Part shown: positions 1 to 64,000 of the stretch, piece after piece
Layout of the letters: each line of letters starts with the position of its first letter
Numbering within the stretch: position 1 is the first letter of the stretch
NCBI GenBank assembly: GCA_016789105.1
Contig: JAEURN010000004.1
Coordinates: 372,001-436,000 of the forward strand
Length of the DNA stretch: 64,000 nucleotides
Source of the DNA: Armatimonadota bacterium
GTDB taxonomy: Bacteria; Armatimonadota; Fimbriimonadia; Fimbriimonadales; Fimbriimonadaceae
Reading direction: 5' to 3'
The notes under the pieces: generated by a model
What the model was told of the DNA's origin: nothing
The model's database searches: none
Seen by the model: only the letters and a program-made list of their open reading frames with translations
Position numbers and translations under genes: made by a program

Positions 1-411
1 GGGATGATCAAGCGGTTGCTGGTTTTGACAGGTGTGCCCGAAAATCCCAGTTCGGGCGGTGTCTACCCCAACCTGTTTGGCGCCCACCCGCCGTTCCAGA
101 TCGACGGCAACTTTGGGGCGACCGCGGGGATTGCGGAAATGCTCATTCAATCCCACCGTGGCGAGATCCATTTGTTGCCAGCCTTGCCGAATGAATGGCC
201 AGACGGCGAAGCCAAGGGGTTGCGGGCCCGCGGGGGGCACATCGTGGACATCCGGTGGCGGGACGGTCGGCTTTTGGAGGCCACAATTCATCCCGATAAG
301 GGGGCCAAATCTGTCCGGGTCCGCTATGAAGGCGGGATTGAAGGGGGCCAGGGTTCCATTCGGGAGTTTGTTGCGTCTGGAAAGACGGTGACGGTGAAGC
401 CGTCGCGCTGA
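1..411 (+). CDS. Alpha-L-fucosidase, GH95 family (C-terminal part, cut by window edge)
   Basis: Only the last 136 residues are inside the window; the open frame runs from base 1, so the real start lies upstream. The fragment holds the GH95 signature around residues 18-40 ([16 protein letters not shown], then a G-I-A-E-M-L-I-Q-S stretch), followed by the small beta-rich C-terminal domain with the [12 protein letters not shown] segment typical of the family. GH95 enzymes are inverting fucosidases or galactosidases acting on plant or host glycans, and the Asp of the FQIDGN motif is a conserved active-site residue (family knowledge, recalled). The next gene starts 11 bases downstream on the same strand, so they may be co-transcribed. 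Secretion cannot be judged without the N-terminus. Confidence 0.9.
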
Positions 412-422
412 GAGATCCGGAA

Positions 423-1568
423 TTGTTGCTGAGGCCCTATGCATGCGTCCTCAACGGGGAAGTCCGTTGGGGAGTGGAAGTCGAAGTGATCGACGGCGTC
501 ATTACCCGGGTTGGAATCCAATCCGGGGTTCCGGACGATTACATCTTGTGCCCGGCGTTTGTGAATGCCCATTCGCACATGGAGTACCGGGGACTGATGG
601 GCCGGGTTGGCGGCGACGACTTTTTTGCCTGGATCAGGGAGATCACGGAGCAGAAGTCGCAGCAGGAGCTCGATCAAGTCCGGCGGGATTGCCAAATCGC
701 TGCGAATGAGAATCGGGCCACCGGGGTTGGATACATTTGGGAGCACACCGACCGCCTGGGGTCGGCTGCTGCGATGCGTGCGGCAGGCCTGGACGGCATT
801 TTGTTCCAAGAGCTCATTACATTCAACGAGCACGAGAATCCGGGAGAAAAGTGGGCATCCGTCCATGAACGGGCGGCCCAACAAGCTAAAGAAGGGGGAT
901 TTCCCGTTTACGTGAACCCCCATGCGATCTACACCGTGGACGATGCCAGCTTGACCAAAATCGCCAGCCGGGCCGGACCGATCAGCATCCATTGCGCAGA
1001 AAGCCGTTTCGAGCGAGAACTGACCGTACACGGAAGCGGAAAATTTGCGGAGTTCCAGCGGGCGCACGGCTGGAAAGTGGTGGCCTCCGGACTCTCGCCG
1101 ATCGCGGTTCTCAACGGGTACGGCATGCTCAAGTCGACGACGCAGTTGGTTCATTGCTGCGATGTGGACGACAGCGACATCAAACGGATCGCGCAGCGTC
1201 GGGCATCGGTGGCCCATTGCCCCCGATCCAACCAGCGTTTGGCGTGCCCGACCGCCCCTGTCCGACGGATGTTGGATGCGGGGATCCGGGTCGGGCTGGG
1301 GATGGACAGCGCAGCGAGCAGCGGTCCAATTGATATGTTTGAAGAAATGAGGGCGGCCCTTGCGGCGTCGCGCCGGCGCGGGGAGCCGTTGACGGGGGAG
1401 CAGGTGCTAGACATGTCGACCGCCGGGGGCGCCCGCAGCCTCGGTCTTTCCGGCTGGGAAATCAAGGAAGGCTCGACCGTCCCGCTGATCAAAATCGTCG
1501 TGGACAGTTGTCACACAGCCGAAGATCTGATCGAGACCGGGTCGCCGGGATGTGTCCAGTGGGTTTGA
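423..1568 (+). CDS. Amidohydrolase / cytosine-deaminase-like metal-dependent hydrolase
   Basis: A 381-residue metal-dependent hydrolase of the TRZ/ATZ-chlorohydrolase branch. Visible ligands are HSH at residues 50-52 (H-x-H after the first strand), H167 in the PHAIYT motif, H190 in HCAES, H244 in HC and D295 in GMDSAAS, all in the canonical order for a TIM-barrel deaminase. Such enzymes deaminate or hydrolyse purine- or triazine-like substrates, guanine, or aminodeoxyfutalosine; the sequence alone does not choose between these. The start is TTG at 423, 11 bases after the fucosidase stop. The 3' end overlaps the next gene by 17 bases, suggesting a three-gene operon. An aminofutalosine deaminase role is possible but not supported by neighbouring menaquinone genes. 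Confidence 0.85.
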   Translation: MLLRPYACVLNGEVRWGVEVEVIDGVITRVGIQSGVPDDYILCPAFVNAHSHMEYRGLMGRVGGDDFFAWIREITEQKSQQELDQVRRDCQIAANENRATGVGYIWEHTDRLGSAAAMRAAGLDGILFQELITFNEHENPGEKWASVHERAAQQAKEGGFPVYVNPHAIYTVDDASLTKIASRAGPISIHCAESRFERELTVHGSGKFAEFQRAHGWKVVASGLSPIAVLNGYGMLKSTTQLVHCCDVDDSDIKRIAQRRASVAHCPRSNQRLACPTAPVRRMLDAGIRVGLGMDSAASSGPIDMFEEMRAALAASRRRGEPLTGEQVLDMSTAGGARSLGLSGWEIKEGSTVPLIKIVVDSCHTAEDLIETGSPGCVQWV

Positions 1569-1878
1569 ATTGAGCCGTTCGGCAGAGCTCTTGCGGGTTT
1601 GTAACCGCATCCCTGCGGGGCGGGTCGCAAGTTACGGATCTGTTGGCCGGCAAATGGGGGTCAGCGGGTTAGTTGCCGGCAAATGGTTGGACAATTGGGG
1701 AGACCAAACCTGTTGGTGGCGGGTGGTGGGTTCAAAGGGCGACCTGCTGACCGCCCGACGTGATGCTGGGCTTGCGATGATTCAGAGGGCCCTGCTGGAA
1801 TCCGAGGGCGTGGATTTTGACAGCCAGGGCCGCGTGATGGCCACCTTCTTCGTGGATCTTGATTCGCTTATCGGGTGA
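1552..1878 (+). CDS. Alkyltransferase-like protein (MGMT family without catalytic Cys)
   Basis: A 108-residue protein matching the DNA-binding C-terminal domain of O6-alkylguanine-DNA methyltransferase: [10 protein letters not shown] at residues 20-29 is the helix-turn-helix entry and WWRVVG at 55-60 is the active-site loop. In active methyltransferases this loop reads PCHRV; here a Trp (W55) occupies the acceptor Cys position, as in ATL proteins, which bind O6-alkylguanine and hand it to nucleotide excision repair rather than removing the alkyl group. GTG at 1552 overlaps the upstream gene by 17 bases; TTG at 1570, just after that gene's stop, is an alternative. The single Cys (C54) sits one place off the reactive position. 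Confidence 0.85.
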
Positions 1879-2950
1879 GGGCCGCCTGCCGGAGGGCATG
1901 GTCGGCCAAGACGAGTGCGGCCATAGCTTCTACCATCGGCACGGCGCGGGGGAGCACGCAAGGGTCATGGCGCCCCTTCCCGGCGATGGTGGTGTTTTCA
2001 AAGCTGGCGGTGACGGTGTCTTGCTCGGCAAGGATTGTTGCGACAGGCTTGAAGGCAACGGCGAACAGGATCGGCATCCCGTTGCTAATCCCGCCTTGGA
2101 TGCCGCCGCTGTGGTTGGTGCGCGTGTAGACGGATTGACCGTCGTCGCTGCGGTAGGCGTCGTTATGCTCCGAGCCAGTCATCAGAGTGCCCGCAAAGCC
2201 GGAGCCGATTTCAAACCCCTTGCTTGCTGGCAGCGAGAGCATGGCTTTGGCAAGGTCGGCTTCCAGTTTGTCAAACACGGGCTCGCCCCATCCGGGTGGG
2301 ACTCCCCTGGCCACGGCCCGCACAATTCCGCCGACCGTGTCCCCTTGCTTGCGGACCTGTTCAATGAGGGATTGCATCTGAGCCGCCGCGGTTGGATCCG
2401 GGCATCGAGTGATGTGGGCTTCGACCTGATGGATTGACACATCCGCCGGATCGACCTCTGCCTTGATGCCCTGCACTTGATCCACCCAAGCGACCACTTC
2501 GGTTTCAAACCTCTCTTTGAGGAGTTTTTTGGCAATTGCTCCGGCGGCAACTCGTCCGATGGTCTCCCGGGCCGAGGATCGGCCCCCGCCTCCCACCGAC
2601 CGCAGGCCGTATTTGGCGTCATAAGTGAAATCGGCATGGCTGGGGCGGTATTTGTCCCTCAGCTCTTCATAATCCCGCGACCGTTGGTCCGAGTTCTGGA
2701 CGACCATCGCGATGGGGGTGCCGGTGGTGATCCCGGATTCGACCCCGCTCAAAATGGCGACCTGGTCGGCTTCGTTCCGCTGCGTTGTGATTTTGGATTG
2801 CCCTGGCCGGCGCCGATCCAGCTCGGCTTGGATTTCGGCCCTATCGATGGCGAGTCCGGGGGGGCACCCATCAACGACGACGCCCACGGCTGGGCCATGC
2901 GATTCGCCGAAAGTGGAGATGCGGAACAGGTGCCCGAAGGTGCTGGCCAT
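1868..2950 (-). CDS. aroC: Chorismate synthase
   Basis: A 360-residue enzyme that converts 5-enolpyruvylshikimate-3-phosphate to chorismate, the last common step of aromatic amino acid synthesis, using reduced FMN. The N-terminus has the family signature [15 protein letters not shown], then GxxPG (DGCPPGL), [14 protein letters not shown] and [15 protein letters not shown], and in the middle the [10 protein letters not shown] segment with phosphate-binding residues; length is normal. ATG at 2950 was chosen because the family N-terminus begins there; the open frame extends 19 codons further without homology. It converges with the alkyltransferase-like gene with an 11-base overlap. A CATAAT hexamer lies 13 bases before the start. 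Confidence 0.97.
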
Positions 2951-3123
2951 GGTTCGAGCCTTGATTATGGCTTTTTGGCGTGGGGTTGGTTCATAATCCC
3001 ACTGCACTCAAGGGTGCATCCAGATCCGCGGGAAGGGCCGAGCCCACCTTGAACCGAATATCGTGACAAACAAGACCGAAGAGTCACCGGCTTGCGGATC
3101 GCCGGGAATGACACTGAGGTTCT

Positions 3124-4200
3124 ATGGAAAATCAAAATCACGCCCGGGTGCTTCCGGAGCACCCCGATCTGACGCAACTCCGCAAACAAGCCAAGGAGTT
3201 GAAAGCAGCCGCCCCTTACCCAAACCTGTCGCAGGCGCAGTTCGCACTTGCCCAGGAGTACGGTTTCCCGAGTTGGCCCAAACTTGTCTTCGCCGTCCGG
3301 CAGAGGCTTTTTGGGGCGGCGATTAAGGATGGCGATTTGGCGGCTTTCGACAATTTAGTCAGCCAAACCCCACGCTTAGCCCGCACCCCGTTTGACGATG
3401 GCCAATACCCGTTGCATTTGGCGGTTTGGCACGATGACCCGGTGATGATCCGCCGCCTTGTGGCAGCGGGGGCCAAGTTGGATTGCCAGGTGGCGGGCAG
3501 TGGCCACACACCGCTTTCTTGGGCGGTCACTGGTTGGAAGCGCGACATTGCCCAGCATCTGGTCGAACTCGGTTCGGAACCAGACCTTTTTTGTGCCGCA
3601 GGCCTTGGGATGACGGAAGCGGTCGCGGCGATGTTGGCCTCGGGCAAGCGTTCGTTGAGCCGGGTTGGGAGTTCGCGGTACGACGCGCAGGGCAACCGTG
3701 TCCCAGGCCCGCCGATTTCGCGCCGCGACCAGATTTCGGACGGCCTTTACATGGCCTGCCGGAACGGTCACGCTGAAACCGCCCGGTTGCTTTTGGAAGC
3801 GGGGGCAGATGTCAATTGGCGGGCCTTTATCGGGGCAACGCCATTGCACTGGGCGGTGCTTGCCGGTTCAAAGGATTGCATTGACCTTTTGGTGGAGAAT
3901 GGGGCTTCTTGGACAGTTCGTGACGAAGAGTTCCAGGCAACCCCGGCGGAGTTCCCGGGCTTTGTCTTGGTTGGTTGGGGGTTCCCAGATGGCCAAGTCC
4001 TCTCCTATTTGGCATCTCAGCCGGCGGCGGCGGCGTTCCAGACCCCAGCCGGAACCCTGTTGCATTTCGCCGTCTTGCGGGATCGGCCCGCCGTGGCGAA
4101 GGCGCTGGTTGCTGCCGGAGCCGACCGGCAAGCCAAGGATTCCCAGGGCCGCACGGCATCGCAGTTGGCCGGTGAGCTCGAGCTTGGGTGGTCGCCTTAG
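3124..4200 (+). CDS. Ankyrin repeat protein
   Basis: A 358-residue, probably cytoplasmic protein without a signal peptide. Residues 1-60 form an N-terminal alpha-helical segment (LRKQAKELKAA...QFALAQEYGFPSWPKLV) often found in front of bacterial ankyrin domains. From about residue 65 it contains several ankyrin repeats, seen as YPLHLAVWHDDPVMIRRLVAAGAKLD, TPLSWAVTGWKRDIAQHLVELG, DGLYMACRNGHAETARLLLEAGAD, TPLHWAVLAGSKDCIDLLVENGA and TLLHFAVLRDRPAVAKALVAAGAD. Ankyrin stacks bind partner proteins; no partner is indicated. An AGG lies close before the ATG. It is divergent from aroC and converges with the DprA-like gene with a 4-base overlap. Confidence 0.88.
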   Translation: MENQNHARVLPEHPDLTQLRKQAKELKAAAPYPNLSQAQFALAQEYGFPSWPKLVFAVRQRLFGAAIKDGDLAAFDNLVSQTPRLARTPFDDGQYPLHLAVWHDDPVMIRRLVAAGAKLDCQVAGSGHTPLSWAVTGWKRDIAQHLVELGSEPDLFCAAGLGMTEAVAAMLASGKRSLSRVGSSRYDAQGNRVPGPPISRRDQISDGLYMACRNGHAETARLLLEAGADVNWRAFIGATPLHWAVLAGSKDCIDLLVENGASWTVRDEEFQATPAEFPGFVLVGWGFPDGQVLSYLASQPAAAAFQTPAGTLLHFAVLRDRPAVAKALVAAGADRQAKDSQGRTASQLAGELELGWSP

Positions 4201-5081
4201 CGGTTCAGAATCGGGAGCATCTCCGCCCCCAAGGCGGTGAATGTTTCAGCGTGGGGCGTGAGTTCAGATATCTGGACAACGCGCCCCGCGCGCAACCCAA
4301 GCCGGAGGACTTTGTCCATTTGGCCGCCCGGCTTGATCTGAATGCCGTCGAGATGCATGCTGAGGCCGCCGACCACCCGGTCGCGGATCCGGTTCGCGCT
4401 GGGGTGGAAGGGGCGGTATGGGTTGACGGCGCTGACGGCGAGGTCGGTCCGGGGGTCGAACTTGTACCGCCACAGCCTCGCCGCGGCAAACGGCTCCTCG
4501 CGCAAGTCGTCCCCCAAGGCATTGAAGAGCCCGGTATCCAGAACCAAGATGCGCGGGGCACCCCACCGAAGGGCCGTGACCGCCGACCGCTGGTATTCCG
4601 GCGTATCGTGGCCGGTGACCAAAGTCCGCGATCTGAGGACGTGCTGCTCGGTGGCTCTTTCGATCTCGACGAGGGCACCTTCGGTGGAGTTACGGCTGCT
4701 AAGGGCGCAAAAGGTGTTGGCCGCCAAAAGCTTGGTATTGCCGTAAAGGTAGAGGAGTTCGGGTGGCTTGGGGTCGAACATCTCAAGCTGGCGAGGATAG
4801 TGGGCATCGGCAGCCGTGACGGCGGCAACTCCGAGCGCCGACAGGGTTTTGTCGAGCTCTTTGGCTTGGGCCACCAGGTTTGCCGAATGGTTAAAAAACC
4901 ATTCGGAAACCGATCGGTTCACGCGATATTCTTCGCGGAGTGCTTCTGGCCCCAAGGCGATGAATTCGTCGGGTGAACGGCCGTAGAGGTCGTTTTTTGT
5001 GAGGATGCGGACGATGGTTTTTGCCCCGATGCCTGGCGTGTTGGCAAGGGCAAGGGTGAGGATCCGCCTGGAGGTTGCCAT
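4197..5081 (-). CDS. Divergent DprA/Smf-like DNA-processing protein
   Basis: A 294-residue homologue of DprA, the protein that loads RecA on incoming single-stranded DNA during transformation. The N-terminus has a helix-hairpin-helix-like PGIGAKTIVRIL (about residues 16-27), followed by YPRQLEMFDPKPPELLYLYGN, which fits the YPxxL...DxPxxLYxxG entry of the Rossmann domain. Further on, the family pattern AL-x2-G-x4-VL and the late ANRIRDRVVGGLS segment are recognisable. However, the usual GSR-x2-T and SGLA-x-GID motifs read SSRNST and TGHDTPEY, so the nucleotide or DNA-binding loop is altered. It lies 2 bases after the MTA phosphorylase stop and is probably co-transcribed with it. Confidence 0.7.
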   Translation of the reverse strand: MATSRRILTLALANTPGIGAKTIVRILTKNDLYGRSPDEFIALGPEALREEYRVNRSVSEWFFNHSANLVAQAKELDKTLSALGVAAVTAADAHYPRQLEMFDPKPPELLYLYGNTKLLAANTFCALSSRNSTEGALVEIERATEQHVLRSRTLVTGHDTPEYQRSAVTALRWGAPRILVLDTGLFNALGDDLREEPFAAARLWRYKFDPRTDLAVSAVNPYRPFHPSANRIRDRVVGGLSMHLDGIQIKPGGQMDKVLRLGLRAGRVVQISELTPHAETFTALGAEMLPILNR

Positions 5082-5083
5082 TC

Positions 5084-5809
5084 CTACCCCAGATATCGGG
5101 CGGCGCCAATCATGAGGGTAACCACCTGTTCGCCGCCCTGTTCCATGTTATGAACAACATCGTTGTGGTCCAAGATGGCGCCCGGCATTCCGGCGGCGTG
5201 GTTTGTGACCAAAGCGACCACTCCGTAGGGCACTCCCGCTTCCCGCATCACGACGGCTTCGGTTCCGGCTGTCATCCCGACGATGTCACCGCCGATGATT
5301 CTGGCGAAATGGATTTCTTGGGGTGTTTCGTATCGTGGACCAGGGTTGTTGACATAAACTGCGGGTTGGTGGAGGTGAATCGAAAGTTCCTCAGCGGCGG
5401 CGGCCAGTGAGCCGTGGGCGGGGAACGGGTCTGTAATGGGCGTATGCTCCACCTTTTGGTCGAACATTGTGGTGTTGCGTCCCGACAAGTCCACCATGCC
5501 TGTGCACAGGGCCAACGACCCCACAGCCCATTCCGGGCGGAGGCAACCGACCGCGGCGGAAGCAAAACACGCCTTTGCCCGGACGGCCTTGAGTCCCGCG
5601 GCGATGGCCCTGTAATTGACCAAATGGGGCGGTGTTTTGTGCCCGGCTGAATGGCGTTGGACGGCAAGGTAGCGGATCCCGTTGTTCTGGAAAACCCGGC
5701 CCCGCATGGTTCCAAACGGCGTGGGCACGGCGAGGGCCCGGCCCCCAAACGCCTCCAACCGGGGGCCAATGCCCGTTCCGCCGATCAATGCCAGGTCGAC
5801 TTCAACCAC
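5084..5809 (-). CDS. mtnP: S-methyl-5'-thioadenosine phosphorylase (MTAP family)
   Basis: A 241-residue family-2 nucleoside phosphorylase. It has the N-terminal LIGGTGIG phosphate loop, RHSAGHKTPPHLVNYRA (about residues 51-67), NPGPRYETPQEI near residue 155 and GMTAGTEAVVMREAG near 180, which together define the MTAP/purine-nucleoside phosphorylase-II family. It would split methylthioadenosine to adenine and methylthioribose-1-phosphate in the methionine salvage pathway; another 6-oxopurine substrate cannot be excluded. The start is GTG at 5809, placed 7 bases after a TATCCT hexamer, consistent with a leaderless transcript. It heads a two-gene unit with the DprA-like gene and is divergent from the beta-CASP nuclease. 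Confidence 0.88.
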   Translation of the reverse strand: MVEVDLALIGGTGIGPRLEAFGGRALAVPTPFGTMRGRVFQNNGIRYLAVQRHSAGHKTPPHLVNYRAIAAGLKAVRAKACFASAAVGCLRPEWAVGSLALCTGMVDLSGRNTTMFDQKVEHTPITDPFPAHGSLAAAAEELSIHLHQPAVYVNNPGPRYETPQEIHFARIIGGDIVGMTAGTEAVVMREAGVPYGVVALVTNHAAGMPGAILDHNDVVHNMEQGGEQVVTLMIGAARYLG

Positions 5810-5816
5810 GCCAGGC

Positions 5817-5822
5817 AGGATA
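5817..5822 (-). promoter_or_regulatory. -10 element TATCCT, leaderless type, before mtnP
   Basis: On the minus strand TATCCT ends 7 bases before the GTG at 5809. The divergent CATACT for the nuclease gene is at 5842-5847. Confidence 0.55.
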
Positions 5823-5841
5823 CCGCGCCCCCGATTGGGGG

Positions 5842-5847
5842 CATACT
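5842..5847 (+). promoter_or_regulatory. -10 element CATACT, leaderless type, before the beta-CASP gene
   Basis: CATACT ends 6 bases before the ATG at 5854. Confidence 0.55.
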
Positions 5848-5853
5848 GGGCCG

Positions 5854-7239
5854 ATGCCTTCTATCACGTTCCACGGTGCGGCCGGCACGGTCACCGGTTC
5901 GCGACATTTGCTGGAATACGGCGGCCACAAGGTGTTGGTGGACTGCGGCTTGTTCCAAGGCCCCCGCGAAATCCGCGACAAGAACTGGGAGCCATTCCCG
6001 GTCGATCCACGTGAAGTGGACGCGGTGGTCTTGACCCATGCCCACACCGACCACATCGGTTTCTTGCCCAAGTTTGTGAAAATGGGCTACCGCAAAAAGG
6101 TCTATGCGACCCTTGGCACGGTCGGCCTTTGCCGGGTGAGCCTTCCCGATAGTGGCCGACTGCAAGAAGAGGAGGCGAAGTTCAGGAATAGGCACGGTGC
6201 GACGCGGCACAGTCCGGCCCTCCCGCTTTACACCGAAGCGGACGCCTACGAAACGCTGAATCTGATGGAAAAGCTCCACTACTACCAATGGCAAGAACTG
6301 CCGGGCGGGGCGACATTCCGGTACCTGCCGGCGGGGCACATCCTGGGAGCGGCATTTATCGAGTTCTATTTCCCAGATGGCGAGCGGATCCTGATGGGCG
6401 GCGACCTTGGACGTTACGATGCGCCGATCATCAAGGATCCGACGCCGGTCGATTTTGCCGAGTACTTGGTGATCGAAAGCACCTATGGCAACCGGCTCCA
6501 TCCAAAAGGTGACGCCAAAGAGATGCTGCTGGAGGTTGCCGAGCGAGCCATGAGAGATCGGGGGATCGTGCTGGTGCCGAGCTTTGCCATTGGACGAACC
6601 CAGGAGCTGCTTTGGTTCTGTAACGAGCTTGAAAAGGAGGGCCGATGGCCCGGTCTGCCGATCTACGTGGATTCGCCAATGGCCAACAAGGCCACGCTAC
6701 TGTATTTGCAGAGCGAAGAAGACCACGACAACGAAATGAGGATCGACATGCGGGAGGGGCATTCCCCGTTCCGCCCCGACATGGTCCGCTTGATCCAAGA
6801 CCGCCAGTTCTCGAAGGAACTGAACAGTTCGCCAGGCCCGTGGATGGTGATAGCTGGGAGCGGCATGTGCACGGGTGGCCGGATTCTCCACCACCTTAAA
6901 GCCCACATCGACCAACCCGGCACCACGGTTTTGTTCACCGGGTACCAAGCCGAGGGGACACTGGGCCGGGATCTTTTGGAGGGTGCAGAGCATGTCCGGA
7001 TTTTTGGGGAAGAGTTGCGTGTCGCCGCCCGGTTGGAACGATTGGAGATGTTGAGCGCCCATGCGGACTATTCCGAGATGTTGCGGTGGCTGCGGGGATT
7101 CAAGGAACCTCCGAAACACACATTCATCGTCCACGGCGAACCCGATGCCGCCCTGGCTATGAAGCAACACATCATCGACGAATTGGGTTGGCAAAACCTG
7201 ACGATCCCAGCCCAGGGCGATTCGTTCCAGTTGGAATAA
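5854..7239 (+). CDS. Metallo-beta-lactamase / beta-CASP RNase
   Basis: A 461-residue protein with the metallo-beta-lactamase core and inserted beta-CASP domain of RNA-processing exo/endonucleases (CPSF73-like group). The zinc motif HAHTDH is at residues 62-67; later motifs are the GDLGRYD segment, PSFAIGRTQELL and DSPMANKAT in the beta-CASP part, GSGMCTGGRILHHL, and the C-terminal HADYSEM and VHGEPDA histidines. It is expected to cut or trim RNA in the cytoplasm. ATG at 5854 fits both the conserved N-terminus and the CATACT hexamer ending 6 bases upstream. The glucoamylase-like gene follows 3 bases downstream. Confidence 0.92.
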   Translation: MPSITFHGAAGTVTGSRHLLEYGGHKVLVDCGLFQGPREIRDKNWEPFPVDPREVDAVVLTHAHTDHIGFLPKFVKMGYRKKVYATLGTVGLCRVSLPDSGRLQEEEAKFRNRHGATRHSPALPLYTEADAYETLNLMEKLHYYQWQELPGGATFRYLPAGHILGAAFIEFYFPDGERILMGGDLGRYDAPIIKDPTPVDFAEYLVIESTYGNRLHPKGDAKEMLLEVAERAMRDRGIVLVPSFAIGRTQELLWFCNELEKEGRWPGLPIYVDSPMANKATLLYLQSEEDHDNEMRIDMREGHSPFRPDMVRLIQDRQFSKELNSSPGPWMVIAGSGMCTGGRILHHLKAHIDQPGTTVLFTGYQAEGTLGRDLLEGAEHVRIFGEELRVAARLERLEMLSAHADYSEMLRWLRGFKEPPKHTFIVHGEPDAALAMKQHIIDELGWQNLTIPAQGDSFQLE

Positions 7240-7242
7240 CCG

Positions 7243-8973
7243 ATGCCGCGCGACCTGGTTTTTGGGAACGGCCGCTTCTATCTGGCAATGGATCGGCGGG
7301 GCCTGATTCGCGAGCTTTGCTGGCCGGTGGTCGGGTCCCCCAACCATTTGGCGGGCCGGAGGATCCGTTTGGCGATCCGGCGGCAAAGCGGTTGGTTTTG
7401 CTGGCTCGATGATCCCGGCTGGCGAGTGGATCAATGGTATTGCGGTGATGTCGGCCTCACCGTTTGGCGCGGGTTTGGCTTGACGATCGTGCGCCGGGCG
7501 GCGATGGGGGGGCAGGTGGCGGTTCTCGATTACGAAATTGATCTCGATGAGGAGATGGATTTCTTCCAGAGCCAGGAGCTCCGGATTAACGAAACAGATA
7601 TCGGCGACACCTGCTTCTATGCCCCCGATATCGAACAGATGGTGCATTTTAAGATGGGTGTGTGGGTTGGGTTCGGGGGCCGCGGGGTCGGCCAGAAGAT
7701 CGACCAGGTCGCTTGCGGGCTGAGCGGCATCCCCGAGCATGAGGGCACTTGGCGCGATGCCGAGGACGGGCACTTGGCCGGCAAGCCGATCGAACAGGGA
7801 AGTGTCGACTCGACCTTTGGACTGCGGGTGGAGGGCAAGTGGCAAACGACGATCTCCGTTGCCGAAAGCCTGGAATCGCTCGGCCCGCATGGTGAAGAGG
7901 ATGCGATCAGGGTTCGGGAGGATTGGATCCGTGCCGGTGTCGTGGCTAAAGGGATCCTTGCGGGGAAGGAACCGCTTCCGGGCCGGGATGGCCCCGAGTG
8001 GCTCTCGCCAATCTGCGAGCGGGTCGTCCGTGCCAATACTGGGGAAGGCGGCCGGGTTATCGCAGCAATCGACAGCGACATCATGGGGGTTAACCGCTCG
8101 AACTACGCCTACGTGTGGATGCGGGACGCCGTGCTCACGGCGACGGCCCTTGGCGAGCGGGTCGACCTGCCGGGGTTCGTCCCGGAATGCGATACGGGCC
8201 GGTTCCTATGGCAGAAGTACCATCCGACCGGGTACCGCGGAAGCACCTGGCACCCACATGCGGGCGATGGCGCATTCCCTTACCAAATGGATGAGACCGC
8301 CTTGTTGGTGAGCTTTGCCCATAACAACCAAATGGTCGATAGCCGGATTGAGGGTTGGCTGGCTTTGTTGCGAGAGTCCATTTCGGAGGACGGGATGCCG
8401 CGCCCGAGTTGGGATCTGTGGGAGGAGTGTTTTGGAGTTCATTTCTGGACGACGGCAACCGTGGCCCAGGCCTTCTTCGATGCGGGTGAAACCCAAGCGG
8501 GGCAAGAATTGGTGGGAGCGATGAGTGAGCACTTCCATCCGGTGGAAGGGCGCATTCCCCGGCGGGTTAACGACCATGTGGCCGATGCTAGCGTCCTGGC
8601 CGGTTGCCTTTGGTGCCAACACCTCCGTCCGGCATTCCTCGACCGTTCGGTGGAAATGGTGGAGCAGCATCTTTTGATGTCAACAAACTGCCGGGGGGTC
8701 GCCCGGTACGAAGGCGACTACTATTGCCGGGTCCGCGAGGGGTATCCAGGGAATCCCTGGATCATCTGCACAATGTGGTTGGCCCGCGCCTATTGGTTGC
8801 AAGGCCGCAAAGACGAGGCGGATGACCTGTTGGTTTGGGCGGAAGACCTGGCCAGTGCCAGTGGGATGCTGGCAGAGCAATACCACCCAGACACCCGGGA
8901 ACCCCTCAGCGTCTCCCCGTTGACATGGAGCCACGCCGAGTATTTGGAGTCGGCAAGGTTGATCCGGGGTTAG
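7243..8973 (+). CDS. Glucoamylase-like glycoside hydrolase (GH15)
   Basis: A 576-residue intracellular enzyme with a beta-sandwich N-terminal half and an (alpha/alpha)6-barrel C-terminal half from about residue 255. GH15 marks are NYAYVWMRDAVL (about 287-298), PYQMDETALLV (about 346), WDLWEE at 390-395 carrying the probable general acid Glu, and LAEQ at 543-546 carrying the probable general base, followed by SPLTWSHAEYL. Family members release glucose from alpha-glucans or trehalose; no signal peptide suggests a cytoplasmic substrate such as storage glucan. The start lies 3 bases after the beta-CASP gene. It converges with the anti-sigma-like gene with a 4-base overlap. Confidence 0.9.
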   Translation: MPRDLVFGNGRFYLAMDRRGLIRELCWPVVGSPNHLAGRRIRLAIRRQSGWFCWLDDPGWRVDQWYCGDVGLTVWRGFGLTIVRRAAMGGQVAVLDYEIDLDEEMDFFQSQELRINETDIGDTCFYAPDIEQMVHFKMGVWVGFGGRGVGQKIDQVACGLSGIPEHEGTWRDAEDGHLAGKPIEQGSVDSTFGLRVEGKWQTTISVAESLESLGPHGEEDAIRVREDWIRAGVVAKGILAGKEPLPGRDGPEWLSPICERVVRANTGEGGRVIAAIDSDIMGVNRSNYAYVWMRDAVLTATALGERVDLPGFVPECDTGRFLWQKYHPTGYRGSTWHPHAGDGAFPYQMDETALLVSFAHNNQMVDSRIEGWLALLRESISEDGMPRPSWDLWEECFGVHFWTTATVAQAFFDAGETQAGQELVGAMSEHFHPVEGRIPRRVNDHVADASVLAGCLWCQHLRPAFLDRSVEMVEQHLLMSTNCRGVARYEGDYYCRVREGYPGNPWIICTMWLARAYWLQGRKDEADDLLVWAEDLASASGMLAEQYHPDTREPLSVSPLTWSHAEYLESARLIRG

Positions 8974-9710
8974 CGGAGCCGCCCCGTTTGCATCGCAGCG
9001 GCCCGGGCAATGTCCAGCCGGCCGTTTGGGTTGCCGCCAAGCACGGTGTAGGTCATGCCGTCTTTGTCATACCACCCGACGGCGTCGGAAAAGACGTACA
9101 TGGCCTTGTTGGCAACCTTGCCCTGTTGTCCGCTGTCCAGGTTCCCGGTTTCGCACCGCCCATAGATGTCGTAGAGGCTGCCCTTGTACTCATACCGGAA
9201 GTTGAACCAGCAAGAGCCGCAACGCGTGCCCCGGAGCTGCGCCATCTGCCGCAAGTCCAAGTCGGGGATGGTTCGGTAGAACGTTTCCCGTATTTTGGCG
9301 GCCCCGGTTGCCGGGTCGTTGCCGTTCCAGGCCATCACCTGGGCCGATTTGGTTTCGATATGCGCCATGGGCGGGAGTGCTTTTGCCGAAGCGACCACGG
9401 GGTTCACCTGGTCTTGGAAGACCCGGTTGGCGGCGATTCCGATGCCGAAGACCGCGATGGCTGCCGCCGCCGCAGGCGCCCATTTGGCAAAAATCTTCCG
9501 GGCCTTTGGCCGAGCGATGTCTGCCAAAAGCGGTTGCAAGTTGGGCACAGACTCTTGGAGGGCGACAGAGCGCAGCGCAGACCGGAACGCCTGTGCAGAT
9601 TCAACATCCTTGGCCAAAGCTTGGTTGCCTTTCAGGACAGCTTGGAACTCTGCCCTTTCCTCCGCCGTCATCCGGTTGTCGAGATAGTCTTCGATGCGGG
9701 TGTGGTTCAT
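8970..9710 (-). CDS. Putative anti-sigma factor, single-pass membrane protein with extracytoplasmic CxxC
   Basis: A 246-residue protein with a short cytoplasmic domain (residues 1-75, starting MNHTRIEDYLDNRMTAEERAEF as in many anti-sigma factors), one transmembrane helix at about 77-96 (alanine/isoleucine-rich) and an extracytoplasmic domain of about 150 residues. The cytoplasmic part has no Cys, so it lacks the zinc HxxxCxxC of ZAS anti-sigma factors. The outer domain has C164-G-S-C167 and C186, a possible redox or metal site. Its ATG overlaps the stop of the upstream sigma factor (ATGA), which is the classic arrangement for a sigma/anti-sigma pair. Regulation by a membrane or redox signal is inference. 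Confidence 0.75.
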   Translation of the reverse strand: MNHTRIEDYLDNRMTAEERAEFQAVLKGNQALAKDVESAQAFRSALRSVALQESVPNLQPLLADIARPKARKIFAKWAPAAAAAIAVFGIGIAANRVFQDQVNPVVASAKALPPMAHIETKSAQVMAWNGNDPATGAAKIRETFYRTIPDLDLRQMAQLRGTRCGSCWFNFRYEYKGSLYDIYGRCETGNLDSGQQGKVANKAMYVFSDAVGWYDKDGMTYTVLGGNPNGRLDIARAAAMQTGRLR

Positions 9711-10282
9711 CGTGCGGCCTCTTGGGCGTTTTCTTTCAAGATCGCTTCCCGGATCATCTGCCGGGCACGGGAAAGTCTGGAGCGGACTGTCCCGATTGGG
9801 ACATCCATGATATCGGCGGCTTCTTCGTAAGTCAATTCTTCGACGTCGCAAAGTTGGACGGCCATCCGGTAAGGGGGTGTCAGTTCTTCCATTGCGGCAA
9901 AAATGCGTTCAGCCTCCAATTTGCCGTCCAACTCGCCCCAGAACCCTTCTTGAACGGGTTCGATTTCGGCATGGTCTTCCAAACTGAGGGCCTCTTTGTA
10001 CGACCGGATTACCATCAGCCGTTCGTTGCGGAGGATTTTAATGAGCCAAGACCGGAGGTTGCACCCGTCAAAGCGCTCCCAGGCTTTGAAAGCCTTTAAG
10101 AGGCAAGTTTGAACAAGGTCTTCGGCTTCTTCGGGGCTGCATCCCAGGCGTCGCGCCACACGGTAAAGGACAGGCAGTTCCGGAGAGACGGCCCGTTCAA
10201 AATCTCGGGGGTTGCGTTGGGTGAATATTCCCATTCGGGTGGCATCGTGGATCGCGCCGAGGGCCGATAAGGGGGCCGACAT
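9707..10282 (-). CDS. ECF RNA polymerase sigma factor
   Basis: A 191-residue sigma-70 family protein of the ECF type. Region 2 is seen as LYRVARRLGCSPEEAEDLVQTCLLKAFKAWERFDG with the LRSWLIKILRN segment, and region 4 as LTYEEAADIMDVPIGTVRSRLSRARQMIREA, a helix-turn-helix for -35 recognition. It has no region 3. ATG at 10282 is preferred: a TAAAAT hexamer 14 bases upstream would put the transcription start between it and the more distal TTG at 10294; ATG at 10234 is another option. It is translationally coupled to the downstream membrane anti-sigma candidate, so an envelope signal probably controls it. Confidence 0.93.
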   Translation of the reverse strand: MSAPLSALGAIHDATRMGIFTQRNPRDFERAVSPELPVLYRVARRLGCSPEEAEDLVQTCLLKAFKAWERFDGCNLRSWLIKILRNERLMVIRSYKEALSLEDHAEIEPVQEGFWGELDGKLEAERIFAAMEELTPPYRMAVQLCDVEELTYEEAADIMDVPIGTVRSRLSRARQMIREAILKENAQEAAR

Positions 10283-10375
10283 CGCTATCCACAATGATTT
10301 TAGGCCATTTTGGTTCCCGCCAGCCCGGTTTTGGCCAGGCCCTTCGGCACTAAGAACTCCGGGGCCGGACTCCCA

Positions 10376-11878
10376 CTATTCGTTTGCCCACCGGTTGACG
10401 AGCCACCAACAGGCTTGGTCGTGGGGTGTGAACCGGTGGTTCGTGATGATTTCGAACGCCGGGAGATAGCCCAGCTCGCGGTGACCATAAGCCCGGACCC
10501 GTTGGATGACCGTTTCCACATGGTGTTTGGCAATTCGGGCGCGCTCGATGTCGGCCAACGATCCGCCGATGCGCACATGGTTGTCGCGGGCAATCCGGGC
10601 GAATGTGTCGAACAGATACCGCATGGGAGCGAGTTTCCCTATGGCGGCATCGGGCTCACACTGGGCGTAGCTGGCGTGGGCTTCCCGCATCAGCACCAGT
10701 GCTTCCACCATCCCACGCAAGGCAAGGGCGACATTTTTGTAGGGTTCGGCCGGGGCGAGTCGGATCGCCTTCTCACTGAGTTGGACTAGCTTCTTGGCAC
10801 GCTCGGGCTCTGCTTCGTCACGGTGGTGGAGCCAGGCCAAAAAGGGGTTGCCAGCCAGGAAGAGCCGGGATTTGAGCTTGTGGCGGTGCCCAGAGGCCGC
10901 CCAAACCCCACCCATTTGCTCCAATTCGACCCCCATGGTTTTGGCCCAGTCCGCCGCTTCTCCAAATGAATCGGCCAGGCTTTCCCCCGAATTCGGATCG
11001 GCCGCGATCCGGGCGGCCCATTCCACGGCTGGGAAGATGCTGTCGTAGGGGTTGTACATCACCTGTTCCCAAGTGGTTAGGCAGACCCCTTCAAGTTTGA
11101 GGCTATGGGCATCTTGGGCCACCTGGCGGACATTCGATTCCGTCCGGGCCACGTGCATCCAAGCCGCGTTGTAAACGGCGGTGGCCGGGCAAGCGACTAC
11201 GTCGAATCCGGAGAAGGCCGCCGCTGATTTTTGGACGCCGCCTCCATATTGCCAATCAAAGATCAGGGTTTCACGGGGGAGCCCTTCCAGAGCTGACGGA
11301 TGGTCCAGGAACATGTCCCCCCAAAGGGCGGGCCGGCGCCCATGCCCGACCACCCGCCGGATGAGCGGTTCGAAGTGGCGCTGGTAAAGCCAAGCCTTTT
11401 CGTCCACGGCTTTCCCGGCCATCAAGGCGGCACAACGGGGACATTTGCCGAGTTGGGCGGTTTCGTCTCCCCCAATGTGGATGATTTCCGACTTGAAGAC
11501 GTCGGCGGTTTCGTCGATCAGGGCCTCGCACAGATTGACGAATTCTGGGCAACTGGGGCAGGCCTGGAGTCCGGAAAAGACCTCTTCGCGGAAGATGCGC
11601 CCTTCTTCGCAGTTGAAGAACCCTTCAAAATGGCCGAGAAGGTTGATAAACGGGATGATTTCCAGGGATGGGAATTCTGCTTGAAGCGACCGGATCTGGT
11701 CGGGTGTGACCGCCCCTTTGCCGTGGCTCCACGGAGTCGATTGGTAGGCAAAGCGATGTTCCAAATAGAGCCCGATGGCATCGTAACCAGCATCCTGGGC
11801 GGTGGCGGCAAATTGGTAAAGATGGTCGAGGGTTGGCGATTGTTCCCGGGCAAAATCGACCATCCATATGCGGCGCAT
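10376..11878 (-). CDS. GH20-type beta-N-acetylhexosaminidase
   Basis: A 500-residue protein whose N-terminal 330 residues form a GH20 TIM barrel. HIGGDE at residues 134-139 is the family catalytic signature (Asp138-Glu139, substrate-assisted mechanism with the N-acetyl group); other fits are GYDAIGLYLEHRF near 31 and LWGDMFLDHP in the middle. It lacks a signal peptide and the usual N-terminal GH20b domain, so it may act inside the cell, for example in peptidoglycan or chitin-fragment recycling. The C-terminal 150 residues are helical and of unknown role. ATG at 11878 follows a TATCCT hexamer by exactly 6 bases. It lies divergent to ubiX. Confidence 0.85.
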   Translation of the reverse strand: MRRIWMVDFAREQSPTLDHLYQFAATAQDAGYDAIGLYLEHRFAYQSTPWSHGKGAVTPDQIRSLQAEFPSLEIIPFINLLGHFEGFFNCEEGRIFREEVFSGLQACPSCPEFVNLCEALIDETADVFKSEIIHIGGDETAQLGKCPRCAALMAGKAVDEKAWLYQRHFEPLIRRVVGHGRRPALWGDMFLDHPSALEGLPRETLIFDWQYGGGVQKSAAAFSGFDVVACPATAVYNAAWMHVARTESNVRQVAQDAHSLKLEGVCLTTWEQVMYNPYDSIFPAVEWAARIAADPNSGESLADSFGEAADWAKTMGVELEQMGGVWAASGHRHKLKSRLFLAGNPFLAWLHHRDEAEPERAKKLVQLSEKAIRLAPAEPYKNVALALRGMVEALVLMREAHASYAQCEPDAAIGKLAPMRYLFDTFARIARDNHVRIGGSLADIERARIAKHHVETVIQRVRAYGHRELGYLPAFEIITNHRFTPHDQACWWLVNRWANE

Positions 11879-11884
11879 GGAGTC

Positions 11885-11890
11885 AGGATA
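11885..11890 (-). promoter_or_regulatory. -10 element TATCCT, leaderless type, before the GH20 gene
   Basis: On the minus strand TATCCT ends 6 bases before the ATG at 11878. Confidence 0.55.
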
Positions 11891-11948
11891 CTGGTTTCAG
11901 CCCTAGGGTTGCCGTCCGCATGGCCGGGTGCGCGTAGAATCGGGGGTG

Positions 11949-12548
11949 ATGGGAACCGGTCGGATCGTATTGGCGGTGACAGGGGCGAGCGGGGCGATCT
12001 ATGCCCAACGCCTGGCCCGGCACCTCGCCCAGAACTTTGACGAGATCTACTTGATGCTCAGCACGCAGGCCATCGACGTCGCCCTGACCGAGCTGGGTGT
12101 CGCCATTAACCGGAAGGAGTTTTCAACCCAGCCCTGGCTTGGCAAGAGTTTCCGGAACATCCACCTCCTGGACGAAAAGGATTACTTCACTCCACCGGCC
12201 AGTGGGAGTTTCCGGCACGACGGCATGATCATTTGCCCATGCAGCATGGGCACGGCCGGCCGGATCGCCAACGGGGTGAGCAACGATTTGGTGACCCGCG
12301 CCGCCGATGTCTGCCTAAAGGAACGCCGGCCGCTCATCCTTGTCCCTCGCGAGATGCCATGGAACCTGATCCATTTGCGGAACATGACCCAACTCGCCGA
12401 GGCGGGGGCAACGATTTTGCCGGCGAGCCCGGCATGGTACGGCAAACCGAAGTCGATGGAAGATTTGGCTGACACCGTGGTAGCCCGGATTCTGCAGGCT
12501 GTCGGAGTCGAACAAAACCTATTTGCCCAATGGATGGTCGAAGAATGA
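11949..12548 (+). CDS. ubiX: Flavin prenyltransferase UbiX family
   Basis: A 199-residue flavoprotein that attaches dimethylallyl phosphate to FMN, making the prenyl-FMN cofactor of UbiD-type decarboxylases. It has the N-terminal VTGASGAIYAQRL FMN loop, the PCSMGTAGRIANGVSNDLVTRAADVCLKERRPLILVPREMPWN central signature and the LRNMTQLAEAGATILP segment. The length is normal. ATG at 11949 is preceded by a GGGGGTG stretch, and a TAGAAT hexamer ends 8 bases upstream. Its stop overlaps the next start (ATGA). No ubiD is in view, so the client enzyme, possibly in quinone synthesis, lies elsewhere. Confidence 0.95.
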   Translation: MGTGRIVLAVTGASGAIYAQRLARHLAQNFDEIYLMLSTQAIDVALTELGVAINRKEFSTQPWLGKSFRNIHLLDEKDYFTPPASGSFRHDGMIICPCSMGTAGRIANGVSNDLVTRAADVCLKERRPLILVPREMPWNLIHLRNMTQLAEAGATILPASPAWYGKPKSMEDLADTVVARILQAVGVEQNLFAQWMVEE

Positions 12549-13447
12549 AAAGAGCCATTGTTGCCGGGGGAACCGGGTTTGTTGGCCGCCACCTTTGCCA
12601 AGAACTCTCCAACCAAGGCTGGGAACCAGTTGTCTTGACCCGGAAAGTTCAAAGCGGGGCCGGTTTTCGACAGGTGCAATGGGATGGCAAGAACCAGGGC
12701 GAATGGTCGGCCGAAATCAATGGGGCCGATGCCGTTTTCAATTTGAGCGGGGCACCCGTTGAGCAGAAATGGACTCCGGAGTACCGCCAAGTGATCTGCC
12801 GTTCGCGGGTGGATTCGACAGCCGCTTTGCATCAGGCGGTGAGTGCTGCCGATTCCAAACCCCGGGCGTGGGTCAACGCCAGTGCGGTCGGGTTTTATGG
12901 GGATAGAGGGGACGAGGTTTTGGGCGAGAGCGCCCGGGCCGGGGTCGGATTTTTGCCAGACGTGTGCCAGGCTTGGGAACGCGCCTGTCTCACTCCCGTT
13001 ATCGAGGGTGTCAAGCAGGTCTGCGTCCGAAACGGCCACGTCCTCGGGGCGGATGACGGATTGTTGCCGGTCATGCTCAAGCTCGCCAAATCATTTTTGG
13101 GCGGGGCCGCTGGCGATGGGAGGCAGTGGATGCCTCTGATCCATGTGCGCGATTTGGCCCGGTTCTATATCTGGTGCATCGACCACGTCAACTCGGGGCC
13201 AATCAACGGTTGCGCTCCGGAACCCGTGACCAATGCACAGTTCATGTCGCAGCTCCGGATGGCGGTTGGGCGTCCGTTTTCCCCGCCCGTCCCCAAGCCG
13301 CTGTTGGAGTTTGGAACCGGTCTGGTTGGTATGCAAGGCTCCTTGATGACAATGAGCCACCGGGCCGTGCCGACTTTGGCTCAATCGCTCGGGTTCCGGT
13401 GGGAGTTCCCGACTTTGGAATCGATGCTGGCCGACTTGGTGAAGTAG
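12545..13447 (+). CDS. TIGR01777-type sugar nucleotide epimerase-like protein (YfcH family)
   Basis: A 300-residue extended short-chain dehydrogenase. It has the N-terminal GGTGFVGRHLCQEL dinucleotide loop (about residues 7-20), NLSGAPV in place of the usual active strand end, SAVGFYGDRGDE with the conserved Tyr, and the C-terminal LLEFGTGLVGMQGSLMTMSHRAVP and LGFRWEFPTLESML segments characteristic of the YfcH group. The substrate of this group is unknown; it is placed with nucleotide-sugar epimerases by fold. Its start overlaps the ubiX stop by 4 bases, so the two are translationally coupled. Confidence 0.88.
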   Translation: MKRAIVAGGTGFVGRHLCQELSNQGWEPVVLTRKVQSGAGFRQVQWDGKNQGEWSAEINGADAVFNLSGAPVEQKWTPEYRQVICRSRVDSTAALHQAVSAADSKPRAWVNASAVGFYGDRGDEVLGESARAGVGFLPDVCQAWERACLTPVIEGVKQVCVRNGHVLGADDGLLPVMLKLAKSFLGGAAGDGRQWMPLIHVRDLARFYIWCIDHVNSGPINGCAPEPVTNAQFMSQLRMAVGRPFSPPVPKPLLEFGTGLVGMQGSLMTMSHRAVPTLAQSLGFRWEFPTLESMLADLVK

Positions 13448-13456
13448 GGCTGTTTT

Positions 13457-13488
13457 CCGCCCGGGGCGGAGTTCCGGCTTGCCGGAAC
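13457..13488 (+). repeat. Two adjacent inverted repeats after the epimerase gene
   Basis: In the 105-base gap between the epimerase and PLP-enzyme genes there are two hairpin-forming stretches: CCGCC/GGCGG around 13457-13469 and a perfect 18-base palindrome at 13471-13488 (stem GTTCCGGC, two-base TT centre). There is no T-tract, so a rho-independent terminator is not clear; a factor-dependent terminator or operator are alternatives. Confidence 0.4.
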
Positions 13489-13552
13489 GAGGGATTGGCC
13501 TCGGGCCGGGCGGTCGCTGCACCTAGCCAGGGGGTATCGTCGCCAAATCAAC

Positions 13553-14722
13553 ATGAAGCGGGAAACCCTGCTCCAACACCTAGGCGAAGAGCGGCACCAC
13601 CTGGGTGCAGTGACGCCGCCAATCTTTCAAACATCGCTGTTCGTCCAGCCCGACTTTGACACGTTCCGGGGAAAGCTCAAAGATCCGAGCCAGTCTGAAG
13701 AGCGGTTTGTTTACAGTCGGGTTGGGAACCCGAACCTCTCGATTGTCGAAAAGAAATTGGCGATGCTAGAAGGCACAGAGTCGGCTTTGGTCTTTGCCAG
13801 CGGCATGGCGGCGATTTCTGCGGCGATCCTCCATTGTGTGCGTGCCGGGGACCACATCGTCTGTATCGACACCGCTTACGGACCAACCCGCGAATTCCTG
13901 ACGAACTACCTGCCTGATTTCGGCATTGAAACGACATTCGTGGCCGGCTGCGATTCGCAGGAGATTTTCGATGCTTGCACCGAGGATACGAAGCTGGTTT
14001 ACTTGGAATCGCCGAGCAGCATCTTGTTCCGTGCCCAAGATTTCCGGGCTGTTTCGGCTTTTGCCCGCGAGCGGGGGATTTGGACCGTGGCCGACAATTC
14101 CAATGCGACACCTCTCTTCCAACAACCACATTCCCTGGGCATCGACATCGTCGTCCATTCGGCCACCAAATACCTTTGCGGCCACAGCGACGTCGTGGCG
14201 GGGGCGCTTTGTGCCCGCAAAGATGTGACAACGGCCATCGAATTGCGGGAAGGGCAATGGTTTGGCGGTAGGTTGGCCCCGTTCGATGCATGGCTGATGC
14301 TGAGGGGTTTGCGGACGCTGAAACTCCGGGTGGACGAAGCGCAGCGGCAGGGAAGGTTGCTCTTCGACTTCGTCAAAGGTCTCGGGCTGGGTGAAGTCCT
14401 CTATTCCGGGGATCCCGACCATCCCCAAGCCGGTCTCATTTCACAGCAGCAGACTGGGCACACCAGCCTGGTCACCCTCATCCCGACTTGTCAGGAAGAA
14501 TCAGCCGTCAAGCAGTTTTTGGAATCACTGAAAGTGTTTCAGATGGGGGTCAGCTGGGGCGGGTTCGAAAGCCTCGCGGTTCCCGTTTTTGGCAAACCGA
14601 TGGACTGGCCGGATGAACGGTGGATGGTGCGGTTTTATGCCGGGCTTGAAGACATCGCGGATTTGCAATTGGACATCTCGGCGGCGGCCCACCATCTTGC
14701 GCCGGCCGTCACCGCGAATTGA
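13553..14722 (+). CDS. Cys/Met metabolism PLP-dependent enzyme (cystathionine gamma-lyase/synthase family)
   Basis: A 389-residue fold-type I PLP enzyme. It shows YSRVGNPNLSIVEKKLAMLEGTESALVFASGMAAIS (residues 54-88) where the phosphate and Tyr contacts lie, VADNSNATPLFQ with the Asp181 that pairs with the pyridine nitrogen, and the Schiff-base Lys206 in HSATKYLCGHSD. The family includes cystathionine gamma-synthase, beta- and gamma-lyase, methionine gamma-lyase and O-acetylhomoserine sulfhydrylase; the sequence does not decide between them. A TATCGT hexamer sits 12 bases before the ATG. The last 14 bases overlap a small gene on the opposite strand. Confidence 0.9.
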   Translation: MKRETLLQHLGEERHHLGAVTPPIFQTSLFVQPDFDTFRGKLKDPSQSEERFVYSRVGNPNLSIVEKKLAMLEGTESALVFASGMAAISAAILHCVRAGDHIVCIDTAYGPTREFLTNYLPDFGIETTFVAGCDSQEIFDACTEDTKLVYLESPSSILFRAQDFRAVSAFARERGIWTVADNSNATPLFQQPHSLGIDIVVHSATKYLCGHSDVVAGALCARKDVTTAIELREGQWFGGRLAPFDAWLMLRGLRTLKLRVDEAQRQGRLLFDFVKGLGLGEVLYSGDPDHPQAGLISQQQTGHTSLVTLIPTCQEESAVKQFLESLKVFQMGVSWGGFESLAVPVFGKPMDWPDERWMVRFYAGLEDIADLQLDISAAAHHLAPAVTAN

Positions 14723-14825
14723 ACAGCCAACCGGCGGCGACCAGCAGCGCCGCGGCCATCGCAACCTTTTCGACCAATGACCGCAGGATGCGATCCCGGA
14801 TCACGGGGAGGGGGGGGTCGGTCAT
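14709..14825 (-). CDS. 38-residue single-span membrane mini-protein
   Basis: A short frame not usually called: 38 codons, a charged N-terminal half (DRILRSLVEK) and one predicted transmembrane helix (VAMAAALLVAAGWLF, about residues 21-35). Its ATG overlaps the TGA of the upstream gene at 14822-15184 (ATGA), the same coupling used by several gene pairs in this window, which is the main reason to believe it. No family is recognised. It overlaps the end of the PLP-enzyme gene by 14 bases antisense. Confidence 0.5.
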   Translation of the reverse strand: MTDPPLPVIRDRILRSLVEKVAMAAALLVAAGWLFNSR

Positions 14826-15184
14826 AGATCCCAGGGCATTTTCTCGGTTGTGCCGGTTTGGGCTGCGGTTTGCGTGGGCTCTGCGACGTCAACCGTTGCC
14901 ATATCCCAAGGCATGTTTTCCACAAGTTCAGCCGGAGTTGTCCCAAGTGCTGGCGCAACAACCACTTCGGCAACCTCCCGGATCGGCGTCGTTTCCGGCT
15001 CTGGCCGGTTCCGCAGGTGCTCGACTTCCCGGATGAGGGCCTTATTTTCGGTTTGAAGACGCAGCGATTCGTCGGCGTACTTCTGGGCCCGGCCGACATT
15101 GCGGAGCAACTCAATATGGCGGATCGCCTCCAGGGCGATCCCCCCTGCCAGCCCGACGCAGACCCATGCCACGGCTTCGACCAT
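14822..15184 (-). CDS. Small membrane-anchored protein with coiled coil and repeated MPWD motif
   Basis: A 120-residue protein of no recognised family. Residues 4-21 are a hydrophobic segment that could anchor it ([16 protein letters not shown]), followed by a heptad-like charged helix (about 28-58). The C-terminal 60 residues are acidic and probably unstructured, and contain the motif MPWD twice: ENMPWDM near residue 90 and EKMPWDL at the very end, which looks like a duplicated docking motif. ATG at 15184 is 7 bases after a TATCCT hexamer and also has a GAGGGA stretch before it. It is divergent from sdaA and coupled to the 38-residue membrane protein. Confidence 0.6.
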
Positions 15185-15191
15185 TCCCTCA

Positions 15192-15197
15192 AGGATA
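15192..15197 (-). promoter_or_regulatory. -10 element TATCCT, leaderless type
   Basis: On the minus strand TATCCT ends 7 bases before the ATG at 15184; TATACT for sdaA is 13 bases away on the other strand, so the two promoters lie back to back. Confidence 0.5.
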
Positions 15198-15210
15198 CCG
15201 CCCGGGCCCG

Positions 15211-15216
15211 TATACT
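15211..15216 (+). promoter_or_regulatory. -10 element TATACT, leaderless type, before sdaA
   Basis: TATACT ends exactly 6 bases before the GTG start at 15223. Confidence 0.6.
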
Positions 15217-15222
15217 CGCCCT

Positions 15223-16635
15223 GTGGCGGTTTTGCGGGAAGCGGTTTCGGTGTTCGACATTTTCAAGATCGGGGTCGGCCCCAGCAGCTCCCACACTCTT
15301 GGGCCCTGGCGCGCGGCCCAGGAATTCGTGGGATCGCTCCCCGATGGCCAAATTGAGTCGATCCATGTTGATTTGTTCGGCAGCCTGGCCAAAACCGGCA
15401 AGGGTCACGGAACCGATATCGCCGTCCAACTCGGTTTGATGGGTTGGGATCCCCGAACCTGCGATGTTTCCGCAATCGGCTCAATGTTAGAAACTATTCA
15501 GGAAACCAAACGGTTGATGTGCCGTAATGCCGAGATCGAATTCGTACCCAGCAAGCATATCGTTCTCCATCGCCAAACCACTTTGCCTTTTCATCCAAAT
15601 GGTTTGACATTTTCAGCCATCGTTGATGGAGCAAAATATTCGGAAACCTACTATTCTGTCGGGGGTGGCTTCGTGGTTAAGGAACACCAAGAGCTTTCCG
15701 GGGCCCGGTGCCTGATCCTTCCGTACCCCGTGGAAAGCGCAGCCGAACTTAGCGAGCACTGCCGATCCAACGGGCTTGATATCCCGGCCGTGAGCCGGGA
15801 AAACGAAGCACGGTGGCGCCCGGCTGGCGAAACCGAAAGTGGTCTGGCTGACATTTGGTCTGCGATGAAGGATTGCATCTACCGGGGTTGCCACACCGAT
15901 GGGGTGTTGCCGGGAGGGTTGAACGTGGTGCGCCGGGCCAAAAAGCAGAATGCCGACTTGGTCGGCACAAGGACGTATTCGGACTTCGACGGGTGGGTCG
16001 CGGCGATGCGCTACGCCAGCCCAAATTTCCAGCAGACCCTGCGCTGGATCAGCGTGTTTGCGTTGGCGGTGAACGAAGAAAATGCGGCCTTTGGCCGGGT
16101 GGTGACGGCCCCGACTAACGGGGCTGCTGGGGTGATCCCGGCGGTGATGATGTACGGGTACACATTTTTGGGGTTCACCGATTCGCAGTTGCACGACTTT
16201 TTGCTGGTCGCCGGGGAAATCGGCTGCCTCTTCAAAAAAGGGGCCACGATCAGTGCTGCGATGGGGGGGTGCATGGCGGAAATCGGCGTGAGCTCGGCCA
16301 TGGCGGCGGCCGGACACGCCTACATGTTGGGCTGCGACACGGAACGGGTTTTGATGGCTGCAGAAATCGCGATGGAGCACCACCTTGGCTTGACGTGCGA
16401 CCCCGTCGGCGGCCTTGTCCAGGTGCCCTGCATCGAGCGCAACACTATGGGGGCGATGAAAGCCATCACGGCAGCGAATATTGCCTTGGCGAGCGACCCG
16501 GCCCTGGCCAAAGTTAGCTTGGACGACGTGATTGCCACCATGTGGGAAACGGCCAAAGACATGAATACGCGATACAAGGAAACGAGCGAAGGGGGCTTGG
16601 CGGTGAGGATCCCGGTGGTTGTCCCCGAATGCTAG
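15223..16635 (+). CDS. sdaA: L-serine ammonia-lyase (iron-sulfur type)
   Basis: A 470-residue single-chain L-serine dehydratase that converts serine to pyruvate and ammonia with a [4Fe-4S] cluster. The N-terminal beta domain carries [20 protein letters not shown] and the [14 protein letters not shown] segment; the alpha domain has [59 protein letters not shown], supplying the cluster cysteines. GTG at 15223 is chosen because a TATACT hexamer ends exactly 6 bases before it and because family N-termini begin about here; the open frame extends 19 codons further upstream without homology. It converges with trhO with a 4-base overlap. Confidence 0.95.
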
Positions 16636-17393
16636 CGGCTGGGTTGCAGGGAGCCGTCCACGCCGATCCGCTCGTCGAAGACAAAACATTCGCCGAGGAA
16701 TAGGCTTTCAGAAGGGGGGATTTCTTCCAAGTAGCGCAAGATCCCGCCTTCGAGGTGGAAGACCTGGCTGTGGCCGAGTTGGCGAAGATAAGCGGTCGCC
16801 TTTTCGCACCGGATCCCCCCAGTGCAAAACATCGCCACCGGTTGGTCGCGGTTTTCCAGCCGCTGGGCATATTCGGGGAATTCGTTGAAGGCATTGGTGC
16901 CCGGATCAACTGCGCCTTGGAATGTCCCCAGTTCAATTTCATAGGTGTTCCGGCAATCGATCAGGAGGACATCGGATCGGGAGATCAGAGCATTCCAATT
17001 ACGGGGCGGAACGTAGGTTCCGACTCCGGCGTTGGGGTCTACCCCCGGCACGCCCATGGTGACAATCTCCTGTTTGAGCCGGACTTTCCACCGCTTGAAC
17101 GGCGGTGCGGAGGCGGTGCTGAATTTGATGTCCAACCCGGTGAACCGGGGGTCGGTTGCCAGGGATTTGAAGAAGGAAGCGACATCTGCCGGTGTGCCGC
17201 AAAGCGTGGAATTGATGCCTTCGGGGGCTACCAGCACGGTGCCCAAAAGGTTGTGGGCCAGTCCGAGGCTATCAACCCAGCCGGCAACAGATTCTGGATC
17301 CCCGATTGGGGTGAACCGATAAAACGCGGCGACTTTTGCCACGTGGGGTTCAAGCTTGGGCGTGTGCGGTTCCCCTGATGGCATCGACGGCAT
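16632..17393 (-). CDS. trhO: tRNA uridine(34) hydroxylase, rhodanese-like (TrhO/YceA)
   Basis: A 253-residue protein with an N-terminal acylphosphatase-like domain ([15 protein letters not shown]... to [17 protein letters not shown]) and a rhodanese domain from about residue 125 with the active loop [10 protein letters not shown]. TrhO hydroxylates U34 of tRNA to 5-hydroxyuridine. The family usually has further C-terminal cysteines; this one ends soon after the rhodanese domain, so it is at the short end. The start is uncertain: ATG at 17393 overlaps the upstream gene by 44 bases, while GTG at 17342 would start just after that gene and still keep the conserved N-terminus. Confidence 0.88.
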
Positions 17394-18018
17394 TGGGCGT
17401 GGTCTGTCCGGTGTCGCCGTGGTCGATGTCGAGCGGGCCGATGACTTCTGCGGCCTTGACGGCGATTTCGGCCAACGACTTGCGGTTCCGGCCGATGGCG
17501 ATCAGGGCCGAATTCATGGCGTACTTGGTTCGGTTCGGCGATTTGTGGATGTTTTTAACGATGTAGTCGATCAATGGCCGGAACTCGCTATCTTCCCGCC
17601 GGGCCGCTTTGGCGGCAAAGATGGAGACTGCGTTCCAGCCGATCGTCGAAACCCATTCCGAGGGGCTTTCGATCCACGCTTGGACGGTGATCCAGGCGTT
17701 GGGATAGCGGACGACCAAACCGGCGACAGCCCCACAGAGCACGTGGTTTTCGGCTTCTTCGGCCCAGAGCATGAGCTCGTCCATGCTGAGATCCGTAGGT
17801 GAAGCGACCATTGTGGCCAGCATGCGGGCATCGTGGTTTTCGGTGTCCCACAGCAGTTTGGCCTGACGGCTACAGTTCTTGAATTCGTTGGCGATCCGTT
17901 TGAGATTGGCAAAACTGACTCCGAACATCGGGTCTTTAATGCCATGCTTGCGATAGACCTCGCAGTTTTTCGGCGACCCGCTTCGCTCGAGTTCCTCCAT
18001 CATTTCCTCAAACTTCAT
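17350..18018 (-). CDS. DNA alkylation repair protein, AlkD-like HEAT repeats
   Basis: A 222-residue all-helical protein of the AlkC/AlkD DNA glycosylase superfamily, which excises 3- and 7-alkylpurines by cradling the backbone in HEAT-like repeats. The family N-terminus is seen as YRKHGIKDPMFGVSFANLKRIANEF (residues 22-46), followed by LWDTENHDARMLATMVASP and helical repeats to the end. Whether the catalytic Trp/Asp/Arg set of AlkD is complete cannot be judged here; many bacterial homologues are non-catalytic. A TACAAT hexamer and an AAGGG stretch precede the ATG. It overlaps the trhO frame. Confidence 0.83.
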   Translation of the reverse strand: MKFEEMMEELERSGSPKNCEVYRKHGIKDPMFGVSFANLKRIANEFKNCSRQAKLLWDTENHDARMLATMVASPTDLSMDELMLWAEEAENHVLCGAVAGLVVRYPNAWITVQAWIESPSEWVSTIGWNAVSIFAAKAARREDSEFRPLIDYIVKNIHKSPNRTKYAMNSALIAIGRNRKSLAEIAVKAAEVIGPLDIDHGDTGQTTPNAVDAIRGTAHAQA

Positions 18019-18103
18019 AACCCTTCAATTGTACTGGAGATCGGCTCGGGGTCCCCGGAGCGCGCGCCTTCCGACAGGCCGCAGGTAACCTTCGGACACG
18101 CCC

Positions 18104-19402
18104 ATGGGAAACCCCATCACGAAATCGCCGCAAGGCTTGAATGTCCCCAACGATCCGATCATCCCATTTGTCGAAGGCGACGGGATCGGCCCAGATATCT
18201 GGCGGGCAAGCCAGGCTGTGTTTGATGCCGCCGTTGAAAAGGCCTATGGCGGCACCCGCAAGGTCGAATGGCACGAGGTTTTGGCCGGCCAAAAGGCATT
18301 CGATACGACTGGCGAGTGGCTGCCGCAAAACACTCTTGACAAGTTCGACCAGTACTTGGTGGGCATCAAGGGGCCGCTAACGACCCCGGTGGGCGGCGGC
18401 ATCCGGTCCATCAACGTGGCCCTGCGCCAGATGCTGGACCTCTACGTGTGTCTGAGGCCGGTTCGGTGGTTCACCGGGGTTCCCAGCCCTGTCAAACAGC
18501 CGGAACTCGTCGATATGGTGATCTTCCGGGAAAACACAGAAGACATTTATGCGGGGATCGAGTTCGTTGCCGGGAGCGGGGAGTCGGGCGCGTTCCTGGA
18601 TTTCATGGAGAAAGAGTTTCCGGCGATGTTCAAAAAGATCCGGTTCGGCACCAAAGACAAGGTCGATGGGTGGAACCACGAACTCGAAAGGATCGGCGCA
18701 CCGGCCCGCGACTTGCCGGTTCAAGTGGGGATCGGCATCAAACCGGTCAGCTACAGCGGCACCGAGCGGCTCATCCACAGTGCCATCGAATATGCGATCC
18801 AAGAAGGCCGGAAGAACGTCACCTTTATCCACAAAGGCAACATTATGAAGTTCACGGAAGGGGCGTTTATGGATTGGGGTTACGACGTGGCGCGCAACTT
18901 TTTTGGGGCGGTGCCGCTGGATGGAGGGCCATGGCATGTGATCCCCGAAGGTCAACGCGGTGCCGGCCTGGTGATCAAGGATGGGATCGCCGACGCCTTC
19001 CTCCAACAGATCTTGCTGCGTCCGCAAGATTACGACGTTGTCGCCACGTTGAATTTGAATGGGGACTATATCAGCGATGCCCTGGCGGCCCAAGTCGGCG
19101 GAATCGGCATTGCACCCGGTGCCAACATCAATTACATCAGCGGGCATGCGATTTTCGAGGCCACCCACGGGACGGCACCCAAATATGCCAACTTGGACAA
19201 GGTCAACCCGAGTTCGGTGATCCTGAGCGGCGAAATGATGTTCCGCTACATGGGTTGGACAGAAGCTGCCGACCTGATTGTGAGCGGGGTGGAAGGGGCC
19301 ATCAGTGCCAAAACGGTGACCTATGATTTTGCCCGGATGATGCCGGATGCAATCGAGGTGAGCTGCTCTGGGTTTGGCAAAGAAGTTGTCAAGCACATGT
19401 GA
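18104..19402 (+). CDS. icd: Isocitrate dehydrogenase (NADP-type)
   Basis: A 432-residue enzyme oxidising isocitrate to 2-oxoglutarate in the TCA cycle. Its signatures are the N-terminal [15 protein letters not shown], the substrate loop [24 protein letters not shown] (with the Ser that E. coli phosphorylates), [11 protein letters not shown], and late in the protein [26 protein letters not shown] and [22 protein letters not shown]. The HGTAPKY context fits bacterial NADP-dependent enzymes. It is divergent from the AlkD-like gene with 85 bases between, containing no clear ribosome-binding site. Confidence 0.96.
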
Positions 19403-19419
19403 GCCGGCAACCTGGCATG

Positions 19420-19457
19420 GATCCCCGGCCCATCCGTGTTTTGGATCGGCCGGGATC
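19420..19457 (+). terminator. Possible hairpin terminator after icd
   Basis: A long imperfect inverted repeat begins 17 bases after the icd stop: GATCCCCGGCC pairs with GGCCGGGATC with one bulged base, enclosing an inner ATCC/GGAT pair. No T-tract follows, so the call is tentative. Confidence 0.35.
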
Positions 19458-19524
19458 GAAATCTGGGTCTGACCTGTCGATGTCCCATTTCGGAAACCCG
19501 GTTGTTTTGCGGGCAACTATCTGA

Positions 19525-19530
19525 TAGAGT
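19525..19530 (+). promoter_or_regulatory. -10 element TAGAGT, leaderless type
   Basis: TAGAGT ends 6 bases before the ATG at 19537, and TTGTTT at 19502-19507 lies 17 bases upstream of it as a -35 candidate. The transcript would start at or next to the start codon. Confidence 0.6.
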
Positions 19531-19536
19531 TGTTGC

Positions 19537-21363
19537 ATGCTGTCGGCCATCAGCGCATTAGTGCTTTCCACGCCCCTGATCGTCCGAACCGAAAACACCG
19601 TCCCCATCGCGGTTGTCTCGTTGGAGACGATCCAGGAAAACCGTTCGGTGGAAGGGGTCGCCCGCCTGCTGGATGTGACTTACAAAGCCGAGTTCATCCC
19701 TCAAGCGGTGCCGGATGCCGGCACTGTCAACTTGCGGGGATTCCGGAACCTGAACTTCCGTTACAACGATTCGCCAGGGAAGTTCGAAATGAGACCCGTG
19801 TTGGACTCGTCACTGCTTGAGCAAATCGAGGTCTTGCGGGGCACCCAGGCGCTTTCAACCTACGGGGGATCGGCGAGCGGGGCGGTTTTGAACTTGGCGA
19901 TTCGGGACACGTATTCGGCGGTTCCGCGGGGGACGAACATGTTCAAACCGATTTCGGTCGACCCTTTGCAGTTTGCCCAGCAAGGGGGCTGGAACAGGCA
20001 GGAATATAGCTTCAACAAGGAAAAACTTAGCCTGGACTATAAGATCTCCGCGAGCTATTCCTATGGGGGGAAGTCGTACCAGGATTATGTCGATAAGGGG
20101 TCAATCGGACTTGGTCAGATTTGGATGCCAGTGGGAGAGCCGACAATGTCGAGCTTTGTCCCCGACGGGAAACCAAACAAGGACCTGCAACACGGCCTGG
20201 GGGGGATTTGGGTTCAGCCGCAGAACACCGAACTCGGATTCCAAGCATTTTTTCCGCCTTTGACCTTAGGCCAAATCACCAGCGGCAAGACACCGCAGGG
20301 TTATGTCACGGATGTCGAGAAGGCCAATGGTGAGATGGTTGTCAAGTCGATGCAGAAGTTGGGCTATTCGTTCCCGCAGATGATCGCGGCTCTCCAAACC
20401 CTTGCCCCGGAAGGCACGGACATGAACCGGTTGAACTTTCCTTCTTTGGATGGTGACCCGTGCGATTACGACTTGGACTGCCCGCCGGGGACGATCTGGT
20501 ACCCCAGTAACCCGGCATACCAGGCGATGATGACGGGTGTGCGATATTCGCGGCTGACCTTTGCCGAGGTCTTCGCCGGGATCGGCCGGGGGGGCCAGGA
20601 TCCCCGTGCGATGAGGGTTCTGTGCATGAACATGGAGAAGAAGGAGCCTGCCGCGGGGGTGAAGTACTACCCTTACCGGCCAAAAGATCCCGTCATTTCT
20701 TCGCTGGCCAATTTGATGGATCAGGCGAATTTCCGCGGACCTTGGGATCAAGCGCGGCTGTGGATCTACACGGACAAAGCGACTTATGAGCAGGTCAACG
20801 AACGGCTTGTCAACGGGGTCGGGCAATCCGCCTACTTGATGGCTTTGGCCGACGTCGCCTTTGCGGGAGGGTTGGATGACAAGATGTTAAAGGATCCCAA
20901 ATACGTCAAGCCGGAATTCATGATTGGCTCAGGCGCTCCGTCCTACGCCCGGACGTGGTTGATGGAGACCTTGGACGCGTTCCACCCCAAGAAGGCTGGC
21001 GAATGGTTGAAGGGCAATGCGGCGACGATGCTCCAACTGGTGGGCCCAAAAGCAGACCAGGATGACAACCAACATCTGGCCGACACCCTCCGCCGGATGA
21101 CGTCGTTCAGCGCGCCCGAAGACCGGGAGGCGGCGCTCCGGTTTATGAGCGCGGCCAAGGCCCAGATCGGGATGCTCAAGGGCAAGTTGGGATCGGGGAG
21201 CGATTCGCTCTACTCCGGCCGGGAATCTGAAGTGGCTTTGGCGCTTGCCTTGGTCAAAGAAGGATTCCTAACCCAGGCAAACGATGCCTTGGCGTATGTG
21301 GCCGAAAAGGGTCCAGGAGATTCCAATAAGGCACTGGCCAAACAACTGTTGGCGGGCGGGTGA
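19537..21363 (+). CDS. TonB-plug domain fused to an unknown domain (no beta-barrel)
   Basis: A 608-residue protein. After a hydrophobic N-terminus, residues about 22-127 match the TonB-dependent receptor plug: a VPIAVVSLETIQ entry, NLRGFRNLNF in the RG position, and SSLLEQIEVLRGTQALSTYGGSASGAVLNLAIRD, the hallmark plug ending. The rest is not a 22-strand barrel: from about residue 165 to the end it is clearly homologous to the next gene's product, with a central GDPCDYDLDCPPGTIWYPS block and a long helical C-terminus. Function is unknown; location in the periplasm or outer membrane is inferred. It and its neighbour lie in tandem, each with its own promoter-like sequence. Confidence 0.8.
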   Translation: MLSAISALVLSTPLIVRTENTVPIAVVSLETIQENRSVEGVARLLDVTYKAEFIPQAVPDAGTVNLRGFRNLNFRYNDSPGKFEMRPVLDSSLLEQIEVLRGTQALSTYGGSASGAVLNLAIRDTYSAVPRGTNMFKPISVDPLQFAQQGGWNRQEYSFNKEKLSLDYKISASYSYGGKSYQDYVDKGSIGLGQIWMPVGEPTMSSFVPDGKPNKDLQHGLGGIWVQPQNTELGFQAFFPPLTLGQITSGKTPQGYVTDVEKANGEMVVKSMQKLGYSFPQMIAALQTLAPEGTDMNRLNFPSLDGDPCDYDLDCPPGTIWYPSNPAYQAMMTGVRYSRLTFAEVFAGIGRGGQDPRAMRVLCMNMEKKEPAAGVKYYPYRPKDPVISSLANLMDQANFRGPWDQARLWIYTDKATYEQVNERLVNGVGQSAYLMALADVAFAGGLDDKMLKDPKYVKPEFMIGSGAPSYARTWLMETLDAFHPKKAGEWLKGNAATMLQLVGPKADQDDNQHLADTLRRMTSFSAPEDREAALRFMSAAKAQIGMLKGKLGSGSDSLYSGRESEVALALALVKEGFLTQANDALAYVAEKGPGDSNKALAKQLLAGG

Positions 21364-21501
21364 ACCGGTTCGGAGTACGGAACAAGAGTCATTGAAAAAT
21401 GCCTTAGTGGGAGATTACTTGCCAGAGCCTTCGATTTGACTCATCAGGTGAATCCCCGTAAAAACATTGGCATTCTGCAACATAGGAACGATGCCATTTG
21501 A

Positions 21502-21507
21502 TAGAAT
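21502..21507 (+). promoter_or_regulatory. -10 element TAGAAT, leaderless type
   Basis: TAGAAT ends exactly 6 bases before the ATG at 21514. No good -35 is visible at 16-18 bases. Confidence 0.6.
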
Positions 21508-21513
21508 ACGCCT

Positions 21514-23346
21514 ATGTTGACATCGGTGGTCGCCTTTGCCGTTATCGGAGGGATAAAGACTTTTCAAGACCCAGAGGCGAGATCGATCATCTCAAACCCT
21601 TTCAAAACCAGCCGCGAAAAGGTGATGGACGGGGGCAAAGAGGTGGAAGCCGATGTGACCTATTACGCCACGTTTTCACTACTATCGAACAGTTTGACCC
21701 CTAGCGAACAGATGAATAGGGTTTTCCGTACCTTGGATGTCCGACCAGAACATCCCGGCGAGCGGTTCAACATGAGCTGCATTTTTGAAAAGGTTGATCC
21801 GAATGAAGGGGAGATGTTGGAGGCGTACCTGACGTTTCGGGAATTCGGGGCGAGCGAGTCGATAGGAGCCGAGATTCTGAAGGCAATCAAGTCGATCACC
21901 GCCTATTCGGCCGGAGTTGGCAAGGACGCGGTGAGTTGCGATCCGAACAGCGGCATCAAGCCCGACGGTTGGACACACCGCGAATACGGACATAGCCTCT
22001 CAAAGTGCGTATGCGCTTACCAAATCACCAAGGTTTGGTCAATCGGTGGGAAGAAGTCGTCAAAAGTTGAGAAGGGCGGGACCATTGAAATCGGTGATAT
22101 GTGGACGCCGAAGAGAGATCCGCTTGTTGATCGCTTTAGGCCAGATGGAGAGCCGGAAAAAGAGACCCAGGAGGAGATGGGCGGCGTTACGGTGAAGCCT
22201 TCGCCAACTGCAAACCCGTTCCAGATCTTCCTCCCCCAAATCAAAGGGAACCCTTACTACCCCAGCATCAAACCGGTGCAATACATCAAGGATGTTACTG
22301 AAGAAAATGGCTCCGAGCTTGTAGACCTCATGGTGAAGGAAGGCTTCACCATCCCCCGCATGATCGATATCCTTGGCAAGATCGCCCCGGAAGGAACCGA
22401 CATGAACCGTCTGAGCTTTTTGGAGGGTGGCGACCCGTGTGATAGCGACATGGATTTCCCTCCAGGCACGATATGGATTCCAAGTGACCCCGCCTACCAA
22501 TCGATGATGACCGGGGTTCGGTTCAATCGGAGGATTCTCGGCTTCGACCTTTATGCAAGCCTGAACCCGGCTCCTCAAGATGGAAAGTTCGCTATGCGCA
22601 CGCTTTGCTTGAATATGGAAAAACGGGAACCGGCAAAAGGGGTGAAGTATTATCCCTACCGCCCCAGCGACCCGGTGATCCCAATGCTCGCCCGACGGAT
22701 GGACGAATCACGTAGCCGGGGCCCCTGGGATCAAGCCCGAATGTGGATCTACACCGACAAGGCGACAATGGAGATGGTGAACCACAAGTTGGTCAACGGG
22801 GTTGGGACATCAGCCTATCTCATGGCTTTGGCAGATGTCGGATGGGCTGGCGGGTTGAGCGACAAGATGCTGAAAGACCCCAAGTTTTTCACTCCAGAAC
22901 TGATGTTGGGCTCCGGTGCCCCGGAATACGCCTCTTCTTATTTAATGGAGGTCTTGGACGACCTGCATCCAAAAAAAGCTGGCGACTGGCTCCGCAAAAA
23001 CGCGACGTCGATGTTGCAACTGGTCGGCCCCCAGGCAGACCAAGACGACAATAAGCACCTTGCCGAAACCTTGCGCCGGTTGACCCTGTTTAATGCGCCG
23101 GAAGACCGAGAGGCTGCCTTGAAGTTCATGTTGGCAACGCAGAAGGAACTGGCGGGACTTAAAGGGCAGCTAGGAAGCGGTCGGCTAGCCCTTTACTCGG
23201 GCCGGAACGAAGAGGTAGCGCCAGCGCTCGCGTTAGTCAAAGCCGGGTACTTAACGCCAGCGAAAGATGCCCTTGAGTTTGTAGCAGTGAACGGCCCGGG
23301 CGATGCCAACAAGGCATTGGCTAAAGAGATATTGGGCGGCCTTTAA
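21514..23346 (+). CDS. Paralogue of the preceding protein, without the plug domain
   Basis: A 610-residue protein of unrecognised family with a hydrophobic N-terminus (VVAFAVIGGI) that may be a signal or anchor. Residues 30-165 differ from the paralogue (no TonB plug; several Cys at about 149, 172 and 174 instead). From about residue 180 the two align: GDMWTP...RPDGEP, APEGTDMNRLSF, GDPCDSDMDFPPGTIWIPSDPAYQSMMTGVRFNR, MRTLCLNMEKREPAKGVKYYPYRPSDPVI, GPWDQARMWIYTDKAT, VNGVG-x-SAYLMALADV and GSGAPEYA. The C-terminal 250 residues look helical and repeat-like. By eye the C-terminal part is well above half identical to its neighbour, so this is a recent duplication with an N-terminal domain swap. 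Confidence 0.75.
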   Translation: MLTSVVAFAVIGGIKTFQDPEARSIISNPFKTSREKVMDGGKEVEADVTYYATFSLLSNSLTPSEQMNRVFRTLDVRPEHPGERFNMSCIFEKVDPNEGEMLEAYLTFREFGASESIGAEILKAIKSITAYSAGVGKDAVSCDPNSGIKPDGWTHREYGHSLSKCVCAYQITKVWSIGGKKSSKVEKGGTIEIGDMWTPKRDPLVDRFRPDGEPEKETQEEMGGVTVKPSPTANPFQIFLPQIKGNPYYPSIKPVQYIKDVTEENGSELVDLMVKEGFTIPRMIDILGKIAPEGTDMNRLSFLEGGDPCDSDMDFPPGTIWIPSDPAYQSMMTGVRFNRRILGFDLYASLNPAPQDGKFAMRTLCLNMEKREPAKGVKYYPYRPSDPVIPMLARRMDESRSRGPWDQARMWIYTDKATMEMVNHKLVNGVGTSAYLMALADVGWAGGLSDKMLKDPKFFTPELMLGSGAPEYASSYLMEVLDDLHPKKAGDWLRKNATSMLQLVGPQADQDDNKHLAETLRRLTLFNAPEDREAALKFMLATQKELAGLKGQLGSGRLALYSGRNEEVAPALALVKAGYLTPAKDALEFVAVNGPGDANKALAKEILGGL

Positions 23347-24041
23347 GCAGCCGTTTCTCCGACGTTGACGTTCCAGACCGGGCGGAAATGCTCGACAAGG
23401 GTCGGGAAGATTCCGGCGCAAAGGCTGAGCCGGTGGCCGACATAGTGCAGGCCCCCCGGATCTTTGAGGATATAGATTTGCACGCTTTTGCCGCGTTGCA
23501 AAGTGGCCCGCAAATATTGGTTGTACCGTTGCAAATGGGCTGGGGCAGAATTGCTGGTGAGCGTTGCCAAGCTTTGGCCCAAAGATCTTGGGGAGTTGGC
23601 AATGTAAACAACGGCCCCATCGATGGTGAACGCAATCAGGATGTCGGCAATTTCGTTTTTGTCGCCGACGAAGAAGTTGATCCCGGTTCCAGACAGCGTG
23701 AAATCGCCGACCCAGATGAACCCGGTTTGTTGGAGTTCCAAGATGTGCTCTTGCCCCTTGGGCACTTCGGGGAGTTCGTCGGCGGTGGGGAGCTCGACCC
23801 CCATTTCTTCGGCAACATCCCTTTGGACGACCTGGGATTCTTCGGTGACGACGTAGTTGCCGCCGGGCTTGCCGATCCGTTTGATACGTTTGACGACGCC
23901 TTCTGATTCCAATTGGCGACAAATGAGGGAAACGGCTTGGGTGCTGGGCACGAATTGACGGAGGGCGTAGGCGATTTCTTCATCGCTTGCCCCGTTGTTT
24001 TCGTGGAGGAAATCCACAACCATGTTGCGCAAGGACTGCAT
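23343..24041 (-). CDS. Winged-helix protein with C-terminal GIY-YIG-like domain (degenerate?)
   Basis: A 232-residue protein. Residues 1-66 fit a winged helix-turn-helix: VVDFLHENNGASDEEIAYALRQFVPSTQAVSLICRQLESEGVVKRI, with the wing in GKPGGNYVV. After an acidic linker, residues about 100-228 form a second domain whose pattern (GAVVYIANSPRSLGQSL, a YNQYLRATLQRGKSVQIYILKD stretch and a terminal LVEHFRPVWN) resembles the GIY-YIG nuclease fold, but the catalytic Arg position reads Gln and no clear catalytic Glu is seen. That reading is tentative. It converges with the preceding paralogue with a 4-base overlap. Confidence 0.6.
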   Translation of the reverse strand: MQSLRNMVVDFLHENNGASDEEIAYALRQFVPSTQAVSLICRQLESEGVVKRIKRIGKPGGNYVVTEESQVVQRDVAEEMGVELPTADELPEVPKGQEHILELQQTGFIWVGDFTLSGTGINFFVGDKNEIADILIAFTIDGAVVYIANSPRSLGQSLATLTSNSAPAHLQRYNQYLRATLQRGKSVQIYILKDPGGLHYVGHRLSLCAGIFPTLVEHFRPVWNVNVGETAA

Positions 24042-24140
24042 GGTCTGACAAAAAACTTATCGGTATCTGTCGTGCCGAACTGGAATCAGCCCCCATCCGG
24101 GGGGACGGAGGCTGATGGAGTGCAAACGGTTGCCAGCCGG

Positions 24141-24935
24141 TTACGACTTGCGCTTTTTGCGGGCAGCCACAGCGGCCAGTCCGGCAATCACAAGCATAGA
24201 AGCCGGTTCGGGAACCGCGTTGATGTTGTCCCAATAGACGCTGTAGGCGCTGGCCGGAGTGTGGGTGGCATCGCTAAAGTTATACGCTTGGACGAAGACG
24301 GTCCGGAGTTCCGGGCTGGCCAAGCTGGCATCGGCGTCGGTGTAAACCAGGTTCCCGTCCAGGTAGTAATCAGCTGTCGATCCATGGCTGGTGATGGCCA
24401 AATTGTGCCAACCGGTGGTGACCGCGTCGGCCAATGTGACCCAACCGTTGGCCGTATCGGCATCCCAAATGCGCCACACGTTGGATTTGTTGGTCGCGCC
24501 TTCGTTGAACGGGTCGCTGTCATCGAACCGCTTGGCCCCGAAAATCCCGTAGAACGCGTTGTTTTCGTTGGCGTTGTTGTCGCGGGTCCACAAGTCGGTG
24601 CGCCAGTTGAATCCGCTGGTCAGCATGTCGCTGCTGATGTAGACGTCCCCGCTCACCGTCCAATCCGGGCCGATATTGCCGCCCGGGCGTTGGCGCCCTT
24701 GGGTGTTGTAGAACGTGCTAGTGTTGTATCCGCTCGGCCGGTTGTTGTAGGCGTCGGCCGGGTCAATTGTGATCTTCAGCCGGTTGTCGCCATCAAAGAA
24801 CGCCGATTGGAAGCCGTTTGGTTCGTAGCGGTCGGTTACCCACGCTGGGTCGATGGAATCAAAGGTGTCGCTGAATTGGGCGAAGGCGGCAGACGCGCAA
24901 AGCGCGAGCGCAGCGATAGCAATGGTTCTTTTCAA
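24141..24935 (-). CDS. Secreted PEP-CTERM protein with concanavalin-like domain
   Basis: A 264-residue exported protein. The start is TTG at 24935, with AGGAG five bases before it; this gives a clean signal peptide (LKRTIAIAALALCASAAFA, cut before QF). The body (FSDTFDSIDPAWVTDRYEPNGFQ... to VYWDNI) looks like a LamG/concanavalin-type beta sandwich, as in laminarinase-like or polysaccharide-binding proteins. The C-terminus is a textbook PEP-CTERM sorting tag: VPEPASM, a hydrophobic helix, then RKKRKS. It would be processed by an exosortase and attached to the surface or released with exopolysaccharide; no exosortase gene is in the window. Confidence 0.9.
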   Translation of the reverse strand: MKRTIAIAALALCASAAFAQFSDTFDSIDPAWVTDRYEPNGFQSAFFDGDNRLKITIDPADAYNNRPSGYNTSTFYNTQGRQRPGGNIGPDWTVSGDVYISSDMLTSGFNWRTDLWTRDNNANENNAFYGIFGAKRFDDSDPFNEGATNKSNVWRIWDADTANGWVTLADAVTTGWHNLAITSHGSTADYYLDGNLVYTDADASLASPELRTVFVQAYNFSDATHTPASAYSVYWDNINAVPEPASMLVIAGLAAVAARKKRKS

Positions 24936-25049
24936 TTGTGCTCCTCTCGAAACCCACCTCAACGGAGGCGGAGAATCAACCGGATTTTAGCAGGATTCCT
25001 CATCGGTGTCGATTCGTTGCAAAAAAACCTGGCAATTATTCGGGGGACG

Positions 25050-26561
25050 TCAATAGGCTCGCGCGAAAATGACCCGTTGCATACTGGGCTTACCCGAATA
25101 GACACATTGGCCGGGCTCGGCATCGGCCGGGTCGAGCGGCACAAGGGGGATGCAGCGAATTGTGGCCTTTGTCGCCGCATTGATGGCGTCTTCGGTTTCT
25201 TGGGTGCCGTCCCAGTGGGCAACGATGAATCCTCCCCCGCCTTCTTGCGGGAATGCGGCTTGGAACTCCTCCCACGTATCCACGCGCTTCGTGTTGCGTT
25301 CACGGAGTTGCAAGGCGCGGCCATAGAGCTCTGATTGGAAGGCGTCCAGCTGAGCCGTGACTTGGCGGGTTACATCCTCCAGGGCGACTTCTTGCTTGTC
25401 GCCGCCCAGCCGGCTGGCGAGCAGGACTTTGTTTTCGGCAAGGTCGCGGGGCCCAAGTTCAATACGGAGGCAAACGCCGCGCATCTCCCAGTGGTTGAAC
25501 TTGAACCCGGGAGACTCTTTTTCCCGATCGTCGATCTTGACCCGGATCGGCTGGCCCATCCAGGTGTTGGATTTAAGTTCGGCCGCAATCTTGTCGCTGG
25601 CTTGGAGCACGGCTTGGCGGTCATCACCCCGGCCGATCGGCACGATCACGACTTGGATGGGGGCGAGGCGGGGTGGGCAGACCAGTCCGTTGTCGTCGCT
25701 GTGGGCCATGATCATGGTCCCGACCATCCGCGTGCTGACCCCCCAACTTGTGGCATAGACGTACTCTTGTTTCCCTTCTTGCGATTGGAACGTGACATCG
25801 AACGCCTTGGCAAAATTCTGGCCCAGGTGGTGGCTGGTGCCGGCTTGGATGGCTCTGAGGTCTTGGGTCATCGCCTCAATGGTGTAGGTGTGGTCGGCCC
25901 CGGCGAATTTCTCGCCGTCTGATTTCACGCCGTCAACAACCGGCACGCACATCCATTCCTCGCAAAACCTTTTGTAGACACCGAGCATGGTGGCGGCTTC
26001 TTGTTCGGCTTCTTCGTAGGTGGCGTGGGCGGTGTGGCCTTCTTGCCACAAGAACTCGGCGGTCCGGAGGAACAGGCGCGGGCGGAGTTCCCACCGCATG
26101 ACATTGGCCCATTGGTTGATCAGCAATGGCAGGTCGCGGTAGCTCTGGATCCAGTTTTTGTAGCTGTGCCAGATGATGGTCTCGCTTGTCGGTCGGATGA
26201 TGAGTTCTTCTTCGAGCTTGGCATCGGGGTCGACCACGACCCCTTTGCCGTTGGGGTCGTTCATCAGCCGGTGGTGGGTGACGACGGCGCACTCTTTGGC
26301 AAACCCGTCCACGTGCTCGGCCTCCTTGCTCAGGAACGATTTAGGGATCAGGAGGGGGAAATAGGCGTTGACATGGCCCGTTTCTTTAAACATGCCATCC
26401 AAGGCATCCCGCATGAGCTCCCAAATGGCGTAACCATGGGGCTTGATGACCATGCATCCCCGGACGACGCTGTTGTCGGCGAGGTCGGCTTTTTTGACGA
26501 GGTCGTTGTACCATTCGGCATAATTCTCGTCGCGGGGGGTAACTCCCAAATCCTTGGCCAT
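25050..26561 (-). CDS. proS: Prolyl-tRNA synthetase (archaeal/eukaryotic-type)
   Basis: A 503-residue class II aminoacyl-tRNA synthetase. Motif 2 and 3 regions are visible ([96 protein letters not shown]), then the anticodon-binding domain and the C-terminal zinc-like domain of the short type-3 ProRS. It lacks the large editing insertion of the E. coli type. A CAAAAT hexamer ends 6 bases before the ATG, with CCTCCG between, so it may also be leaderless. The gene stands alone on the minus strand. Confidence 0.96.
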
Positions 26562-26591
26562 CGGAGGATTTTGACAGGTTCGGTTGAGGCG

Positions 26592-26611
26592 GCCCGGGCG
26601 GTTGCCCGGGC
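26592..26611 (-). repeat. GCCCGGGC inverted repeat upstream of proS
   Basis: Two copies of the self-complementary octamer GCCCGGGC lie 4 bases apart (26592-26599 and 26604-26611), forming a strong possible hairpin. It lies in the 142-base gap between the end of the phosphoesterase gene and the start of proS. Without a T-tract a terminator is not certain. Confidence 0.35.
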
Positions 26612-26703
26612 GGGGATTGGATCATCTGAGCGGTTTGAAATGGCACGTCGGGCCCCAAGCCAGCGTGCCAGTTTGACCGCCGGATCGGCCCTCATTGGCC
26701 ATC

Positions 26704-29424
26704 TCAATCGTCGTCGCCGTCGTCATCAGGCCCGGAAGTGCCTTTGGTCGGCCGGCTCCGAAGCCATTTGATGAATTCCGGGTCATCCATGGCCTGAACC
26801 GGCCGGTTGTACCGCTTCAAGAACCGGGGGTCATCCGGATCAGCGGTCTTTTCGGGGACGAACACCCGGGGGTCGGTGGGGACGGCCTTGTAGGGCGTGA
26901 AGTCCGGCTTGTCGGTGAACATGTCGTCCAGCGGGGTCGCCACCGCATCAAACATGTTGTTGGGGCCCAGGCCGAAGATCGAATAGATCGTCCGGATGAT
27001 GCTCATGATGCTCGTGTGGTCGTGGCTAACGTAGTTGTGTTTGGCCCACGGCGAGATCACCTGAACAAAACTCCGGTGGCGGTCCACGTGGTCGTTGTCT
27101 CCGCCAGAGTCGTCTTGGGTCACAAAAATCGCCATGTTCTTCCACTCGGGCCGGTGCGATAGGAACTCGACAATTCGGCCGAGGGCCAGGTCGTTATCGG
27201 CCATGAAGCTGGCCACGTAGGGATACCCCTCGTTCGGTCGGGCACCGGATCCGTGGTCGTTGCAGATCGCAATGTTCATGAACTGCGGCAATCCCTGGCC
27301 CTTGCTAAAGTACATCTTTTGCAGGTCTTCTTGGAACCATTGGGCGCGGGCAATGTCGGGGATGTTGTTGTTGTAGGCGGGGAATTCAAAGCACGTGTGG
27401 TCGAACAGCACCTTGGGCATGGGCATGTTCATGGGATAGATGGTTCCCGTTTTGGAGACGTCGTGGGCCTCGTCGGTCTGAGGGAGTTCGTAACCTTCGC
27501 CATAGTTCCGAAACGTGATGCCGTTCCTGTCGAGGTGTTCGAACATCGACCCGTTTTCCAAGTAGTCCTCGGGGATTTGGGAGCCGTCGGAACCGAAGCT
27601 GACCATGCGGCCTGGCGTCTTGTTGTCGTTGCGGAAGTTCCAACCCGCATAGAACACGCGGCTGGTCCACAGGCTGGGATAGACGCCGACAAGCCACCGG
27701 TGCCCGTCTCCCGAGGCTTGGGGTTCCATATAAAAGTTGTCACTGATGGCAAATTGCTCGGCCAGGACGATGTGGTTGGGCATGATGGGGATGCGTTCTT
27801 CCTTCCCCCGTTCGCGAACCCAACCGGTTTGCCCGAATTCGGCATAGCTCGGTTCGCCTTTTGCGCCGGCGAGGTTGCCAAAGATGCCATCAAAGGTGTG
27901 GTTTTCTTTAGTGATGAAGACCACATATTTAATTTGTTCGCTGGGCTTGCCGGGTTGGTTGGGGATCACCGGGTTGACGGGCCTCGGCCGCTTGATGAGC
28001 CCATTGTTCTGCAACACGGCTTTTGTCGGGCCGGAGTAGTCGCCGGGGATCGGGACGATGTTGATCATGCCCGGCATATCCGGCAGTCCGTGGCGTTCGT
28101 CACCAGGTTGGCGGGGGTTCAGGGGGCCGCGGGGGCCGCGGCCCAATCCCTTTTGGGTCGCGATGACGAGGCTTTTGGCGTCGGGGGTCAGCCGCACTTG
28201 CATTGGGAACCAGCCGGTCGGCAAATACCCTTTAACTCGCCGGGCTTTGAGGTCGACCGCCGCCACGGCGTTGAGGCCGCTGCAACACACATAGAGCATC
28301 CCCGACTTAGCGTCAAATGCCATGCCACTGGGGATCGCCCCTCGGAGCCCGGCAAGTTCGGCGACCGGTGCCAGCCGGATTTGCGCCAATGATTTAAGCG
28401 ACTTGGGGTCAAAAAGTTGAACGGTGTCGTTGTTGGCGTTGCTAACAACGATGCCTAAGGCCGTGACGATGACGGCATTGGGCGAGCTCCCGCCGACCGC
28501 CTTGCCTGCGCTGGTTGGGGCGTGGATCAGCAGCCCGGTTTTTGCCGAAGCCTTGAGCTTGGGAGCCCGGGAATTGGCCAACGTGTAGGCAAAAAGGGAG
28601 TGGGCATCGGCCACGTAGGGGGAGCCCAGTCCGGGAATTTGTCGGCCTTCTTTGTCGACCCCCATTTCCGATTCTTTGCTCGGAAATGCAAAGGCTGGTT
28701 CATCCAAACCTCCGGGTCGTCCCTCACCCGGCCGTGGGGCGGGAATGCTGGAATAGTTAAAGATGCCAATGTTTGCCACGAACAGCTGCTTGGTGGCCCG
28801 ATCCATCGCGATGGCGTAGGGCTCTCGGCCGGCCGGCGTGCGTGCGATTTCCTTCATCGATTTGTAATCAATGGTCACGACATCCTGGTAGGCGATGTCC
28901 ACGCCGTAAGCGAGTCCCTTTTGGGCGTCGATGACCAGGTCGTTGATGTAGGGGTAAGGGTGGTCGTCGGTTTTGAGGTTGATGTAGCCTTTAGAAACCC
29001 ATGTGCCCGATGCCAGGACTTCGATTTGGTAACTGTCGCCGAGTGAGATGAGGAGATCGCCGTTGGGAAGGAACGATCCGGCCGGGGCGAGGTTCTTCTT
29101 CAGAACGACTTTCCGCTCGCCTGTTTTCAAGTTGTGGATGGTCAAACCGGCGTCGTCAAATCCAACGGCATAGGTTCCATCGGGGCTGACGAGGACGTTC
29201 CACAAGTCGGAATTGCTGTACACCCTCTTTCCAAGAGGGGTTAGGTACCTTCCATTCGGCAGAACGGTCACCCCCCCTGGCACGACCCGCGCATATTCGC
29301 TGGCAGCGGGCGCGGTGTATAACGATAGCGCCTTGGGTTGGGCATTCAGCGACAATGCAAAAATTGCGGGGAGCATAGCCACAGTTTGTCGCCAGCCATC
29401 CCCTGCTTCGCCACCTGTTGCCAA
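26704..29424 (-). CDS. Secreted beta-propeller/phosphoesterase (alkaline-phosphatase superfamily)
   Basis: A large exported protein, 906 residues from the TTG at 29424. The N-terminal half (about residues 50-450) is a beta-propeller with YVTN-type repeats (INDLVIDAQKGLAYGVD, PYAIAMDRATKQLFVANIG, PSGMAFDAKSGMLYVCCSGLNAVAAVDL). The C-terminal half is a phosphoesterase domain (YVVFITKENHTFDGIFG with the metal/nucleophile region, then AEQFAISDNFYMEPQASGDGHRW, TQDDSGGDNDHVDRHRSFVQVISPWAKHNYVSHDHTS), related to acid phosphatase/phospholipase C. The start is unsure: ATG at 29376 gives a neat signal peptide (LPAIFALSLNA) and lies 6 bases after CAAACT. Its acidic tail ends DDDGDDD. Probably co-transcribed with the upstream GH26-like gene (21-base gap). 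Confidence 0.85.
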   Translation of the reverse strand: MATGGEAGDGWRQTVAMLPAIFALSLNAQPKALSLYTAPAASEYARVVPGGVTVLPNGRYLTPLGKRVYSNSDLWNVLVSPDGTYAVGFDDAGLTIHNLKTGERKVVLKKNLAPAGSFLPNGDLLISLGDSYQIEVLASGTWVSKGYINLKTDDHPYPYINDLVIDAQKGLAYGVDIAYQDVVTIDYKSMKEIARTPAGREPYAIAMDRATKQLFVANIGIFNYSSIPAPRPGEGRPGGLDEPAFAFPSKESEMGVDKEGRQIPGLGSPYVADAHSLFAYTLANSRAPKLKASAKTGLLIHAPTSAGKAVGGSSPNAVIVTALGIVVSNANNDTVQLFDPKSLKSLAQIRLAPVAELAGLRGAIPSGMAFDAKSGMLYVCCSGLNAVAAVDLKARRVKGYLPTGWFPMQVRLTPDAKSLVIATQKGLGRGPRGPLNPRQPGDERHGLPDMPGMINIVPIPGDYSGPTKAVLQNNGLIKRPRPVNPVIPNQPGKPSEQIKYVVFITKENHTFDGIFGNLAGAKGEPSYAEFGQTGWVRERGKEERIPIMPNHIVLAEQFAISDNFYMEPQASGDGHRWLVGVYPSLWTSRVFYAGWNFRNDNKTPGRMVSFGSDGSQIPEDYLENGSMFEHLDRNGITFRNYGEGYELPQTDEAHDVSKTGTIYPMNMPMPKVLFDHTCFEFPAYNNNIPDIARAQWFQEDLQKMYFSKGQGLPQFMNIAICNDHGSGARPNEGYPYVASFMADNDLALGRIVEFLSHRPEWKNMAIFVTQDDSGGDNDHVDRHRSFVQVISPWAKHNYVSHDHTSIMSIIRTIYSIFGLGPNNMFDAVATPLDDMFTDKPDFTPYKAVPTDPRVFVPEKTADPDDPRFLKRYNRPVQAMDDPEFIKWLRSRPTKGTSGPDDDGDDD

Positions 29425-29445
29425 ACTGTTAACGGTTTGATAACA

Positions 29446-30831
29446 TCAAGGATTGCGGACGGCGACGTCGACCGATGCCTGGCCGATCAGCTTCCCAGAG
29501 ATTTCGGCCCTGAGCTCCAGTTTGTGGGTGCCGTTGGTGAGTTTCGTGGTGTCCAGGTCAAACCCCCAATCATCTTTGACAGAGGCGATATACAACTTCT
29601 TCCCATCGACAATGAAGTGCATTTTGGCCTTTCCGGTACCGTCTTCCACCCATCCGCTCAGCCGGACGGTTCCGGTGAGCACTTGGCCATTGACGACCCG
29701 CATCGGGGATTTGGGATAGAGGGGCGGGGCCTTGTCTCCGCTCACGGGGATGGCGACCATCGAGTGGGCAAGGTAGCCGGATTGGTCGGCGGCTTCGGAT
29801 AGAAAGTAATCCTGGCCAACCAACCGGCGGTAGAGGTCAAGCACTTCGCGGTTCTGCGTGACGGCGTAATTGTTGTTCTTTCGGTGCTCCAGATCCAGGT
29901 TGTTGGTGTTGAAGTAATTGATACACTTGACTCTGGGGTAGCGGCGTGGCAGAGATTCATACATCCCTTTGATGGCGCGGACGGCAAAGGCGACGGTCGG
30001 GGAGTTTTCAACGGCGCTGAAGTGGGTGGCCCCAAATTCGCCGACCATAATCGGCTTTGCCTTGGCATAGCGGTCATAAATGTAATCCAGCTTCTCCACT
30101 GGGTGGTCGTGGTAGCCCGGTTGCCCCATTTTTTGGTCGTAATAGGTGACGCTGTAAATGTTCACCCCAACCCAATCGACGGCCGCATCTCCGGGATAGT
30201 ACGTAGCGATGTTGTCGGTCGGGGTGGCGTAGGGGCACCAGACCATGGCGACATTTGGTGCCAATTCGTGCATTTTTCTGGCAACCAGCTGGAACTTTTC
30301 CCGATAAAGTTTTGGGTTGCCGTTGTATTTGACCCACCGGCCGTTCATCTCGCTGGCGAACCGGATGAAGACTGGGGTTCCCGTGCTGGCGAGACCCTTG
30401 GCCAAAGAGGCCAGGTAAGCATCGTCTTTGACCAGATCCAGGCCGCCGTTGGGTTCCAGCGCAATGTGGACGATTTTGCCTTCTCCGCCCAGCTTTTGAA
30501 TCCAGTCGCCGGCCAATGGCCGCCCGTACCCCATGTAATAGAAGTAGGTGGCATGGGGTTTTCCGGTGAGCCGTTCAAACAAATCGGGGATCCGGCGAAC
30601 CTTGCCCGTTTGGTCTGTATACGTGTCGCGGATGGTGTCATCGAGGTCGATGAAGGCGCCGGCATAGCACCCATAACGGGGTTCCAATTTTGCGCCCGTG
30701 AAGTTTGCGGCCGCTTCCCGATCGGTTGGGTACCGATCCGCATAGATCGAAAATCCATCCGCACTGCCGGAGGCCACGCCCGCCAAAGCGAGGCCGGTCT
30801 GCAAAACCAAGGCGGCGGGCATGAAGCGCAT
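29446..30831 (-). CDS. Secreted GH26-like (beta-mannanase-type) glycoside hydrolase
   Basis: A 461-residue exported enzyme with a signal peptide (MRFMPAALVLQTGLALAGVASG). The TIM-barrel part carries the GH26 pattern: FIRFASEMNGRW (about residue 155) with the acid/base Glu, MVWCPYATP, VDWVGVNIYS and MVGEFGAT (about residue 268) with the nucleophile Glu. A C-terminal beta domain (about 375-461: TVRLSGWVEDGTGKAKMHFIVDGK...) resembles bacterial Ig-like modules. Typical substrates are mannans or mixed-linkage glucans; here the exact activity is not deducible. It lies 10 bases after the MATE-like transporter and 21 bases before the phosphoesterase, as part of one minus-strand run. Confidence 0.83.
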   Translation of the reverse strand: MRFMPAALVLQTGLALAGVASGSADGFSIYADRYPTDREAAANFTGAKLEPRYGCYAGAFIDLDDTIRDTYTDQTGKVRRIPDLFERLTGKPHATYFYYMGYGRPLAGDWIQKLGGEGKIVHIALEPNGGLDLVKDDAYLASLAKGLASTGTPVFIRFASEMNGRWVKYNGNPKLYREKFQLVARKMHELAPNVAMVWCPYATPTDNIATYYPGDAAVDWVGVNIYSVTYYDQKMGQPGYHDHPVEKLDYIYDRYAKAKPIMVGEFGATHFSAVENSPTVAFAVRAIKGMYESLPRRYPRVKCINYFNTNNLDLEHRKNNNYAVTQNREVLDLYRRLVGQDYFLSEAADQSGYLAHSMVAIPVSGDKAPPLYPKSPMRVVNGQVLTGTVRLSGWVEDGTGKAKMHFIVDGKKLYIASVKDDWGFDLDTTKLTNGTHKLELRAEISGKLIGQASVDVAVRNP

Positions 30832-30841
30832 CGGGACTGTT

Positions 30842-32212
30842 TTATACCCCGGGTTCCGTTTGCGCCTGACTCAGGTCCGGCCCCAGGGGAGGCTTTCTGG
30901 CCGAGCGGGCCCAAGTTCCGGCAAGGATGGCAAGTTCCACTCCCGAATACGAGAGCACTCCCAGCGCCCCGACGACCACTCCGGGGAGGCTGGTCTTCAA
31001 TCCGGCTTGCAACACCAAACCCATGGCGGCCAAACCAACCAAGATTGCGGCCATACGGGCCGACGTGATGTGGTGCGCCGTCAACATCCCCCGGAAAAAC
31101 GATTGGGCACTCACCAGCAGCGGAAGGGGGGATGTCCAAAGAAAAGCGATGGATGCCTGATTGGCAACTTCAGGTTTTGAATGGTAGGCGGTTTCAAAAA
31201 TCCAACGGTCGAGCCCGGTGACGTGGGTGGCGAGCATGCCCCCGCTTAACGCCCCGCCAACGGCGAGGCAGAACATGGCGATGGTGCGCTCGTCGCCGGG
31301 CCGGTATCGGGCAATGACGGCCTCGGGGAGGGCGAATGTGGCGGTTTCGAATAGCCAGGCAACCGTTCCGGCGACTTGCCAGGCTGCCATCGCGATGATT
31401 GGATCGGCCGTTTGGTTCAGCGCCCGGGCCATCAAGAAGGGCGTTGTGAGCATCAGCAACGTGCTTGCCGTGAGTGGGAGGTGGAACCGGAACAGCTTGG
31501 CAAGACCCATCGGCGGCTCGCCACGGTCGTCAGGGAGGGCATGGATCACCTTGGCGGAAGCGAAGTGGATATAAAGGGCTTCGGCAAAGACCGCGGCGGC
31601 GAAGGCGGCACCAACCACGGACATTCCCGAAAGGGCTTTGCTCAGGTAAAGCCCGCCACCGACCAGGGCCGTTGTCACGACGCGGATGAGGGTGCCGATG
31701 GAGATGGGGCGGGTGCTTTCGGCCCGGATCATGATGCCTTGCCGATAGCGGCGCCAACCCACGCAAGCCGCCCAAAGGGGCATCCAGAAAAGTCCGTCCC
31801 GCGCTGCATCGGCCACTTCTGGCTTGTTGCCCATCCATTCGACGGCGACGACATGGTAGGCCGGTGTGAAGACGACCAGGGAGTGAACCACAGCCACCCA
31901 GAGCATGAGAATGCCCGCAAACTTCGAGATCTGCGCGTAACGGACGCGATCCGTTCCCAGGGTCGTGGCTGTACTCAACAGGTCGATGACAGGGCTTTCT
32001 ACAAGCATGGCAAGACCCCAGACCACCAACACCCCAGCTTGGAGAACTTCGTTTTCCGGCATCAGCCCGATGAGGCCAACCGCGACCTGGCCTTCCCAGC
32101 CCATGAAAAACCAACTTAGGGCAAGGGGCCAATACACTTGCCAAAAGCTTTTCCGCACGGCGCGCCTGGCTTGGCGGAAATCAGCCGCTGGGATTACGGG
32201 ATCGGCGGCCAT
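30842..32212 (-). CDS. MATE/MOP-like polytopic membrane transporter
   Basis: A 456-residue integral membrane protein with about 12 hydrophobic segments (for example WPLALSWFFMGWEGQVAVGLIGL and MLVESPVIDLLSTATTL near the N-terminus). The ALSWFFMGWEG...PVIDLLSTATTLG region and the overall two-fold layout resemble the MATE/MOP flippase superfamily, including ANKH-like members; residue-level proof is lacking. The substrate is unknown. It heads a run with the GH26-like and phosphoesterase genes and lies 38 bases after crtB; TACCGT ends 6 bases before the ATG, so it may have its own promoter. Confidence 0.6.
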   Translation of the reverse strand: MAADPVIPAADFRQARRAVRKSFWQVYWPLALSWFFMGWEGQVAVGLIGLMPENEVLQAGVLVVWGLAMLVESPVIDLLSTATTLGTDRVRYAQISKFAGILMLWVAVVHSLVVFTPAYHVVAVEWMGNKPEVADAARDGLFWMPLWAACVGWRRYRQGIMIRAESTRPISIGTLIRVVTTALVGGGLYLSKALSGMSVVGAAFAAAVFAEALYIHFASAKVIHALPDDRGEPPMGLAKLFRFHLPLTASTLLMLTTPFLMARALNQTADPIIAMAAWQVAGTVAWLFETATFALPEAVIARYRPGDERTIAMFCLAVGGALSGGMLATHVTGLDRWIFETAYHSKPEVANQASIAFLWTSPLPLLVSAQSFFRGMLTAHHITSARMAAILVGLAAMGLVLQAGLKTSLPGVVVGALGVLSYSGVELAILAGTWARSARKPPLGPDLSQAQTEPGV

Positions 32213-32250
32213 CGGTCAACGGTACCGGTTCAAGGCTATCTCCCCGGGGA

Positions 32251-33159
32251 TTATGGCGAGAGGAATGCCGCCGGATCGGCGGCAACGCGCAAGGCAATGC
32301 CGATCTTTTCCCACTTGGTCGTCCGGGCTCTGCCGGCAAAGGGGTTGAGCCCTTGTTCCGCTAACTTGTCAAGAATCTTGGAGTAAAGGATTCGGGCCAG
32401 GAGTACGGGCTTTTGCCCTTCGGCCGGCAATGTTGCGATTCCTTGGTCGGATAACCGGTAGAGGGTTTTGGCCCGGTCGGTTTGGAACTCCATGAATGCC
32501 TTAAAATTACGGTCGAACTCGCGCCGGGCGATTTGTGCGGGGTCGACGTTGAAGGCGGCGAGCTCGTCGAGAGGCATGTAAATCCGCTGCCGGTCGCGCC
32601 AATCTTCATCGATGTCCCGCAAGAAGTTGGTGAGTTGCATGGCCTCGCCAAGAGTTTTGGCGGCCTGGTATTGGCTCCCGGAATGGTTGGGCACCATGAG
32701 TTGGAGCATCATCACCCCAACGGCGGCGGCAGATCCGCGCATATAGGTTTGGAGTTCGGCGTAATCCCCGTATGTGCTCTTGCGGACATCGGTCTCCATA
32801 GCGGAAATGAAGACGGCCGCCTCGCAAGGGCTGACGGTTGTGGAGTTGACCGTGTCCACAAAAGCACGCATGACAGGGTGGTCTGGCCGGATACCTTCAG
32901 TGCCTTGTCGGAGCTGCCTTCTCCAGTCGGCCAGGAGTGCCAGCTGCTCATCTTGGCTGGTGCCACCGGGGTTGTCGACCCATTCATCCGGAACCCGGAC
33001 GAATCCATAGACGGCGTGGGTGTGCCGCCGCAAGGGTTCTGGGAACCGTTGAGTGGCGAAAAAGTAAGTGGTGCCGTGTTTGCGGTGGAGACGTCGGCAT
33101 TCCGCATGGTCTGCCGGTGTTGCAAACGAGGTTTGGACAACGGCACTCATTTGCGCCAT
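32251..33159 (-). CDS. crtB: Phytoene/squalene synthase family protein
   Basis: A 302-residue head-to-head prenyl transferase. The first Asp-rich site is seen in YGFVRVPDEWVDNPG (variant of the D-x3-D motif), the second as LTNFLRDIDEDWRDRQRIYMPLDEL, with the conserved MLQLM and QAAKTLGEAMQLTN helix before it. In this context (next to a CrtI-type desaturase and CruF) the product is most likely phytoene from two geranylgeranyl diphosphates. ATG at 33159 is chosen over upstream options because of the good GGGGGG ribosome site 6 bases before it. It overlaps the end of the acyltransferase gene by 13 bases. Confidence 0.9.
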   Translation of the reverse strand: MAQMSAVVQTSFATPADHAECRRLHRKHGTTYFFATQRFPEPLRRHTHAVYGFVRVPDEWVDNPGGTSQDEQLALLADWRRQLRQGTEGIRPDHPVMRAFVDTVNSTTVSPCEAAVFISAMETDVRKSTYGDYAELQTYMRGSAAAVGVMMLQLMVPNHSGSQYQAAKTLGEAMQLTNFLRDIDEDWRDRQRIYMPLDELAAFNVDPAQIARREFDRNFKAFMEFQTDRAKTLYRLSDQGIATLPAEGQKPVLLARILYSKILDKLAEQGLNPFAGRARTTKWEKIGIALRVAADPAAFLSP

Positions 33160-33854
33160 TGAGACCCCCCGGGAGCCCGCCGCACATCCCACCGTTCGTT
33201 GACGTCTTTGGTGCCGTCTGCCAAGACCTGGAAGCCTTCACCGTTTCCCGACACGTCCTGCCTGGCGATGTGGCGGTCGAGTTCGGACAAAGTGGCGCAC
33301 AGGGCTTCGCGGGTCGGATCCCGCGGGTCGCCTTCGGACTGGACCGGAACCCCGACCATCACGAATGCTTCTGGCCTTTCATGGATCCCCATCCGATACC
33401 GGATCGCCACGGGGACGACGGCCGCCTGGGGCACATGCTTGGCAACCGTTGCCAGGGATTTGCCCAAGGGCAAAATGCCAGGGCCCGAGTGCAACCGGCC
33501 TTCTGCGAACAGGACGAGGCTCGCCTGCTGGGAGTTCATCAACCGGATGGTTGAACGAATCGTCTTGGCACGGGCCGACGCATCGTCGTTTGGGAAGGGC
33601 AATCCGCCGATGGCAGCGAAAGCGGGGAACGCGCCGAACTCCTCAATCCAGTCGAGACTGGGCAATCCGAGTGCTTTGACCAAATGGTACATCAGGTAGC
33701 CGTCGTGCCATCCGTTGTGGTTGGCGACAAAGATGCAGGGGGCCGCCAAGGGTTGCCGGGGCGGGATCCACAACACATGCCGGAACCTCTGCCGGACCGC
33801 CCGTCTGACCATATTTCCCACGGCCCGCCCCAAAATGCCCCGCTCTTGGTTCAT
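33147..33854 (-). CDS. PlsC-type acyltransferase in the carotenoid cluster
   Basis: A 235-residue lysophospholipid acyltransferase-family protein. The catalytic NHNGWHD (the H-x4-D box, about residues 45-51), PFPNDD, and FAEGRLHSG (the EG box, about 116) are present. PlsC enzymes move acyl groups to glycerol-phosphate, but copies inside carotenoid clusters can acylate the sugar of carotenoid glycosides. The gene starts inside the crtI stop (ATGA) and overlaps crtB, so it is firmly in the pigment operon, supporting the second role as inference. Confidence 0.82.
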
Positions 33855-35338
33855 GGTGTGGCCCCCATGGCTGGATTGGGCTCCACTCCAGGCGCGATTT
33901 GCCCGTCGAGCACCAAGCGTTGTTCCAGCAATTCCGCTGAAATCAACACCATGGGCAACCCGTTTCCCGGTGCGGTTGACGCGCCGACATAGTAGAGGTT
34001 CTTTTGAGAACGGCTCCGGTTGCGCGGGCGGAAAAATGCGCTTTGGAACAGGTCGTGGCTAATGCCAAACGCGGCGCCTTGGTCAAGGGCGAGCTCAGAA
34101 TGCCAGTCCCGCGGGGTGCGTTCTTTGACTTGGCGCACAAGGCCAGGGTCGAACGATGAGATCTCGGCAAGGCGTGCAAATGCCTTTTGCTTCAATGTCT
34201 CGGCATCATCGTCCGACCAATCATGGTCGAGGTTCGGAGCTGGGATCAAGATAAACAGGTTAGAGCTCCCCTCCGGTGCGCATTGGGGGTCCGTTTTACA
34301 ACTGACCGAGCAATAGAACGCCGGGTCATCCGGAAGCTCGAGCCGGGTGAAAAGCGATTCGAAATTCCCGCGGTAATCGGCGCCGAAGACGACGTTGTGG
34401 TGAAGCAGCTCGGGGAGTGCCCCGGCATAATCGATATAGAGGCAAAAGGCCGAACAGGAGTTCCTTAGCGGTTTGGGGGCCGCGGCTTTCTCTAATTTCT
34501 TCTGGGTTGTGGGCAGATCGGCGTTTGAAACAACGATATCGGCCAGGAACCGCTCGCCGTTGTCCAGGGTTAGCCCATCGGATTCTATGGAGGCAACCGG
34601 TGTCCGCAGCCGGATTTCTGCCCCCGCCTGTTGGGCAAGCCGCGCCACGGATTCGGAAACCATTGGCAACCCTCCCCGGGGATACCAAATGCCCTCGCCG
34701 TACTCCATGTAGGTCAGCGATCCATAAACCGCGGGGGCATCGTATGGGGAGAGCCCGAGGTACATCGATTGGAAGGTGAAGAGTTGGTGGAGCCTTGGGT
34801 CTTGGAACGTCTGCTCCACGCGTTTTGCCAGGTTGCCCAGCATCCCATGCCTCAGGACCCTGGCCACCTGAGCCGGGTGGATGACATCGAAAGGGGAACG
34901 GTAGTTGTTGCGGACGAAGTTTGGGATGGCAGCCCGGTAGAGTTCGGCGAGCTCGCCCAGGAAACCTGGGTATTTTTCGGCGTCCTGCCGGTTCATCTGC
35001 GACTCGATTTGGGCGACCATCCGGGCAACGTTGGGAGTGCCGTCAAATGGGGGTGCGTTGCGAAAGAACACCCGGTAGCTCGGGTCGCAGAGCGTGAGTT
35101 CCAGGTGGTCTTCCAGTCTCTCGCCGAGGTCGGCGTAGAGTTTCCGGAACGGGTCGAGCATCATCAACAAGGTCGGCCCGCCGTCAAACCGGCAGTCCCC
35201 GACTTGCTCCCTCCGGTTCCGCCCCCCGACTTGGTCGGTTTGTTCAAAAACCGTGACATGGTGGCCTCTGTAAGCCAACCTTGCGGCAGTTGCCAGCCCA
35301 CCGAGCCCGGCCCCGATGACCGCTACCCTCTTACCCAA
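33851..35338 (-). CDS. crtI: Carotenoid desaturase (CrtI family)
   Basis: A 495-residue FAD-dependent amine-oxidase-type desaturase. The N-terminal dinucleotide fold reads [36 protein letters not shown] (residues 6-41), followed by the CrtI-specific FDGGPTLL, the YRVFFRN substrate region, [26 protein letters not shown] in the middle and the C-terminal [24 protein letters not shown]. It should insert double bonds into phytoene to give neurosporene or lycopene. Its start overlaps the cruF end by 8 bases and its stop overlaps the acyltransferase start. Confidence 0.93.
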
Positions 35339-36158
35339 CCGGAACCTCCGACTTTTTCCGTTGCAAGAGGCCCTTCATGGCCTGGCTGATCCAAAGGTAT
35401 GAAAGGACGGCAACCCCGACGAGAGTCATTCGAGAGTTCCCAACATGGGTGTGGGTAGCGGCAACAGCAGACATGACAACAAGGTGCCCGGCCAAAACCA
35501 GCGTGCCGGCACCAGATTCGATTTTATTCTTCGCGCCGGCGAGCCGGGCCGTTAGCGGCAGGCAGCCGATTGCCGACACGAAAAACCAACCGACGGCATT
35601 TTGCCAAGGGGCAGAAAACCCGTGGGTTGGCCCCCGCCATGTCCAGTATCCGAGCGCATCGACCATGACGGGCTCCATGGCAAAATCGACCGCTGTCGCC
35701 AATAATGCAACGGACAAAACCGAAATCAACCAGGCACGGCGGCTGAACGGTTCGGCGGCTCGGCTGGCGGAAAGGCTGGCCGCACCAACCACCATCGTCC
35801 AAGCCAGGGGGAGCATCAGCGGGAAAAAGTGGTTGCCGGGCATTGGGAGGACGGGGGCCCAAGCTTCATTATAACGGTAAGTTCCAAAGGGAAAACCAGT
35901 ATAGAGACCCAGAAGTTCCGAAAGAATCCCGACGGTGAGGACCGCCCCGAGACCTTGGACAGCGTGGACTTTTCCGATCGCGGAGGCTGCGGCCCGGAAC
36001 ACCGCAAAATTCCCGACTAGGATGATCAAGGCGCTCAAAACCGGGGCGATGATCCCCGGTTGGATCCCCGTCACAAACGTGGCGAAGGTACCGGCAGAAG
36101 CCGACGCCACGAGCACGAGATAGACCTTTTGATCCGTTGATAACCGCATACTGGACAT
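35331..36158 (-). CDS. cruF: Carotenoid 1'-hydratase-type membrane protein (CruF family)
   Basis: A 275-residue polytopic membrane protein with about 7 hydrophobic segments. The CruF family signs are [21 protein letters not shown] (about residues 82-102), [13 protein letters not shown], and [22 protein letters not shown] (about 157-178), with conserved acidic and aromatic residues. CruF hydrates the 1',2' double bond of an acyclic carotenoid end, making the hydroxyl used for glycosylation. It heads the minus-strand carotenoid operon and is divergent from the GT2 gene, 54 bases away. Confidence 0.9.
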
Positions 36159-36200
36159 CAGATGAATACGACTTGGAAGGATACTGCCTCAGCCACCAGC

Positions 36201-36206
36201 TAGAAT
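36201..36206 (+). promoter_or_regulatory. -10 element TAGAAT, leaderless type
   Basis: TAGAAT ends 6 bases before the ATG at 36213 in the 54-base region between cruF and the GT2 gene. Confidence 0.6.
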
Positions 36207-36212
36207 TGTCCT

Positions 36213-37271
36213 ATGGAATGGGCGGTATGGGTTCTGACGGCAGTCTGGTTCCTAATCGCATTCATTTCACTATTGAATTTCTTTTTGATCCCTCGGGCAA
36301 AGCCGCGCGGTGAAAAGTTCGGCACTGTGCTGATCCCGGCGCGAGACGAGGTCGATAACCTCAAGGCCCTGCTCCCCCAGTTGGTACAGGAGTGCGAATT
36401 GGTCGTCGTCTATGACGACGGCTCCACGGATGGGACAGGAGAGGTTGCCCGGGAACTCGGGGCCACGGTGGTGAGGGGGCACACCGATCTGCCTCCGGGG
36501 TGGACGGGAAAGAACCATGCTTGCTGGCAATTGGCCAAAGTGGCGGCCGAAATCAGCCCAAGCAGCTGGTGGCTTTTCTTGGATGCGGACACACGGGTGG
36601 AGCCGGGATTTGGCGGGGCCTTGCTAGACCTGGCGCAAAAGTTCGGGAAACAATGTCCCGTCGTCACTGCATTCCCCAAGATGCTGTCCGGGAAGTTCCC
36701 GGAACCGGCCTACCTGGTTTGGGTCCCATGGATCCTTTTGGGGACGATCCCTTTTGGGCTTATCCAGTCCAGTGGCTTGGGCCATGCGCGGTTCACAAAC
36801 GGGCAATTTGTCCTTTGGGATCCGGCGCGTTACTTTGAAATCAACCCGCACGAAACCTGCAAGGGGGAAGTTTTGGAAGATATCCAGATTGGCCGGTTGC
36901 TTGCCCGGTTGGGAGTCCCGGTGGCCACGGTAGACGCCTCGGCTGTGCTCAGCGTCCGCATGTACCGGGATATCGGCGAAGCCTGGAAGGGGATGTTGAA
37001 AAACTCGTTTTGGGTGACGGGCCGAGTTTGGGGGGCATTGGCATTGGGGGTGTTGTTATGGGGCTTGGCCGCCGTGGTGTTCCTGAACCCGTTCGCCGCG
37101 ATTTTCGGGCTGGTTTCTTTTGCCGCGACACTGCGAGCCACCCGTTTGCCATGGTGGTGCCTGCCCCTGTTCCCGGTGAGCGTGGCGTCCGCTGGAATCA
37201 CGCAGTGGGCATCAGTTTTTGCCGTGCGAAAGGGTGTGGCCTGGAAGGGCCGTCGATACGGCTTGCGCTAA
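36213..37271 (+). CDS. GT2 glycosyltransferase, carotenoid type (CruG/CrtQ-like)
   Basis: A 352-residue membrane-bound family-2 glycosyltransferase. It has one N-terminal transmembrane helix (about 4-26), a GT-A domain with VLIPARDEVDNLKALL (about 39-54), the DDGSTDGT and FLDADTRVEPGF (DxD-type) motifs, VLEDIQIG and QIGRLLARLG, then two or three C-terminal hydrophobic segments. The same layout occurs in CruG, which glycosylates 1'/2'-hydroxycarotenoids, and in staphyloxanthin CrtQ. It lies divergent from cruF, with a -10-like TAGAAT 6 bases before its ATG. It converges with the next gene with a 4-base overlap. Confidence 0.87.
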   Translation: MEWAVWVLTAVWFLIAFISLLNFFLIPRAKPRGEKFGTVLIPARDEVDNLKALLPQLVQECELVVVYDDGSTDGTGEVARELGATVVRGHTDLPPGWTGKNHACWQLAKVAAEISPSSWWLFLDADTRVEPGFGGALLDLAQKFGKQCPVVTAFPKMLSGKFPEPAYLVWVPWILLGTIPFGLIQSSGLGHARFTNGQFVLWDPARYFEINPHETCKGEVLEDIQIGRLLARLGVPVATVDASAVLSVRMYRDIGEAWKGMLKNSFWVTGRVWGALALGVLLWGLAAVVFLNPFAAIFGLVSFAATLRATRLPWWCLPLFPVSVASAGITQWASVFAVRKGVAWKGRRYGLR

Positions 37272-38305
37272 GGGAGGCAAAAACGCGGGAAATCCTGCGG
37301 CAAGAGCTTGCCCTCGGCGAAATCAACGAGCCGCTCGCCCATCCATGGCCCGAATTTGAACCCGTGGCCGGAGCAGGGGGACGCCCAGAACAGGTTGCCA
37401 CCGATTTGTCCCCACAAGAAATCTTCGGTGGAAGTCCGCGAATAGAGGCAGGCTTGCGGTCCGGTGAGCTCCGGATTTGGGATGGCGAAGCGGCGCTGGG
37501 CGAAATCCCGCAGAAGCCACAACTTTTCTTCCGAGACTGGCCGGGCCGGGTCGTCCGGATCGACTTCGTCGCCGGATGAATGAACCCCGAACTTGATCAG
37601 TGGCCGGTCAATGCTTTCGGGAGGGAACCCGTAGATCCCGTGCTCCCCGGTTTCTATCCAAACCTTAGTGTGGTGCTTTGGGTTCGGCACTTGCAGATAG
37701 GCGAACGTTTGGGCGGTGACGGTCAGCGGGAGGTTAAACATTTTCTTGGCCCAACTCCCGGCCGTGACAATGACGGAATCGAATGATCCGACAAGGGATT
37801 CGGGGCGTTCGATCTTGATTGAGTTCCATGCGCCGCCATGATCTAAAATACAAGTTCGGGCATAAGTTCTAAACAAATCGGCATCAACCCAGCCAGCAAC
37901 GGGGTTGTGGATGGCAATTTCCTCCTCATCCAGGTGCAGAGCCGGGAAGTGGCTTTGCCCGGGCCCGGTTTTGTCGTAGTGGATGTTTTGTTCGATCAGA
38001 CCCTGTTCCAGGGTTTGGAGGTCGGGGTGGTCAGGGTCGCCAAACGTAAAGATCCCGCACTCGTGGAAGACCTGGACACCGAGCCTTTGGTTCAGCGATT
38101 TCCAGAGCGGATATCCCTCGAGCATGATTTTGAGATAGAACGGGTCGGGGTAATCAAGCCGGATGATGCGCGACCGCCCGTGTGAAGACCCCTGGGTGTG
38201 CATCGGCTCGAACTGCTCAAAGACGTTGGTTTCGTGCCCGCGCTCCTGGGCGGTCAAAGCAGCGTTCAAGCCCATCACCCCTGCCCCGACCACCGCGATT
38301 TTCAC
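37268..38305 (-). CDS. MSOX-like FAD-dependent amine oxidase
   Basis: A 345-residue flavoprotein of the monomeric sarcosine oxidase/N-methyltryptophan oxidase family. It shows VVGAGVMGLNAALTAQERGHETNVFEQ (residues 4-30), GSSHGRSRIIRLDYPDPFY and the C-terminal CLYSRTSTEDFLWG, whose Cys fits the covalent flavin-linkage position, then SPCSGHGFKFGPWMGE. It likely oxidises an N-methyl amino acid to amine and formaldehyde; the substrate is not clear. The start is GTG at 38305, with TAGATT ending exactly 6 bases before it. No sarcosine or glycine pathway genes are adjacent. Confidence 0.86.
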   Translation of the reverse strand: MKIAVVGAGVMGLNAALTAQERGHETNVFEQFEPMHTQGSSHGRSRIIRLDYPDPFYLKIMLEGYPLWKSLNQRLGVQVFHECGIFTFGDPDHPDLQTLEQGLIEQNIHYDKTGPGQSHFPALHLDEEEIAIHNPVAGWVDADLFRTYARTCILDHGGAWNSIKIERPESLVGSFDSVIVTAGSWAKKMFNLPLTVTAQTFAYLQVPNPKHHTKVWIETGEHGIYGFPPESIDRPLIKFGVHSSGDEVDPDDPARPVSEEKLWLLRDFAQRRFAIPNPELTGPQACLYSRTSTEDFLWGQIGGNLFWASPCSGHGFKFGPWMGERLVDFAEGKLLPQDFPRFCLP

Positions 38306-38731
38306 GCCATGAATCTACCTAGTCCAGAATGTTGATAACAAATTCGAGGAACCGACAATGGAATCCGGAGAGTTCAGGTAATCCGCAAGCCGGACGCTGA
38401 CTGCGACGGTTTTACCGTGTACATAAACGGCCTTGAGAACATCGTTTTTGACGTTGCCGTCATCAGTAAACTCTATAGTTGGGTATTGCCCATTCCCCGC
38501 CGATTTGGCCGACAAATCGGGATTAAGATAGCGGCCACATTCCCGGTGTAATCTCGTTGGGTATTGATGAGCAGGGCGGGATGAGAGCCACCACGCTGGG
38601 CCAGTGACAGACGGCAAATCAAGTTCAAAATTGCAACGATGGGCCACCGAGCGCTAAGACGCCGTTCCATGGCCAAAGTACGGGCACCGGTGGACTTGAT
38701 CGCCAAGCGCCCGTAGGTAGTCTGCAAACCG
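38306..38731. other. Intergenic stretch with no confident gene
   Basis: About 425 bases between the MSOX-like and HNH-like genes. A 110-codon open frame (38315-38647, minus) and an overlapping one at 38473-38742 exist, but neither has a recognisable domain or a ribosome-binding site. Parts look more A+T-rich than the surroundings. It may be a decayed gene. A TAGATT -10 element for the MSOX-like gene sits at 38312-38317. Confidence 0.5.
38312..38317 (-). promoter_or_regulatory. -10 element TAGATT, leaderless type
   Basis: On the minus strand TAGATT ends 6 bases before the GTG start at 38305. Confidence 0.55.
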
Positions 38732-39352
38732 ATGGATCTCACAAGTCTGCCGGAATGGACGGCAGGGCAGTCTCAAGAGGAAGCCGCCCGGGCGACGGTT
38801 GGGTGGTTTCTCAAGGTGCAGCCTGAGATGGAGGGCCCGAAGTCCGGGCCACCCGAACTGTGCCCCAATTGTGTCGAATCCCCGGGCCAACCAAGGTCAC
38901 CCTATTGCGGCACCTGGTGCAAGGAGGAGTCGGCGTTTGTCCGGCAGTTCCGGGCCGCCGGCAAGTCTGGCGGTTTGGCCGAGCCCGATCGACAGATCGC
39001 GCTTGGCCAAAAGCTCTGGCACTTGATTGGGGGCGGCTACCCGTTGCGGGTTTCGCTTGTTTCCCGGTCGGATATGGAGAGGTTTCTCGCAAAATCCGGC
39101 GGCTTGTGTGCCTGCTGCGGAAACCCGGCCGCAACATTCGACCACCTAGGTTCGGGGTGAAACCGGCCGATCAACCGTCGTGCAGTTTGCGCGGCCTGTG
39201 CCATCACCAAGCCTTTTGGGGATCCGGGCCTCATCGGGTCTCAAATCCGGATCATCAAGGCGTTGGCGTCCCGGGTGGGGGCTCCGCAACCCCTGCGGCT
39301 CAGCGACGACCCAGAACTTTGGGATTGGCGGGCGTTTCTCAAATCCCGCTAG
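38732..39352 (+). pseudogene. HNH/zinc-ribbon endonuclease-like gene interrupted by an in-frame TGA
   Basis: One reading frame of 207 codons is interrupted by TGA at 39158-39160 (codon 143). Before it lie two Cys clusters: CPNC near residue 44 and YCGTWC near 58, then CACCGNPAATFDH (C126-x2-C129 and H138). After it, in the same frame, comes NRPINRRAVCAACAITKPFGDP (N148, C153-x2-C156), completing an HNH-type zinc finger, and the frame ends at a TAG overlapping the lepB stop. The stop therefore splits one domain. A nonsense mutation, a sequencing error (one base) or recoding are possible. The 142-residue N-terminal part may still be made. HNH proteins of this kind often cut DNA in defence or repair. 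Confidence 0.6.
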
Positions 39353-40299
39353 TGGAACGGGTTGTCCAGGCGCTTGGCCCGGGCGAGCGGCAACCAAGTG
39401 AATTCCGCCCGTCCGACGATCGCCGAACGGTGGATGAGCCCCCAATAGCGACCATCGTTGGATCCGTTCCGGTTGTCGCCGATCATCAAATAGTAGTCCT
39501 TGGGGATGCGGACGGCGGGGAGGTCTTTGATCTGCCTGGGGTCGTCCACCCAAGTGATGGGGAAGCGCGACCCGCCCCGCGGCGCCCAGATATCGCCTTC
39601 GAAGACGACGGGGATCACTCCGGTCGGGTTGCCGGGGGTTGTCGGGTCGGTTGTTTTGTAAACGTCTGAATCGACGAGCTTGAAGTCTTCTTGTTCGTCG
39701 ATGTAGGGCTGCCATTCGTCTTTGGGCAGCGGGAGTTCGTTGCCGACCGCAGGATTGCTGATTGTTTTGTAAGGCTCTTCCACCGGCTTTCCGTTGCGGT
39801 AGAGCTGCCAATCCTTCATTTCAATGAGGTCTCCCGGCGTCCCCAGACACCGTTTGATGAAGTCGGCATCGGGCTGGTCTTTGGTGCGCGCGTAAACCGG
39901 TGGCTTAAAGACGATGATGTCGCCGAATTTGGGGTTGCTGACTCGGTAGATGAACTTGTTGGCGACGATGAAGTCGTTGGTCCGCAACGTGTCCACCATC
40001 GATGGCGATGGGATATAGAAGGTCTGGATGCCGAATGGCCTGACCAACATGAACACCACGACGGCGGCATAGATCAGCGCATCGGAAAGGTCGTTGATTG
40101 TGCGCAGCGTGGGGTAGATCCCGGTTCGCAAGTGGATCGGCGTATCTTTGAGGTATTTGAAGAGCCCCAGCCGGATGACCGTAAGCGCCACCGCGAAAAT
40201 GATGATTTGGCTGATCGGGGTCCGGGCGATCTTGTCGACAATGACGACCATCCCGCCCGGTTGGCTTTGTGCCAACAATTGACCGACCAGCAAATCCAT
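39349..40299 (-). CDS. lepB: Signal peptidase I
   Basis: A 316-residue membrane protease that removes signal peptides. It has N-terminal hydrophobic segments (about 31-48 and 72-90), the catalytic Ser100 in IPSPSM, the general-base Lys149 in IKRCLGTPGD, and GDNRNGSNDGRYWGLI near the C-terminus. There is an unusually long insertion between the last two (about residues 170-265, rich in Pro, Asp and Lys). It follows rplS by only 6 bases, giving the trmD-rplS-lepB order common in bacteria. Its stop overlaps the stop of the HNH-like gene on the other strand. Confidence 0.95.
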   Translation of the reverse strand: MDLLVGQLLAQSQPGGMVVIVDKIARTPISQIIIFAVALTVIRLGLFKYLKDTPIHLRTGIYPTLRTINDLSDALIYAAVVVFMLVRPFGIQTFYIPSPSMVDTLRTNDFIVANKFIYRVSNPKFGDIIVFKPPVYARTKDQPDADFIKRCLGTPGDLIEMKDWQLYRNGKPVEEPYKTISNPAVGNELPLPKDEWQPYIDEQEDFKLVDSDVYKTTDPTTPGNPTGVIPVVFEGDIWAPRGGSRFPITWVDDPRQIKDLPAVRIPKDYYLMIGDNRNGSNDGRYWGLIHRSAIVGRAEFTWLPLARAKRLDNPFH

Positions 40300-40305
40300 G
40301 GCAGG

Positions 40306-40656
40306 CTACCGTTTTTCGGCGATGCGGGCTGCCTTCCCGACTTTGCCCCGGATGTAATAGAGTTTGGCGCGGCGAACTTTTCCGTGGCGCAGCACTTCGA
40401 ATTTCTCCACGTTGGGGCTGTGCAGCGGCAGGGTCCGTTCGACCCCGACCCCGTTGCTGATTTTGCGGATGGTGACGTTGCGGGCGATGCCGCCGTTCTT
40501 CATGGCGATGACGAGCCCTTCAAAGACCTGGATGCGCTCTTTGCCGCCTTCACGGACTTTGACATGGGCGCGGACGGTGTCGCCGGGTTTGATGACGGGC
40601 AGTTCGCCCTTGATGTGGGGGGCGGCGACGCTTTCCAGGATGGCCTGTTTGGACAT
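40306..40656 (-). CDS. rplS: 50S ribosomal protein L19
   Basis: A 116-residue ribosomal protein at the 30S-50S interface. It matches the family throughout: [95 protein letters not shown]. The length is normal. A TATAAT hexamer about 48 bases upstream (40704-40709, minus), inside the end of trmD, could give it an extra promoter. Confidence 0.98.
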
Positions 40657-40703
40657 TTGAATCTGTTCTCCGATGTGGGGGTGGGCCGCAAGGCCAGAGA
40701 GGG

Positions 40704-40709
40704 ATTATA
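40704..40709 (-). promoter_or_regulatory. TATAAT -10-like element before rplS
   Basis: A perfect TATAAT on the minus strand overlaps the trmD stop and would start a transcript with a leader of about 40 bases before rplS. No good -35 is seen at the normal distance. Confidence 0.4.
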
Positions 40710-41415
40710 GCAAATCAAGGTCGGAAGGATGCAGGTCCGCCCGGGCGAATAGGTCCGGCCGCCGCATTTTTGTACGGATGAGCTGTTGTCGGCGGCGCCA
40801 TTCGGCGATTTTCTTGTGGTCGCCCGAGCGGAGGACTTCGGGGACAGGTTCCCCTCGGAACTCAGCCGGCCGGGTGTAGAGGGGGAATCCGAGCAACCCG
40901 TCGTTGGAGTGGGAGTCGTCCTGGTGGCTTTCTGCCGAGCCCAAGACACCAGGCAGCAGCCGAATGACGCTGTCGGCGATGGCAAGGGCAGGGATTTCTC
41001 CCCCCGTCAAGACAAAATCCCCGATGCTGAAAACGTGGGTTGCGACCTGAGTGGCGACCCTCTCATCCACCCCTTCGTAATGCCCGCAGATCAAGATGAG
41101 GTGGCCGGCTTGCGCCAATTCTTCGGCATGGAATTGCCGGAAAGGCGTTCCGGCGGGGTCGGTGAGGATAACGACAGCACCTGGGCCGGGTTGGCACGAT
41201 TCGACCGCTGCGGCCACCAATGGGGCCATCAGAACCATGCCCGGCCCGCCGCCATAGGGCGAGTCGTCGACAGTGCGATGGGCATCAGTGGCAAAGTCCC
41301 TTGGGTTTTGTGTGCCAAAGGTGACCGCCCCCGAAGCGGCCGCGCGCGCCATGATGCTGTGCCCCACCGCTGGCAGCACCATCTCTGGGAAAAGCGTCAC
41401 AAAATCGACCTTCAT
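40705..41415 (-). CDS. trmD: tRNA (guanine-N1)-methyltransferase
   Basis: A 236-residue SPOUT methyltransferase that makes m1G37 in tRNAs. Family marks are MKVDFVTLFPEMV at the start, DSPYGGGPGMVL (about residues 60-71), ILICGHYEGVDERV (about 115-128), the knot-forming SIGDFVLTGGEIPALAIADSVIRLLPGVLG, and SHSNDGLLGFPLYTRPAEFRG. ATG at 41415 begins the conserved N-terminus; the frame stays open 71 codons further upstream, over gcvH on the other strand, without homology. It is divergent from gcvH with a very short gap. Confidence 0.97.
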   Translation of the reverse strand: MKVDFVTLFPEMVLPAVGHSIMARAAASGAVTFGTQNPRDFATDAHRTVDDSPYGGGPGMVLMAPLVAAAVESCQPGPGAVVILTDPAGTPFRQFHAEELAQAGHLILICGHYEGVDERVATQVATHVFSIGDFVLTGGEIPALAIADSVIRLLPGVLGSAESHQDDSHSNDGLLGFPLYTRPAEFRGEPVPEVLRSGDHKKIAEWRRRQQLIRTKMRRPDLFARADLHPSDLDLL

Positions 41416-41455
41416 CACCGGGGGAGAGCGTACCGCGTTGGGTAAAACCGCCTTT

Positions 41456-41836
41456 GTGAACATACCGGGTGATCTGAAATACACGAAATCGCACGAATGG
41501 GTGCGCGTCGAAGGCGATGTGGCCGTGATCGGGATCACCGACCATGCCCAAAGCGAGATGGGGGACGTGGTGTTTGTCGACCTGCCAGAAGTCGGTCGCC
41601 ACCTGAGCGCCGAAGAAGGATTCGGCACCGTAGAAAGCGTGAAAACCGTCAGCGACGTCTATGCGCCGTTCGCTGGGGAAGTGGTTGAAACGAACGGGTC
41701 GCTCGGTGCCCAAAGCGAACTTGTCAACTCTGACCCATACGGGGAAGGGTGGCTTGTCAAAGTCAAACTCGACGATGCAAGCGGACTCGATGGCTTGCTT
41801 TCGGCAGAAGGTTACGCCGCGAGCCTGAACGACTGA
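41456..41836 (+). CDS. gcvH: Glycine cleavage system H protein
   Basis: A 126-residue lipoyl-carrier protein that shuttles the methylamine group between the P, T and L proteins. The lipoylated Lys63 lies in GTVESVKTVSDVYAPFAGEVVETN, with the N-terminal PGDLKYTKSHEWV and C-terminal NSDPYGEGWLVKVKL regions as in the family. GTG at 41456 gives the standard N-terminus; TTG at 41438 is the alternative and has a GGGGGAG stretch at a fair distance. The other gcv genes are not in the window. Confidence 0.96.
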   Translation: MNIPGDLKYTKSHEWVRVEGDVAVIGITDHAQSEMGDVVFVDLPEVGRHLSAEEGFGTVESVKTVSDVYAPFAGEVVETNGSLGAQSELVNSDPYGEGWLVKVKLDDASGLDGLLSAEGYAASLND

Positions 41837-41867
41837 CGCGGCGAGCTCGCCGCAAGGAGGATTTTCC

Positions 41868-43142
41868 TTGGTTTCTTTTGCGGTGCTCCGGCACCGGCCG
41901 TTCCGCAACCTGTGGATCGGCCAAACGGTTTCGCAACTTGGCGATTCCCTCTACTGGCTCGTGTTTTTGTACATGGCCGACCACGTGAGCAAAGATCCGC
42001 GGATGGTCGGCTTGGTCGGGGCGGCCGGGGCGATCCCGTTTGTCGTGTTCGGCCCTCTTGCCGGAGTCTTGGCAGACCGGGTGGATCGCCGGTTTTTGAT
42101 GCTGTTTGCCGACTACATGAGTGCAGCCATCACGTTTGGTCTTGCGATGTATGCGCTCAAAGAGCCAAACCCCCCGGTATGGGTTTTGCTCGTGGCGGCG
42201 TTCCTTCTTTCCACGGTCAACACAGTGTTTTTCCCCGCCCGCTCGGCATCCGTGCCCCGTTTGGTGCCGCCGGGCGACGTGGTCGCCGCAAACGCTTTGA
42301 ACGAAGCAACCCGGCAAACGGTGATGATGGTCGGGATGGCCGTATCGGCGGTGGGGCTCGGCGCGCTTTACCTGGCAGCGCCCAACCTCTTCTTTCTGAC
42401 TTCCGTCGCATTCAATTCAGCAACGTTTTTGGTTTCGGCGTTTTTTGTGTCGCGGTTGCCGAATCTTGCGCCTTTGCGCGGTGAAGTGCCTTCTGGCGAG
42501 CCGGGCGGCGTAGCGAAGAGGGTCGTCGCAGACATGCGCGAGGGACTGGCGGCGGTGTCGCAAGACCCCCTGATCCGCCTGGCGCTGCCCGTCAACATGC
42601 TGAGTACCCTGGCGGTCTCTGGATTCTTTGTCGTTTATCTGGCATTCAACCGCGCTTGGTATGGCGGCGGCTATCAGACGTTGGCTTGGATCGAACTCGC
42701 CTTTGCCGCGCCTATGGTCTTTGCGAGCCTTGCCGTGGGCCGCATGACGATTGCCCGACCTGGCCGGTGGATCATTGCCGGGCACTTGGGACTTGGCGGG
42801 GCTGTCGCCGCGATGGCCTTTTGCCGCCCCTATTGGAGCATGCTTATCATCAATGCGGTTTGTGCGTTGTTCCTGCCGCTCATCATCATCCCTTTGCAGA
42901 GTTATCTCCAGTTGGCTGTCCCCGATGCGCTCCGAGGCCGGGTCAATTCAACGTGGTCGATGCTCAGCCAAGCTATGAACCCGCTCGGGGTATTGGCGAT
43001 CGGGCCGTTGCTCACGTGGCTCGGTATTGAAAAATGCCTGATCGCCATGGGGGTGGGGATGGCGTTGGCCGGGATGGTCGGTTTTGCCAGCCGCCGGTTC
43101 CTCAATACTGAGATGCCGTCCGCCAGGCCTCAGGCCGCGTAA
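41868..43142 (+). CDS. MFS transporter
   Basis: A 424-residue major facilitator with about 12 hydrophobic segments. The conserved loop between helices 2 and 3 is seen as GPLAGVLADRVDRRFLM. It is of the MFS_3/enterobactin-exporter-like type common for drug or siderophore efflux, but the substrate is unknown. The start is TTG at 41868, with a strong AAGGAGG 7 bases upstream. It follows gcvH by 31 bases and converges with the next gene with a 13-base overlap. Confidence 0.88.
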   Translation: MVSFAVLRHRPFRNLWIGQTVSQLGDSLYWLVFLYMADHVSKDPRMVGLVGAAGAIPFVVFGPLAGVLADRVDRRFLMLFADYMSAAITFGLAMYALKEPNPPVWVLLVAAFLLSTVNTVFFPARSASVPRLVPPGDVVAANALNEATRQTVMMVGMAVSAVGLGALYLAAPNLFFLTSVAFNSATFLVSAFFVSRLPNLAPLRGEVPSGEPGGVAKRVVADMREGLAAVSQDPLIRLALPVNMLSTLAVSGFFVVYLAFNRAWYGGGYQTLAWIELAFAAPMVFASLAVGRMTIARPGRWIIAGHLGLGGAVAAMAFCRPYWSMLIINAVCALFLPLIIIPLQSYLQLAVPDALRGRVNSTWSMLSQAMNPLGVLAIGPLLTWLGIEKCLIAMGVGMALAGMVGFASRRFLNTEMPSARPQAA

Positions 43143-43648
43143 AGACCGGATCGCCGGCCGACTTGGCGCAAAACAAAGGCAAATTCTTCGAACCCTTCGC
43201 TCAAGGTCTCGAACAGTGCCGATTCGCGGTCGTAAGGTGGATGGTCGAACGTACTGACCACGTGGTAGCTTTCCCGGCCTTGGCGGGAATAGTCGCACTG
43301 GACGTCATCCAGCACTCCCAGCCGGAACTTGCGCAAGTGATCCGGATAGATGCCCGTCCAAAACAAGATGAAGTCGCCGATGTGCTTGTGCACTTCGCGC
43401 TCCCGTTCAAACGAATCCGCACGGAGCCGCACATCGCCTTCCGAGACCATCTCGATAACGGAAGTCACGGGTTGCCCTGATGAATCGCGGATGGAATAGA
43501 GTCGGTCAGTTCGGATGAAATCGAGGAGGAGGCTGGCAAGGTACTCCTCGGCAAAGGTGGGCACGGATCCGATGTGGAGGCCGACCTGCTCATGGACGAG
43601 GTCGGCCATCATCAGCGCGAGCGGATGGTTGGGGCTGACATTGGCCAT
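43130..43648 (-). CDS. Conserved hypothetical protein
   Basis: A 172-residue cytoplasmic protein of unrecognised family. It starts MANVSPNHPLALMMADLVHEQVGL, has a mostly alpha-helical N-terminal half (YLASLLLDFIRTDRLYSIRD), a distinctive HIGDFILFWTGIYPDHLRK stretch around residue 89 with conserved-looking aromatics, and YDRESALFETLSEGFEEFAFVLRQVGRR near the end. AAGGA lies 9 bases before the ATG. No domain could be assigned. Confidence 0.75.
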   Translation of the reverse strand: MANVSPNHPLALMMADLVHEQVGLHIGSVPTFAEEYLASLLLDFIRTDRLYSIRDSSGQPVTSVIEMVSEGDVRLRADSFEREREVHKHIGDFILFWTGIYPDHLRKFRLGVLDDVQCDYSRQGRESYHVVSTFDHPPYDRESALFETLSEGFEEFAFVLRQVGRRSGLYAA

Positions 43649-43828
43649 TTCGTTTTCCTTCTAAGGGATTGGACGATTTTTGCCCGCGAATGTTGCAGGT
43701 TTGTTAGTCCGATGCCAACCATATTCCACAGTCGTTTGTCGATTTCAAGAGAATCCTGGAACTGTTGCCAGGGTGGTGAATCTGGGCAACCTCTCACTGT
43801 TTCTGGCGTCTAATCCGATAGGAGACCC

Positions 43829-44662
43829 ATGCAACCACAACCCGTTGACCCTTATGCCGCCCAGTCCAAGCGGTCGATGCTGGGCCTGGGGATCGGCATC
43901 GGGGTTTTGGCCACGTTGCTCCTGATCGGCGGGGGGATGGCGGCCCTCGGGTTGCTTGGGCCGCAGTCCAAGGTTTTGCCGCAAGTGGCTGGCAACCAAT
44001 CGGTGTTGCCCTCGGTTCCGGGCGACCCTAGCCCCGCGTTGCCTTTGGAAGCCATCAAGAACGAGCCGGCGCTCCCCAAGCCGCAAGAAGCGATCCGCAT
44101 GCCGGACGATGTTTACAATTGGTTGGAGCACCTCCGGAAAACCGAGAACATGCGCAAATCCATGGCCGGCGACCAGATTGGCGAGCTGACGGTGATGATG
44201 ACCAAGATGAAGACGAGCAGCATTACGGACGCGATGAAAGGGCTATTTTCTCCCGACGAATCCCCAATCCCGATCGATGAGAAGCAGCCCGACAAAGACT
44301 CTTTGGTTGTCGATGCGGGCAAAAAGAGGGAACAGTGGAAGCAATTGAACGATTTCTTTTTGAGTTACCCACCGCCAGACGAATGCAAGCCGATCCAGGC
44401 TAGTTATGCCCAGGCGCTTGGCGAAACCGGGGCGATGATCGTCGAGATTTTGGAAGCCGTCGACATGGCCAGCGAATCGCCAGACAAAGCCATTGCCGCC
44501 CTGACCAAAATGCAAGGCACTTCCGGCGGCCGGATCGACCAGTTGGCAAAACAGACCGACGACCAAGTGAACGACATTTGCAACAAATACCAAACCCGCA
44601 AGTGGTTTGGAATCCAGGGAGACGTCGGCGGCGGGTTCCTGAGCCAACTCGGCGGCTTCTGA
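43829..44662 (+). CDS. Hypothetical membrane-anchored protein
   Basis: A 277-residue protein with a Pro/Gln-rich N-terminus, one transmembrane helix (about residues 17-43) and a mostly helical, charged domain outside (LEHLRKTENMRKSMAGDQIG, AIAALTKMQGTSGGRIDQLAKQTDDQVNDICNKYQ) ending in a Gly-rich tail. No family is recognised. An AGGAG box lies 6 bases before the ATG. It precedes panB by 13 bases but is not functionally linked by sequence. Confidence 0.7.
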   Translation: MQPQPVDPYAAQSKRSMLGLGIGIGVLATLLLIGGGMAALGLLGPQSKVLPQVAGNQSVLPSVPGDPSPALPLEAIKNEPALPKPQEAIRMPDDVYNWLEHLRKTENMRKSMAGDQIGELTVMMTKMKTSSITDAMKGLFSPDESPIPIDEKQPDKDSLVVDAGKKREQWKQLNDFFLSYPPPDECKPIQASYAQALGETGAMIVEILEAVDMASESPDKAIAALTKMQGTSGGRIDQLAKQTDDQVNDICNKYQTRKWFGIQGDVGGGFLSQLGGF

Positions 44663-44668
44663 TAACAT
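44663..44668 (+). promoter_or_regulatory. -10-like TAACAT before panB
   Basis: TAACAT ends 7 bases before the ATG at 44676, with CAGGCGG between them; the latter could also act as a ribosome-binding site. Confidence 0.4.
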
Positions 44669-44675
44669 CAGGCGG

Positions 44676-45455
44676 ATGTCCGTAAAGCGCACCGCCCCGA
44701 GCATCCGAGCGATGAAGGGCCAAACCCGCATCGTTTGCCTCACTGCCTACGACGTGATGTCAGCGGAGATTGCCGATGGCGCAGGGGTTGACCTCATCCT
44801 TGTCGGCGATTCGCTCGGCAACGTCATCCAAGGGCACCCCACGACGATCCCCGTCAGTTTGGAAGACATGGGTTATCACGTGCGGGCGGTCCGGAGGGGC
44901 GCTGAGAATGCACTGCTGGTTGCCGACCTGCCGTTTGGCAGTTACCAGTCGTCGGTTGCCCAAGCAGTCGATTCTGCGGTGTACTTGATGAAGCAAGGGG
45001 CCGAAGGCGTGAAATTGGAAGGGGACTACCCGGAAGCCATCAAGGCCATTTCCAAAGCAGGCATCCCAGTGATGGGCCACGTTGGTTTCACCCCCCAAAG
45101 TGTCCACGGCTTTGGCGGATTCCGCGTGCAGGGCCGTGAGGATGGGGAAGCGATCGTCGACACCGCCCAGCGGCTGGATGCAGCGGGCGCGTTCGGGATT
45201 GTTTTGGAACTCATGCCGGCTGCGCTCTCTGCTCAAATCACCCAATCGGTTTCTTGCCCAACGGTGGGTATCGGGGCTGGGCCGCACTGTGACGGGGAGA
45301 TCCAGGTGTGGCACGACGTGCTTGGTCTCGGCGAAAAAGTTTTCAAACATTCAAAAAGATATGTGGACGCAAGATCACTATTCTTGGAAGGTCTCAGTGT
45401 CTATTGTCTGGAAGTCAGGGAGAATCGGTTCCCCGGGCCGGAGAACAGTTTTTGA
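44676..45455 (+). CDS. panB: Ketopantoate hydroxymethyltransferase
   Basis: A 259-residue enzyme that makes ketopantoate from 2-oxoisovalerate and methylene-THF, the first step of pantothenate and coenzyme A synthesis. Signatures are IVCLTAYDVMSAEIADGAGVDLILVGDSLGNVIQGHPTT (metal-binding Asp of the VGDSLG motif), PVMGHVGFTPQSVHGFGGFRVQGR, and a VSCPTVGIGAGPHCDGEIQVWHDVLGL C-terminal block. The protein is of normal length. Its TGA overlaps the panC start (TTGA). Confidence 0.97.
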   Translation: MSVKRTAPSIRAMKGQTRIVCLTAYDVMSAEIADGAGVDLILVGDSLGNVIQGHPTTIPVSLEDMGYHVRAVRRGAENALLVADLPFGSYQSSVAQAVDSAVYLMKQGAEGVKLEGDYPEAIKAISKAGIPVMGHVGFTPQSVHGFGGFRVQGREDGEAIVDTAQRLDAAGAFGIVLELMPAALSAQITQSVSCPTVGIGAGPHCDGEIQVWHDVLGLGEKVFKHSKRYVDARSLFLEGLSVYCLEVRENRFPGPENSF

Positions 45456-46282
45456 AAGTCTTGCGGACAATCGCCGAATTCCGCGCTTACCGGTCGTCAG
45501 TGGGCGAAGTAGGATTTGTCCCAACCATGGGGGCCCTGCATGCTGGCCACCATGCGTTGATGGTGGCGGCTTCTTCTGAGAACGAAGTCGGTGTGGGGAG
45601 CATTTTTGTGAATCCCTTGCAGTTTGGCCCGAATGAAGATTTGGAAAAATATCCTCGGAACGAGGCGGCAGACCTCGATGTGGCGGAATCGGCCGGGATC
45701 GCAGCGATGTTTTGCCCAGATCCCGCAGAAATGGTGCATGGTTTATCTACTAAGGTCACGGTATCTGGTGTTTCAGACCAATATGAGGGCCAACTGCGAC
45801 CCGGCCATTTCGATGGCGTGGCGACCATTGTTGCGCGTTTGTTTGGCATCGTCTTGCCGACAAGGGCCTATTTCGGGCTCAAAGATCTCCAACAATGTGC
45901 TGTAGTCCGGACGATGGTTCGCGACCTATGCCTGCCGGTGGACATAAGGCTTTTGGAAACAGTCCGCGAACCAAGTGGCTTAGCCTTGAGTAGCCGCAAC
46001 GCGTATTTTTCACCGGAAGACCGAGAGGCAGCCGCTCAGTTGCCAATGGTTTTGAAAAATGTTGCCGGGGCAATCAGCGAGGAAGGAGGCGATATTGCCG
46101 AATCCATATCGACTGGTATGGCCGAGCTGGCAACATTAGGCTTCTCAGTTGACTATCTGGAACTTGTAGATCCATTGACGATGGTACCGACTCGGAAAAT
46201 TGGCGAGGATTCCAGGCTCATAGTTGCCGCTCGTTTCAAAGGAGTCAGATTGATCGATAACATTGCGATTTATCAAAAATAG
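45452..46282 (+). CDS. panC: Pantothenate synthetase
   Basis: A 276-residue ligase joining pantoate and beta-alanine with ATP. Visible motifs are VPTMGALHAGHHALM (the ATP HIGH-like box, about residues 28-42), VNPLQFGPNEDLEKYPR, the DQYEGQLRPGHFDGVATIVARLFGIVLPTRAYFGLKDLQQCAVV stretch with GxKDxQQ, and SGLALSSRNAYFSPEDR (KMSKS-equivalent). The start is TTG at 45452 inside the panB stop, supported by GGAG 9 bases upstream and the family N-terminus. The second half looks more A+T-rich than most of the window. Confidence 0.96.
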   Translation: MKVLRTIAEFRAYRSSVGEVGFVPTMGALHAGHHALMVAASSENEVGVGSIFVNPLQFGPNEDLEKYPRNEAADLDVAESAGIAAMFCPDPAEMVHGLSTKVTVSGVSDQYEGQLRPGHFDGVATIVARLFGIVLPTRAYFGLKDLQQCAVVRTMVRDLCLPVDIRLLETVREPSGLALSSRNAYFSPEDREAAAQLPMVLKNVAGAISEEGGDIAESISTGMAELATLGFSVDYLELVDPLTMVPTRKIGEDSRLIVAARFKGVRLIDNIAIYQK

Positions 46283-46294
46283 GTCAAATAACCC

Positions 46295-46323
46295 TTGTAA
46301 TTCAATAAATGCTCGGGCATAAT
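46295..46323 (+). promoter_or_regulatory. Sigma-70-type promoter before the 46367 gene
   Basis: TTGTAA at 46295-46300 and CATAAT at 46318-46323 are separated by exactly 17 bases, in an A+T-rich gap after panC. It would give a leader of about 37 bases. Confidence 0.55.
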
Positions 46324-46366
46324 CTGCCGTTGGAATTGTGGCCCCCGTGCACAAGGAACTTATTCA

Positions 46367-46771
46367 ATGGCAAAGTCGCTCGAGCAAATCAAAGCCTCAC
46401 TGAAACTTAAAACCGCACCCAAAGAAGGTGCCTTGACACTGCGGGTCGGCAAACGCAAAGTTGTCCTCCCGTTCGAAGTGAGGTTGCTCGAATGTGACAA
46501 CTATCTCTTCGTCCACATCCCGCCGGCCGCCGAAATCTTGCGGAGCGGCGATGAGAGTTTTGCGGTTGTCGAAGATGTCAAAGCCGCCGAAGCTGCGGCC
46601 AACGAATTCAAGAAGTCCCGTCGGCGTCGGCGCGTCGGCAGCCGGACGACGGCCGATGTCCCCGCGGAATTGAAAGAAGCTTTGAGCAAGGTTCCGGCCG
46701 GGTTCAAACTGGTCTATGGCCCCGATGGCTCCCCGCGGCTTGCCAAATCGCGGGCCCGCCGCAAAAAGTAG
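46367..46771 (+). CDS. Small basic hypothetical protein
   Basis: A 134-residue protein of unrecognised family. The N-terminal half is beta-rich (GALTLRVGKRKVVLPFEVRLLECDNYLFVHIPP), the middle is Lys/Arg-rich (KKSRRRRRVGSRTTADVP) and the end again basic (AKSRARRKK), which suggests nucleic acid or ribosome binding, but this is inference. It has its own good promoter and lies just before the tRNA gene. Confidence 0.7.
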   Translation: MAKSLEQIKASLKLKTAPKEGALTLRVGKRKVVLPFEVRLLECDNYLFVHIPPAAEILRSGDESFAVVEDVKAAEAAANEFKKSRRRRRVGSRTTADVPAELKEALSKVPAGFKLVYGPDGSPRLAKSRARRKK

Positions 46772-46837
46772 GTTTTGTACCAACGGCCCGGCCCGCCCAG
46801 CCTCCGGATGGGCGGGTCGGGTACTTTTCCGGATCGT

Positions 46838-46909
46838 GCCCGATTAGCTCAGCGGTAGAGCAACCGCCTTGTAAGCGGTAGGTCGTCAGTTCAAGTCTGT
46901 CATCGGGCT
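46838..46909 (+). tRNA. tRNA-Thr (anticodon TGT)
   Basis: A 72-base cloverleaf with CCA encoded at 46910-46912. Acceptor stem GCCCGAT/ATCGGGC, D-arm GCTC/GAGC, anticodon stem ACCGC/GCGGT with loop CTTGTAA (anticodon TGT at 46870-46872, reads Thr ACA and wobbles), T-arm GTCAG/CTGTC with one mismatched T-T pair and the TTCAAGT loop. The mismatch in the T-stem is unusual. The discriminator base is T. Confidence 0.95.
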
Positions 46910-48189
46910 CCACCACCCTCGCGCTCTACTGGTTCGGAAACTACGACTGGTTCAATGAGTTTTTTGCGGTTGGCAAAGGCCAAAACCGCGCCGGCGGCGA
47001 CACAGGCTCCGCCAATCCCCAATGCCACCGGAAGGCCGAACGCGTCGGCAATCCAGCCCATCCAAAGGTTCCCGAGCGGTGCGAGTCCGGCGATGGCCCA
47101 TAGGTGCATGCTCAACACCCGACCCCTCAACTGGCCGGGAGAGATCAGCTGGAACAGCGTGTTGGTCGTGTTGAACATGGAGATGGAACAAGCACCCAAG
47201 ATTGCGAAGAGGGGAAGGGCCAAAGCAAAGTTCCGGGTGACGCAAAGTGCGGCCAAAGCCACGGCAAAAGTGGACATGGCATATCGGACGATGCGCGTCT
47301 TGATCGGCCGGACGCTCAGGGTTGCAATGGTGATCAATCCGGTGAGCGCCCCGAGGCCATTGGCCGTGTAACAGACGCCAAGCCCGGCTTCATCAAGGTG
47401 GAAAAAGTCTTTTGCAATTGCCGGCATCTGAAAAAAGTAGGGCATCCCGAATAGGCTGAGGGCCCCTTCCATCAAAAAAAGCATCCGCAGAGAAGGGTTT
47501 CGCATGGTGAAAAGCATCCCTTCAAAGATAAGGTCTTTGATCGGCTGGGGTCTCCGTTCAGATTTCTCGGTTTTGGTCTTGATGGCCATCGCCGCGAAGG
47601 TCATGGCAAGGAAGCTGATGCTGTTAGCCCAAAAGCAGGTTGCAAACCCAAAGGCGCTGGTCAGGATTCCGCCGATGGCTGGCCCGATCGACTTAGCGAT
47701 ATTGAAGGTCATGGCTTGGAGCGGCACGGCCTGGGCCAGGTCTTGGTCTCCAACGACTTCGCGCACGATGGTTTGGCGGGACGTCGGTTCCACGGTTTGG
47801 ACAAAGCCCCCGATGAGCGCGACGGCATAGATTTGCATGATCGTGAGGGTGTGAGTCGACGCCCCATAGGCGTTGTAGGCGGTAGCCAGGAACAACGCAA
47901 TGCTTGTGAGGATGATGATCTTGCGACGGTCGAACAGGTCGACTACTGCGCCCATGACCGGGGAGAGGATGGTCACGGGGAGCATGCCGAACACGGCCAC
48001 CAGAGCTAAGGCGGTCTTGCGGCCGGTCACTTCATAAACGTAGGCGCCCTGGGCGACCATTTGGATTTGCGACCCGGTGAAGGAGATTAGGGCACCGAAC
48101 CACAACAACCGAAAATCCGCGTGGCGGAAAACGCGAAATGCGGGCCAGGATCGGAGGAGTTCCAATGCCTTCTCCAACCGGACTGCCAT
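46900..48189 (-). CDS. MFS transporter
   Basis: A 429-residue major facilitator with about 12 hydrophobic segments. The loop signature is PVMGAVVDLFDRRKIIIL. It resembles MFS_3-type exporters and the transporter at 41868, but is only distantly similar to it. The last codons (EREGGGAR, stop at 46900) run antisense into the 3' end of the tRNA-Thr gene, so the two genes share about 10 bases. The substrate is unknown. A TTATGG hexamer is the only -10-like sequence before the ATG. Confidence 0.87.
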   Translation of the reverse strand: MAVRLEKALELLRSWPAFRVFRHADFRLLWFGALISFTGSQIQMVAQGAYVYEVTGRKTALALVAVFGMLPVTILSPVMGAVVDLFDRRKIIILTSIALFLATAYNAYGASTHTLTIMQIYAVALIGGFVQTVEPTSRQTIVREVVGDQDLAQAVPLQAMTFNIAKSIGPAIGGILTSAFGFATCFWANSISFLAMTFAAMAIKTKTEKSERRPQPIKDLIFEGMLFTMRNPSLRMLFLMEGALSLFGMPYFFQMPAIAKDFFHLDEAGLGVCYTANGLGALTGLITIATLSVRPIKTRIVRYAMSTFAVALAALCVTRNFALALPLFAILGACSISMFNTTNTLFQLISPGQLRGRVLSMHLWAIAGLAPLGNLWMGWIADAFGLPVALGIGGACVAAGAVLAFANRKKLIEPVVVSEPVEREGGGAR

Positions 48190-48238
48190 GCGCGAAGCTT
48201 AACCATAATCCGGCCTGAGGGATGGGTAGCCTGGCCGG

Positions 48239-48244
48239 TATACT
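48239..48244 (+). promoter_or_regulatory. -10-like TATACT before the GT4 gene
   Basis: TATACT lies about 21 bases before the TTG at 48266, with a GGGCAGGCGG stretch in between that could serve ribosome binding. Confidence 0.45.
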
Positions 48245-48265
48245 GGCACTCTCGGGCAGGCGGTT

Positions 48266-49354
48266 TTGGTGCAGGCGCTCAAGATACTGCAAGTCATATC
48301 CAGCTCAGCCACTTCGGGGGCTGAAAAGCATTCGCTCGCGTTGGCGCGCCGTTTGCAGTCTCAAGGGCACAGGGTGGACTTCGCTTCGCCTCCTATCCCT
48401 TGGGTTGTGGAGGAACTCGGCGGCACCGGGGTCACGGTTCACCAGTTCGATATGAAAGGGGGATGGGGGATCCCCGCCCTCCGCCAATTGAGCCGGTTGG
48501 CCAGGGAACGCCAGTACGATTTGGTTCACGCCCACTTGAGCCGTGCGGCTTACCTTAGCCTGGTGGCGACCGCCCTCCACGGCATCCCGCTGGTTTGCAG
48601 TGTCCACGTCAAGACGCATTATTTGGTTTACCGGCTTGCCGCCCGCAAATCGAACCGCGTGATTGCGGTGAGCAACTACATCCAAGGGCTCTTGGAAGGC
48701 TCGCATGTCCCGGCCGAGTTCATCGATGTCGTCCACAACGGCACCGATTTCCACGACATGCAATACGAGGCAGAGCGTGACGTCAAAACAGAATTCAACC
48801 TGCCTGCAAATCGGCGGTTAATCGGCTTGGTTGGGCGGGTCGCCGAAGAAAAAGGGCATCTGATCGCGGTCAACGCCCTGCCATCCCTTTTGGAGGAGCA
48901 CCCCGATGCCCATATCCTGTTCGTCGGCCGGAACGAGGGTGAGTTCGCCGACTTCCTTGCCAAATTGGTGGAAAAAAGGGACTTGAGCGGGCGGGTCACC
49001 TTTACGGGCAACCGTGGTGATGTTGCCCGCCTGCTGGATGCGATGGAATTTTCCATCCTCCCCAGTTCGGCAGAAGCCTGTCCATTGGCGGTGCTGGAGA
49101 GCATGGCCCGAAAGCGCCCGGTCGTCGGGGCCAGGATCGGCGGCGTGGATGAACTTGTTATCCATAAAGAAACCGGGCTCTTGGCCGAACAAACTCCAGA
49201 GGACTTCCGGTCTGGGATGAGCTATATGCTTTCCAATGACGACGACCGGCTTCGGATGGGATCCAATGCGCTCCAGTTGATCCACGACCGATTCACCTTC
49301 GACCAGATGATGGAACGTCTTGAGGCGGTCTATTCCCGGGCTGTCCGCACCTGA
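48266..49354 (+). CDS. Glycosyltransferase family 4 (WaaG/PimA-like)
   Basis: A 362-residue GT-B glycosyltransferase. The N-terminal domain starts LQVISSSATSGAEKHSLALARRLQSQGHRVDF (the GG-type loop), with DLVHAHLSRAAYLSLV; the C-terminal domain has LIGLVGRVAEEKGHLIAVNALPSLL, LFVGRNEGEF and the donor-binding E-x7-E motif in PSSAEACPLAVLESMARKRPVVGARIGGVDELV. It likely adds a sugar to LPS, exopolysaccharide or a lipid. The start is TTG at 48266 or GTG at 48269. It is divergent from the MFS gene. Confidence 0.9.
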   Translation: MVQALKILQVISSSATSGAEKHSLALARRLQSQGHRVDFASPPIPWVVEELGGTGVTVHQFDMKGGWGIPALRQLSRLARERQYDLVHAHLSRAAYLSLVATALHGIPLVCSVHVKTHYLVYRLAARKSNRVIAVSNYIQGLLEGSHVPAEFIDVVHNGTDFHDMQYEAERDVKTEFNLPANRRLIGLVGRVAEEKGHLIAVNALPSLLEEHPDAHILFVGRNEGEFADFLAKLVEKRDLSGRVTFTGNRGDVARLLDAMEFSILPSSAEACPLAVLESMARKRPVVGARIGGVDELVIHKETGLLAEQTPEDFRSGMSYMLSNDDDRLRMGSNALQLIHDRFTFDQMMERLEAVYSRAVRT

Positions 49355-49401
49355 CCTTTGAAGCCGGTTGACACTGTTTGCAGTAGAATAAGCGGTTCGT
49401 T

Positions 49402-49869
49402 ATGTCCAACGACACGATGCTTTCTCAAGAAGGGTACGACAAGCTGAAGAAGGAGCTCGAATTCCTGAAAGGGCCGGAACGCGCCCGGATTGCCGAAAAC
49501 ATTCGGGAGGCCAAGTCCCATGGTGACCTCAGGGAAAACGCCATGTATCACGAAGCGAAGTTGAACCAAAGCCGCCTGGAAGCAAGGATCGCTGAGTTGG
49601 ACAGGGTGATCCTCAATGCCAAGATCGTCTCAGTGGAAAAGCGCGAGGGAGTGGCCCACCTTGGATCCAAAGTCGTTTTGGAAGACCTGGAATGGGGCGA
49701 CAAGATGACAATTGAATTGGTGGGGGCCTTTGAAGCCGACCCAGCCAACGACTTGATTTCGATAGCATCGCCCATGGGCGCGGCCTGCGTTGAAAAGGGG
49801 GTTGGGGAGACAATCGAAGTCGAAACCCCTGGTGGCACCCAAAAGTACAAGATTTTGAGCGTGGATTGA
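49402..49869 (+). CDS. greA: Transcription elongation factor GreA
   Basis: A 155-residue factor that rescues backtracked RNA polymerase. The N-terminal coiled coil reads SQEGYDKLKKELEFLKGPERARIAENIREAKSHGDLRENAMYHEAKLNQSRLEARIAELDRVI, with the acidic tip GDLRENAMYHEAK; the C-terminal FKBP-like domain follows (SPMGAACVEKGVGETIEVETPGG). The length is normal. TAGAAT ends 12 bases before the ATG. It follows the GT4 gene by 47 bases. Confidence 0.97.
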   Translation: MSNDTMLSQEGYDKLKKELEFLKGPERARIAENIREAKSHGDLRENAMYHEAKLNQSRLEARIAELDRVILNAKIVSVEKREGVAHLGSKVVLEDLEWGDKMTIELVGAFEADPANDLISIASPMGAACVEKGVGETIEVETPGGTQKYKILSVD

Positions 49870-50520
49870 ATGGATCGCCGACTCGGATGGGCCTTGGTTG
49901 CGGCATGCGCCGCATTGGCGGGTTGCGATGTCTCCGGCTTGGCGATCAACGGGAAAGGTGGATCCCCGCAGTTGGAGCTTGATGAGGTTCAAATCGGGCG
50001 GGACGCTTTGACGAGCGACCTTTCGTTGATGAGCAAGGATAGCCAAATCAGGCTCGGCCAAAAATTGAACACGGCGCTCGTTGGCGGGTTCCGCCGGCCT
50101 TCAAAGGGGGTTGCTCTCAAAGAACTGCCCCCGGGCGTGAGTTCCGAATTCACCGGGCTTGGCTGGGAAACCCCGGAGCGGACGGTCAGCCTGGTTGGCA
50201 AGGAAGACGACATCATCCTGGCCCTGGACATGCTCAATCGGTCGACAAAAGATGAGGTTGGGCAAATGGTAAGCCGCTACCGGCTGTTCAACGGTGCGCC
50301 CCATGCCGAAGTGTCTTCGGCAAACGCCGACTATTGGTTCTGGCAAGATGGTCCCGTGAGGTTGATGGTTTGTTCGGTGAAGGTGGCCCCTGGTTATTAT
50401 CGGGTGACCACGGTTCTGGGACTGGGTGAGGTGATGGATCGCCTGCGCATGGATGAAGGATCGGCCCAGCGGGATGTTGCGGCAGCCACCCAGATTTCCA
50501 ATGAGTCCGATTCCAAATGA
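49870..50520 (+). CDS. Putative lipoprotein of unknown function
   Basis: A 216-residue protein with a bacterial lipobox: MDRRLGWALVAACAALAGC, so Cys19 would be lipidated. The mature part has mixed alpha/beta content (EVQIGRDALTSDLSLMSKDSQIRLGQKLN..., TKDEVGQMVSRYRLFNGAPHAEVSSANADYWFWQDGP) and no recognised family. The ATG directly follows the greA stop, so they are coupled. Confidence 0.75.
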   Translation: MDRRLGWALVAACAALAGCDVSGLAINGKGGSPQLELDEVQIGRDALTSDLSLMSKDSQIRLGQKLNTALVGGFRRPSKGVALKELPPGVSSEFTGLGWETPERTVSLVGKEDDIILALDMLNRSTKDEVGQMVSRYRLFNGAPHAEVSSANADYWFWQDGPVRLMVCSVKVAPGYYRVTTVLGLGEVMDRLRMDEGSAQRDVAAATQISNESDSK

Positions 50521-50586
50521 TTGCAACTTCACGCTTTGTTGGGGCGTCAACAAATATGTCGCTCCGGCGGCAAATTCACAAACAAA

Positions 50587-50630
50587 AGGAGGTGGTGCCC
50601 AGCAATGGATTACCATAGTCAAAACCTCCT
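50587..50630. other. AGGAGGT inverted repeat with start codons on both strands
   Basis: AGGAGGT at 50587-50593 and its complement ACCTCCT at 50624-50630 bound a 30-base loop. Read on the plus strand the repeat is a perfect Shine-Dalgarno sequence with ATG 11 bases later (50605, 14-codon frame); read on the minus strand it is another perfect Shine-Dalgarno with ATG 7 bases later (50616). Whether either small frame is translated is unknown; as RNA the two halves would pair. Confidence 0.35.
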
Positions 50631-50699
50631 CAGAGTTCCCGGGTTTTAGCGGACCAGGCAGAACGTGTCAGGTTTCGTCATGAACTTGGCTCTGAGGTT

Positions 50700-50733
50700 G
50701 AAAAAAAACGCCCCGGCCACTTCCTGGCCGGGG
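50700..50733 (-). terminator. Rho-independent terminator for the cytochrome/copper oxygenase gene
   Basis: A 9-base-pair stem (CCCCGGCCA at 50711-50719 with TGGCCGGGG at 50725-50733, 5-base loop) is followed on the minus strand by a run of 8 T. This is the clearest terminator in the window and lies 31 bases after the stop at 50764. Confidence 0.85.
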
Positions 50734-50763
50734 TTCGTTCTTGGTGCGGATGTCGGGGATCCT

Positions 50764-52149
50764 TCAATTTTTGGGGATCACGGAATACGCGGTGACGAGG
50801 AGCATCATTTCGTCTGTGGTCTGCTCACCCCAAGTGACGGTTTTGGGCGGGTCGTTGGGTTGGAATCGGTTGTTTGTCGAATTGTCATACTCGGATTCGA
50901 GGATGAGCCTGGTGCCACCCGGGAGGTCGATGGGCTTGATTGGCGTGTAGACCAACTGCCAATTAAAATCCCAGTCCCGCACGTCAATCAGCACTTTCTT
51001 TGTGCCATCAGGGAGTTCGGCCGTCGCTTTCATGGTTTTTCCGAGCAGGTGCATGTGCGGCATCAAGTTATAGATGCGGTAATCGACCGGATTGCCGTTG
51101 GCTGCGCCGCGCGGCAACATCACATCCACTAACTGCCGTCCTCGGATCTTTTCCGGCAACGGAAATGTGTATGTGAACTTCTGGCTCGATTTGCCGGCCT
51201 CGATGCGAATGAACGGATTGGCCAAGAAGGCGAGTTTCACTTCGTGTTCCGGCTTTTGTTTGTTGAAGTAGAGGGCGACCTTTGATTGGTCGCTTTCCGC
51301 CTTGCCTGACTTGTTGTAGTGGACTTGGAGGATCAAATCGGTGCCTGGTTCAAGCAAGAACCCGGCGTTAGCGGGGAGCAACCGACCGTGGGCACCGGGG
51401 GCCCATCCCCCCAATGACCCGTCCGGGAGAAAGCCGATCCCGCCGCCAGAACTGAGGTAGCCCAGCTTCCCATCCCCTTCGGGCCCCTTGGCCAATTTGC
51501 GGCCCTGGCCCTTCTTGTCCAAGTAAACCAGCACATGGTGGACGATGTTTTTGTTGCCAGGTTCGACATCGATCCCGCTGATCCAGGTCGGTTCGGTGAT
51601 TTCGGGTTTGACGACGAAGTTCCAATATTCGTCATGGCCCTCGGCCTCGAGGTTGAGGGCATAAGGCATTTGGATGACCATATCGGGCTTGCCGTTCACC
51701 CAGCCGTCGGTGAACTTTGGCGGTTTCGGTTCCTTGGCGGCATCGCCTCTCGGGGCGCCTGCTTCGGCCCATGCGGCGAGGGTGGCGATTTGATCGTCGC
51801 TCAAGTGGGCGTCATCATGGAATTCCACGTCGCCGGGTTGGGCTTTCCACGGCGGCATGATTCTCTTGCCTGTAGCCAAAGCCACCATGTCGCTATAGCG
51901 CTTGGCGTTGGCATAGCCTTCCAGGCTGAAAGGCGCGTTTTGGCCTTCGCGGTGGCACCGGACGCAGCTTGTGTTCAGGATTTCTGCCACATCTTCGGCA
52001 TAAGTCACGGCTTTCATCGAGCCGGGCTTGGCTTTGGGCGCCTCCGGCTTCGGCTGAGAATGTGGCGACCTTGGAGCGAAAACCAAAGCCAGGGCCAGGA
52101 TAGAGAAGGAGGGGACCAAGACAATCGGGAGCGCGACCGGGGTTTTCAT
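50764..52149 (-). CDS. Cytochrome c fused to copper type II ascorbate-dependent monooxygenase-like domains
   Basis: A 461-residue exported protein with an N-terminal hydrophobic signal/anchor (about 6-25). Residues 45-135 form a c-type haem domain (C62-V-R-C65-H66). The rest fits the two-lobed copper monooxygenase (PHM/DBM) fold: H204-H205 in NIVHHVLVY, H277 in LQVHYN, H365-x-H367 in MPHMHLLG and a Met (448 or 449) in DEMMLL, the CuH and CuM ligands. Such fusions occur in Planctomycetes and related groups and probably oxidise an organic substrate outside the cytoplasm. It ends at a strong terminator and is divergent from an SDR gene. Confidence 0.82.
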   Translation of the reverse strand: MKTPVALPIVLVPSFSILALALVFAPRSPHSQPKPEAPKAKPGSMKAVTYAEDVAEILNTSCVRCHREGQNAPFSLEGYANAKRYSDMVALATGKRIMPPWKAQPGDVEFHDDAHLSDDQIATLAAWAEAGAPRGDAAKEPKPPKFTDGWVNGKPDMVIQMPYALNLEAEGHDEYWNFVVKPEITEPTWISGIDVEPGNKNIVHHVLVYLDKKGQGRKLAKGPEGDGKLGYLSSGGGIGFLPDGSLGGWAPGAHGRLLPANAGFLLEPGTDLILQVHYNKSGKAESDQSKVALYFNKQKPEHEVKLAFLANPFIRIEAGKSSQKFTYTFPLPEKIRGRQLVDVMLPRGAANGNPVDYRIYNLMPHMHLLGKTMKATAELPDGTKKVLIDVRDWDFNWQLVYTPIKPIDLPGGTRLILESEYDNSTNNRFQPNDPPKTVTWGEQTTDEMMLLVTAYSVIPKN

Positions 52150-52164
52150 GGGATCCAGAGCCTA

Positions 52165-52179
52165 GTTTAGAGTCTAAAC
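52165..52179. promoter_or_regulatory. 15-base palindrome GTTTAGA-G-TCTAAAC between divergent genes
   Basis: A perfect 7-base inverted repeat with a single central base lies in the 57-base gap between the cytochrome/oxygenase gene and the SDR gene. It is a good candidate operator for a dimeric regulator controlling both genes. Confidence 0.5.
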
Positions 52180-52206
52180 GGGCCGTGATGTGTCAGAGTT
52201 TGGTTT

Positions 52207-52950
52207 ATGTCTAAAAAGCGGGTCCTTGTGACGGGTTCCAGCCGCGGGATCGGCCGGGCCATCGCCTTGCGCCTGGCGACCGATGGCTGGGATGTCGCCG
52301 TCCACTTCCATGAGCGTGCCGATGCCGCCGAACAGGTCATCAAACTGTTGGGCGAGCGGGCGGCCGGAGTTTATGAAGCCAACTTGGGCGATGTCCGGTT
52401 GGCAAAGAAACTTGTTAGCCGGGTTTTGAAAGATGGGCCCCTCCATGCGGTCGTCAACAATGCCGGTGTCTACCTGACCATGGATTTTGCCGGGAGCCCC
52501 GACGCCTCGTTTGAAGCGGCGTTCAACCGCTGCATGACTGTGAACTTTGAAAGTGCCGCCTGGATCATCCGGGAAGCCACCCAGCACTTCATTCAAAACA
52601 ATGGGGGCACGGTTGTCAACGTTTGCAGCCGGGTTGGGCACCGGGGCGAACCGGGTGCCGCCTTCTATTCGGCCAGCAAGGCGGCACTGCTCAACCTGAC
52701 CAAAGCTTTGGCGGTGGAACAGGCTCCGCACAACATCCGGCACTTTGCCATTGCCCCGGGTTGGGTGGATACGGCGATGGCCCGGGACGGAATGGGTGAA
52801 CGGTTACCCGAGATTTTGGCGTCCATTCCATTGGGGAGGATGGCCACTCCGGAAGATTGCGCGGCGGCGGTCTCGTTCTTGGTCAAAGATGAAGCTGCCT
52901 ACATGAGTGGGAACGTGATCGACATCAACGGGGCGAGCTACTTACGCTGA
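52207..52950 (+). CDS. Short-chain dehydrogenase/reductase (FabG-like)
   Basis: A 247-residue classical SDR. It has TGSSRGIGRAIA (residues 9-20), NNAGVY, the catalytic Ser in the NVCSRVGHRGE area, YSASKAALLNL with Tyr and Lys, and a C-terminal APGWVDTAMA block with GNVIDINGAS. Substrate class (3-oxoacyl-ACP, sugar or other) is not decided by sequence. Its TGA overlaps the next start (TGATG). Confidence 0.88.
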   Translation: MSKKRVLVTGSSRGIGRAIALRLATDGWDVAVHFHERADAAEQVIKLLGERAAGVYEANLGDVRLAKKLVSRVLKDGPLHAVVNNAGVYLTMDFAGSPDASFEAAFNRCMTVNFESAAWIIREATQHFIQNNGGTVVNVCSRVGHRGEPGAAFYSASKAALLNLTKALAVEQAPHNIRHFAIAPGWVDTAMARDGMGERLPEILASIPLGRMATPEDCAAAVSFLVKDEAAYMSGNVIDINGASYLR

Positions 52951-54095
52951 TGTTGGCAACACTGTGCGGCCTGATCGCTTTGAGCCAGGAAGGCGACATC
53001 GTCCAAAAGGAGTTGCCCAATGGCGCCAAGTACCGGATTGAGCGCATGTCCGATTCGGGCCAAGTAATGGCGGCCCTCTATGTGGATGAGTCCAACCTTC
53101 CGCAAGATGGCGGCACCTCCGGGACGCGGCACTTGTTGGAACACCTGATCGCCAAGGGCGGTGACCGGCAGTTGGATCGCCGGCTGGAATCTGTCGGGCT
53201 GAGCCTGACCGCCTTTACCGAGCGGGACGGGACGGCATTCGTGATCATGGGTCCATCCAGTCAGGCAGTTGCCGCGGTGCAAAGCCTTGCCGACCTGTTG
53301 GAACCGTTGGACGTGCCGGAGGCGGAATTGGCGAACGAAGTCAAGATTATCGACCAAGAAGGCGTTTTCCGCGACCGGTTCAGTCGGTTTTTGGATGCGG
53401 CTTGGCTCAAACTCTTTGACCCGCCGGTAGAAAGCATCCATGGCAACATCGGGGCCCTGGCCCAGTTGACGCCAGCAGACCTCAAAGGCGCAGCAGAAGC
53501 CTATCGCGCCGCCGGTGGATTGAGCGTTTTTGTCCGGGGAGAGGTCGAACCGGGGCCCGTATCGTTGAGGTTGCAAGAAATCCTTGGCGCGGCAAGCCCG
53601 GGCAAGTCCCGGTATCAAACTAGGAATGTCTTGGAATCCATCGGGATGAAAGAGACAGTCAAGGCCAAGGGGGCCGCGCGGGCCGTTGTTGCCGCTGGCC
53701 TAGATCGCCCGATGACCCTGGCTCGCATTGGCGTTGCCCTGGCCATGCAGGGGCTAGAACCAGGGTTTTCGACCGTGTATGAACCAAGTTTCAACCGGGG
53801 AGCCCTGTTGCTTTTCTCGGAAGACACCCGGTCATTCGAAAGCCTTGGCAAATATGGGGTCGGGGATGTCCCCCGGCTCGCGCCCTTCGTCCGATTGCAA
53901 GCGGTAAGGTTCGTCAGCGGCCTTCTTACCGAGGGTCCGGCTTACGGAGCTTTGCGGGCCAAACAAGTCCGGCAAGCCCCTGCCTTCAAAATCGAATCGT
54001 TACGCTCGACGGCTGTCGGCTTAACGGATCAAGAAATCTGGAGTGCCCTGCAAGATTGGCAAGGCGGGGCGCTGCATATTGGGGGGACGCAATGA
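52950..54095 (+). CDS. M16-family peptidase, catalytic subunit
   Basis: A 381-residue insulinase/processing peptidase-like protein. The zinc motif H-x2-E-H is present as HLLEH at residues 61-65, with the further Glu in ELANEVKIIDQE about 70 residues later. A short hydrophobic N-terminus (LATLCGLIAL) suggests export. Paired M16 proteins form a clam-shell protease for peptides. It is coupled to the SDR gene upstream (shared base) and to the next M16-like gene downstream (ATGA). Confidence 0.85.
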   Translation: MLATLCGLIALSQEGDIVQKELPNGAKYRIERMSDSGQVMAALYVDESNLPQDGGTSGTRHLLEHLIAKGGDRQLDRRLESVGLSLTAFTERDGTAFVIMGPSSQAVAAVQSLADLLEPLDVPEAELANEVKIIDQEGVFRDRFSRFLDAAWLKLFDPPVESIHGNIGALAQLTPADLKGAAEAYRAAGGLSVFVRGEVEPGPVSLRLQEILGAASPGKSRYQTRNVLESIGMKETVKAKGAARAVVAAGLDRPMTLARIGVALAMQGLEPGFSTVYEPSFNRGALLLFSEDTRSFESLGKYGVGDVPRLAPFVRLQAVRFVSGLLTEGPAYGALRAKQVRQAPAFKIESLRSTAVGLTDQEIWSALQDWQGGALHIGGTQ

Positions 54096-55306
54096 TCGCC
54101 GCGTTGATCGGGGCGGCGCTGGTTCAGACTCAGGTCAAATTCAGCGTTCTCGAGTTACCGGATCCTCAAATGGACCACGTGGCGATCCATGCCTATCTGT
54201 GGCGGGACGGAGCCTATGCGAAGGAAGATGCGGCTTGGCGGGTCATGGCCGCTTCCATCGGCCAAAACTCCAAAACTTATTCAACCAGCGATGTCGAGTT
54301 TTTTGGCAGCATGGCAGGCATCCGTCCGCGGGTTTGCGCCGCTCCCGGGTTCATCCGGGTTGAAATTGTTTCTCCCCCGGCAAAATGGCGCGACTCGTTG
54401 GCGCTTGCTGCTAGTCTCATCGCGGAACCCAATTGGCGCGCCAACCGTTGGGAAGAAATGCAGGAGATGCTGGCCAAGGCCCCGGCCGATCTTTGGCGTG
54501 ACCTTGTTTGGCCGCCCGGGGATTTTTCGCAGAAGGTGGATGGCGAAGCCCTTGCGAATTGCCATGCCCGGAACCTGGATCTCAATGGCGTGCGGGTCGT
54601 GGTCTCCGGTCCGGTGGAAGTCGGCCAAGCCCGCGATGTGCTCGCCAAGGCGGCAGCGGGGTGGCCGCTGCCGGATTACCGCAAAATCAGCCGCTATTCT
54701 GAGGAAGTCAAGCCCCCAGACCGTCAGGCGACCGGCGCAACCAGCTACGAACTCACCGGAGCCCCGATCCGCGTAGGCGAAAAGGGTGCCGCCGCCGAAT
54801 TCCTGGCTTCGGTTGCGCTTGGTATCGGCAAGGGGTCGGCCGTTTGGGAACAACTCCGAGAACGGGATGCCCTGGCCTATCGGGTCGAAGGATTTTTGTG
54901 GCCGACCCGCCAGGGGTTCGTCCCGCGTTTGGTGATGATCCGCCGGGCCGAGCCGAACGAATTGATCCATGCCGGCACGATGGTCAACGGCCTCAAGGAA
55001 TCGGTCAAAGGGTTTGCGCTTCCCGAACTTGCCCGGGCCAAGGTCATGGCAAGGCAAATCCTGCTCCGGCCCAATGCGTTTGCTTCGGTTTATCTGGATT
55101 CGGACTCCACATTGTTTGGCGACCGCGACGACGACACCCGCTGGCGCGGTTTGTTGAATGGCATGGATCTCCCTTCCGTCCCCCTTGCGCGCTGGGCCGA
55201 TGCGCTTGACCAAGTCAGTGAAGAGGAATTCCGGGCGGCCGCTGTCAAAATGCTGGAGACGGCCCAAATCCACGTCACCCGGGGGATTCCGGGGATATCG
55301 GACTAA
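54092..55306 (+). CDS. M16-like peptidase partner subunit (no zinc motif)
   Basis: A 404-residue protein, exported by a short signal-like N-terminus (MIAALIGAALVQTQ). It shows the M16 fold pattern (an N-terminal H-x-A-I-H-A-Y-L-W like strand, then EQLRERDALAYRVEGFLWPTRQGFVPRLVM in the second domain) but no HxxEH box, so it should be the non-catalytic partner of the preceding gene. ATG at 54092 is preceded by GGGGGGA and overlaps the partner's stop. It converges with kdsB with a 4-base overlap. Confidence 0.82.
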   Translation: MIAALIGAALVQTQVKFSVLELPDPQMDHVAIHAYLWRDGAYAKEDAAWRVMAASIGQNSKTYSTSDVEFFGSMAGIRPRVCAAPGFIRVEIVSPPAKWRDSLALAASLIAEPNWRANRWEEMQEMLAKAPADLWRDLVWPPGDFSQKVDGEALANCHARNLDLNGVRVVVSGPVEVGQARDVLAKAAAGWPLPDYRKISRYSEEVKPPDRQATGATSYELTGAPIRVGEKGAAAEFLASVALGIGKGSAVWEQLRERDALAYRVEGFLWPTRQGFVPRLVMIRRAEPNELIHAGTMVNGLKESVKGFALPELARAKVMARQILLRPNAFASVYLDSDSTLFGDRDDDTRWRGLLNGMDLPSVPLARWADALDQVSEEEFRAAAVKMLETAQIHVTRGIPGISD

Positions 55307-56028
55307 CGCCGCTCGGCAAGCAGACGCCGGACGGCTTCTGCTTGCTCCGGCGTGTCCACAGCCAAAGCCGACCCTTTGCCCTCGGCCATCCGGACCCGCA
55401 CGCCATGTTCCAAAAAGCGGAGTTGTTCGAGCGACTCGGCGATTTCCAAAGGGGTTTGCGGCCAGCTTGCAAAAGATTCGACCAAGCTGTGCCGGTAGGC
55501 ATAGAGGCCAATGTGCTTTTTGACGGGGGTTGTCCTTTCGTTCCGGGGATACGGGATGGAATGGCGTGAGAAATAGAGGGCGTCGCCCGCAAGGTCGGTG
55601 ACCACCTTGACAACGGCCGGGTTTTCAACCTCATGGTCTGGGCAGTCCGCCATTAGCGAAGACATCTGGACGGCGGGGTCATCGAAGAGCGGTCGGGCGC
55701 AGGCGGCGAGGTCGCCGGGATCGATGAGCGGCTCATCTCCTTGGACATTGAGGTAGAAATCGTGGGGCATCGACCGGGCGACTTCGGCGATCCGGTCAGT
55801 CCCGCTGGGGTGGTCGGGCGAGGTTAGGATGGCAGGTGCCCCAAATTGGCCAGCAGCGTGTACGATTTCTTGGTCCGGAGTGGCAATGACGACGTTGTTG
55901 GAAACCCCGGATGCAACGGCGGCTTCATAAACCCATTGGACCATCGGCTTGCCCAAGAGGTCGCAGAGGGGTTTTCCCGGGAACCGGGAAGACCCCATGC
56001 GGCTTGGGATGACGACGAGGCAGGTCAT
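55303..56028 (-). CDS. kdsB: 3-deoxy-manno-octulosonate cytidylyltransferase
   Basis: A 241-residue enzyme that makes CMP-Kdo for lipopolysaccharide. Signatures are VVIPSRMGSSRFPGKPLCDLLGKPMVQWVYE (residues 5-35), HPSGTDRIAEVA, NVQGDEPLIDPGDL and KVVTDLAGDALYFSRHSIPYPRN, then KHIGLYAYRHSLVE. ATG at 56028 begins the conserved N-terminus; the open frame continues 87 codons upstream over secDF without homology. It follows the secDF stop by one base and implies a Kdo-containing outer membrane. Confidence 0.95.
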   Translation of the reverse strand: MTCLVVIPSRMGSSRFPGKPLCDLLGKPMVQWVYEAAVASGVSNNVVIATPDQEIVHAAGQFGAPAILTSPDHPSGTDRIAEVARSMPHDFYLNVQGDEPLIDPGDLAACARPLFDDPAVQMSSLMADCPDHEVENPAVVKVVTDLAGDALYFSRHSIPYPRNERTTPVKKHIGLYAYRHSLVESFASWPQTPLEIAESLEQLRFLEHGVRVRMAEGKGSALAVDTPEQAEAVRRLLAERR

Positions 56029-56029
56029 C

Positions 56030-58576
56030 CTACTCTTCGTCTTCGATGGAGTGGCTGGCCTGTTCGCGGACGGATTTCTTGCGGCGGATCGTCCCGTATG
56101 CGCTGGTGTCCTCTTGGGTTGCCGAGGTTTGGGTTGCAACAACCTGGGCGGCTCGGAGTTTGGTCTCGTGCTGCGCTTCGTAAACCAGCCCTTCGGCTTC
56201 GCCCTTTCGTTTGACAACGGCCCGATCCCAAAGCCAGAGGATGGGAGAGGCGTTGAAGATGGAGCTGTATGTCCCGACGAGGATTCCAAGGAACATGACG
56301 AGAACCATGAACTTGAGGTCAGGAGTGGGGGTGCCGAAGATCAGGAGCAAAGCCAGGGGCAGCATCGCCGCGGCCGAGGTGTTGATCGACCGGGCAACCG
56401 TTTGGGTCACGGATTTGTCGCACAAGTGCTCGAAGGTTTCCGCGCCTTTGGATCGCCGCAGATTCTCTCGGATCCGGTCGAAAATGATGATCGTATCATG
56501 GACTGAAAAGCCGATGACCGTCAGCATGGCGGTGATGAACATCGAACTGACCTCCCAACCCAAAAGCTTTCCGATGATGGCGGCCATGCCAACGATGAAG
56601 AGCACGTCGTGGAGCAGGGCCATGACGGCACTCGCCCCGAACTTGACCCCGTTCTTCATGCCGCCAAGGGCGAATCCGAACCGGAGTGCCATGTAAAGCA
56701 CGATCAGGGCCGACGAGATCAACACGCCATTGATGGCGTTGGTAGTTGTTTCTTTGCTGATGCTGGGGCCGATTTCACTGATTCCGGAGTCTTTGTCGAC
56801 CGTCAGCCCTGCGGCTTTGGCGATATCGGCTTGGGCTGTGGCGCTCTGCAAACCTTGACCAGTGGGGACAGTGATGTAGACCTGGTGCTTGCCACCCTCG
56901 AGCGTCGCCAATTTGACGTTGGTGCCCTTGAACCCAGCGGCGGCCAAATTGGCGTTCACTTGTTGGGTTGTCACCGAGTTATCGACGACGAAGCTGGCTT
57001 CAAATCCGCCCTGGAATTCGACGTTGGGTTTGATGCCGAAGACGGCCAAGGCGATGATACCGGGGACGATGAGCACGGCAGACAAGGTGAACCACCGCTT
57101 GGCCTTGCCGATGACTTGGATCACCTTGTCCGATGCGCCGGCTTCCAGCTTCTCTCCAAACAGGTTGCGGTTCAGCGCATACCATTTGGGGTCGGTTCCG
57201 ATTCCCAGCGATGTGAGGCCGACAAGGAGCGACCGGGTAACGGCGACGGCGGTGAAAAAGCTGACCAAAACCCCGATGACGAGGGCAGTTGCAAATCCCT
57301 TCACAGCAGAGGTGCCGAGGATGAACAACACCGTCGAGGTGATGACTGTGCAGGCATTGGAGTCGAGGATTGCCGACAAGGCCCGTTTAAAGCCGAGTTC
57401 GACCGCGGTCAGCAGCTTGCGGCCCGCCCGGAGTTCTTCTTTGACCCGCTCAAAAACAAGGATGTTGGCGTCCACGGCCATCCCAACCGACAGGATGAAA
57501 GCGGCCAAAGAAGCCAAGCTAAACGTCGCCCCGATGTACTTCATCACCGTGATGGTGAACAAGCAATAAAGCGTCATGGCGACGGCGGCGACGAGCCCAG
57601 GGAAGGCGTAATAGCCAATCAAATAGATGATGATGATGACGAAGCTGATAACCCCGGCGCGCACCATCTGGTTGAAGGCTTCATCACCAATGGTGGGGGA
57701 GATTTTTTCGCTGGCCAAAACCTTGAGGTCAACGGGCAGCGAGCCGGATTTCACGAGATCCGTCAGTTGGCGGATGTATCCGGCGTCGAACTCGCCGTCG
57801 ATGTAGGCATTGTCCGAAAGCACCGCGCCGTCCTTCTTCGGGGAGATCTGCAGCACGCGACCGTTCATGACGAACGCGAGATTTTCGCCTTCATTAAGGT
57901 ACCGGCGGGACCAAGCCGCTAGCTTCTTTGAGCCGGCGTCGCTGAATTTGAACATCGGCCGAGATTTGCCGTTGCCGAGGACTTCGCCAAACGCATCGAC
58001 GACATCGTCGCCTTCCAGGATCAAATCCCAACTCTTGATCATTTGGTCGTACTCCGGTGTGCCGGGTTCGATGATCTTGTCGGGCGATGTGCTCCGGGTG
58101 AACGTGGCATAGGGGGCCCCGCTCTTGTCGATTTCCTGCTCGGAAGCGACCTGGTAGGTTTTGTTCGGGCGTTTTTGCGTCCCGACACTGCGGGCGTGGA
58201 ACACCTGGACTTTGGCAGTGTTGCTCAGGAGTTCCTTGGCTTGCTCCAGGTCGGTTGCACCGGGCAGTTCAATTACAAATTGGTCTTCACCCTTGGTCGT
58301 GACCGTTCCTTCGTTGACGCCAAGGCCTTGCCCCACCCGCCGCTCCAAGTTCCCCTGGACGGTTTTTTGCACGCGGGAAAGGTTTTTGGCCTGCTCGGCG
58401 GTCAAGGTGGCCTTGTCCATTTGCATGGTCAGGCGGATCCCACCGGCGACATCGAGGCCCTTCTTGAGCGGTTTGAGGGTGTAGCCCCAAATCGAGAGCC
58501 CGGTCAGGGCGACTACAAGGATGAGAAACCAACTGTTTCGGGAGTTCAAACGAAAAGCCTCCGGCCCGAGGGCCAA
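56030..58576 (-). CDS. secDF: Protein translocase SecD-SecF fusion
   Basis: A single 848-residue protein joining SecD (about residues 1-470) and SecF (about 490-848), accessory parts of the Sec translocon that use proton flow to pull substrates out. The SecD part has GLDVAGGIRLTMQ and the QFVIELPGATDLEQAKELL periplasmic domain, and AFILSVGMAVDANILVFERVKEEL (D-x5-E type motif 4); the SecF part has IKPNVEFQGGFEASF and TVIGFSVHDTIIIFDRIRENLRR. The TTG start at 58576 follows a perfect TATAAT by exactly 6 bases. kdsB follows after one base. Confidence 0.95.
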   Translation of the reverse strand: MALGPEAFRLNSRNSWFLILVVALTGLSIWGYTLKPLKKGLDVAGGIRLTMQMDKATLTAEQAKNLSRVQKTVQGNLERRVGQGLGVNEGTVTTKGEDQFVIELPGATDLEQAKELLSNTAKVQVFHARSVGTQKRPNKTYQVASEQEIDKSGAPYATFTRSTSPDKIIEPGTPEYDQMIKSWDLILEGDDVVDAFGEVLGNGKSRPMFKFSDAGSKKLAAWSRRYLNEGENLAFVMNGRVLQISPKKDGAVLSDNAYIDGEFDAGYIRQLTDLVKSGSLPVDLKVLASEKISPTIGDEAFNQMVRAGVISFVIIIIYLIGYYAFPGLVAAVAMTLYCLFTITVMKYIGATFSLASLAAFILSVGMAVDANILVFERVKEELRAGRKLLTAVELGFKRALSAILDSNACTVITSTVLFILGTSAVKGFATALVIGVLVSFFTAVAVTRSLLVGLTSLGIGTDPKWYALNRNLFGEKLEAGASDKVIQVIGKAKRWFTLSAVLIVPGIIALAVFGIKPNVEFQGGFEASFVVDNSVTTQQVNANLAAAGFKGTNVKLATLEGGKHQVYITVPTGQGLQSATAQADIAKAAGLTVDKDSGISEIGPSISKETTTNAINGVLISSALIVLYMALRFGFALGGMKNGVKFGASAVMALLHDVLFIVGMAAIIGKLLGWEVSSMFITAMLTVIGFSVHDTIIIFDRIRENLRRSKGAETFEHLCDKSVTQTVARSINTSAAAMLPLALLLIFGTPTPDLKFMVLVMFLGILVGTYSSIFNASPILWLWDRAVVKRKGEAEGLVYEAQHETKLRAAQVVATQTSATQEDTSAYGTIRRKKSVREQASHSIEDEE

Positions 58577-58582
58577 GCGCGG

Positions 58583-58588
58583 ATTATA
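58583..58588 (-). promoter_or_regulatory. -10 element TATAAT, leaderless type, before secDF
   Basis: A perfect TATAAT on the minus strand ends 6 bases before the TTG start at 58576. The 16-base palindrome at 58595-58610 overlaps where a -35 box would lie. Confidence 0.6.
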
Positions 58589-58594
58589 CCTATG

Positions 58595-58610
58595 GGTTTG
58601 AATTCAAACC
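58595..58610. promoter_or_regulatory. 16-base perfect palindrome GGTTTGAA-TTCAAACC upstream of secDF
   Basis: A perfect inverted repeat in the 50-base gap between secDF and the LolA-like gene, placed just upstream of the secDF -10 element; a plausible operator. Confidence 0.45.
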
Positions 58611-58626
58611 GGGGGGCTTGGGCCAC

Positions 58627-59313
58627 CTAGCGGGGCTTGATCTTCTTGAACCCGGAATAGGCGGCGGGGAGGTCGTATTCGCTGGGATCAACCTTGGTGT
58701 TGATCGAGTCTTTGATCAAATATCCTTTGATGCGGCTGACCCGCCCTTCGGTGGTTTTGGTGATTTCGAATTGTCGCAACACGAATGTCTTGGGTTCAAA
58801 CCATTGGGTGATTTGAACCTGGGATTTTTGGGTCGGGCTGATTGTCTTGGCGTCGTAACGGGTGAGCTTTTTGCCGTCCACCGTGTCTTCGGTGGCCGCG
58901 GTAACGGTTGGGCTCGGGTTGGTGGCGAACCGGGGTCCCAAGTCGTCCAGTGTCAGAGACATCTCGCCCGCGGCTGGGGTGAGTTTTGGGGCGTTCGGTG
59001 GCAACTCAATCCCACCCTCCGGTTCATCCATTTCATAAGCCTTGTCCAGTAGATAGGCCGTCCATTTCCTTTTTTTGTTGTAGGCACTCTCGGCAACATC
59101 AAGGCCTTCGGTATAGAGCTTTGTCCGGCGGCCATCGGGGGAGATGGTCAAGGTGACTTCTTGGCGCATGCCCGCCCCTTCTTGGGGGATGCTGACCATC
59201 ACATAGGTTCCTTTGAACCCGGTGAGCTTGTTGATGGCATCCTGCTTCATCTGTTCGAGTTGCTCGAACGTGGGAGCTTGGCCGAGGAGGAGGGGTACGA
59301 GCGCCAGGGTCAT
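58627..59313 (-). CDS. LolA-like periplasmic protein
   Basis: A 228-residue exported protein with a short hydrophobic start (MTLALVPLLLG). The repeated beta-strand pattern (FKGTYVMVSIPQEGAGMRQEVTLTISPDGRRTKLYTEGLDVA, WTAYLLDKAYEMDEP, QSQVQITQWFEPKTFVLRQFEITKTTEGRVSRI) resembles the LolA/LolB lipoprotein-carrier fold, seen also in sigma-factor regulators and DUF families. The role as a lipoprotein carrier is tentative. It lies 50 bases upstream of secDF, which has its own promoter. Confidence 0.6.
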   Translation of the reverse strand: MTLALVPLLLGQAPTFEQLEQMKQDAINKLTGFKGTYVMVSIPQEGAGMRQEVTLTISPDGRRTKLYTEGLDVAESAYNKKRKWTAYLLDKAYEMDEPEGGIELPPNAPKLTPAAGEMSLTLDDLGPRFATNPSPTVTAATEDTVDGKKLTRYDAKTISPTQKSQVQITQWFEPKTFVLRQFEITKTTEGRVSRIKGYLIKDSINTKVDPSEYDLPAAYSGFKKIKPR

Positions 59314-59447
59314 GGCTATACGGGGTTAGACGGTTGGCAAGGGCCGGGGTTGCGGCGAATTCAGACGATGTCCCTGGTGTTTTCCAGTCTCATGCGGGCC
59401 GGATGGGGGGCGGCCGAGGAAATCCTGAACCGGCCCCCGGCGCGCCC

Positions 59448-60428
59448 TCAGTCGCGGGCCCAGAACATCGGGCCGGCCTCTTCGGCGATGACGGCTTGCT
59501 TGAGAACCTCTACCGCCTTGGAAAGGCCTTCCGTCGATGTCATCAGACCGTCTTCGTGTTCGATGCTCAAGACGAAGTCGTAGCCAACGGTGCGCAGGAC
59601 GGAGACAAAGTCCTTCCACCATTCCACCGGGTGGCCGTAGCCGACCGAGCGGAACACCCATGACCGGCCGGCGATGTCGCCATAGGACTTGGTGTCCAGG
59701 TTGCCGTTGATCCGGGCCGTTTCCGGGTCGATCCTCGTGTCTTTGGCGTGAACATGGAACAGGGCACCTTCGCGACCAAGTTGCCGAACGGCGGCCAACG
59801 GGTCGATGCCTTGCCACCACAGGTGAGATGGGTCGAAGTTGGCCCCGATCCGGTGACCGTTTTTGCCGGCCCCGTTGCGCAGCGTCAGCAAGGATTCGTT
59901 GTTGTAGGCCAGGAATCCTGGGTGCATCTCAATGCCGAAATTGACGTTTTTGGATTCGAGGAAATCCGCTTGTTCTTGCCAGTAGGGCAACGCGACAGAC
60001 CATTGGTAGGCGAGGATGTCTCGGAATTCATCGGGCCAAGCGCAAGTGACCCAGTTTGGGTTTTTCGCATCCGGATTGTCGCCCGGGCAGCCGCTGAATC
60101 CGTTAACCCTTTCGATGCCAAGCGCATGGGCCAGTTCCACCCCCCGGCGGAATGCGTTGTGGTGGTCTACGGCGATGGACTTAACCGGGTGGAGGGGATT
60201 GCCATGCACGGAAATGGCACTGAGAACCAGCCCCCGCCGTGCCAATTCGGCATGCAACTGATCGCGGGCCTCCTTGCTTTGCAACAGCTTCTCGACATCA
60301 AGGTGGGGAGAGCCCGGATAGGCACCAGCCCCAATTTCCACGGCACCGATGCCAAGCGATTGGACGATGTCGAGGACTTCGGTGAGCGGTTTATCTCCGA
60401 ACAGGGCGGTGAAGAGGCCGATCTTCAT
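59448..60428 (-). CDS. Sugar phosphate isomerase/epimerase-like TIM barrel (AP endonuclease 2 family)
   Basis: A 326-residue protein of the xylose-isomerase-like/AP_endonuc_2 superfamily. The barrel pattern starts MKIGLFTALFGDKPLTEVLDIVQSLGIGAVEIGAGAYPG, with VNGFSGCPGDNPD, VNFGIEMHPGFLAYN (metal Glu), ANFDPSHLWWQGIDP (Asp/His) and FHVHAKDT (His) giving a plausible divalent-metal site, and SIEHED late. Family members isomerise or epimerise sugars, or act in inositol catabolism. No pathway neighbours are present. Confidence 0.87.
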   Translation of the reverse strand: MKIGLFTALFGDKPLTEVLDIVQSLGIGAVEIGAGAYPGSPHLDVEKLLQSKEARDQLHAELARRGLVLSAISVHGNPLHPVKSIAVDHHNAFRRGVELAHALGIERVNGFSGCPGDNPDAKNPNWVTCAWPDEFRDILAYQWSVALPYWQEQADFLESKNVNFGIEMHPGFLAYNNESLLTLRNGAGKNGHRIGANFDPSHLWWQGIDPLAAVRQLGREGALFHVHAKDTRIDPETARINGNLDTKSYGDIAGRSWVFRSVGYGHPVEWWKDFVSVLRTVGYDFVLSIEHEDGLMTSTEGLSKAVEVLKQAVIAEEAGPMFWARD

Positions 60429-60461
60429 TTTCGGCCCCTGTTTACCCGCCGCGATCGTGCT

Positions 60462-62291
60462 CTAAGGTCGCCCGGCCCGGGCCACGAGGGAAAGGTAGTA
60501 AAGATACGAGGGGTAGAAATAGTCGTCTGGCGTGGTGGAAAGCCCGGGTGAATATTCAAAGAGTTGTTGGCGACATTTGTTGAGCATCCTTTCGGCCGCT
60601 GGTTTGTCGCCGGATCGGATCAACAATTCGGCCATGGCAAGGGATTCTTCGAGGAATTCCGAGGTTTCGTCCAGATAGATCGACCGGTAGTCTTCGGATT
60701 TGGCCAGCATGTCGGCGAGGTCTTTGGCAAATGGGGCTTTTGATTGTTTGCCGTCGTATTGCCGGATGATCCTCACTGCCGTTGTGGGGAGCAGATCTAA
60801 TGACTCGGTGAAATAGCCGAAAAACGTCCGCATGTCTTCGTCGGACAGTTTCGATGAATCGGCCAAGACGAGGAATGGGGTCTCGCCCGGGCTAATGTTG
60901 TAGAGGTCACCGACGGTCTCGAGGATGGCTTCGAAGTCTTCGGTGCCATAAACCCCGCTGAGGCTTTCTGCTGCGGCAAACTCAAAAACATCGGAAACCA
61001 TCGCCCCGCCACCGTCGGCAATGAGCCCGGCAATGGCCTCTGCCCCGGTTGGGTAAGGCTTTGTGTTGCCGTTGAGCACGGTTGTAAACGGCTTGTCAAA
61101 CGACCGAGCGGCGTCGATTGCTTGGATGGCCGCGTCGCGCTCGGTGGATGTGAGGAGGTCGCTTTCTTGGAGCTTGGCCGCCATTTGTTTTGCTTCATCC
61201 CATTGCCCCATTTGGATGGTGCGGTGCAGGCAGTCGATTTGGATCAGGTCAGATCCGCTCTTATCGAAAATCGCTTTGAACGTTTTAGCAAACGACTCCT
61301 TTTCAGATTTCGTCAGCTTCCGCATGGGGACGTCCCCATCCATGTCGATGAGCACCAAGAACAAGCTGAGGTAGGCGGTTTCGGCCTCTTCTTCCCCCGC
61401 TTTGGTCAAAGTCGCCATGGCTTGGTCGGGGCTGATGAACATTTGGCAAAACGCTTCGAAGGCCAGCCAGTCAGAGAGCCCGGCATAAAGTTCTGGGTCG
61501 AGCTTGCCTTGGACCTGTTGGGCAAAGGCGATGCCCCGCTTGGGGTCGCCAGAGTCTAGTACCGACCATTTCGCGATCGCCAAGAGCATGTTCCACAGAG
61601 TTCCGAACTGTTCTGGCTCCACCTCTTGAGTTTCGATTTGGTTGAGGACGAGTTGGAAGGCGGCCTCCGGTTTGCCGATGTTGCTTTTGATGACCGAGTT
61701 GGCTTGCCGCAAGGGGGCGTTGGCGGCATATCGGGCTTTGATTTCGTCCGTCCGCACCTTCCGCGACCGGGCCATATCGAGGTTGTCATCTTGGAATAGT
61801 TGGAAGGCGGCTTCGGCGAATTCTGGTTCCCCAATGGCTCCGATATAGCCATGTTTATTTACAAAAAATGAGATATTCGAGTCGGCCAGGCTGGCCTTGT
61901 ACCAGAGTCGGCCCAAGACTTGGGAACCAGTGTCCTGAACCAATGCAATCCGGGATTGACCCCGGAATAGTCCGCGGGCCATGGCGTCGTATTCGCGGTA
62001 CCGGGTTTCTGCCGAATCGATGTTGGCGACGATGACACTGAGCCCGGGGTTATCGGCCGAGATCTGCCTAATCGTGTCCGCATCGTATTCAAGCGAATCG
62101 AAATTGGCTTGAGACCAAAAGTAGAGAAGGTAGTTTGTACCCCGTTGCAAGGTGGGGGCTGGATGGCCAAGGATGACGCTCCCGAACTCGAATGTCGGGG
62201 CTTTGTCCCCGGGTAGCAAAACTTCGGATTCTTGGGCAAAGGCACCAACAGAGGCGAACACGCAAAACAAACAGGCAAGAAACCGCGACAT
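60462..62291 (-). CDS. Secreted TlpA-like protein without CxxC, with long helical region
   Basis: A 609-residue exported protein (signal MSRFLACLFCVFASVGAFA). Residues about 24-165 are a thioredoxin/TlpA-like domain (LLPGDKAPTFEFG, NYLLYFWSQANFDSLEYD, NISFFVNKHGYIGAIG), but the CxxC of the active site is replaced by SQAN, so it cannot do thiol chemistry. The remaining 440 residues are mostly helical with TPR-like repeats. It shares LLPGDKAP with the next protein and lies 57 bases after it. TAATTT ends 6 bases before the ATG. Confidence 0.75.
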   Translation of the reverse strand: MSRFLACLFCVFASVGAFAQESEVLLPGDKAPTFEFGSVILGHPAPTLQRGTNYLLYFWSQANFDSLEYDADTIRQISADNPGLSVIVANIDSAETRYREYDAMARGLFRGQSRIALVQDTGSQVLGRLWYKASLADSNISFFVNKHGYIGAIGEPEFAEAAFQLFQDDNLDMARSRKVRTDEIKARYAANAPLRQANSVIKSNIGKPEAAFQLVLNQIETQEVEPEQFGTLWNMLLAIAKWSVLDSGDPKRGIAFAQQVQGKLDPELYAGLSDWLAFEAFCQMFISPDQAMATLTKAGEEEAETAYLSLFLVLIDMDGDVPMRKLTKSEKESFAKTFKAIFDKSGSDLIQIDCLHRTIQMGQWDEAKQMAAKLQESDLLTSTERDAAIQAIDAARSFDKPFTTVLNGNTKPYPTGAEAIAGLIADGGGAMVSDVFEFAAAESLSGVYGTEDFEAILETVGDLYNISPGETPFLVLADSSKLSDEDMRTFFGYFTESLDLLPTTAVRIIRQYDGKQSKAPFAKDLADMLAKSEDYRSIYLDETSEFLEESLAMAELLIRSGDKPAAERMLNKCRQQLFEYSPGLSTTPDDYFYPSYLYYLSLVARAGRP

Positions 62292-62297
62292 GTGCGG

Positions 62298-62303
62298 AAA
62301 TTA
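62298..62303 (-). promoter_or_regulatory. -10 element TAATTT, leaderless type
   Basis: On the minus strand TAATTT ends 6 bases before the ATG at 62291. Confidence 0.5.
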
Positions 62304-62348
62304 CCTATGCCAGGCGCGGTCGTGCCGCAAACTTTTCCCCAAGGGCGT

Positions 62349-63443
62349 TCAGCCCCCGATCGCTGCCTTTTCCTTGGCAGCCGCGTTTTCAATTTCCTTG
62401 CGGAGGCTCTTCATCTGCTCGTCTTGGGCATAGGGTGAAGAGTCAAAGGCCTTGAGTGCACGGTTAAGGATTTCGAGGGCCTTTTTGTGCTCCCCAGTAA
62501 CACTGTAGGCGGGGGCGACGGAAAACAGCACCAAGGCGTCGTCGTGTTTGAGGTTTTCCAGGATCTGGTCGGATGTGAATACGGCGAGCTCCCGGTTGCC
62601 GGCCTTATCGATCGCTTGCTCGTAGCTAAAAAACGCCAAATTGGCGATGTCCCCAAACTCGCCCTTCGCCATGGATTTGATCATTTCCTTAGCGGCCGGG
62701 ATGTTGTCCCCGGCGTAGAGGCCGAGTTTGGCCATCTTGGCGTTGCCTCCGACGGTTTCATTCTCTGCAAGGGCATCCAGGATTTTGATTGCTTCGTCCT
62801 TTTTGCCTTGCTTGTAAAGTTCTTCGGCTCCCGTGATCTGGTCGAGCAGTTCGTTTTGCTCGATTTGCTTCTTGACTTCGGCCTCCCTGGCCGTGCGGGC
62901 GGCAGTTATGTCGAACTTCTTCTCAACCACTTGCATGAGTGGTGTTTCAATCTCCATCGGGTGGCCGATCCATGCGACGAGACCCTCTTGGTTGATGATG
63001 AACGCGGTAGGGATTCCGTCGCTGTAGCTGGCTTCCATCCATTTGGAAGTCATATCCATTTGCGGTGTGTCCACGGCGACTCGGTAGCTCATCTTGGCCG
63101 CCATTTTCTTCACAAACCCGCTGATCCGGGCATCTTGGCCATCCTCTTCATCCCAGATGTTGACCCCAACAAATTCGGCTTTGCCTTTGAGCTTGAGGCT
63201 AAGGTCGTTGAGATGGGGGATCGATTCGATACAGGGACCGCACCAGGTGGCCCAGAACTCGACGACGTAAACCTTGCCCTTTTCAAAAGCTTTGATTTCT
63301 TGGCCTTGGTAATACTTGGCCACTTTGATCGCCGGGGCTTTGTCTCCCGGCAGCAAGATTTTGGGGTCTTGCGCCGGCACCCCTTGGTTGGCCCATACGG
63401 CAGCAGCGCAGGCAAAAATCGTGGCGGCGGTCAAAGTTTTCAT
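62349..63443 (-). CDS. TlpA-family thioredoxin-like protein with TPR-like tail
   Basis: A 364-residue exported protein (signal MKTLTAATIFACAAAVWA). The thioredoxin domain (residues 25-180) has the active site WATWCGPC within VYVVEFWATWCGPCIESIPHLNDL, and the GIPTAFIINQEGLVAWIGHP cis-Pro loop with TlpA/ResA features. About 180 C-terminal residues are helical (ITGAEELYKQGKKDEAIKILDALAE). It probably reduces or shuttles disulfides in the periplasm. ATG at 63443 is chosen because it starts the signal peptide; the open frame runs 42 codons further upstream. TATCGT lies 12 bases before the ATG. Confidence 0.88.
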   Translation of the reverse strand: MKTLTAATIFACAAAVWANQGVPAQDPKILLPGDKAPAIKVAKYYQGQEIKAFEKGKVYVVEFWATWCGPCIESIPHLNDLSLKLKGKAEFVGVNIWDEEDGQDARISGFVKKMAAKMSYRVAVDTPQMDMTSKWMEASYSDGIPTAFIINQEGLVAWIGHPMEIETPLMQVVEKKFDITAARTAREAEVKKQIEQNELLDQITGAEELYKQGKKDEAIKILDALAENETVGGNAKMAKLGLYAGDNIPAAKEMIKSMAKGEFGDIANLAFFSYEQAIDKAGNRELAVFTSDQILENLKHDDALVLFSVAPAYSVTGEHKKALEILNRALKAFDSSPYAQDEQMKSLRKEIENAAAKEKAAIGG

Positions 63444-63498
63444 GAGGATTTGGTTACGATACCTGGACGCGCGGTAGGCTCTGGCGGTTGGTGGCAGC

Positions 63499-64000
63499 AT
63501 GGTTGGACTCTTGATTTTGGGCCTGATGGCGACCTTGCCCTCGCCGGTTGTCAGGGGCCATTCGCACAACGATTACGCCCAATCCAAGCCCCTTTGGGGG
63601 GCATTAGAAGCAGGGATGTGCTCAATTGAGGCCGATGTGTTCCTGATTGATGGCGAACTCCGGGTGGGGCACGAAAGGGCCGACGCCGCAAAAGGCGGCA
63701 CCTTGGGCGACATATATCTAAAGCCGTTGGCGGATTTAATGAAGGTCGATGGAAAGCTTGCCAAAGACTGGCCGGAAGTCACCCTCCTGGTCGACATCAA
63801 AGAAGAAGGGGAAAGGGTGTATCCGCTGCTGGTGCGGCAGGTGTCCGCCCACCCGGAGACATTTTCGACCGATTCTGCCATCCGCGCCGTCCGGGTCGTG
63901 GTGAGCGGAGACCGGCCTGTCGACTTGATTTTGAAAGACCCGACGGGGTGGTTGGCCCTGGACGGACGACGCGATGATCTGGGAAAAGGGATATCCGTCC
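63499..64000 (+). CDS. Secreted PI-PLC/GDPD-like phosphodiesterase (cut by window end)
   Basis: The first 167 codons are in the window and the frame is open to the end. An N-terminal hydrophobic stretch (LLILGLMATL) acts as a signal, then HSHNDYAQSKPLWGALEAG, SIEADVFLIDGELRVGHE and TLGDIYLKPL follow: the pattern of glycerophosphodiester phosphodiesterase/AIM6-like PLC domains, whose active site is built from these His, Glu and Asp residues. VTLLVDIKEEGE further supports the fold. It is divergent from the TlpA-family gene with 55 bases between. Confidence 0.85.
   Translation, partial: MVGLLILGLMATLPSPVVRGHSHNDYAQSKPLWGALEAGMCSIEADVFLIDGELRVGHERADAAKGGTLGDIYLKPLADLMKVDGKLAKDWPEVTLLVDIKEEGERVYPLLVRQVSAHPETFSTDSAIRAVRVVVSGDRPVDLILKDPTGWLALDGRRDDLGKGISV

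Follow-up and report, generated by a model that had tools for sequence, protein, structure and literature searches.

Two coupled genes in a Fimbriimonadaceae genome encode a pair of small membrane proteins, here called A and B. B is a conserved small membrane protein (50 aa or less) under purifying selection in relatives, and A is a variant, specific to its lineage, of the anchored helix-hairpin-helix (HhH) proteins, in which a repeated MPWD motif is probably what remains of folded HhH modules. The conservation of the small gene and the probable descent of the repeat from folded modules are what this analysis adds to an earlier sequence-only reading of the same DNA, a window of 64,000 nucleotides. 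We tentatively propose, at somewhat less than an even chance, that A and B form a two-protein inner-membrane scaffold that docks on a cytoplasmic partner through PWD peptides.

Genes A and B and their surroundings

Gene A (14822..15184, minus strand) encodes 120 residues, with an N-terminal anchor, a probable coiled coil and an acidic tail bearing two MPWD copies. The sequence-only reading had described this organization, and it was confirmed by the frame itself, its hydropathy and the net charge of the tail (−7 over residues 66-120). The best 17-residue hydropathy window lies in the one N-terminal hydrophobic stretch, starting at residue 5 with a mean of 1.96. The predicted membrane span (residues 5-21; 15122..15172, minus strand) contains GLAGG, a GxxxG motif whose glycines G11 and G15 are invariant in 10/10 A-type anchors of a hand-chosen set. 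The coil probably covers residues about 30-62 (14999..15097, minus strand), as judged from the residue pattern and a low-confidence model of the full-length ACE_ARM8 orthologue; this model is poor (pLDDT 46), has helices at 34-52 and 54-76, and was kept out of the fold search. The repeat, which had been placed near residue 90 and at the end of the protein, starts at residues 91 and 116: the first MPWD occupies residues 91-94 (14903..14914, minus strand) and the second residues 116-119 (14828..14839, minus strand), one residue ahead of the stop. These two copies compare with about 0.0002 expected from A's own composition, and their Pro codons differ (CCT vs CCC). A alone has no match in NCBIfam and at best a coiled-coil resemblance to Fungal_TACC in Pfam (E 0.043).

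Gene B (14709..14825, minus strand) shares ATGA with A and encodes 38 residues, with an N-terminus predicted to be cytoplasmic and a single predicted span at residues 21-37 (14715..14765, minus strand; best 17-residue hydropathy window from residue 21, mean 1.75). B alone matches nothing in Pfam or NCBIfam. The G+C content by codon position is gene-like in both A (0.71/0.45/0.66) and B (0.67/0.49/0.82), resembling that of the two neighbouring genes.

Both neighbours lie outside the pair. A Cys/Met-metabolism PLP enzyme (13553..14722, plus strand; Pfam PF01053, 316 bits) overlaps B by 14 nt at its 3' end, and a divergent L-serine dehydratase (15223..16635, plus strand; Pfam SDH_alpha 270.5 bits and SDH_beta 184.9 bits) has a GTG start inferred from orthologues. 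The gap between the starts of A and the dehydratase is only 38 nt (15185-15222). No promoter-like (sigma-70-like) or terminator-like site was found at 14600-15500, and Rfam gave nothing above the gathering score at 13000-17000. Elsewhere in the window, two adjacent frames of about 610 aa each (19537-21363 and 21514-23346, plus strand) have similar C-terminal parts; a TonB-receptor plug domain (PF07715, 28.8 bits) is matched at the N-terminus of the first frame only, and there is otherwise no Pfam match at E 0.001.

Could the MPWD codons at the end of A be kept as a ribosome-binding sequence for B and not as a peptide? TGGGAT indeed stands just ahead of B's ATG in the window. In the other six genomes, however, the last PWD codons end 15-47 nt before the B start, and the first MPWD is internal. 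We consider this reading extremely improbable and reject it on the distances from PWD to the B start.

Conservation of the pair in relatives

The relatives of the window species are Fimbriimonadaceae (Armatimonadota). With the window genome as G000, the named ones are BC.035 (G005), Uphvl-Ar1 (G006), ACE_ARM7 (G004) and ACE_ARM8 (G003). Of the eight genus genomes, 7/8 have A with a B-like frame behind it, the window included, so that A has orthologues in 6 further genomes; the eighth, the closest relative G007, has contig breaks at the locus, which truncate the PLP gene (81% identical) and the serine dehydratase (90%). The dN/dS figures below therefore come from other relatives and exclude the window lineage. 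With B starts picked by hand, the B start minus the A end in the seven genomes is −4, −4, −1, −20, −20, +6 and +9 nt. The earlier proposal of a 38-residue single-span frame coupled to A through ATGA thus held, and the small frame, whose presence in close relatives it had singled out as the thing to look for, stands as a one-span frame behind A in all seven readable genus genomes.

Searched as a single sequence, A was found in four of the other seven genomes of the genus, at E 3e-6 to 5e-5, and weakly in one outside the genus. The orthologues are longer than window A: 226 aa in G005 and G006, 229 in G003 and G004, 252 in G002, and 242-244 in G001, depending on the start. Between G005 and G006, dN/dS is 0.048 for the anchor and coil, 0.069 for HhH and 0.49 for the tail, which shows purifying selection on A's anchor in relatives.

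In B, ACE_ARM7 and ACE_ARM8 differ by 7 synonymous and 3 non-synonymous changes (dN/dS 0.097), and G005 and G006 by 9 and 3, respectively (dN/dS 0.069); B is therefore a real gene in these two pairs. As a single sequence it found the locus, apart from the window itself, in no genomes other than G005 and G006. A B profile built from five genomes, searched against 85 family genomes, matched those five strongly, G001 weakly at the right place (E 0.0036) and five other family genomes weakly, and did not find the B of G002. The frames of G001 and G002 are called B by position and span, and that of G002 has the ATGA overlap.

The PLP enzyme adjoins the pair in five of the seven genomes (not G005 or G006), and the serine dehydratase adjoins A in five of seven (not G002; G001 is not resolved), so these neighbours are not fixed.

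HhH modules in the orthologues of A

The longer orthologues carry HhH modules. Pfam detects them above cut-off in G001 (HHH_5 43.2 bits, cut-off 27; DUF4332 33.7 bits) and G002 (DUF4332 32.8 bits, cut-off 23.2; HHH_5 28.0 bits), and scores G003-G006 below it. Our HhH-module profile finds modules in all A orthologues from G001 to G006, a detection that is not independent because the profile was built from the same units, except those of G004. Window A itself has no HhH match in Pfam (HHH_5 or DUF4332), and the profile finds no module at the locus (E 0.01). In a sample of 151 phylum genomes, the profile had matches of E 1e-6 or better in 11, of which nine belong to this family.

What is PWD in these modules? 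They end in [MQ]PWD...W[IQ], with [MQ]PWD as the stretch before the last helix. We aligned 15 modules, eight of the A group (excluding the two of G004) and a selection of seven from anchored HhH proteins outside it, and the W of PWD is invariant in all 15. The residue after PW is D in 8/8 A-group modules and Q or R in 7/7 of the others; the HhH protein of locus L079, outside this alignment, has WK at the place of PWD. A model of the second ACE_ARM8 module (pLDDT 76; helices at 16-23, 30-35, 38-46 and 55-65) puts PWD at 49-51, in the loop ahead of the last helix. The eight best Foldseek matches of this model are all RadA entries, the best at E 0.57 and thus without significance.

Such modules might tie DNA to the membrane, with the window form having lost the activity or acting together with a second copy. 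The Pfam matches of G001 (HHH_5) and G002 (DUF4332) above cut-off would suit such a chromosome anchor, as would the presence of RadA, Rad51, NusA and DNA polymerase IV among the 35 chains that the profile matched in solved sequences. However, these matches are led by a designed protein, the ribosomal protein eL32 and protein-O, ahead of RadA (E 5e-5 to 2e-4 for the four), and in NCBIfam the L21, PhaH, NuoE and S2 models end in the same HhH domain, with every match under the cut-off of its model. The HhH consensus has a GxG hairpin, and its second glycine is absent in 8/8 A-group modules and in 1/7 of the others (present in 6/7); judged against that consensus, the missing glycine speaks for protein over DNA contacts. 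Window A, moreover, has no module. We regard a chromosome anchor as unlikely.

Probable loss of module cores and retention of both PWDs

The number of HhH modules per A protein is two in G001-G004, one in G005 and G006, and zero in the window, and the number of PWDs is exactly two in 7/7 A proteins, whatever the number of HhH cores. The spacing between the two PWDs is 74-77 residues with two modules, 69 with one and 25 in window A. A tree of the PLP enzyme joins the window with Uphvl-Ar1 and BC.035 (98/97), then ACE_ARM7/8 (83/90) and then G002 (85/91); it was made without G007, three of its seven inner branches are starred (the 83/90 fork is not), its deepest forks are weak and its root is for drawing only. 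The order of this tree and the counts of 2, 1 and 0 fit a stepwise loss; the simplest reading would be that one HhH core was lost and then the other, with the PWDs staying. Window A looks like a version that lost its module cores.

The flanks of the window motifs are not significantly similar to HhH modules: shuffles score as well in 21% (left) and 12% (right) of cases for the first MPWD, and in 53% for the left flank of the second. The first MPWD is thus matched to the PWD of module 1 in the orthologues by order and not by flank similarity, and what supports the probable descent of the window PWDs from HhH is their order and number, together with the phylogeny. Since the flanks resemble modules no more than chance would give, it is also possible that the two MPWDs of the window arose by duplication of one surviving MPWD.

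The same tree and counts could instead trace decay, window A having lost its HhH modules to become a functionless remnant with the MPWDs as leftovers. The modules do go from 2 to 1 to 0 along the tree, the dN/dS values come from relatives and none from the window lineage, and the MPWD flanks no longer resemble HhH beyond chance. Against decay, the frames of A and B are intact and coupled, the anchor of A is well conserved, the codon-position G+C is gene-like, and both MPWDs stayed while the surrounding sequence changed. We find decay doubtful, though by no means negligible.

If the PWD stretches were retained after loss of the modules, they may have a job of their own. The last nine residues of the A tail, KQKMPWDPD, are identical in G005 and G006, although the tail as a whole evolves fast (dN/dS 0.49). 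Within this one species pair, such a conserved peptide in a fast-evolving tail is what would be expected of a short linear motif, the disorder of the tail being judged from composition. This makes docking by the A tail plausible, as the sequence-only reading had proposed from repeated Trp motifs at the end of unstructured tails; its picture has to be amended in that PWD is internal to an HhH module in the longer orthologues. If HhH cores were lost along nested lineages while the PWDs stayed, a partner would read PWD and not the HhH fold. That a segment of a domain has turned into a free-standing docking peptide, with cores lost (2, 1, 0) and both PWDs kept, is a possibility that we hold cautiously, well below an even chance.

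A genome-wide family of such tails was also sought. MPWD followed by TAA or TGA, the stops covered, within nine bases occurs at ten places in the eight genus genomes, and in the window genome only in gene A. Of the other nine sites, seven were examined, and in no case does a frame of at least 30 aa terminate there with MPWD and 0-3 further residues; the two remaining sites are the known orthologue sites of G003 and G004. With no second tail of this kind in the window genome, no family was seen.

Other coupled pairs of anchored HhH proteins

The A/B arrangement is not the only one of its kind. On contig 10 of the window genome (locus L080, 1642-2929), between genes that we take from their sequences to be tuf and rplC, an anchored coil and HhH protein overlaps a second N-terminally anchored gene. 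This pair resembles A/B in that layout, but its HhH member has a full module with PWR in place of PWD, and its partner has Big_6 Ig-like domains (42.4 bits). The tuf-rplC pair is found at the same place in G005 and G006, and G003 has a matching HhH gene beside rplC. In ACE_ARM7 the pair beside rplC has a partner of 113 aa with a hydrophobic stretch and an acidic, His-containing tail, not an Ig domain; this partner gene lies at 1695-2036 of locus L117.

We scored 21 loci of HhH proteins, mostly best family matches, by script; four missed its motif, which left 17. In 14 of these 17 loci, the HhH gene either overlaps or is followed within 17 nt by a coupled frame on the same strand whose N-terminal part includes a hydrophobic stretch (best window means 1.27-2.36). 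L020, L079 and L023 were not counted; in L023 the next frame is hydrophobic but lies opposite a large frame that we took as the real gene. In three of the 17 (L026, L028 and L030), the HhH frame as cut has no N-terminal span. An anchored partner of this kind occurs at two more loci as well, L117 and L123. In G028, an anchored HhH gene is overlapped by a short frame that, like B, is nearly span only (L032, 1713-1961).

Comparison of the B profile with the N-termini of these partners by hhalign gave a probability of 82% for nine segments picked by hand, where A anchors gave 0.2%. With all 14 partner segments cut mechanically the probability was 31%; A anchors gave 5%, and 60 random sets of 14 reached 9% at most. 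The three genus partners gave 41%, against a maximum of 2% among 60 random triples, and the 14 segments taken singly gave 0.06-29%. These values are suggestive of a relationship between B and the N-termini of the partners of other HhH genes. As the B profile is nearer to partner N-termini than to random hydrophobic segments, B may be a partner reduced to its anchor, a reading that is suggestive only.

They also bear on the idea that B has nothing to do with A and acts as a small hydrophobic peptide of a toxin-like or regulatory kind. A length of 38 aa with one span would fit such a peptide, yet B stands behind A in all seven readable genomes, Rfam gives no match at the locus above the gathering score, and the B profile is nearer to the N-termini of anchored HhH partners. 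We think this very unlikely.

Comparison with known systems

ComEA is a membrane-anchored HhH protein that has its HhH outside the cytoplasm, for DNA uptake; in the A type, in contrast, positive residues after the span suggest that the HhH would be inside. ZapG/YhcB (DUF1043) combines an N-terminal span with a cytoplasmic coil and a flexible tail, a layout comparable to that predicted for A. Unlike it, A has no DUF1043 profile match in Pfam or NCBIfam; the second HhH protein of the window genome resembles DUF1043 weakly in its anchor region (E 9e-4, 19.1 bits, cut-off 150).

Another relevant system is protein-O of the Dinoroseobacter shibae RC-LH1 (PDB 8yy9 chain O). In the portions of its report used here, a long flexible linker joins its N-terminal membrane domain to a C-terminal domain that NuoE shares, and it is an accessory subunit of a photosynthetic membrane complex; according to the authors, the function of protein-O is unknown (PMC12079452). 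This C-terminal domain matches the HhH of the second anchored HhH protein of G006 (phmmer E 0.0009), and the membrane part, the linker and the accessory place in a membrane complex make protein-O comparable to the pair. It differs in that its anchor is a two-helix hairpin, as against one N-terminal stretch in A, and in that those portions mention neither a coupled one-span partner nor the term HhH (PMC12079452). In addition, protein-O has no PWD in the stretch aligned with the G006 HhH protein, and window A, with no HhH and one hydrophobic stretch, lacks the layout of a two-helix hairpin with an HhH C-terminus. No report of the A/B pair appeared among the papers listed in a literature search.

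A proposed membrane scaffold

By the positive-inside rule, the positive residues after the A span and before the B span would place the A tail and the B N-terminus in the cytoplasm. In the arrangement that we infer, from topology and A-B contact to docking and the descent of the bare PWDs from modules, A would cross the inner membrane with one N-terminal helix and hold its coiled coil and acidic flexible tail in the cytoplasm. B, made by coupled translation, would be a one-helix partner of opposite orientation that packs against the A helix; GxxxG is a known helix-packing motif. In relatives, the A tail would bear HhH modules ending in the PWD segment, and in the window species, with the module cores gone, the two bare MPWD peptides would dock on the cytoplasmic partner, for which an HhH protein of the same family is a candidate.

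If this is right, the locus would show, within a coupled membrane pair, how a domain is reduced to a linear motif, with the intermediate stages still living, and it would add a conserved gene so short that gene finders may overlook it. Membrane-anchored HhH proteins, which have an obscure role even when a structure is available, as it is for protein-O, would also gain a function that can be tested.

Follow-up and report, generated by a model that had tools for sequence, protein, structure and literature searches.

Locus and gene organization

Two genes, encoding proteins P0001 (gene 1) and P0002 (gene 2), lie head to tail in the window, the whole stretch of 64,000 nucleotides analysed here, which belongs to an Armatimonadota bacterium of the Fimbriimonadaceae (Table 1). 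The host genome measures 2.75 Mb and is 99.96% complete, its named relatives being Fimbriimonadaceae and other Armatimonadota MAGs. The proteins are 51% identical over residues 46-607 (BLASTP), which confirms an earlier note on this DNA that had described them as tandem paralogues, and the blocks that it listed as shared, APEGTDMNRL, GDPCD-x-D-x-D and GPWDQAR-x-WIYTDKAT, are indeed common to both. Identity is unevenly distributed, amounting to 25% in the first 130 residues and 67-68% in the C-terminal half.

Both genes are preceded by TGATAGA(A/G)T-N6-ATG, the -10 elements being near-identical in sequence and identically spaced. The leaderless-type promoter that had been proposed for each gene is thus confirmed; TANNNT occurs in that place at 2.5% of random positions. 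The flanking genes with Pfam matches encode isocitrate dehydrogenase, a DNA alkylation repair protein and prolyl-tRNA synthetase, all housekeeping functions, and a PEP-CTERM-like protein; an Rfam scan of positions 19000-24200 gave no match.

Table 1. Features of the P0001/P0002 locus, with positions in the window (residue numbers in brackets are those of P0001)
Feature	Positions	Strand	Description or basis
-10 element of gene 1, leaderless type	19525..19530	+	TAGAGT of TGATAGAGT-N6-ATG
Gene 1 (P0001)	19537..21363	+	608 aa; secreted type; plug-scoring N-terminus, beta region, Cys/Gln core, ARM/HEAT
Probable Sec signal, hydrophobic N-terminus (1-19)	19537..19593	+	Sequence; relatives start alike
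First plug-like stretch (20-48)	19594..19680	+	Inside PF07715 match 20-117
Segment alignable with P0002 (46-87)	19672..19797	+	DVTYxAxF ... FRxLxxR ... PGxFxM; BLASTP
Second plug-like stretch (92-123), SLLEQIEVLRGTQALSTYGGSASGAVLNLAIR	19810..19905	+	Plug HMM matches
Beta region with long hairpin (139-264; strands 151-176, 179-198)	19951..20328	+	AlphaFold models
Conserved Cys/Gln core (290-445)	20404..20871	+	Strands, then three helices; alignments and AlphaFold
Invariant Gln329, candidate thioester Gln	20521..20523	+	Q in 68/68 aligned, and in three with inserts by eye
Invariant Cys363, LCMN motif, candidate thioester Cys	20623..20625	+	Alignments
Invariant Pro371	20647..20649	+	Alignments
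Invariant Gln405 and Trp409 (QxxxW, helix 402-413; TQxxPhiW-like)	20749..20763	+	Alignments, AlphaFold, motif of PMC6194298
ARM/HEAT-type helical repeats (450-608)	20884..21360	+	Profile and fold match
-10 element of gene 2, leaderless type	21502..21507	+	TAGAAT of TGATAGAAT-N6-ATG
Gene 2 (P0002)	21514..23346	+	610 aa; paralogue without plug score, same core and ARM/HEAT
Gene 2 Gln329 (equivalent of gene 1 Gln329)	22498..22500	+	Alignment
Gene 2 Cys365 (equivalent of gene 1 Cys363)	22606..22608	+	Alignment
Gene 2 Gln407/Trp411, QxxxW	22732..22746	+	Alignment

Family architecture

P0001 and P0002 represent an undescribed family, with relatives in 37 of 113 Fimbriimonadales genomes and full-length proteins seen only in that order. 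From N- to C-terminus, its members consist of a module that evolves fast, a beta region, the conserved core (290-445) and ARM/HEAT repeats, and their hydrophobic N-termini suggest that they are secreted. The assignment of P0001 residues 450-608 to ARM/HEAT-type repeats is solid. The profile of these residues matches designed ARM-like proteins (4rv1) at E=2.2e-9, and VIA-align superimposes the P0001 model on beta-catenin repeats (3sla) over 121 aligned residues (rmsd 2.7) with Z 11.0, a value that alone is weak evidence for helical repeats. Such repeats generally serve as binding platforms.

The conserved Cys/Gln core

The interesting conserved part of both proteins is the core, and not the plug. 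Among 29 aligned family members only Q329, C363, P371, Q405 and W409 are invariant. Across a wider set of 72 core-holding sequences, 71 retain Q329 and C363 (the Gln in 68 by alignment and in three, which carry long inserts, by eye), and every alignable sequence retains Q405 and W409. In L164, the sole exception, Q329, C363 and P371 have all been lost and QAAVW is still present, so that the joint loss of Cys and Gln amounts to one sequence. The spacing from the Cys to Gln405 is 42 in all 33 members aligned for it, C363 is kept whichever other Cys a member has, and the preceding residue is mostly L, A or H across the family. An odd or even Cys count was also considered as a sign of a free Cys, and proved uninformative (12 of 31 odd).

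In the AlphaFold model of the whole protein (model 1, built from 29 sequences, mean pLDDT 82.9), C363 ends strand 358-363 (LCMN, 362-365) and Q329 lies at a strand (YQAMM). Beyond the core strands come helices 385-396, 402-413 and 417-423, the second of which bears Q405 and W409 (DQARLW).

The view that the shared region is undescribed held up for the core, as no Pfam or NCBIfam model covers residues 290-445; no PDB entry matches it by sequence either. A survey of Armatimonadota with the core profile found relatives in other orders, as proteins of about 208-291 aa or as fusions with PEGA and FGE-sulfatase (L147) or with a region like the copper-amine-oxidase N-terminal domain, just under the cut-off (L152). 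Since it occurs alone or in other fusions in these orders, the core can be regarded as an independent unit.

Thioester-type or structural core

In thioester domains (TEDs), a three-helix bundle accompanies a six-stranded barrel (PMC6194298, PMC4450167). Their motifs are [YFL]C-Phi-zeta on a strand, a TQxxPhiW helix and a Phi-Q-zeta-Phi-Phi strand C-terminal of the Cys (PMC6194298), and the TQ/Trp helix motif takes no part in the bond (PMC6194298, PMC4450167). By analogy, it is tempting to suggest that the core works like the thioester domains of known bacterial adhesins, a reading that we hold tentatively and rate somewhat below an even chance. C363 and Q329 would lie on neighbouring strands and form an internal thioester, and the Q405/W409 helix would pack behind the Cys in the manner of the TQxxPhiW helix of TEDs. 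As Q329 precedes the Cys, this reading calls for permutation or convergence. Q405 was rejected as the thioester Gln, because the Gln/Trp motif of TEDs is not bond-forming and L164 keeps the Q405 motif and loses the Cys. Ordinary TEDs are present in Armatimonadota, in short PEP-CTERM-type proteins; thioester chemistry is thus at hand in these bacteria.

Homology of the core to TEDs is not established by sequence and fold comparisons. Searched up to E=10, none of 29 family members matched PF08341, and hhalign against nine armatimonad TEDs (whole domain, core only, or artificially permuted) returned P 0.06-0.55, bringing the Cys and QxxxW into register without significance and leaving permuted and native order indistinguishable (0.064 vs 0.068). 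For L164, a homologue of the core, TQXA_dom gave E=2.6e-4, which falls short of that model's cut-off. In fold searches of the PDB, matches to model 1 were dominated by ARM/HEAT proteins; a second model without the ARM repeats (model 2) gave only Z <4, and neither a TED nor a TonB receptor was among the matches listed, in VIA-align searches that used a larger model than the isolated core and could miss a permuted fold.

These comparisons speak for the possibility that the invariant Cys, Gln, Pro and Trp serve the structure, through hydrogen bonds and packing, or bind a metal or ligand without any thioester, in a secreted scaffold whose ARM/HEAT repeats bind partners. The solid ARM/HEAT match, to repeats that are general binding platforms, points the same way. 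However, the Cys is the lone invariant one in a secreted protein, persists regardless of other Cys residues and disappears along with the Gln, which calls for some special role. The structural and thioester-type roles are given the same weight.

A plug-like N-terminal module

The Pfam model of the TonB-receptor plug, PF07715, matches P0001 at residues 20-117 (E=1.9e-6, 28.8 bits, cut-off 23.9) and does not match P0002. The second copy had been credited with a different N-terminus, which does not hold, as BLASTP aligns the copies from residue 46 on, with DVTYKAEF/DVTYYATF, FRNLNFR/FRTLDVR and PGKFEM/PGERFNM as corresponding segments (P0001/P0002). An HMM of non-plug N-termini covers P0001 residues 20-99 weakly (12.6 bits, E 0.06). 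More distant family members have a Cys/His-rich N-terminus instead (C-x3-C-x-G..H..H..CD..CD..C...H). The model of the 22-stranded barrel, PF00593, found nothing up to E=10 in 29 family members including P0001, and the remainder of the P0001 reading frame is family-specific (beta region, core, ARM/HEAT), in agreement with the reported plug that lacks a barrel. A narrow literature search brought up no account of such a plug fusion.

A plug HMM built from 20 armatimonad TonB receptors scores several members of the family: L006 and L007 reach 60-62 bits over the whole domain, L010 25.8, P0001 14.2 and L012 13.4. Plug-like stretches occur in at least four scattered lineages. Purifying selection is evident in two close pairs (dN/dS 0.03 and 0.08), and in the L006/L007 gene the ratio is 0.08 for residues 1-130 and 0.03 overall. 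The strong likeness in L006/L007, its recurrence in several lineages and the selection on this gene would all agree with a plug fold that is kept and reused without TonB, for example as a ligand-binding cap or as a decoy entering the TonB-receptor barrels of other cells. We nevertheless consider this improbable. The structure predictions that the earlier note had called for yielded a plug in neither of two AlphaFold runs: model 1 has antiparallel strands at residues 25-75 (pLDDT about 70-86) and weak helices at 91-128, and model 2, with N-terminal alignment rows restricted to plug-scoring members, falls below pLDDT 50 at residues 1-52 and 94-133. An isolated plug may stay unfolded or disordered without its barrel, which makes structure prediction a weak test. 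Two further observations count against a reused plug, in that the middle of the supposed P0001 plug aligns with the non-plug paralogue P0002, and the plug halves of L012 lie far apart, at residues 67-112 and 217-239, with 105 residues between them.

We read the N-terminal module as fast-evolving, with the plug as a mosaic rather than a folded domain. A tree built on the C-terminal half makes P0001 the sister of P0002 (98/97), places L004/L005 next to them and requires at least three changes of the plug-scoring label. No Pfam plug is found in P0002 or L004/L005, the closest relatives of P0001, and the L004/L005 genomes are without a Plug match. A single vertical origin of the plug was considered and set aside: the tree permits it, three changes being one gain plus losses, but it is hard to square with L012. 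Between L006 and L007, differences at fourfold sites number 14 of 98 in the first 185 codons and 91 of 199 beyond (p=4e-8), which suggests that the first part was recently exchanged. In the neighbourhood of L006/L007, other patches are also more alike than average.

It is less probable still that the plug score arose by chance, or by convergence within a beta-rich module that evolves fast. P0001 scores modestly with the armatimonad HMM and reaches only E=0.046 against its best PDB receptor, but outside the four family lineages none of 746 control ORFs exceeded 4.1 bits, and as the ORF with that score (L087) is itself a family fragment, the best unrelated one stands at 4.0 bits. Moreover, four family members match several NCBIfam TonB-receptor models, with P0001 leaning towards siderophore receptors of the FhuE/FpvA kind, L006 towards BtuB/Cir and L010 towards Cir. 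Judged by sequence, the plug signal in P0001 is therefore taken as real, though eroded, and the plug stretches as real remnants or captures of TonB-receptor sequence in a variable module.

The claim of a plug domain in the first copy consequently survives as a sequence match and fails as a working plug. Neither TonB_C (PF03544) nor ExbD (PF02472) was detected at E<=0.01 in the host genome and 12 near relatives, in a search whose positive controls matched and which divergent armatimonad versions could escape, since G085, a relative with a receptor plug, likewise has no match to either model. The host genome contains no second plug, and no Ton-related gene is found among the Pfam-matched neighbours. 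Despite the above-cut-off plug score, the earlier proposal of a plug working with a TonB/ExbBD-type partner in this cell is hence the least credible of all, given the missing TonB_C, ExbD and other plug in a nearly complete genome, the housekeeping neighbours and the lack of a predicted plug fold, and in this bacterium the plug-like N-terminus of P0001 is probably unable to cooperate with a Ton system.

Proposed function and significance

Our working proposal, advanced with rather less than even confidence, is that P0001 and P0002 are secreted binding proteins of the envelope or extracellular space with a thioester-type core, whose plug stretches are remnants or captures and not a Ton-gated plug. 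Through the thioester, the protein would attach covalently to a surface amine, while a partner protein would be held by the ARM/HEAT repeats. The N-terminal module would differ from target to target, and the plug-like stretches inside it presumably have no gating role. A bolder version is unlikely: a new, circularly permuted kind of Cys-Gln thioester domain, widespread in diderm Armatimonadota and located in secreted ARM-repeat proteins, the N-terminal module of which has acquired TonB-receptor plug pieces again and again, perhaps as a means of recognising the receptors of other cells.

Should the core prove to be a thioester domain, the chemistry of covalent adhesion, described to date chiefly in Gram-positive surface proteins, would extend to a diderm phylum, with a changed residue order and a new ARM/HEAT architecture. 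Whatever its function, the core merits a name, as five of its residues are invariant across a phylum and neither Pfam nor NCBIfam has a model for it. The scattered plug stretches, for their part, show receptor sequence persisting outside receptors, which is unusual, and in at least one of the genomes concerned no other plug was detected.

Comparison with known systems

P0001 resembles the plug of TonB-dependent receptors (PF07715) in that residues 20-117 exceed the Pfam cut-off and carry the motifs IEVLRG...YGG...NL. Unlike these receptors it has no barrel and comes from a genome without detected TonB or ExbD, and unlike PF07715 plugs it is not predicted to fold as one, its middle part aligning with a non-plug paralogue. 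With ARM/HEAT proteins it shares, at residues 450-608, the match to designed ARM-like proteins and the alignment with beta-catenin repeats, but it differs from the usual representatives in being bacterial and of secretion type, and in the small number of its repeats.

In comparison with thioester domains (PF08341; TQXA, TIGR03934), the candidate bond Gln of the core, Q329, stands 34 residues before C363 and not after it, the Thr of TQ is replaced by Asp in most family members, and the core proteins, in which no LPXTG stalk was seen, are fused to ARM/HEAT repeats. In common with them, the one invariant Cys of the core belongs to a strand motif of the LC-Phi-zeta type, a helix carries QxxPhiW, another invariant Gln sits at a strand (Phi-Q-zeta-type), three helices come after the strands, and the proteins are of the secreted kind.

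Results and Discussion

In the plug-scoring gene, whose N-terminus matches the TonB-receptor plug, the first 185 codons differ at only 14 of 98 fourfold sites between two sister species (L092:4206-6056 and L093), against 91 of 199 in the remaining codons, a sign of recent exchange at the front. Among distant family members (L014-L032), the N-terminal 150 residues hold a conserved Cys/His-rich module (C-x3-C-x-G..H..H..CD..CD..C...H) without a Pfam match, possibly a metal-binding or disulfide domain.

The leaderless-type elements preceding the two paralogue genes have identical spacing, and a similar element occurs at one of the first starts in 12 of the window's 44 long ORFs.

Promoter elements and neighbour of the paralogue pair
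Feature	Window position	Strand	Remark
Leaderless-type element, gene 1	19525-19530	+	TGATAGA(A/G)T-N6-ATG
Leaderless-type element, gene 2	21502-21507	+	TGATAGA(A/G)T-N6-ATG
Small PEP-CTERM-like protein	24144-24962	-	Adjoins pair; weak laminin-G-like match

The conserved core is followed by a long coiled-coil-like region in members of 1235 aa (L085:2808-6512, plus strand) and at least 1004 aa (L086:1-3012, minus strand), and is joined to PEGA and FGE-sulfatase domains at L147:444-2180 (minus strand).

Small secreted proteins from other Armatimonadota genomes (L125-L134), several with PEP-CTERM-like tails, carry PF08341 thioester domains scoring above or near the cut-off; bacterial thioester domains are present in this diderm phylum.
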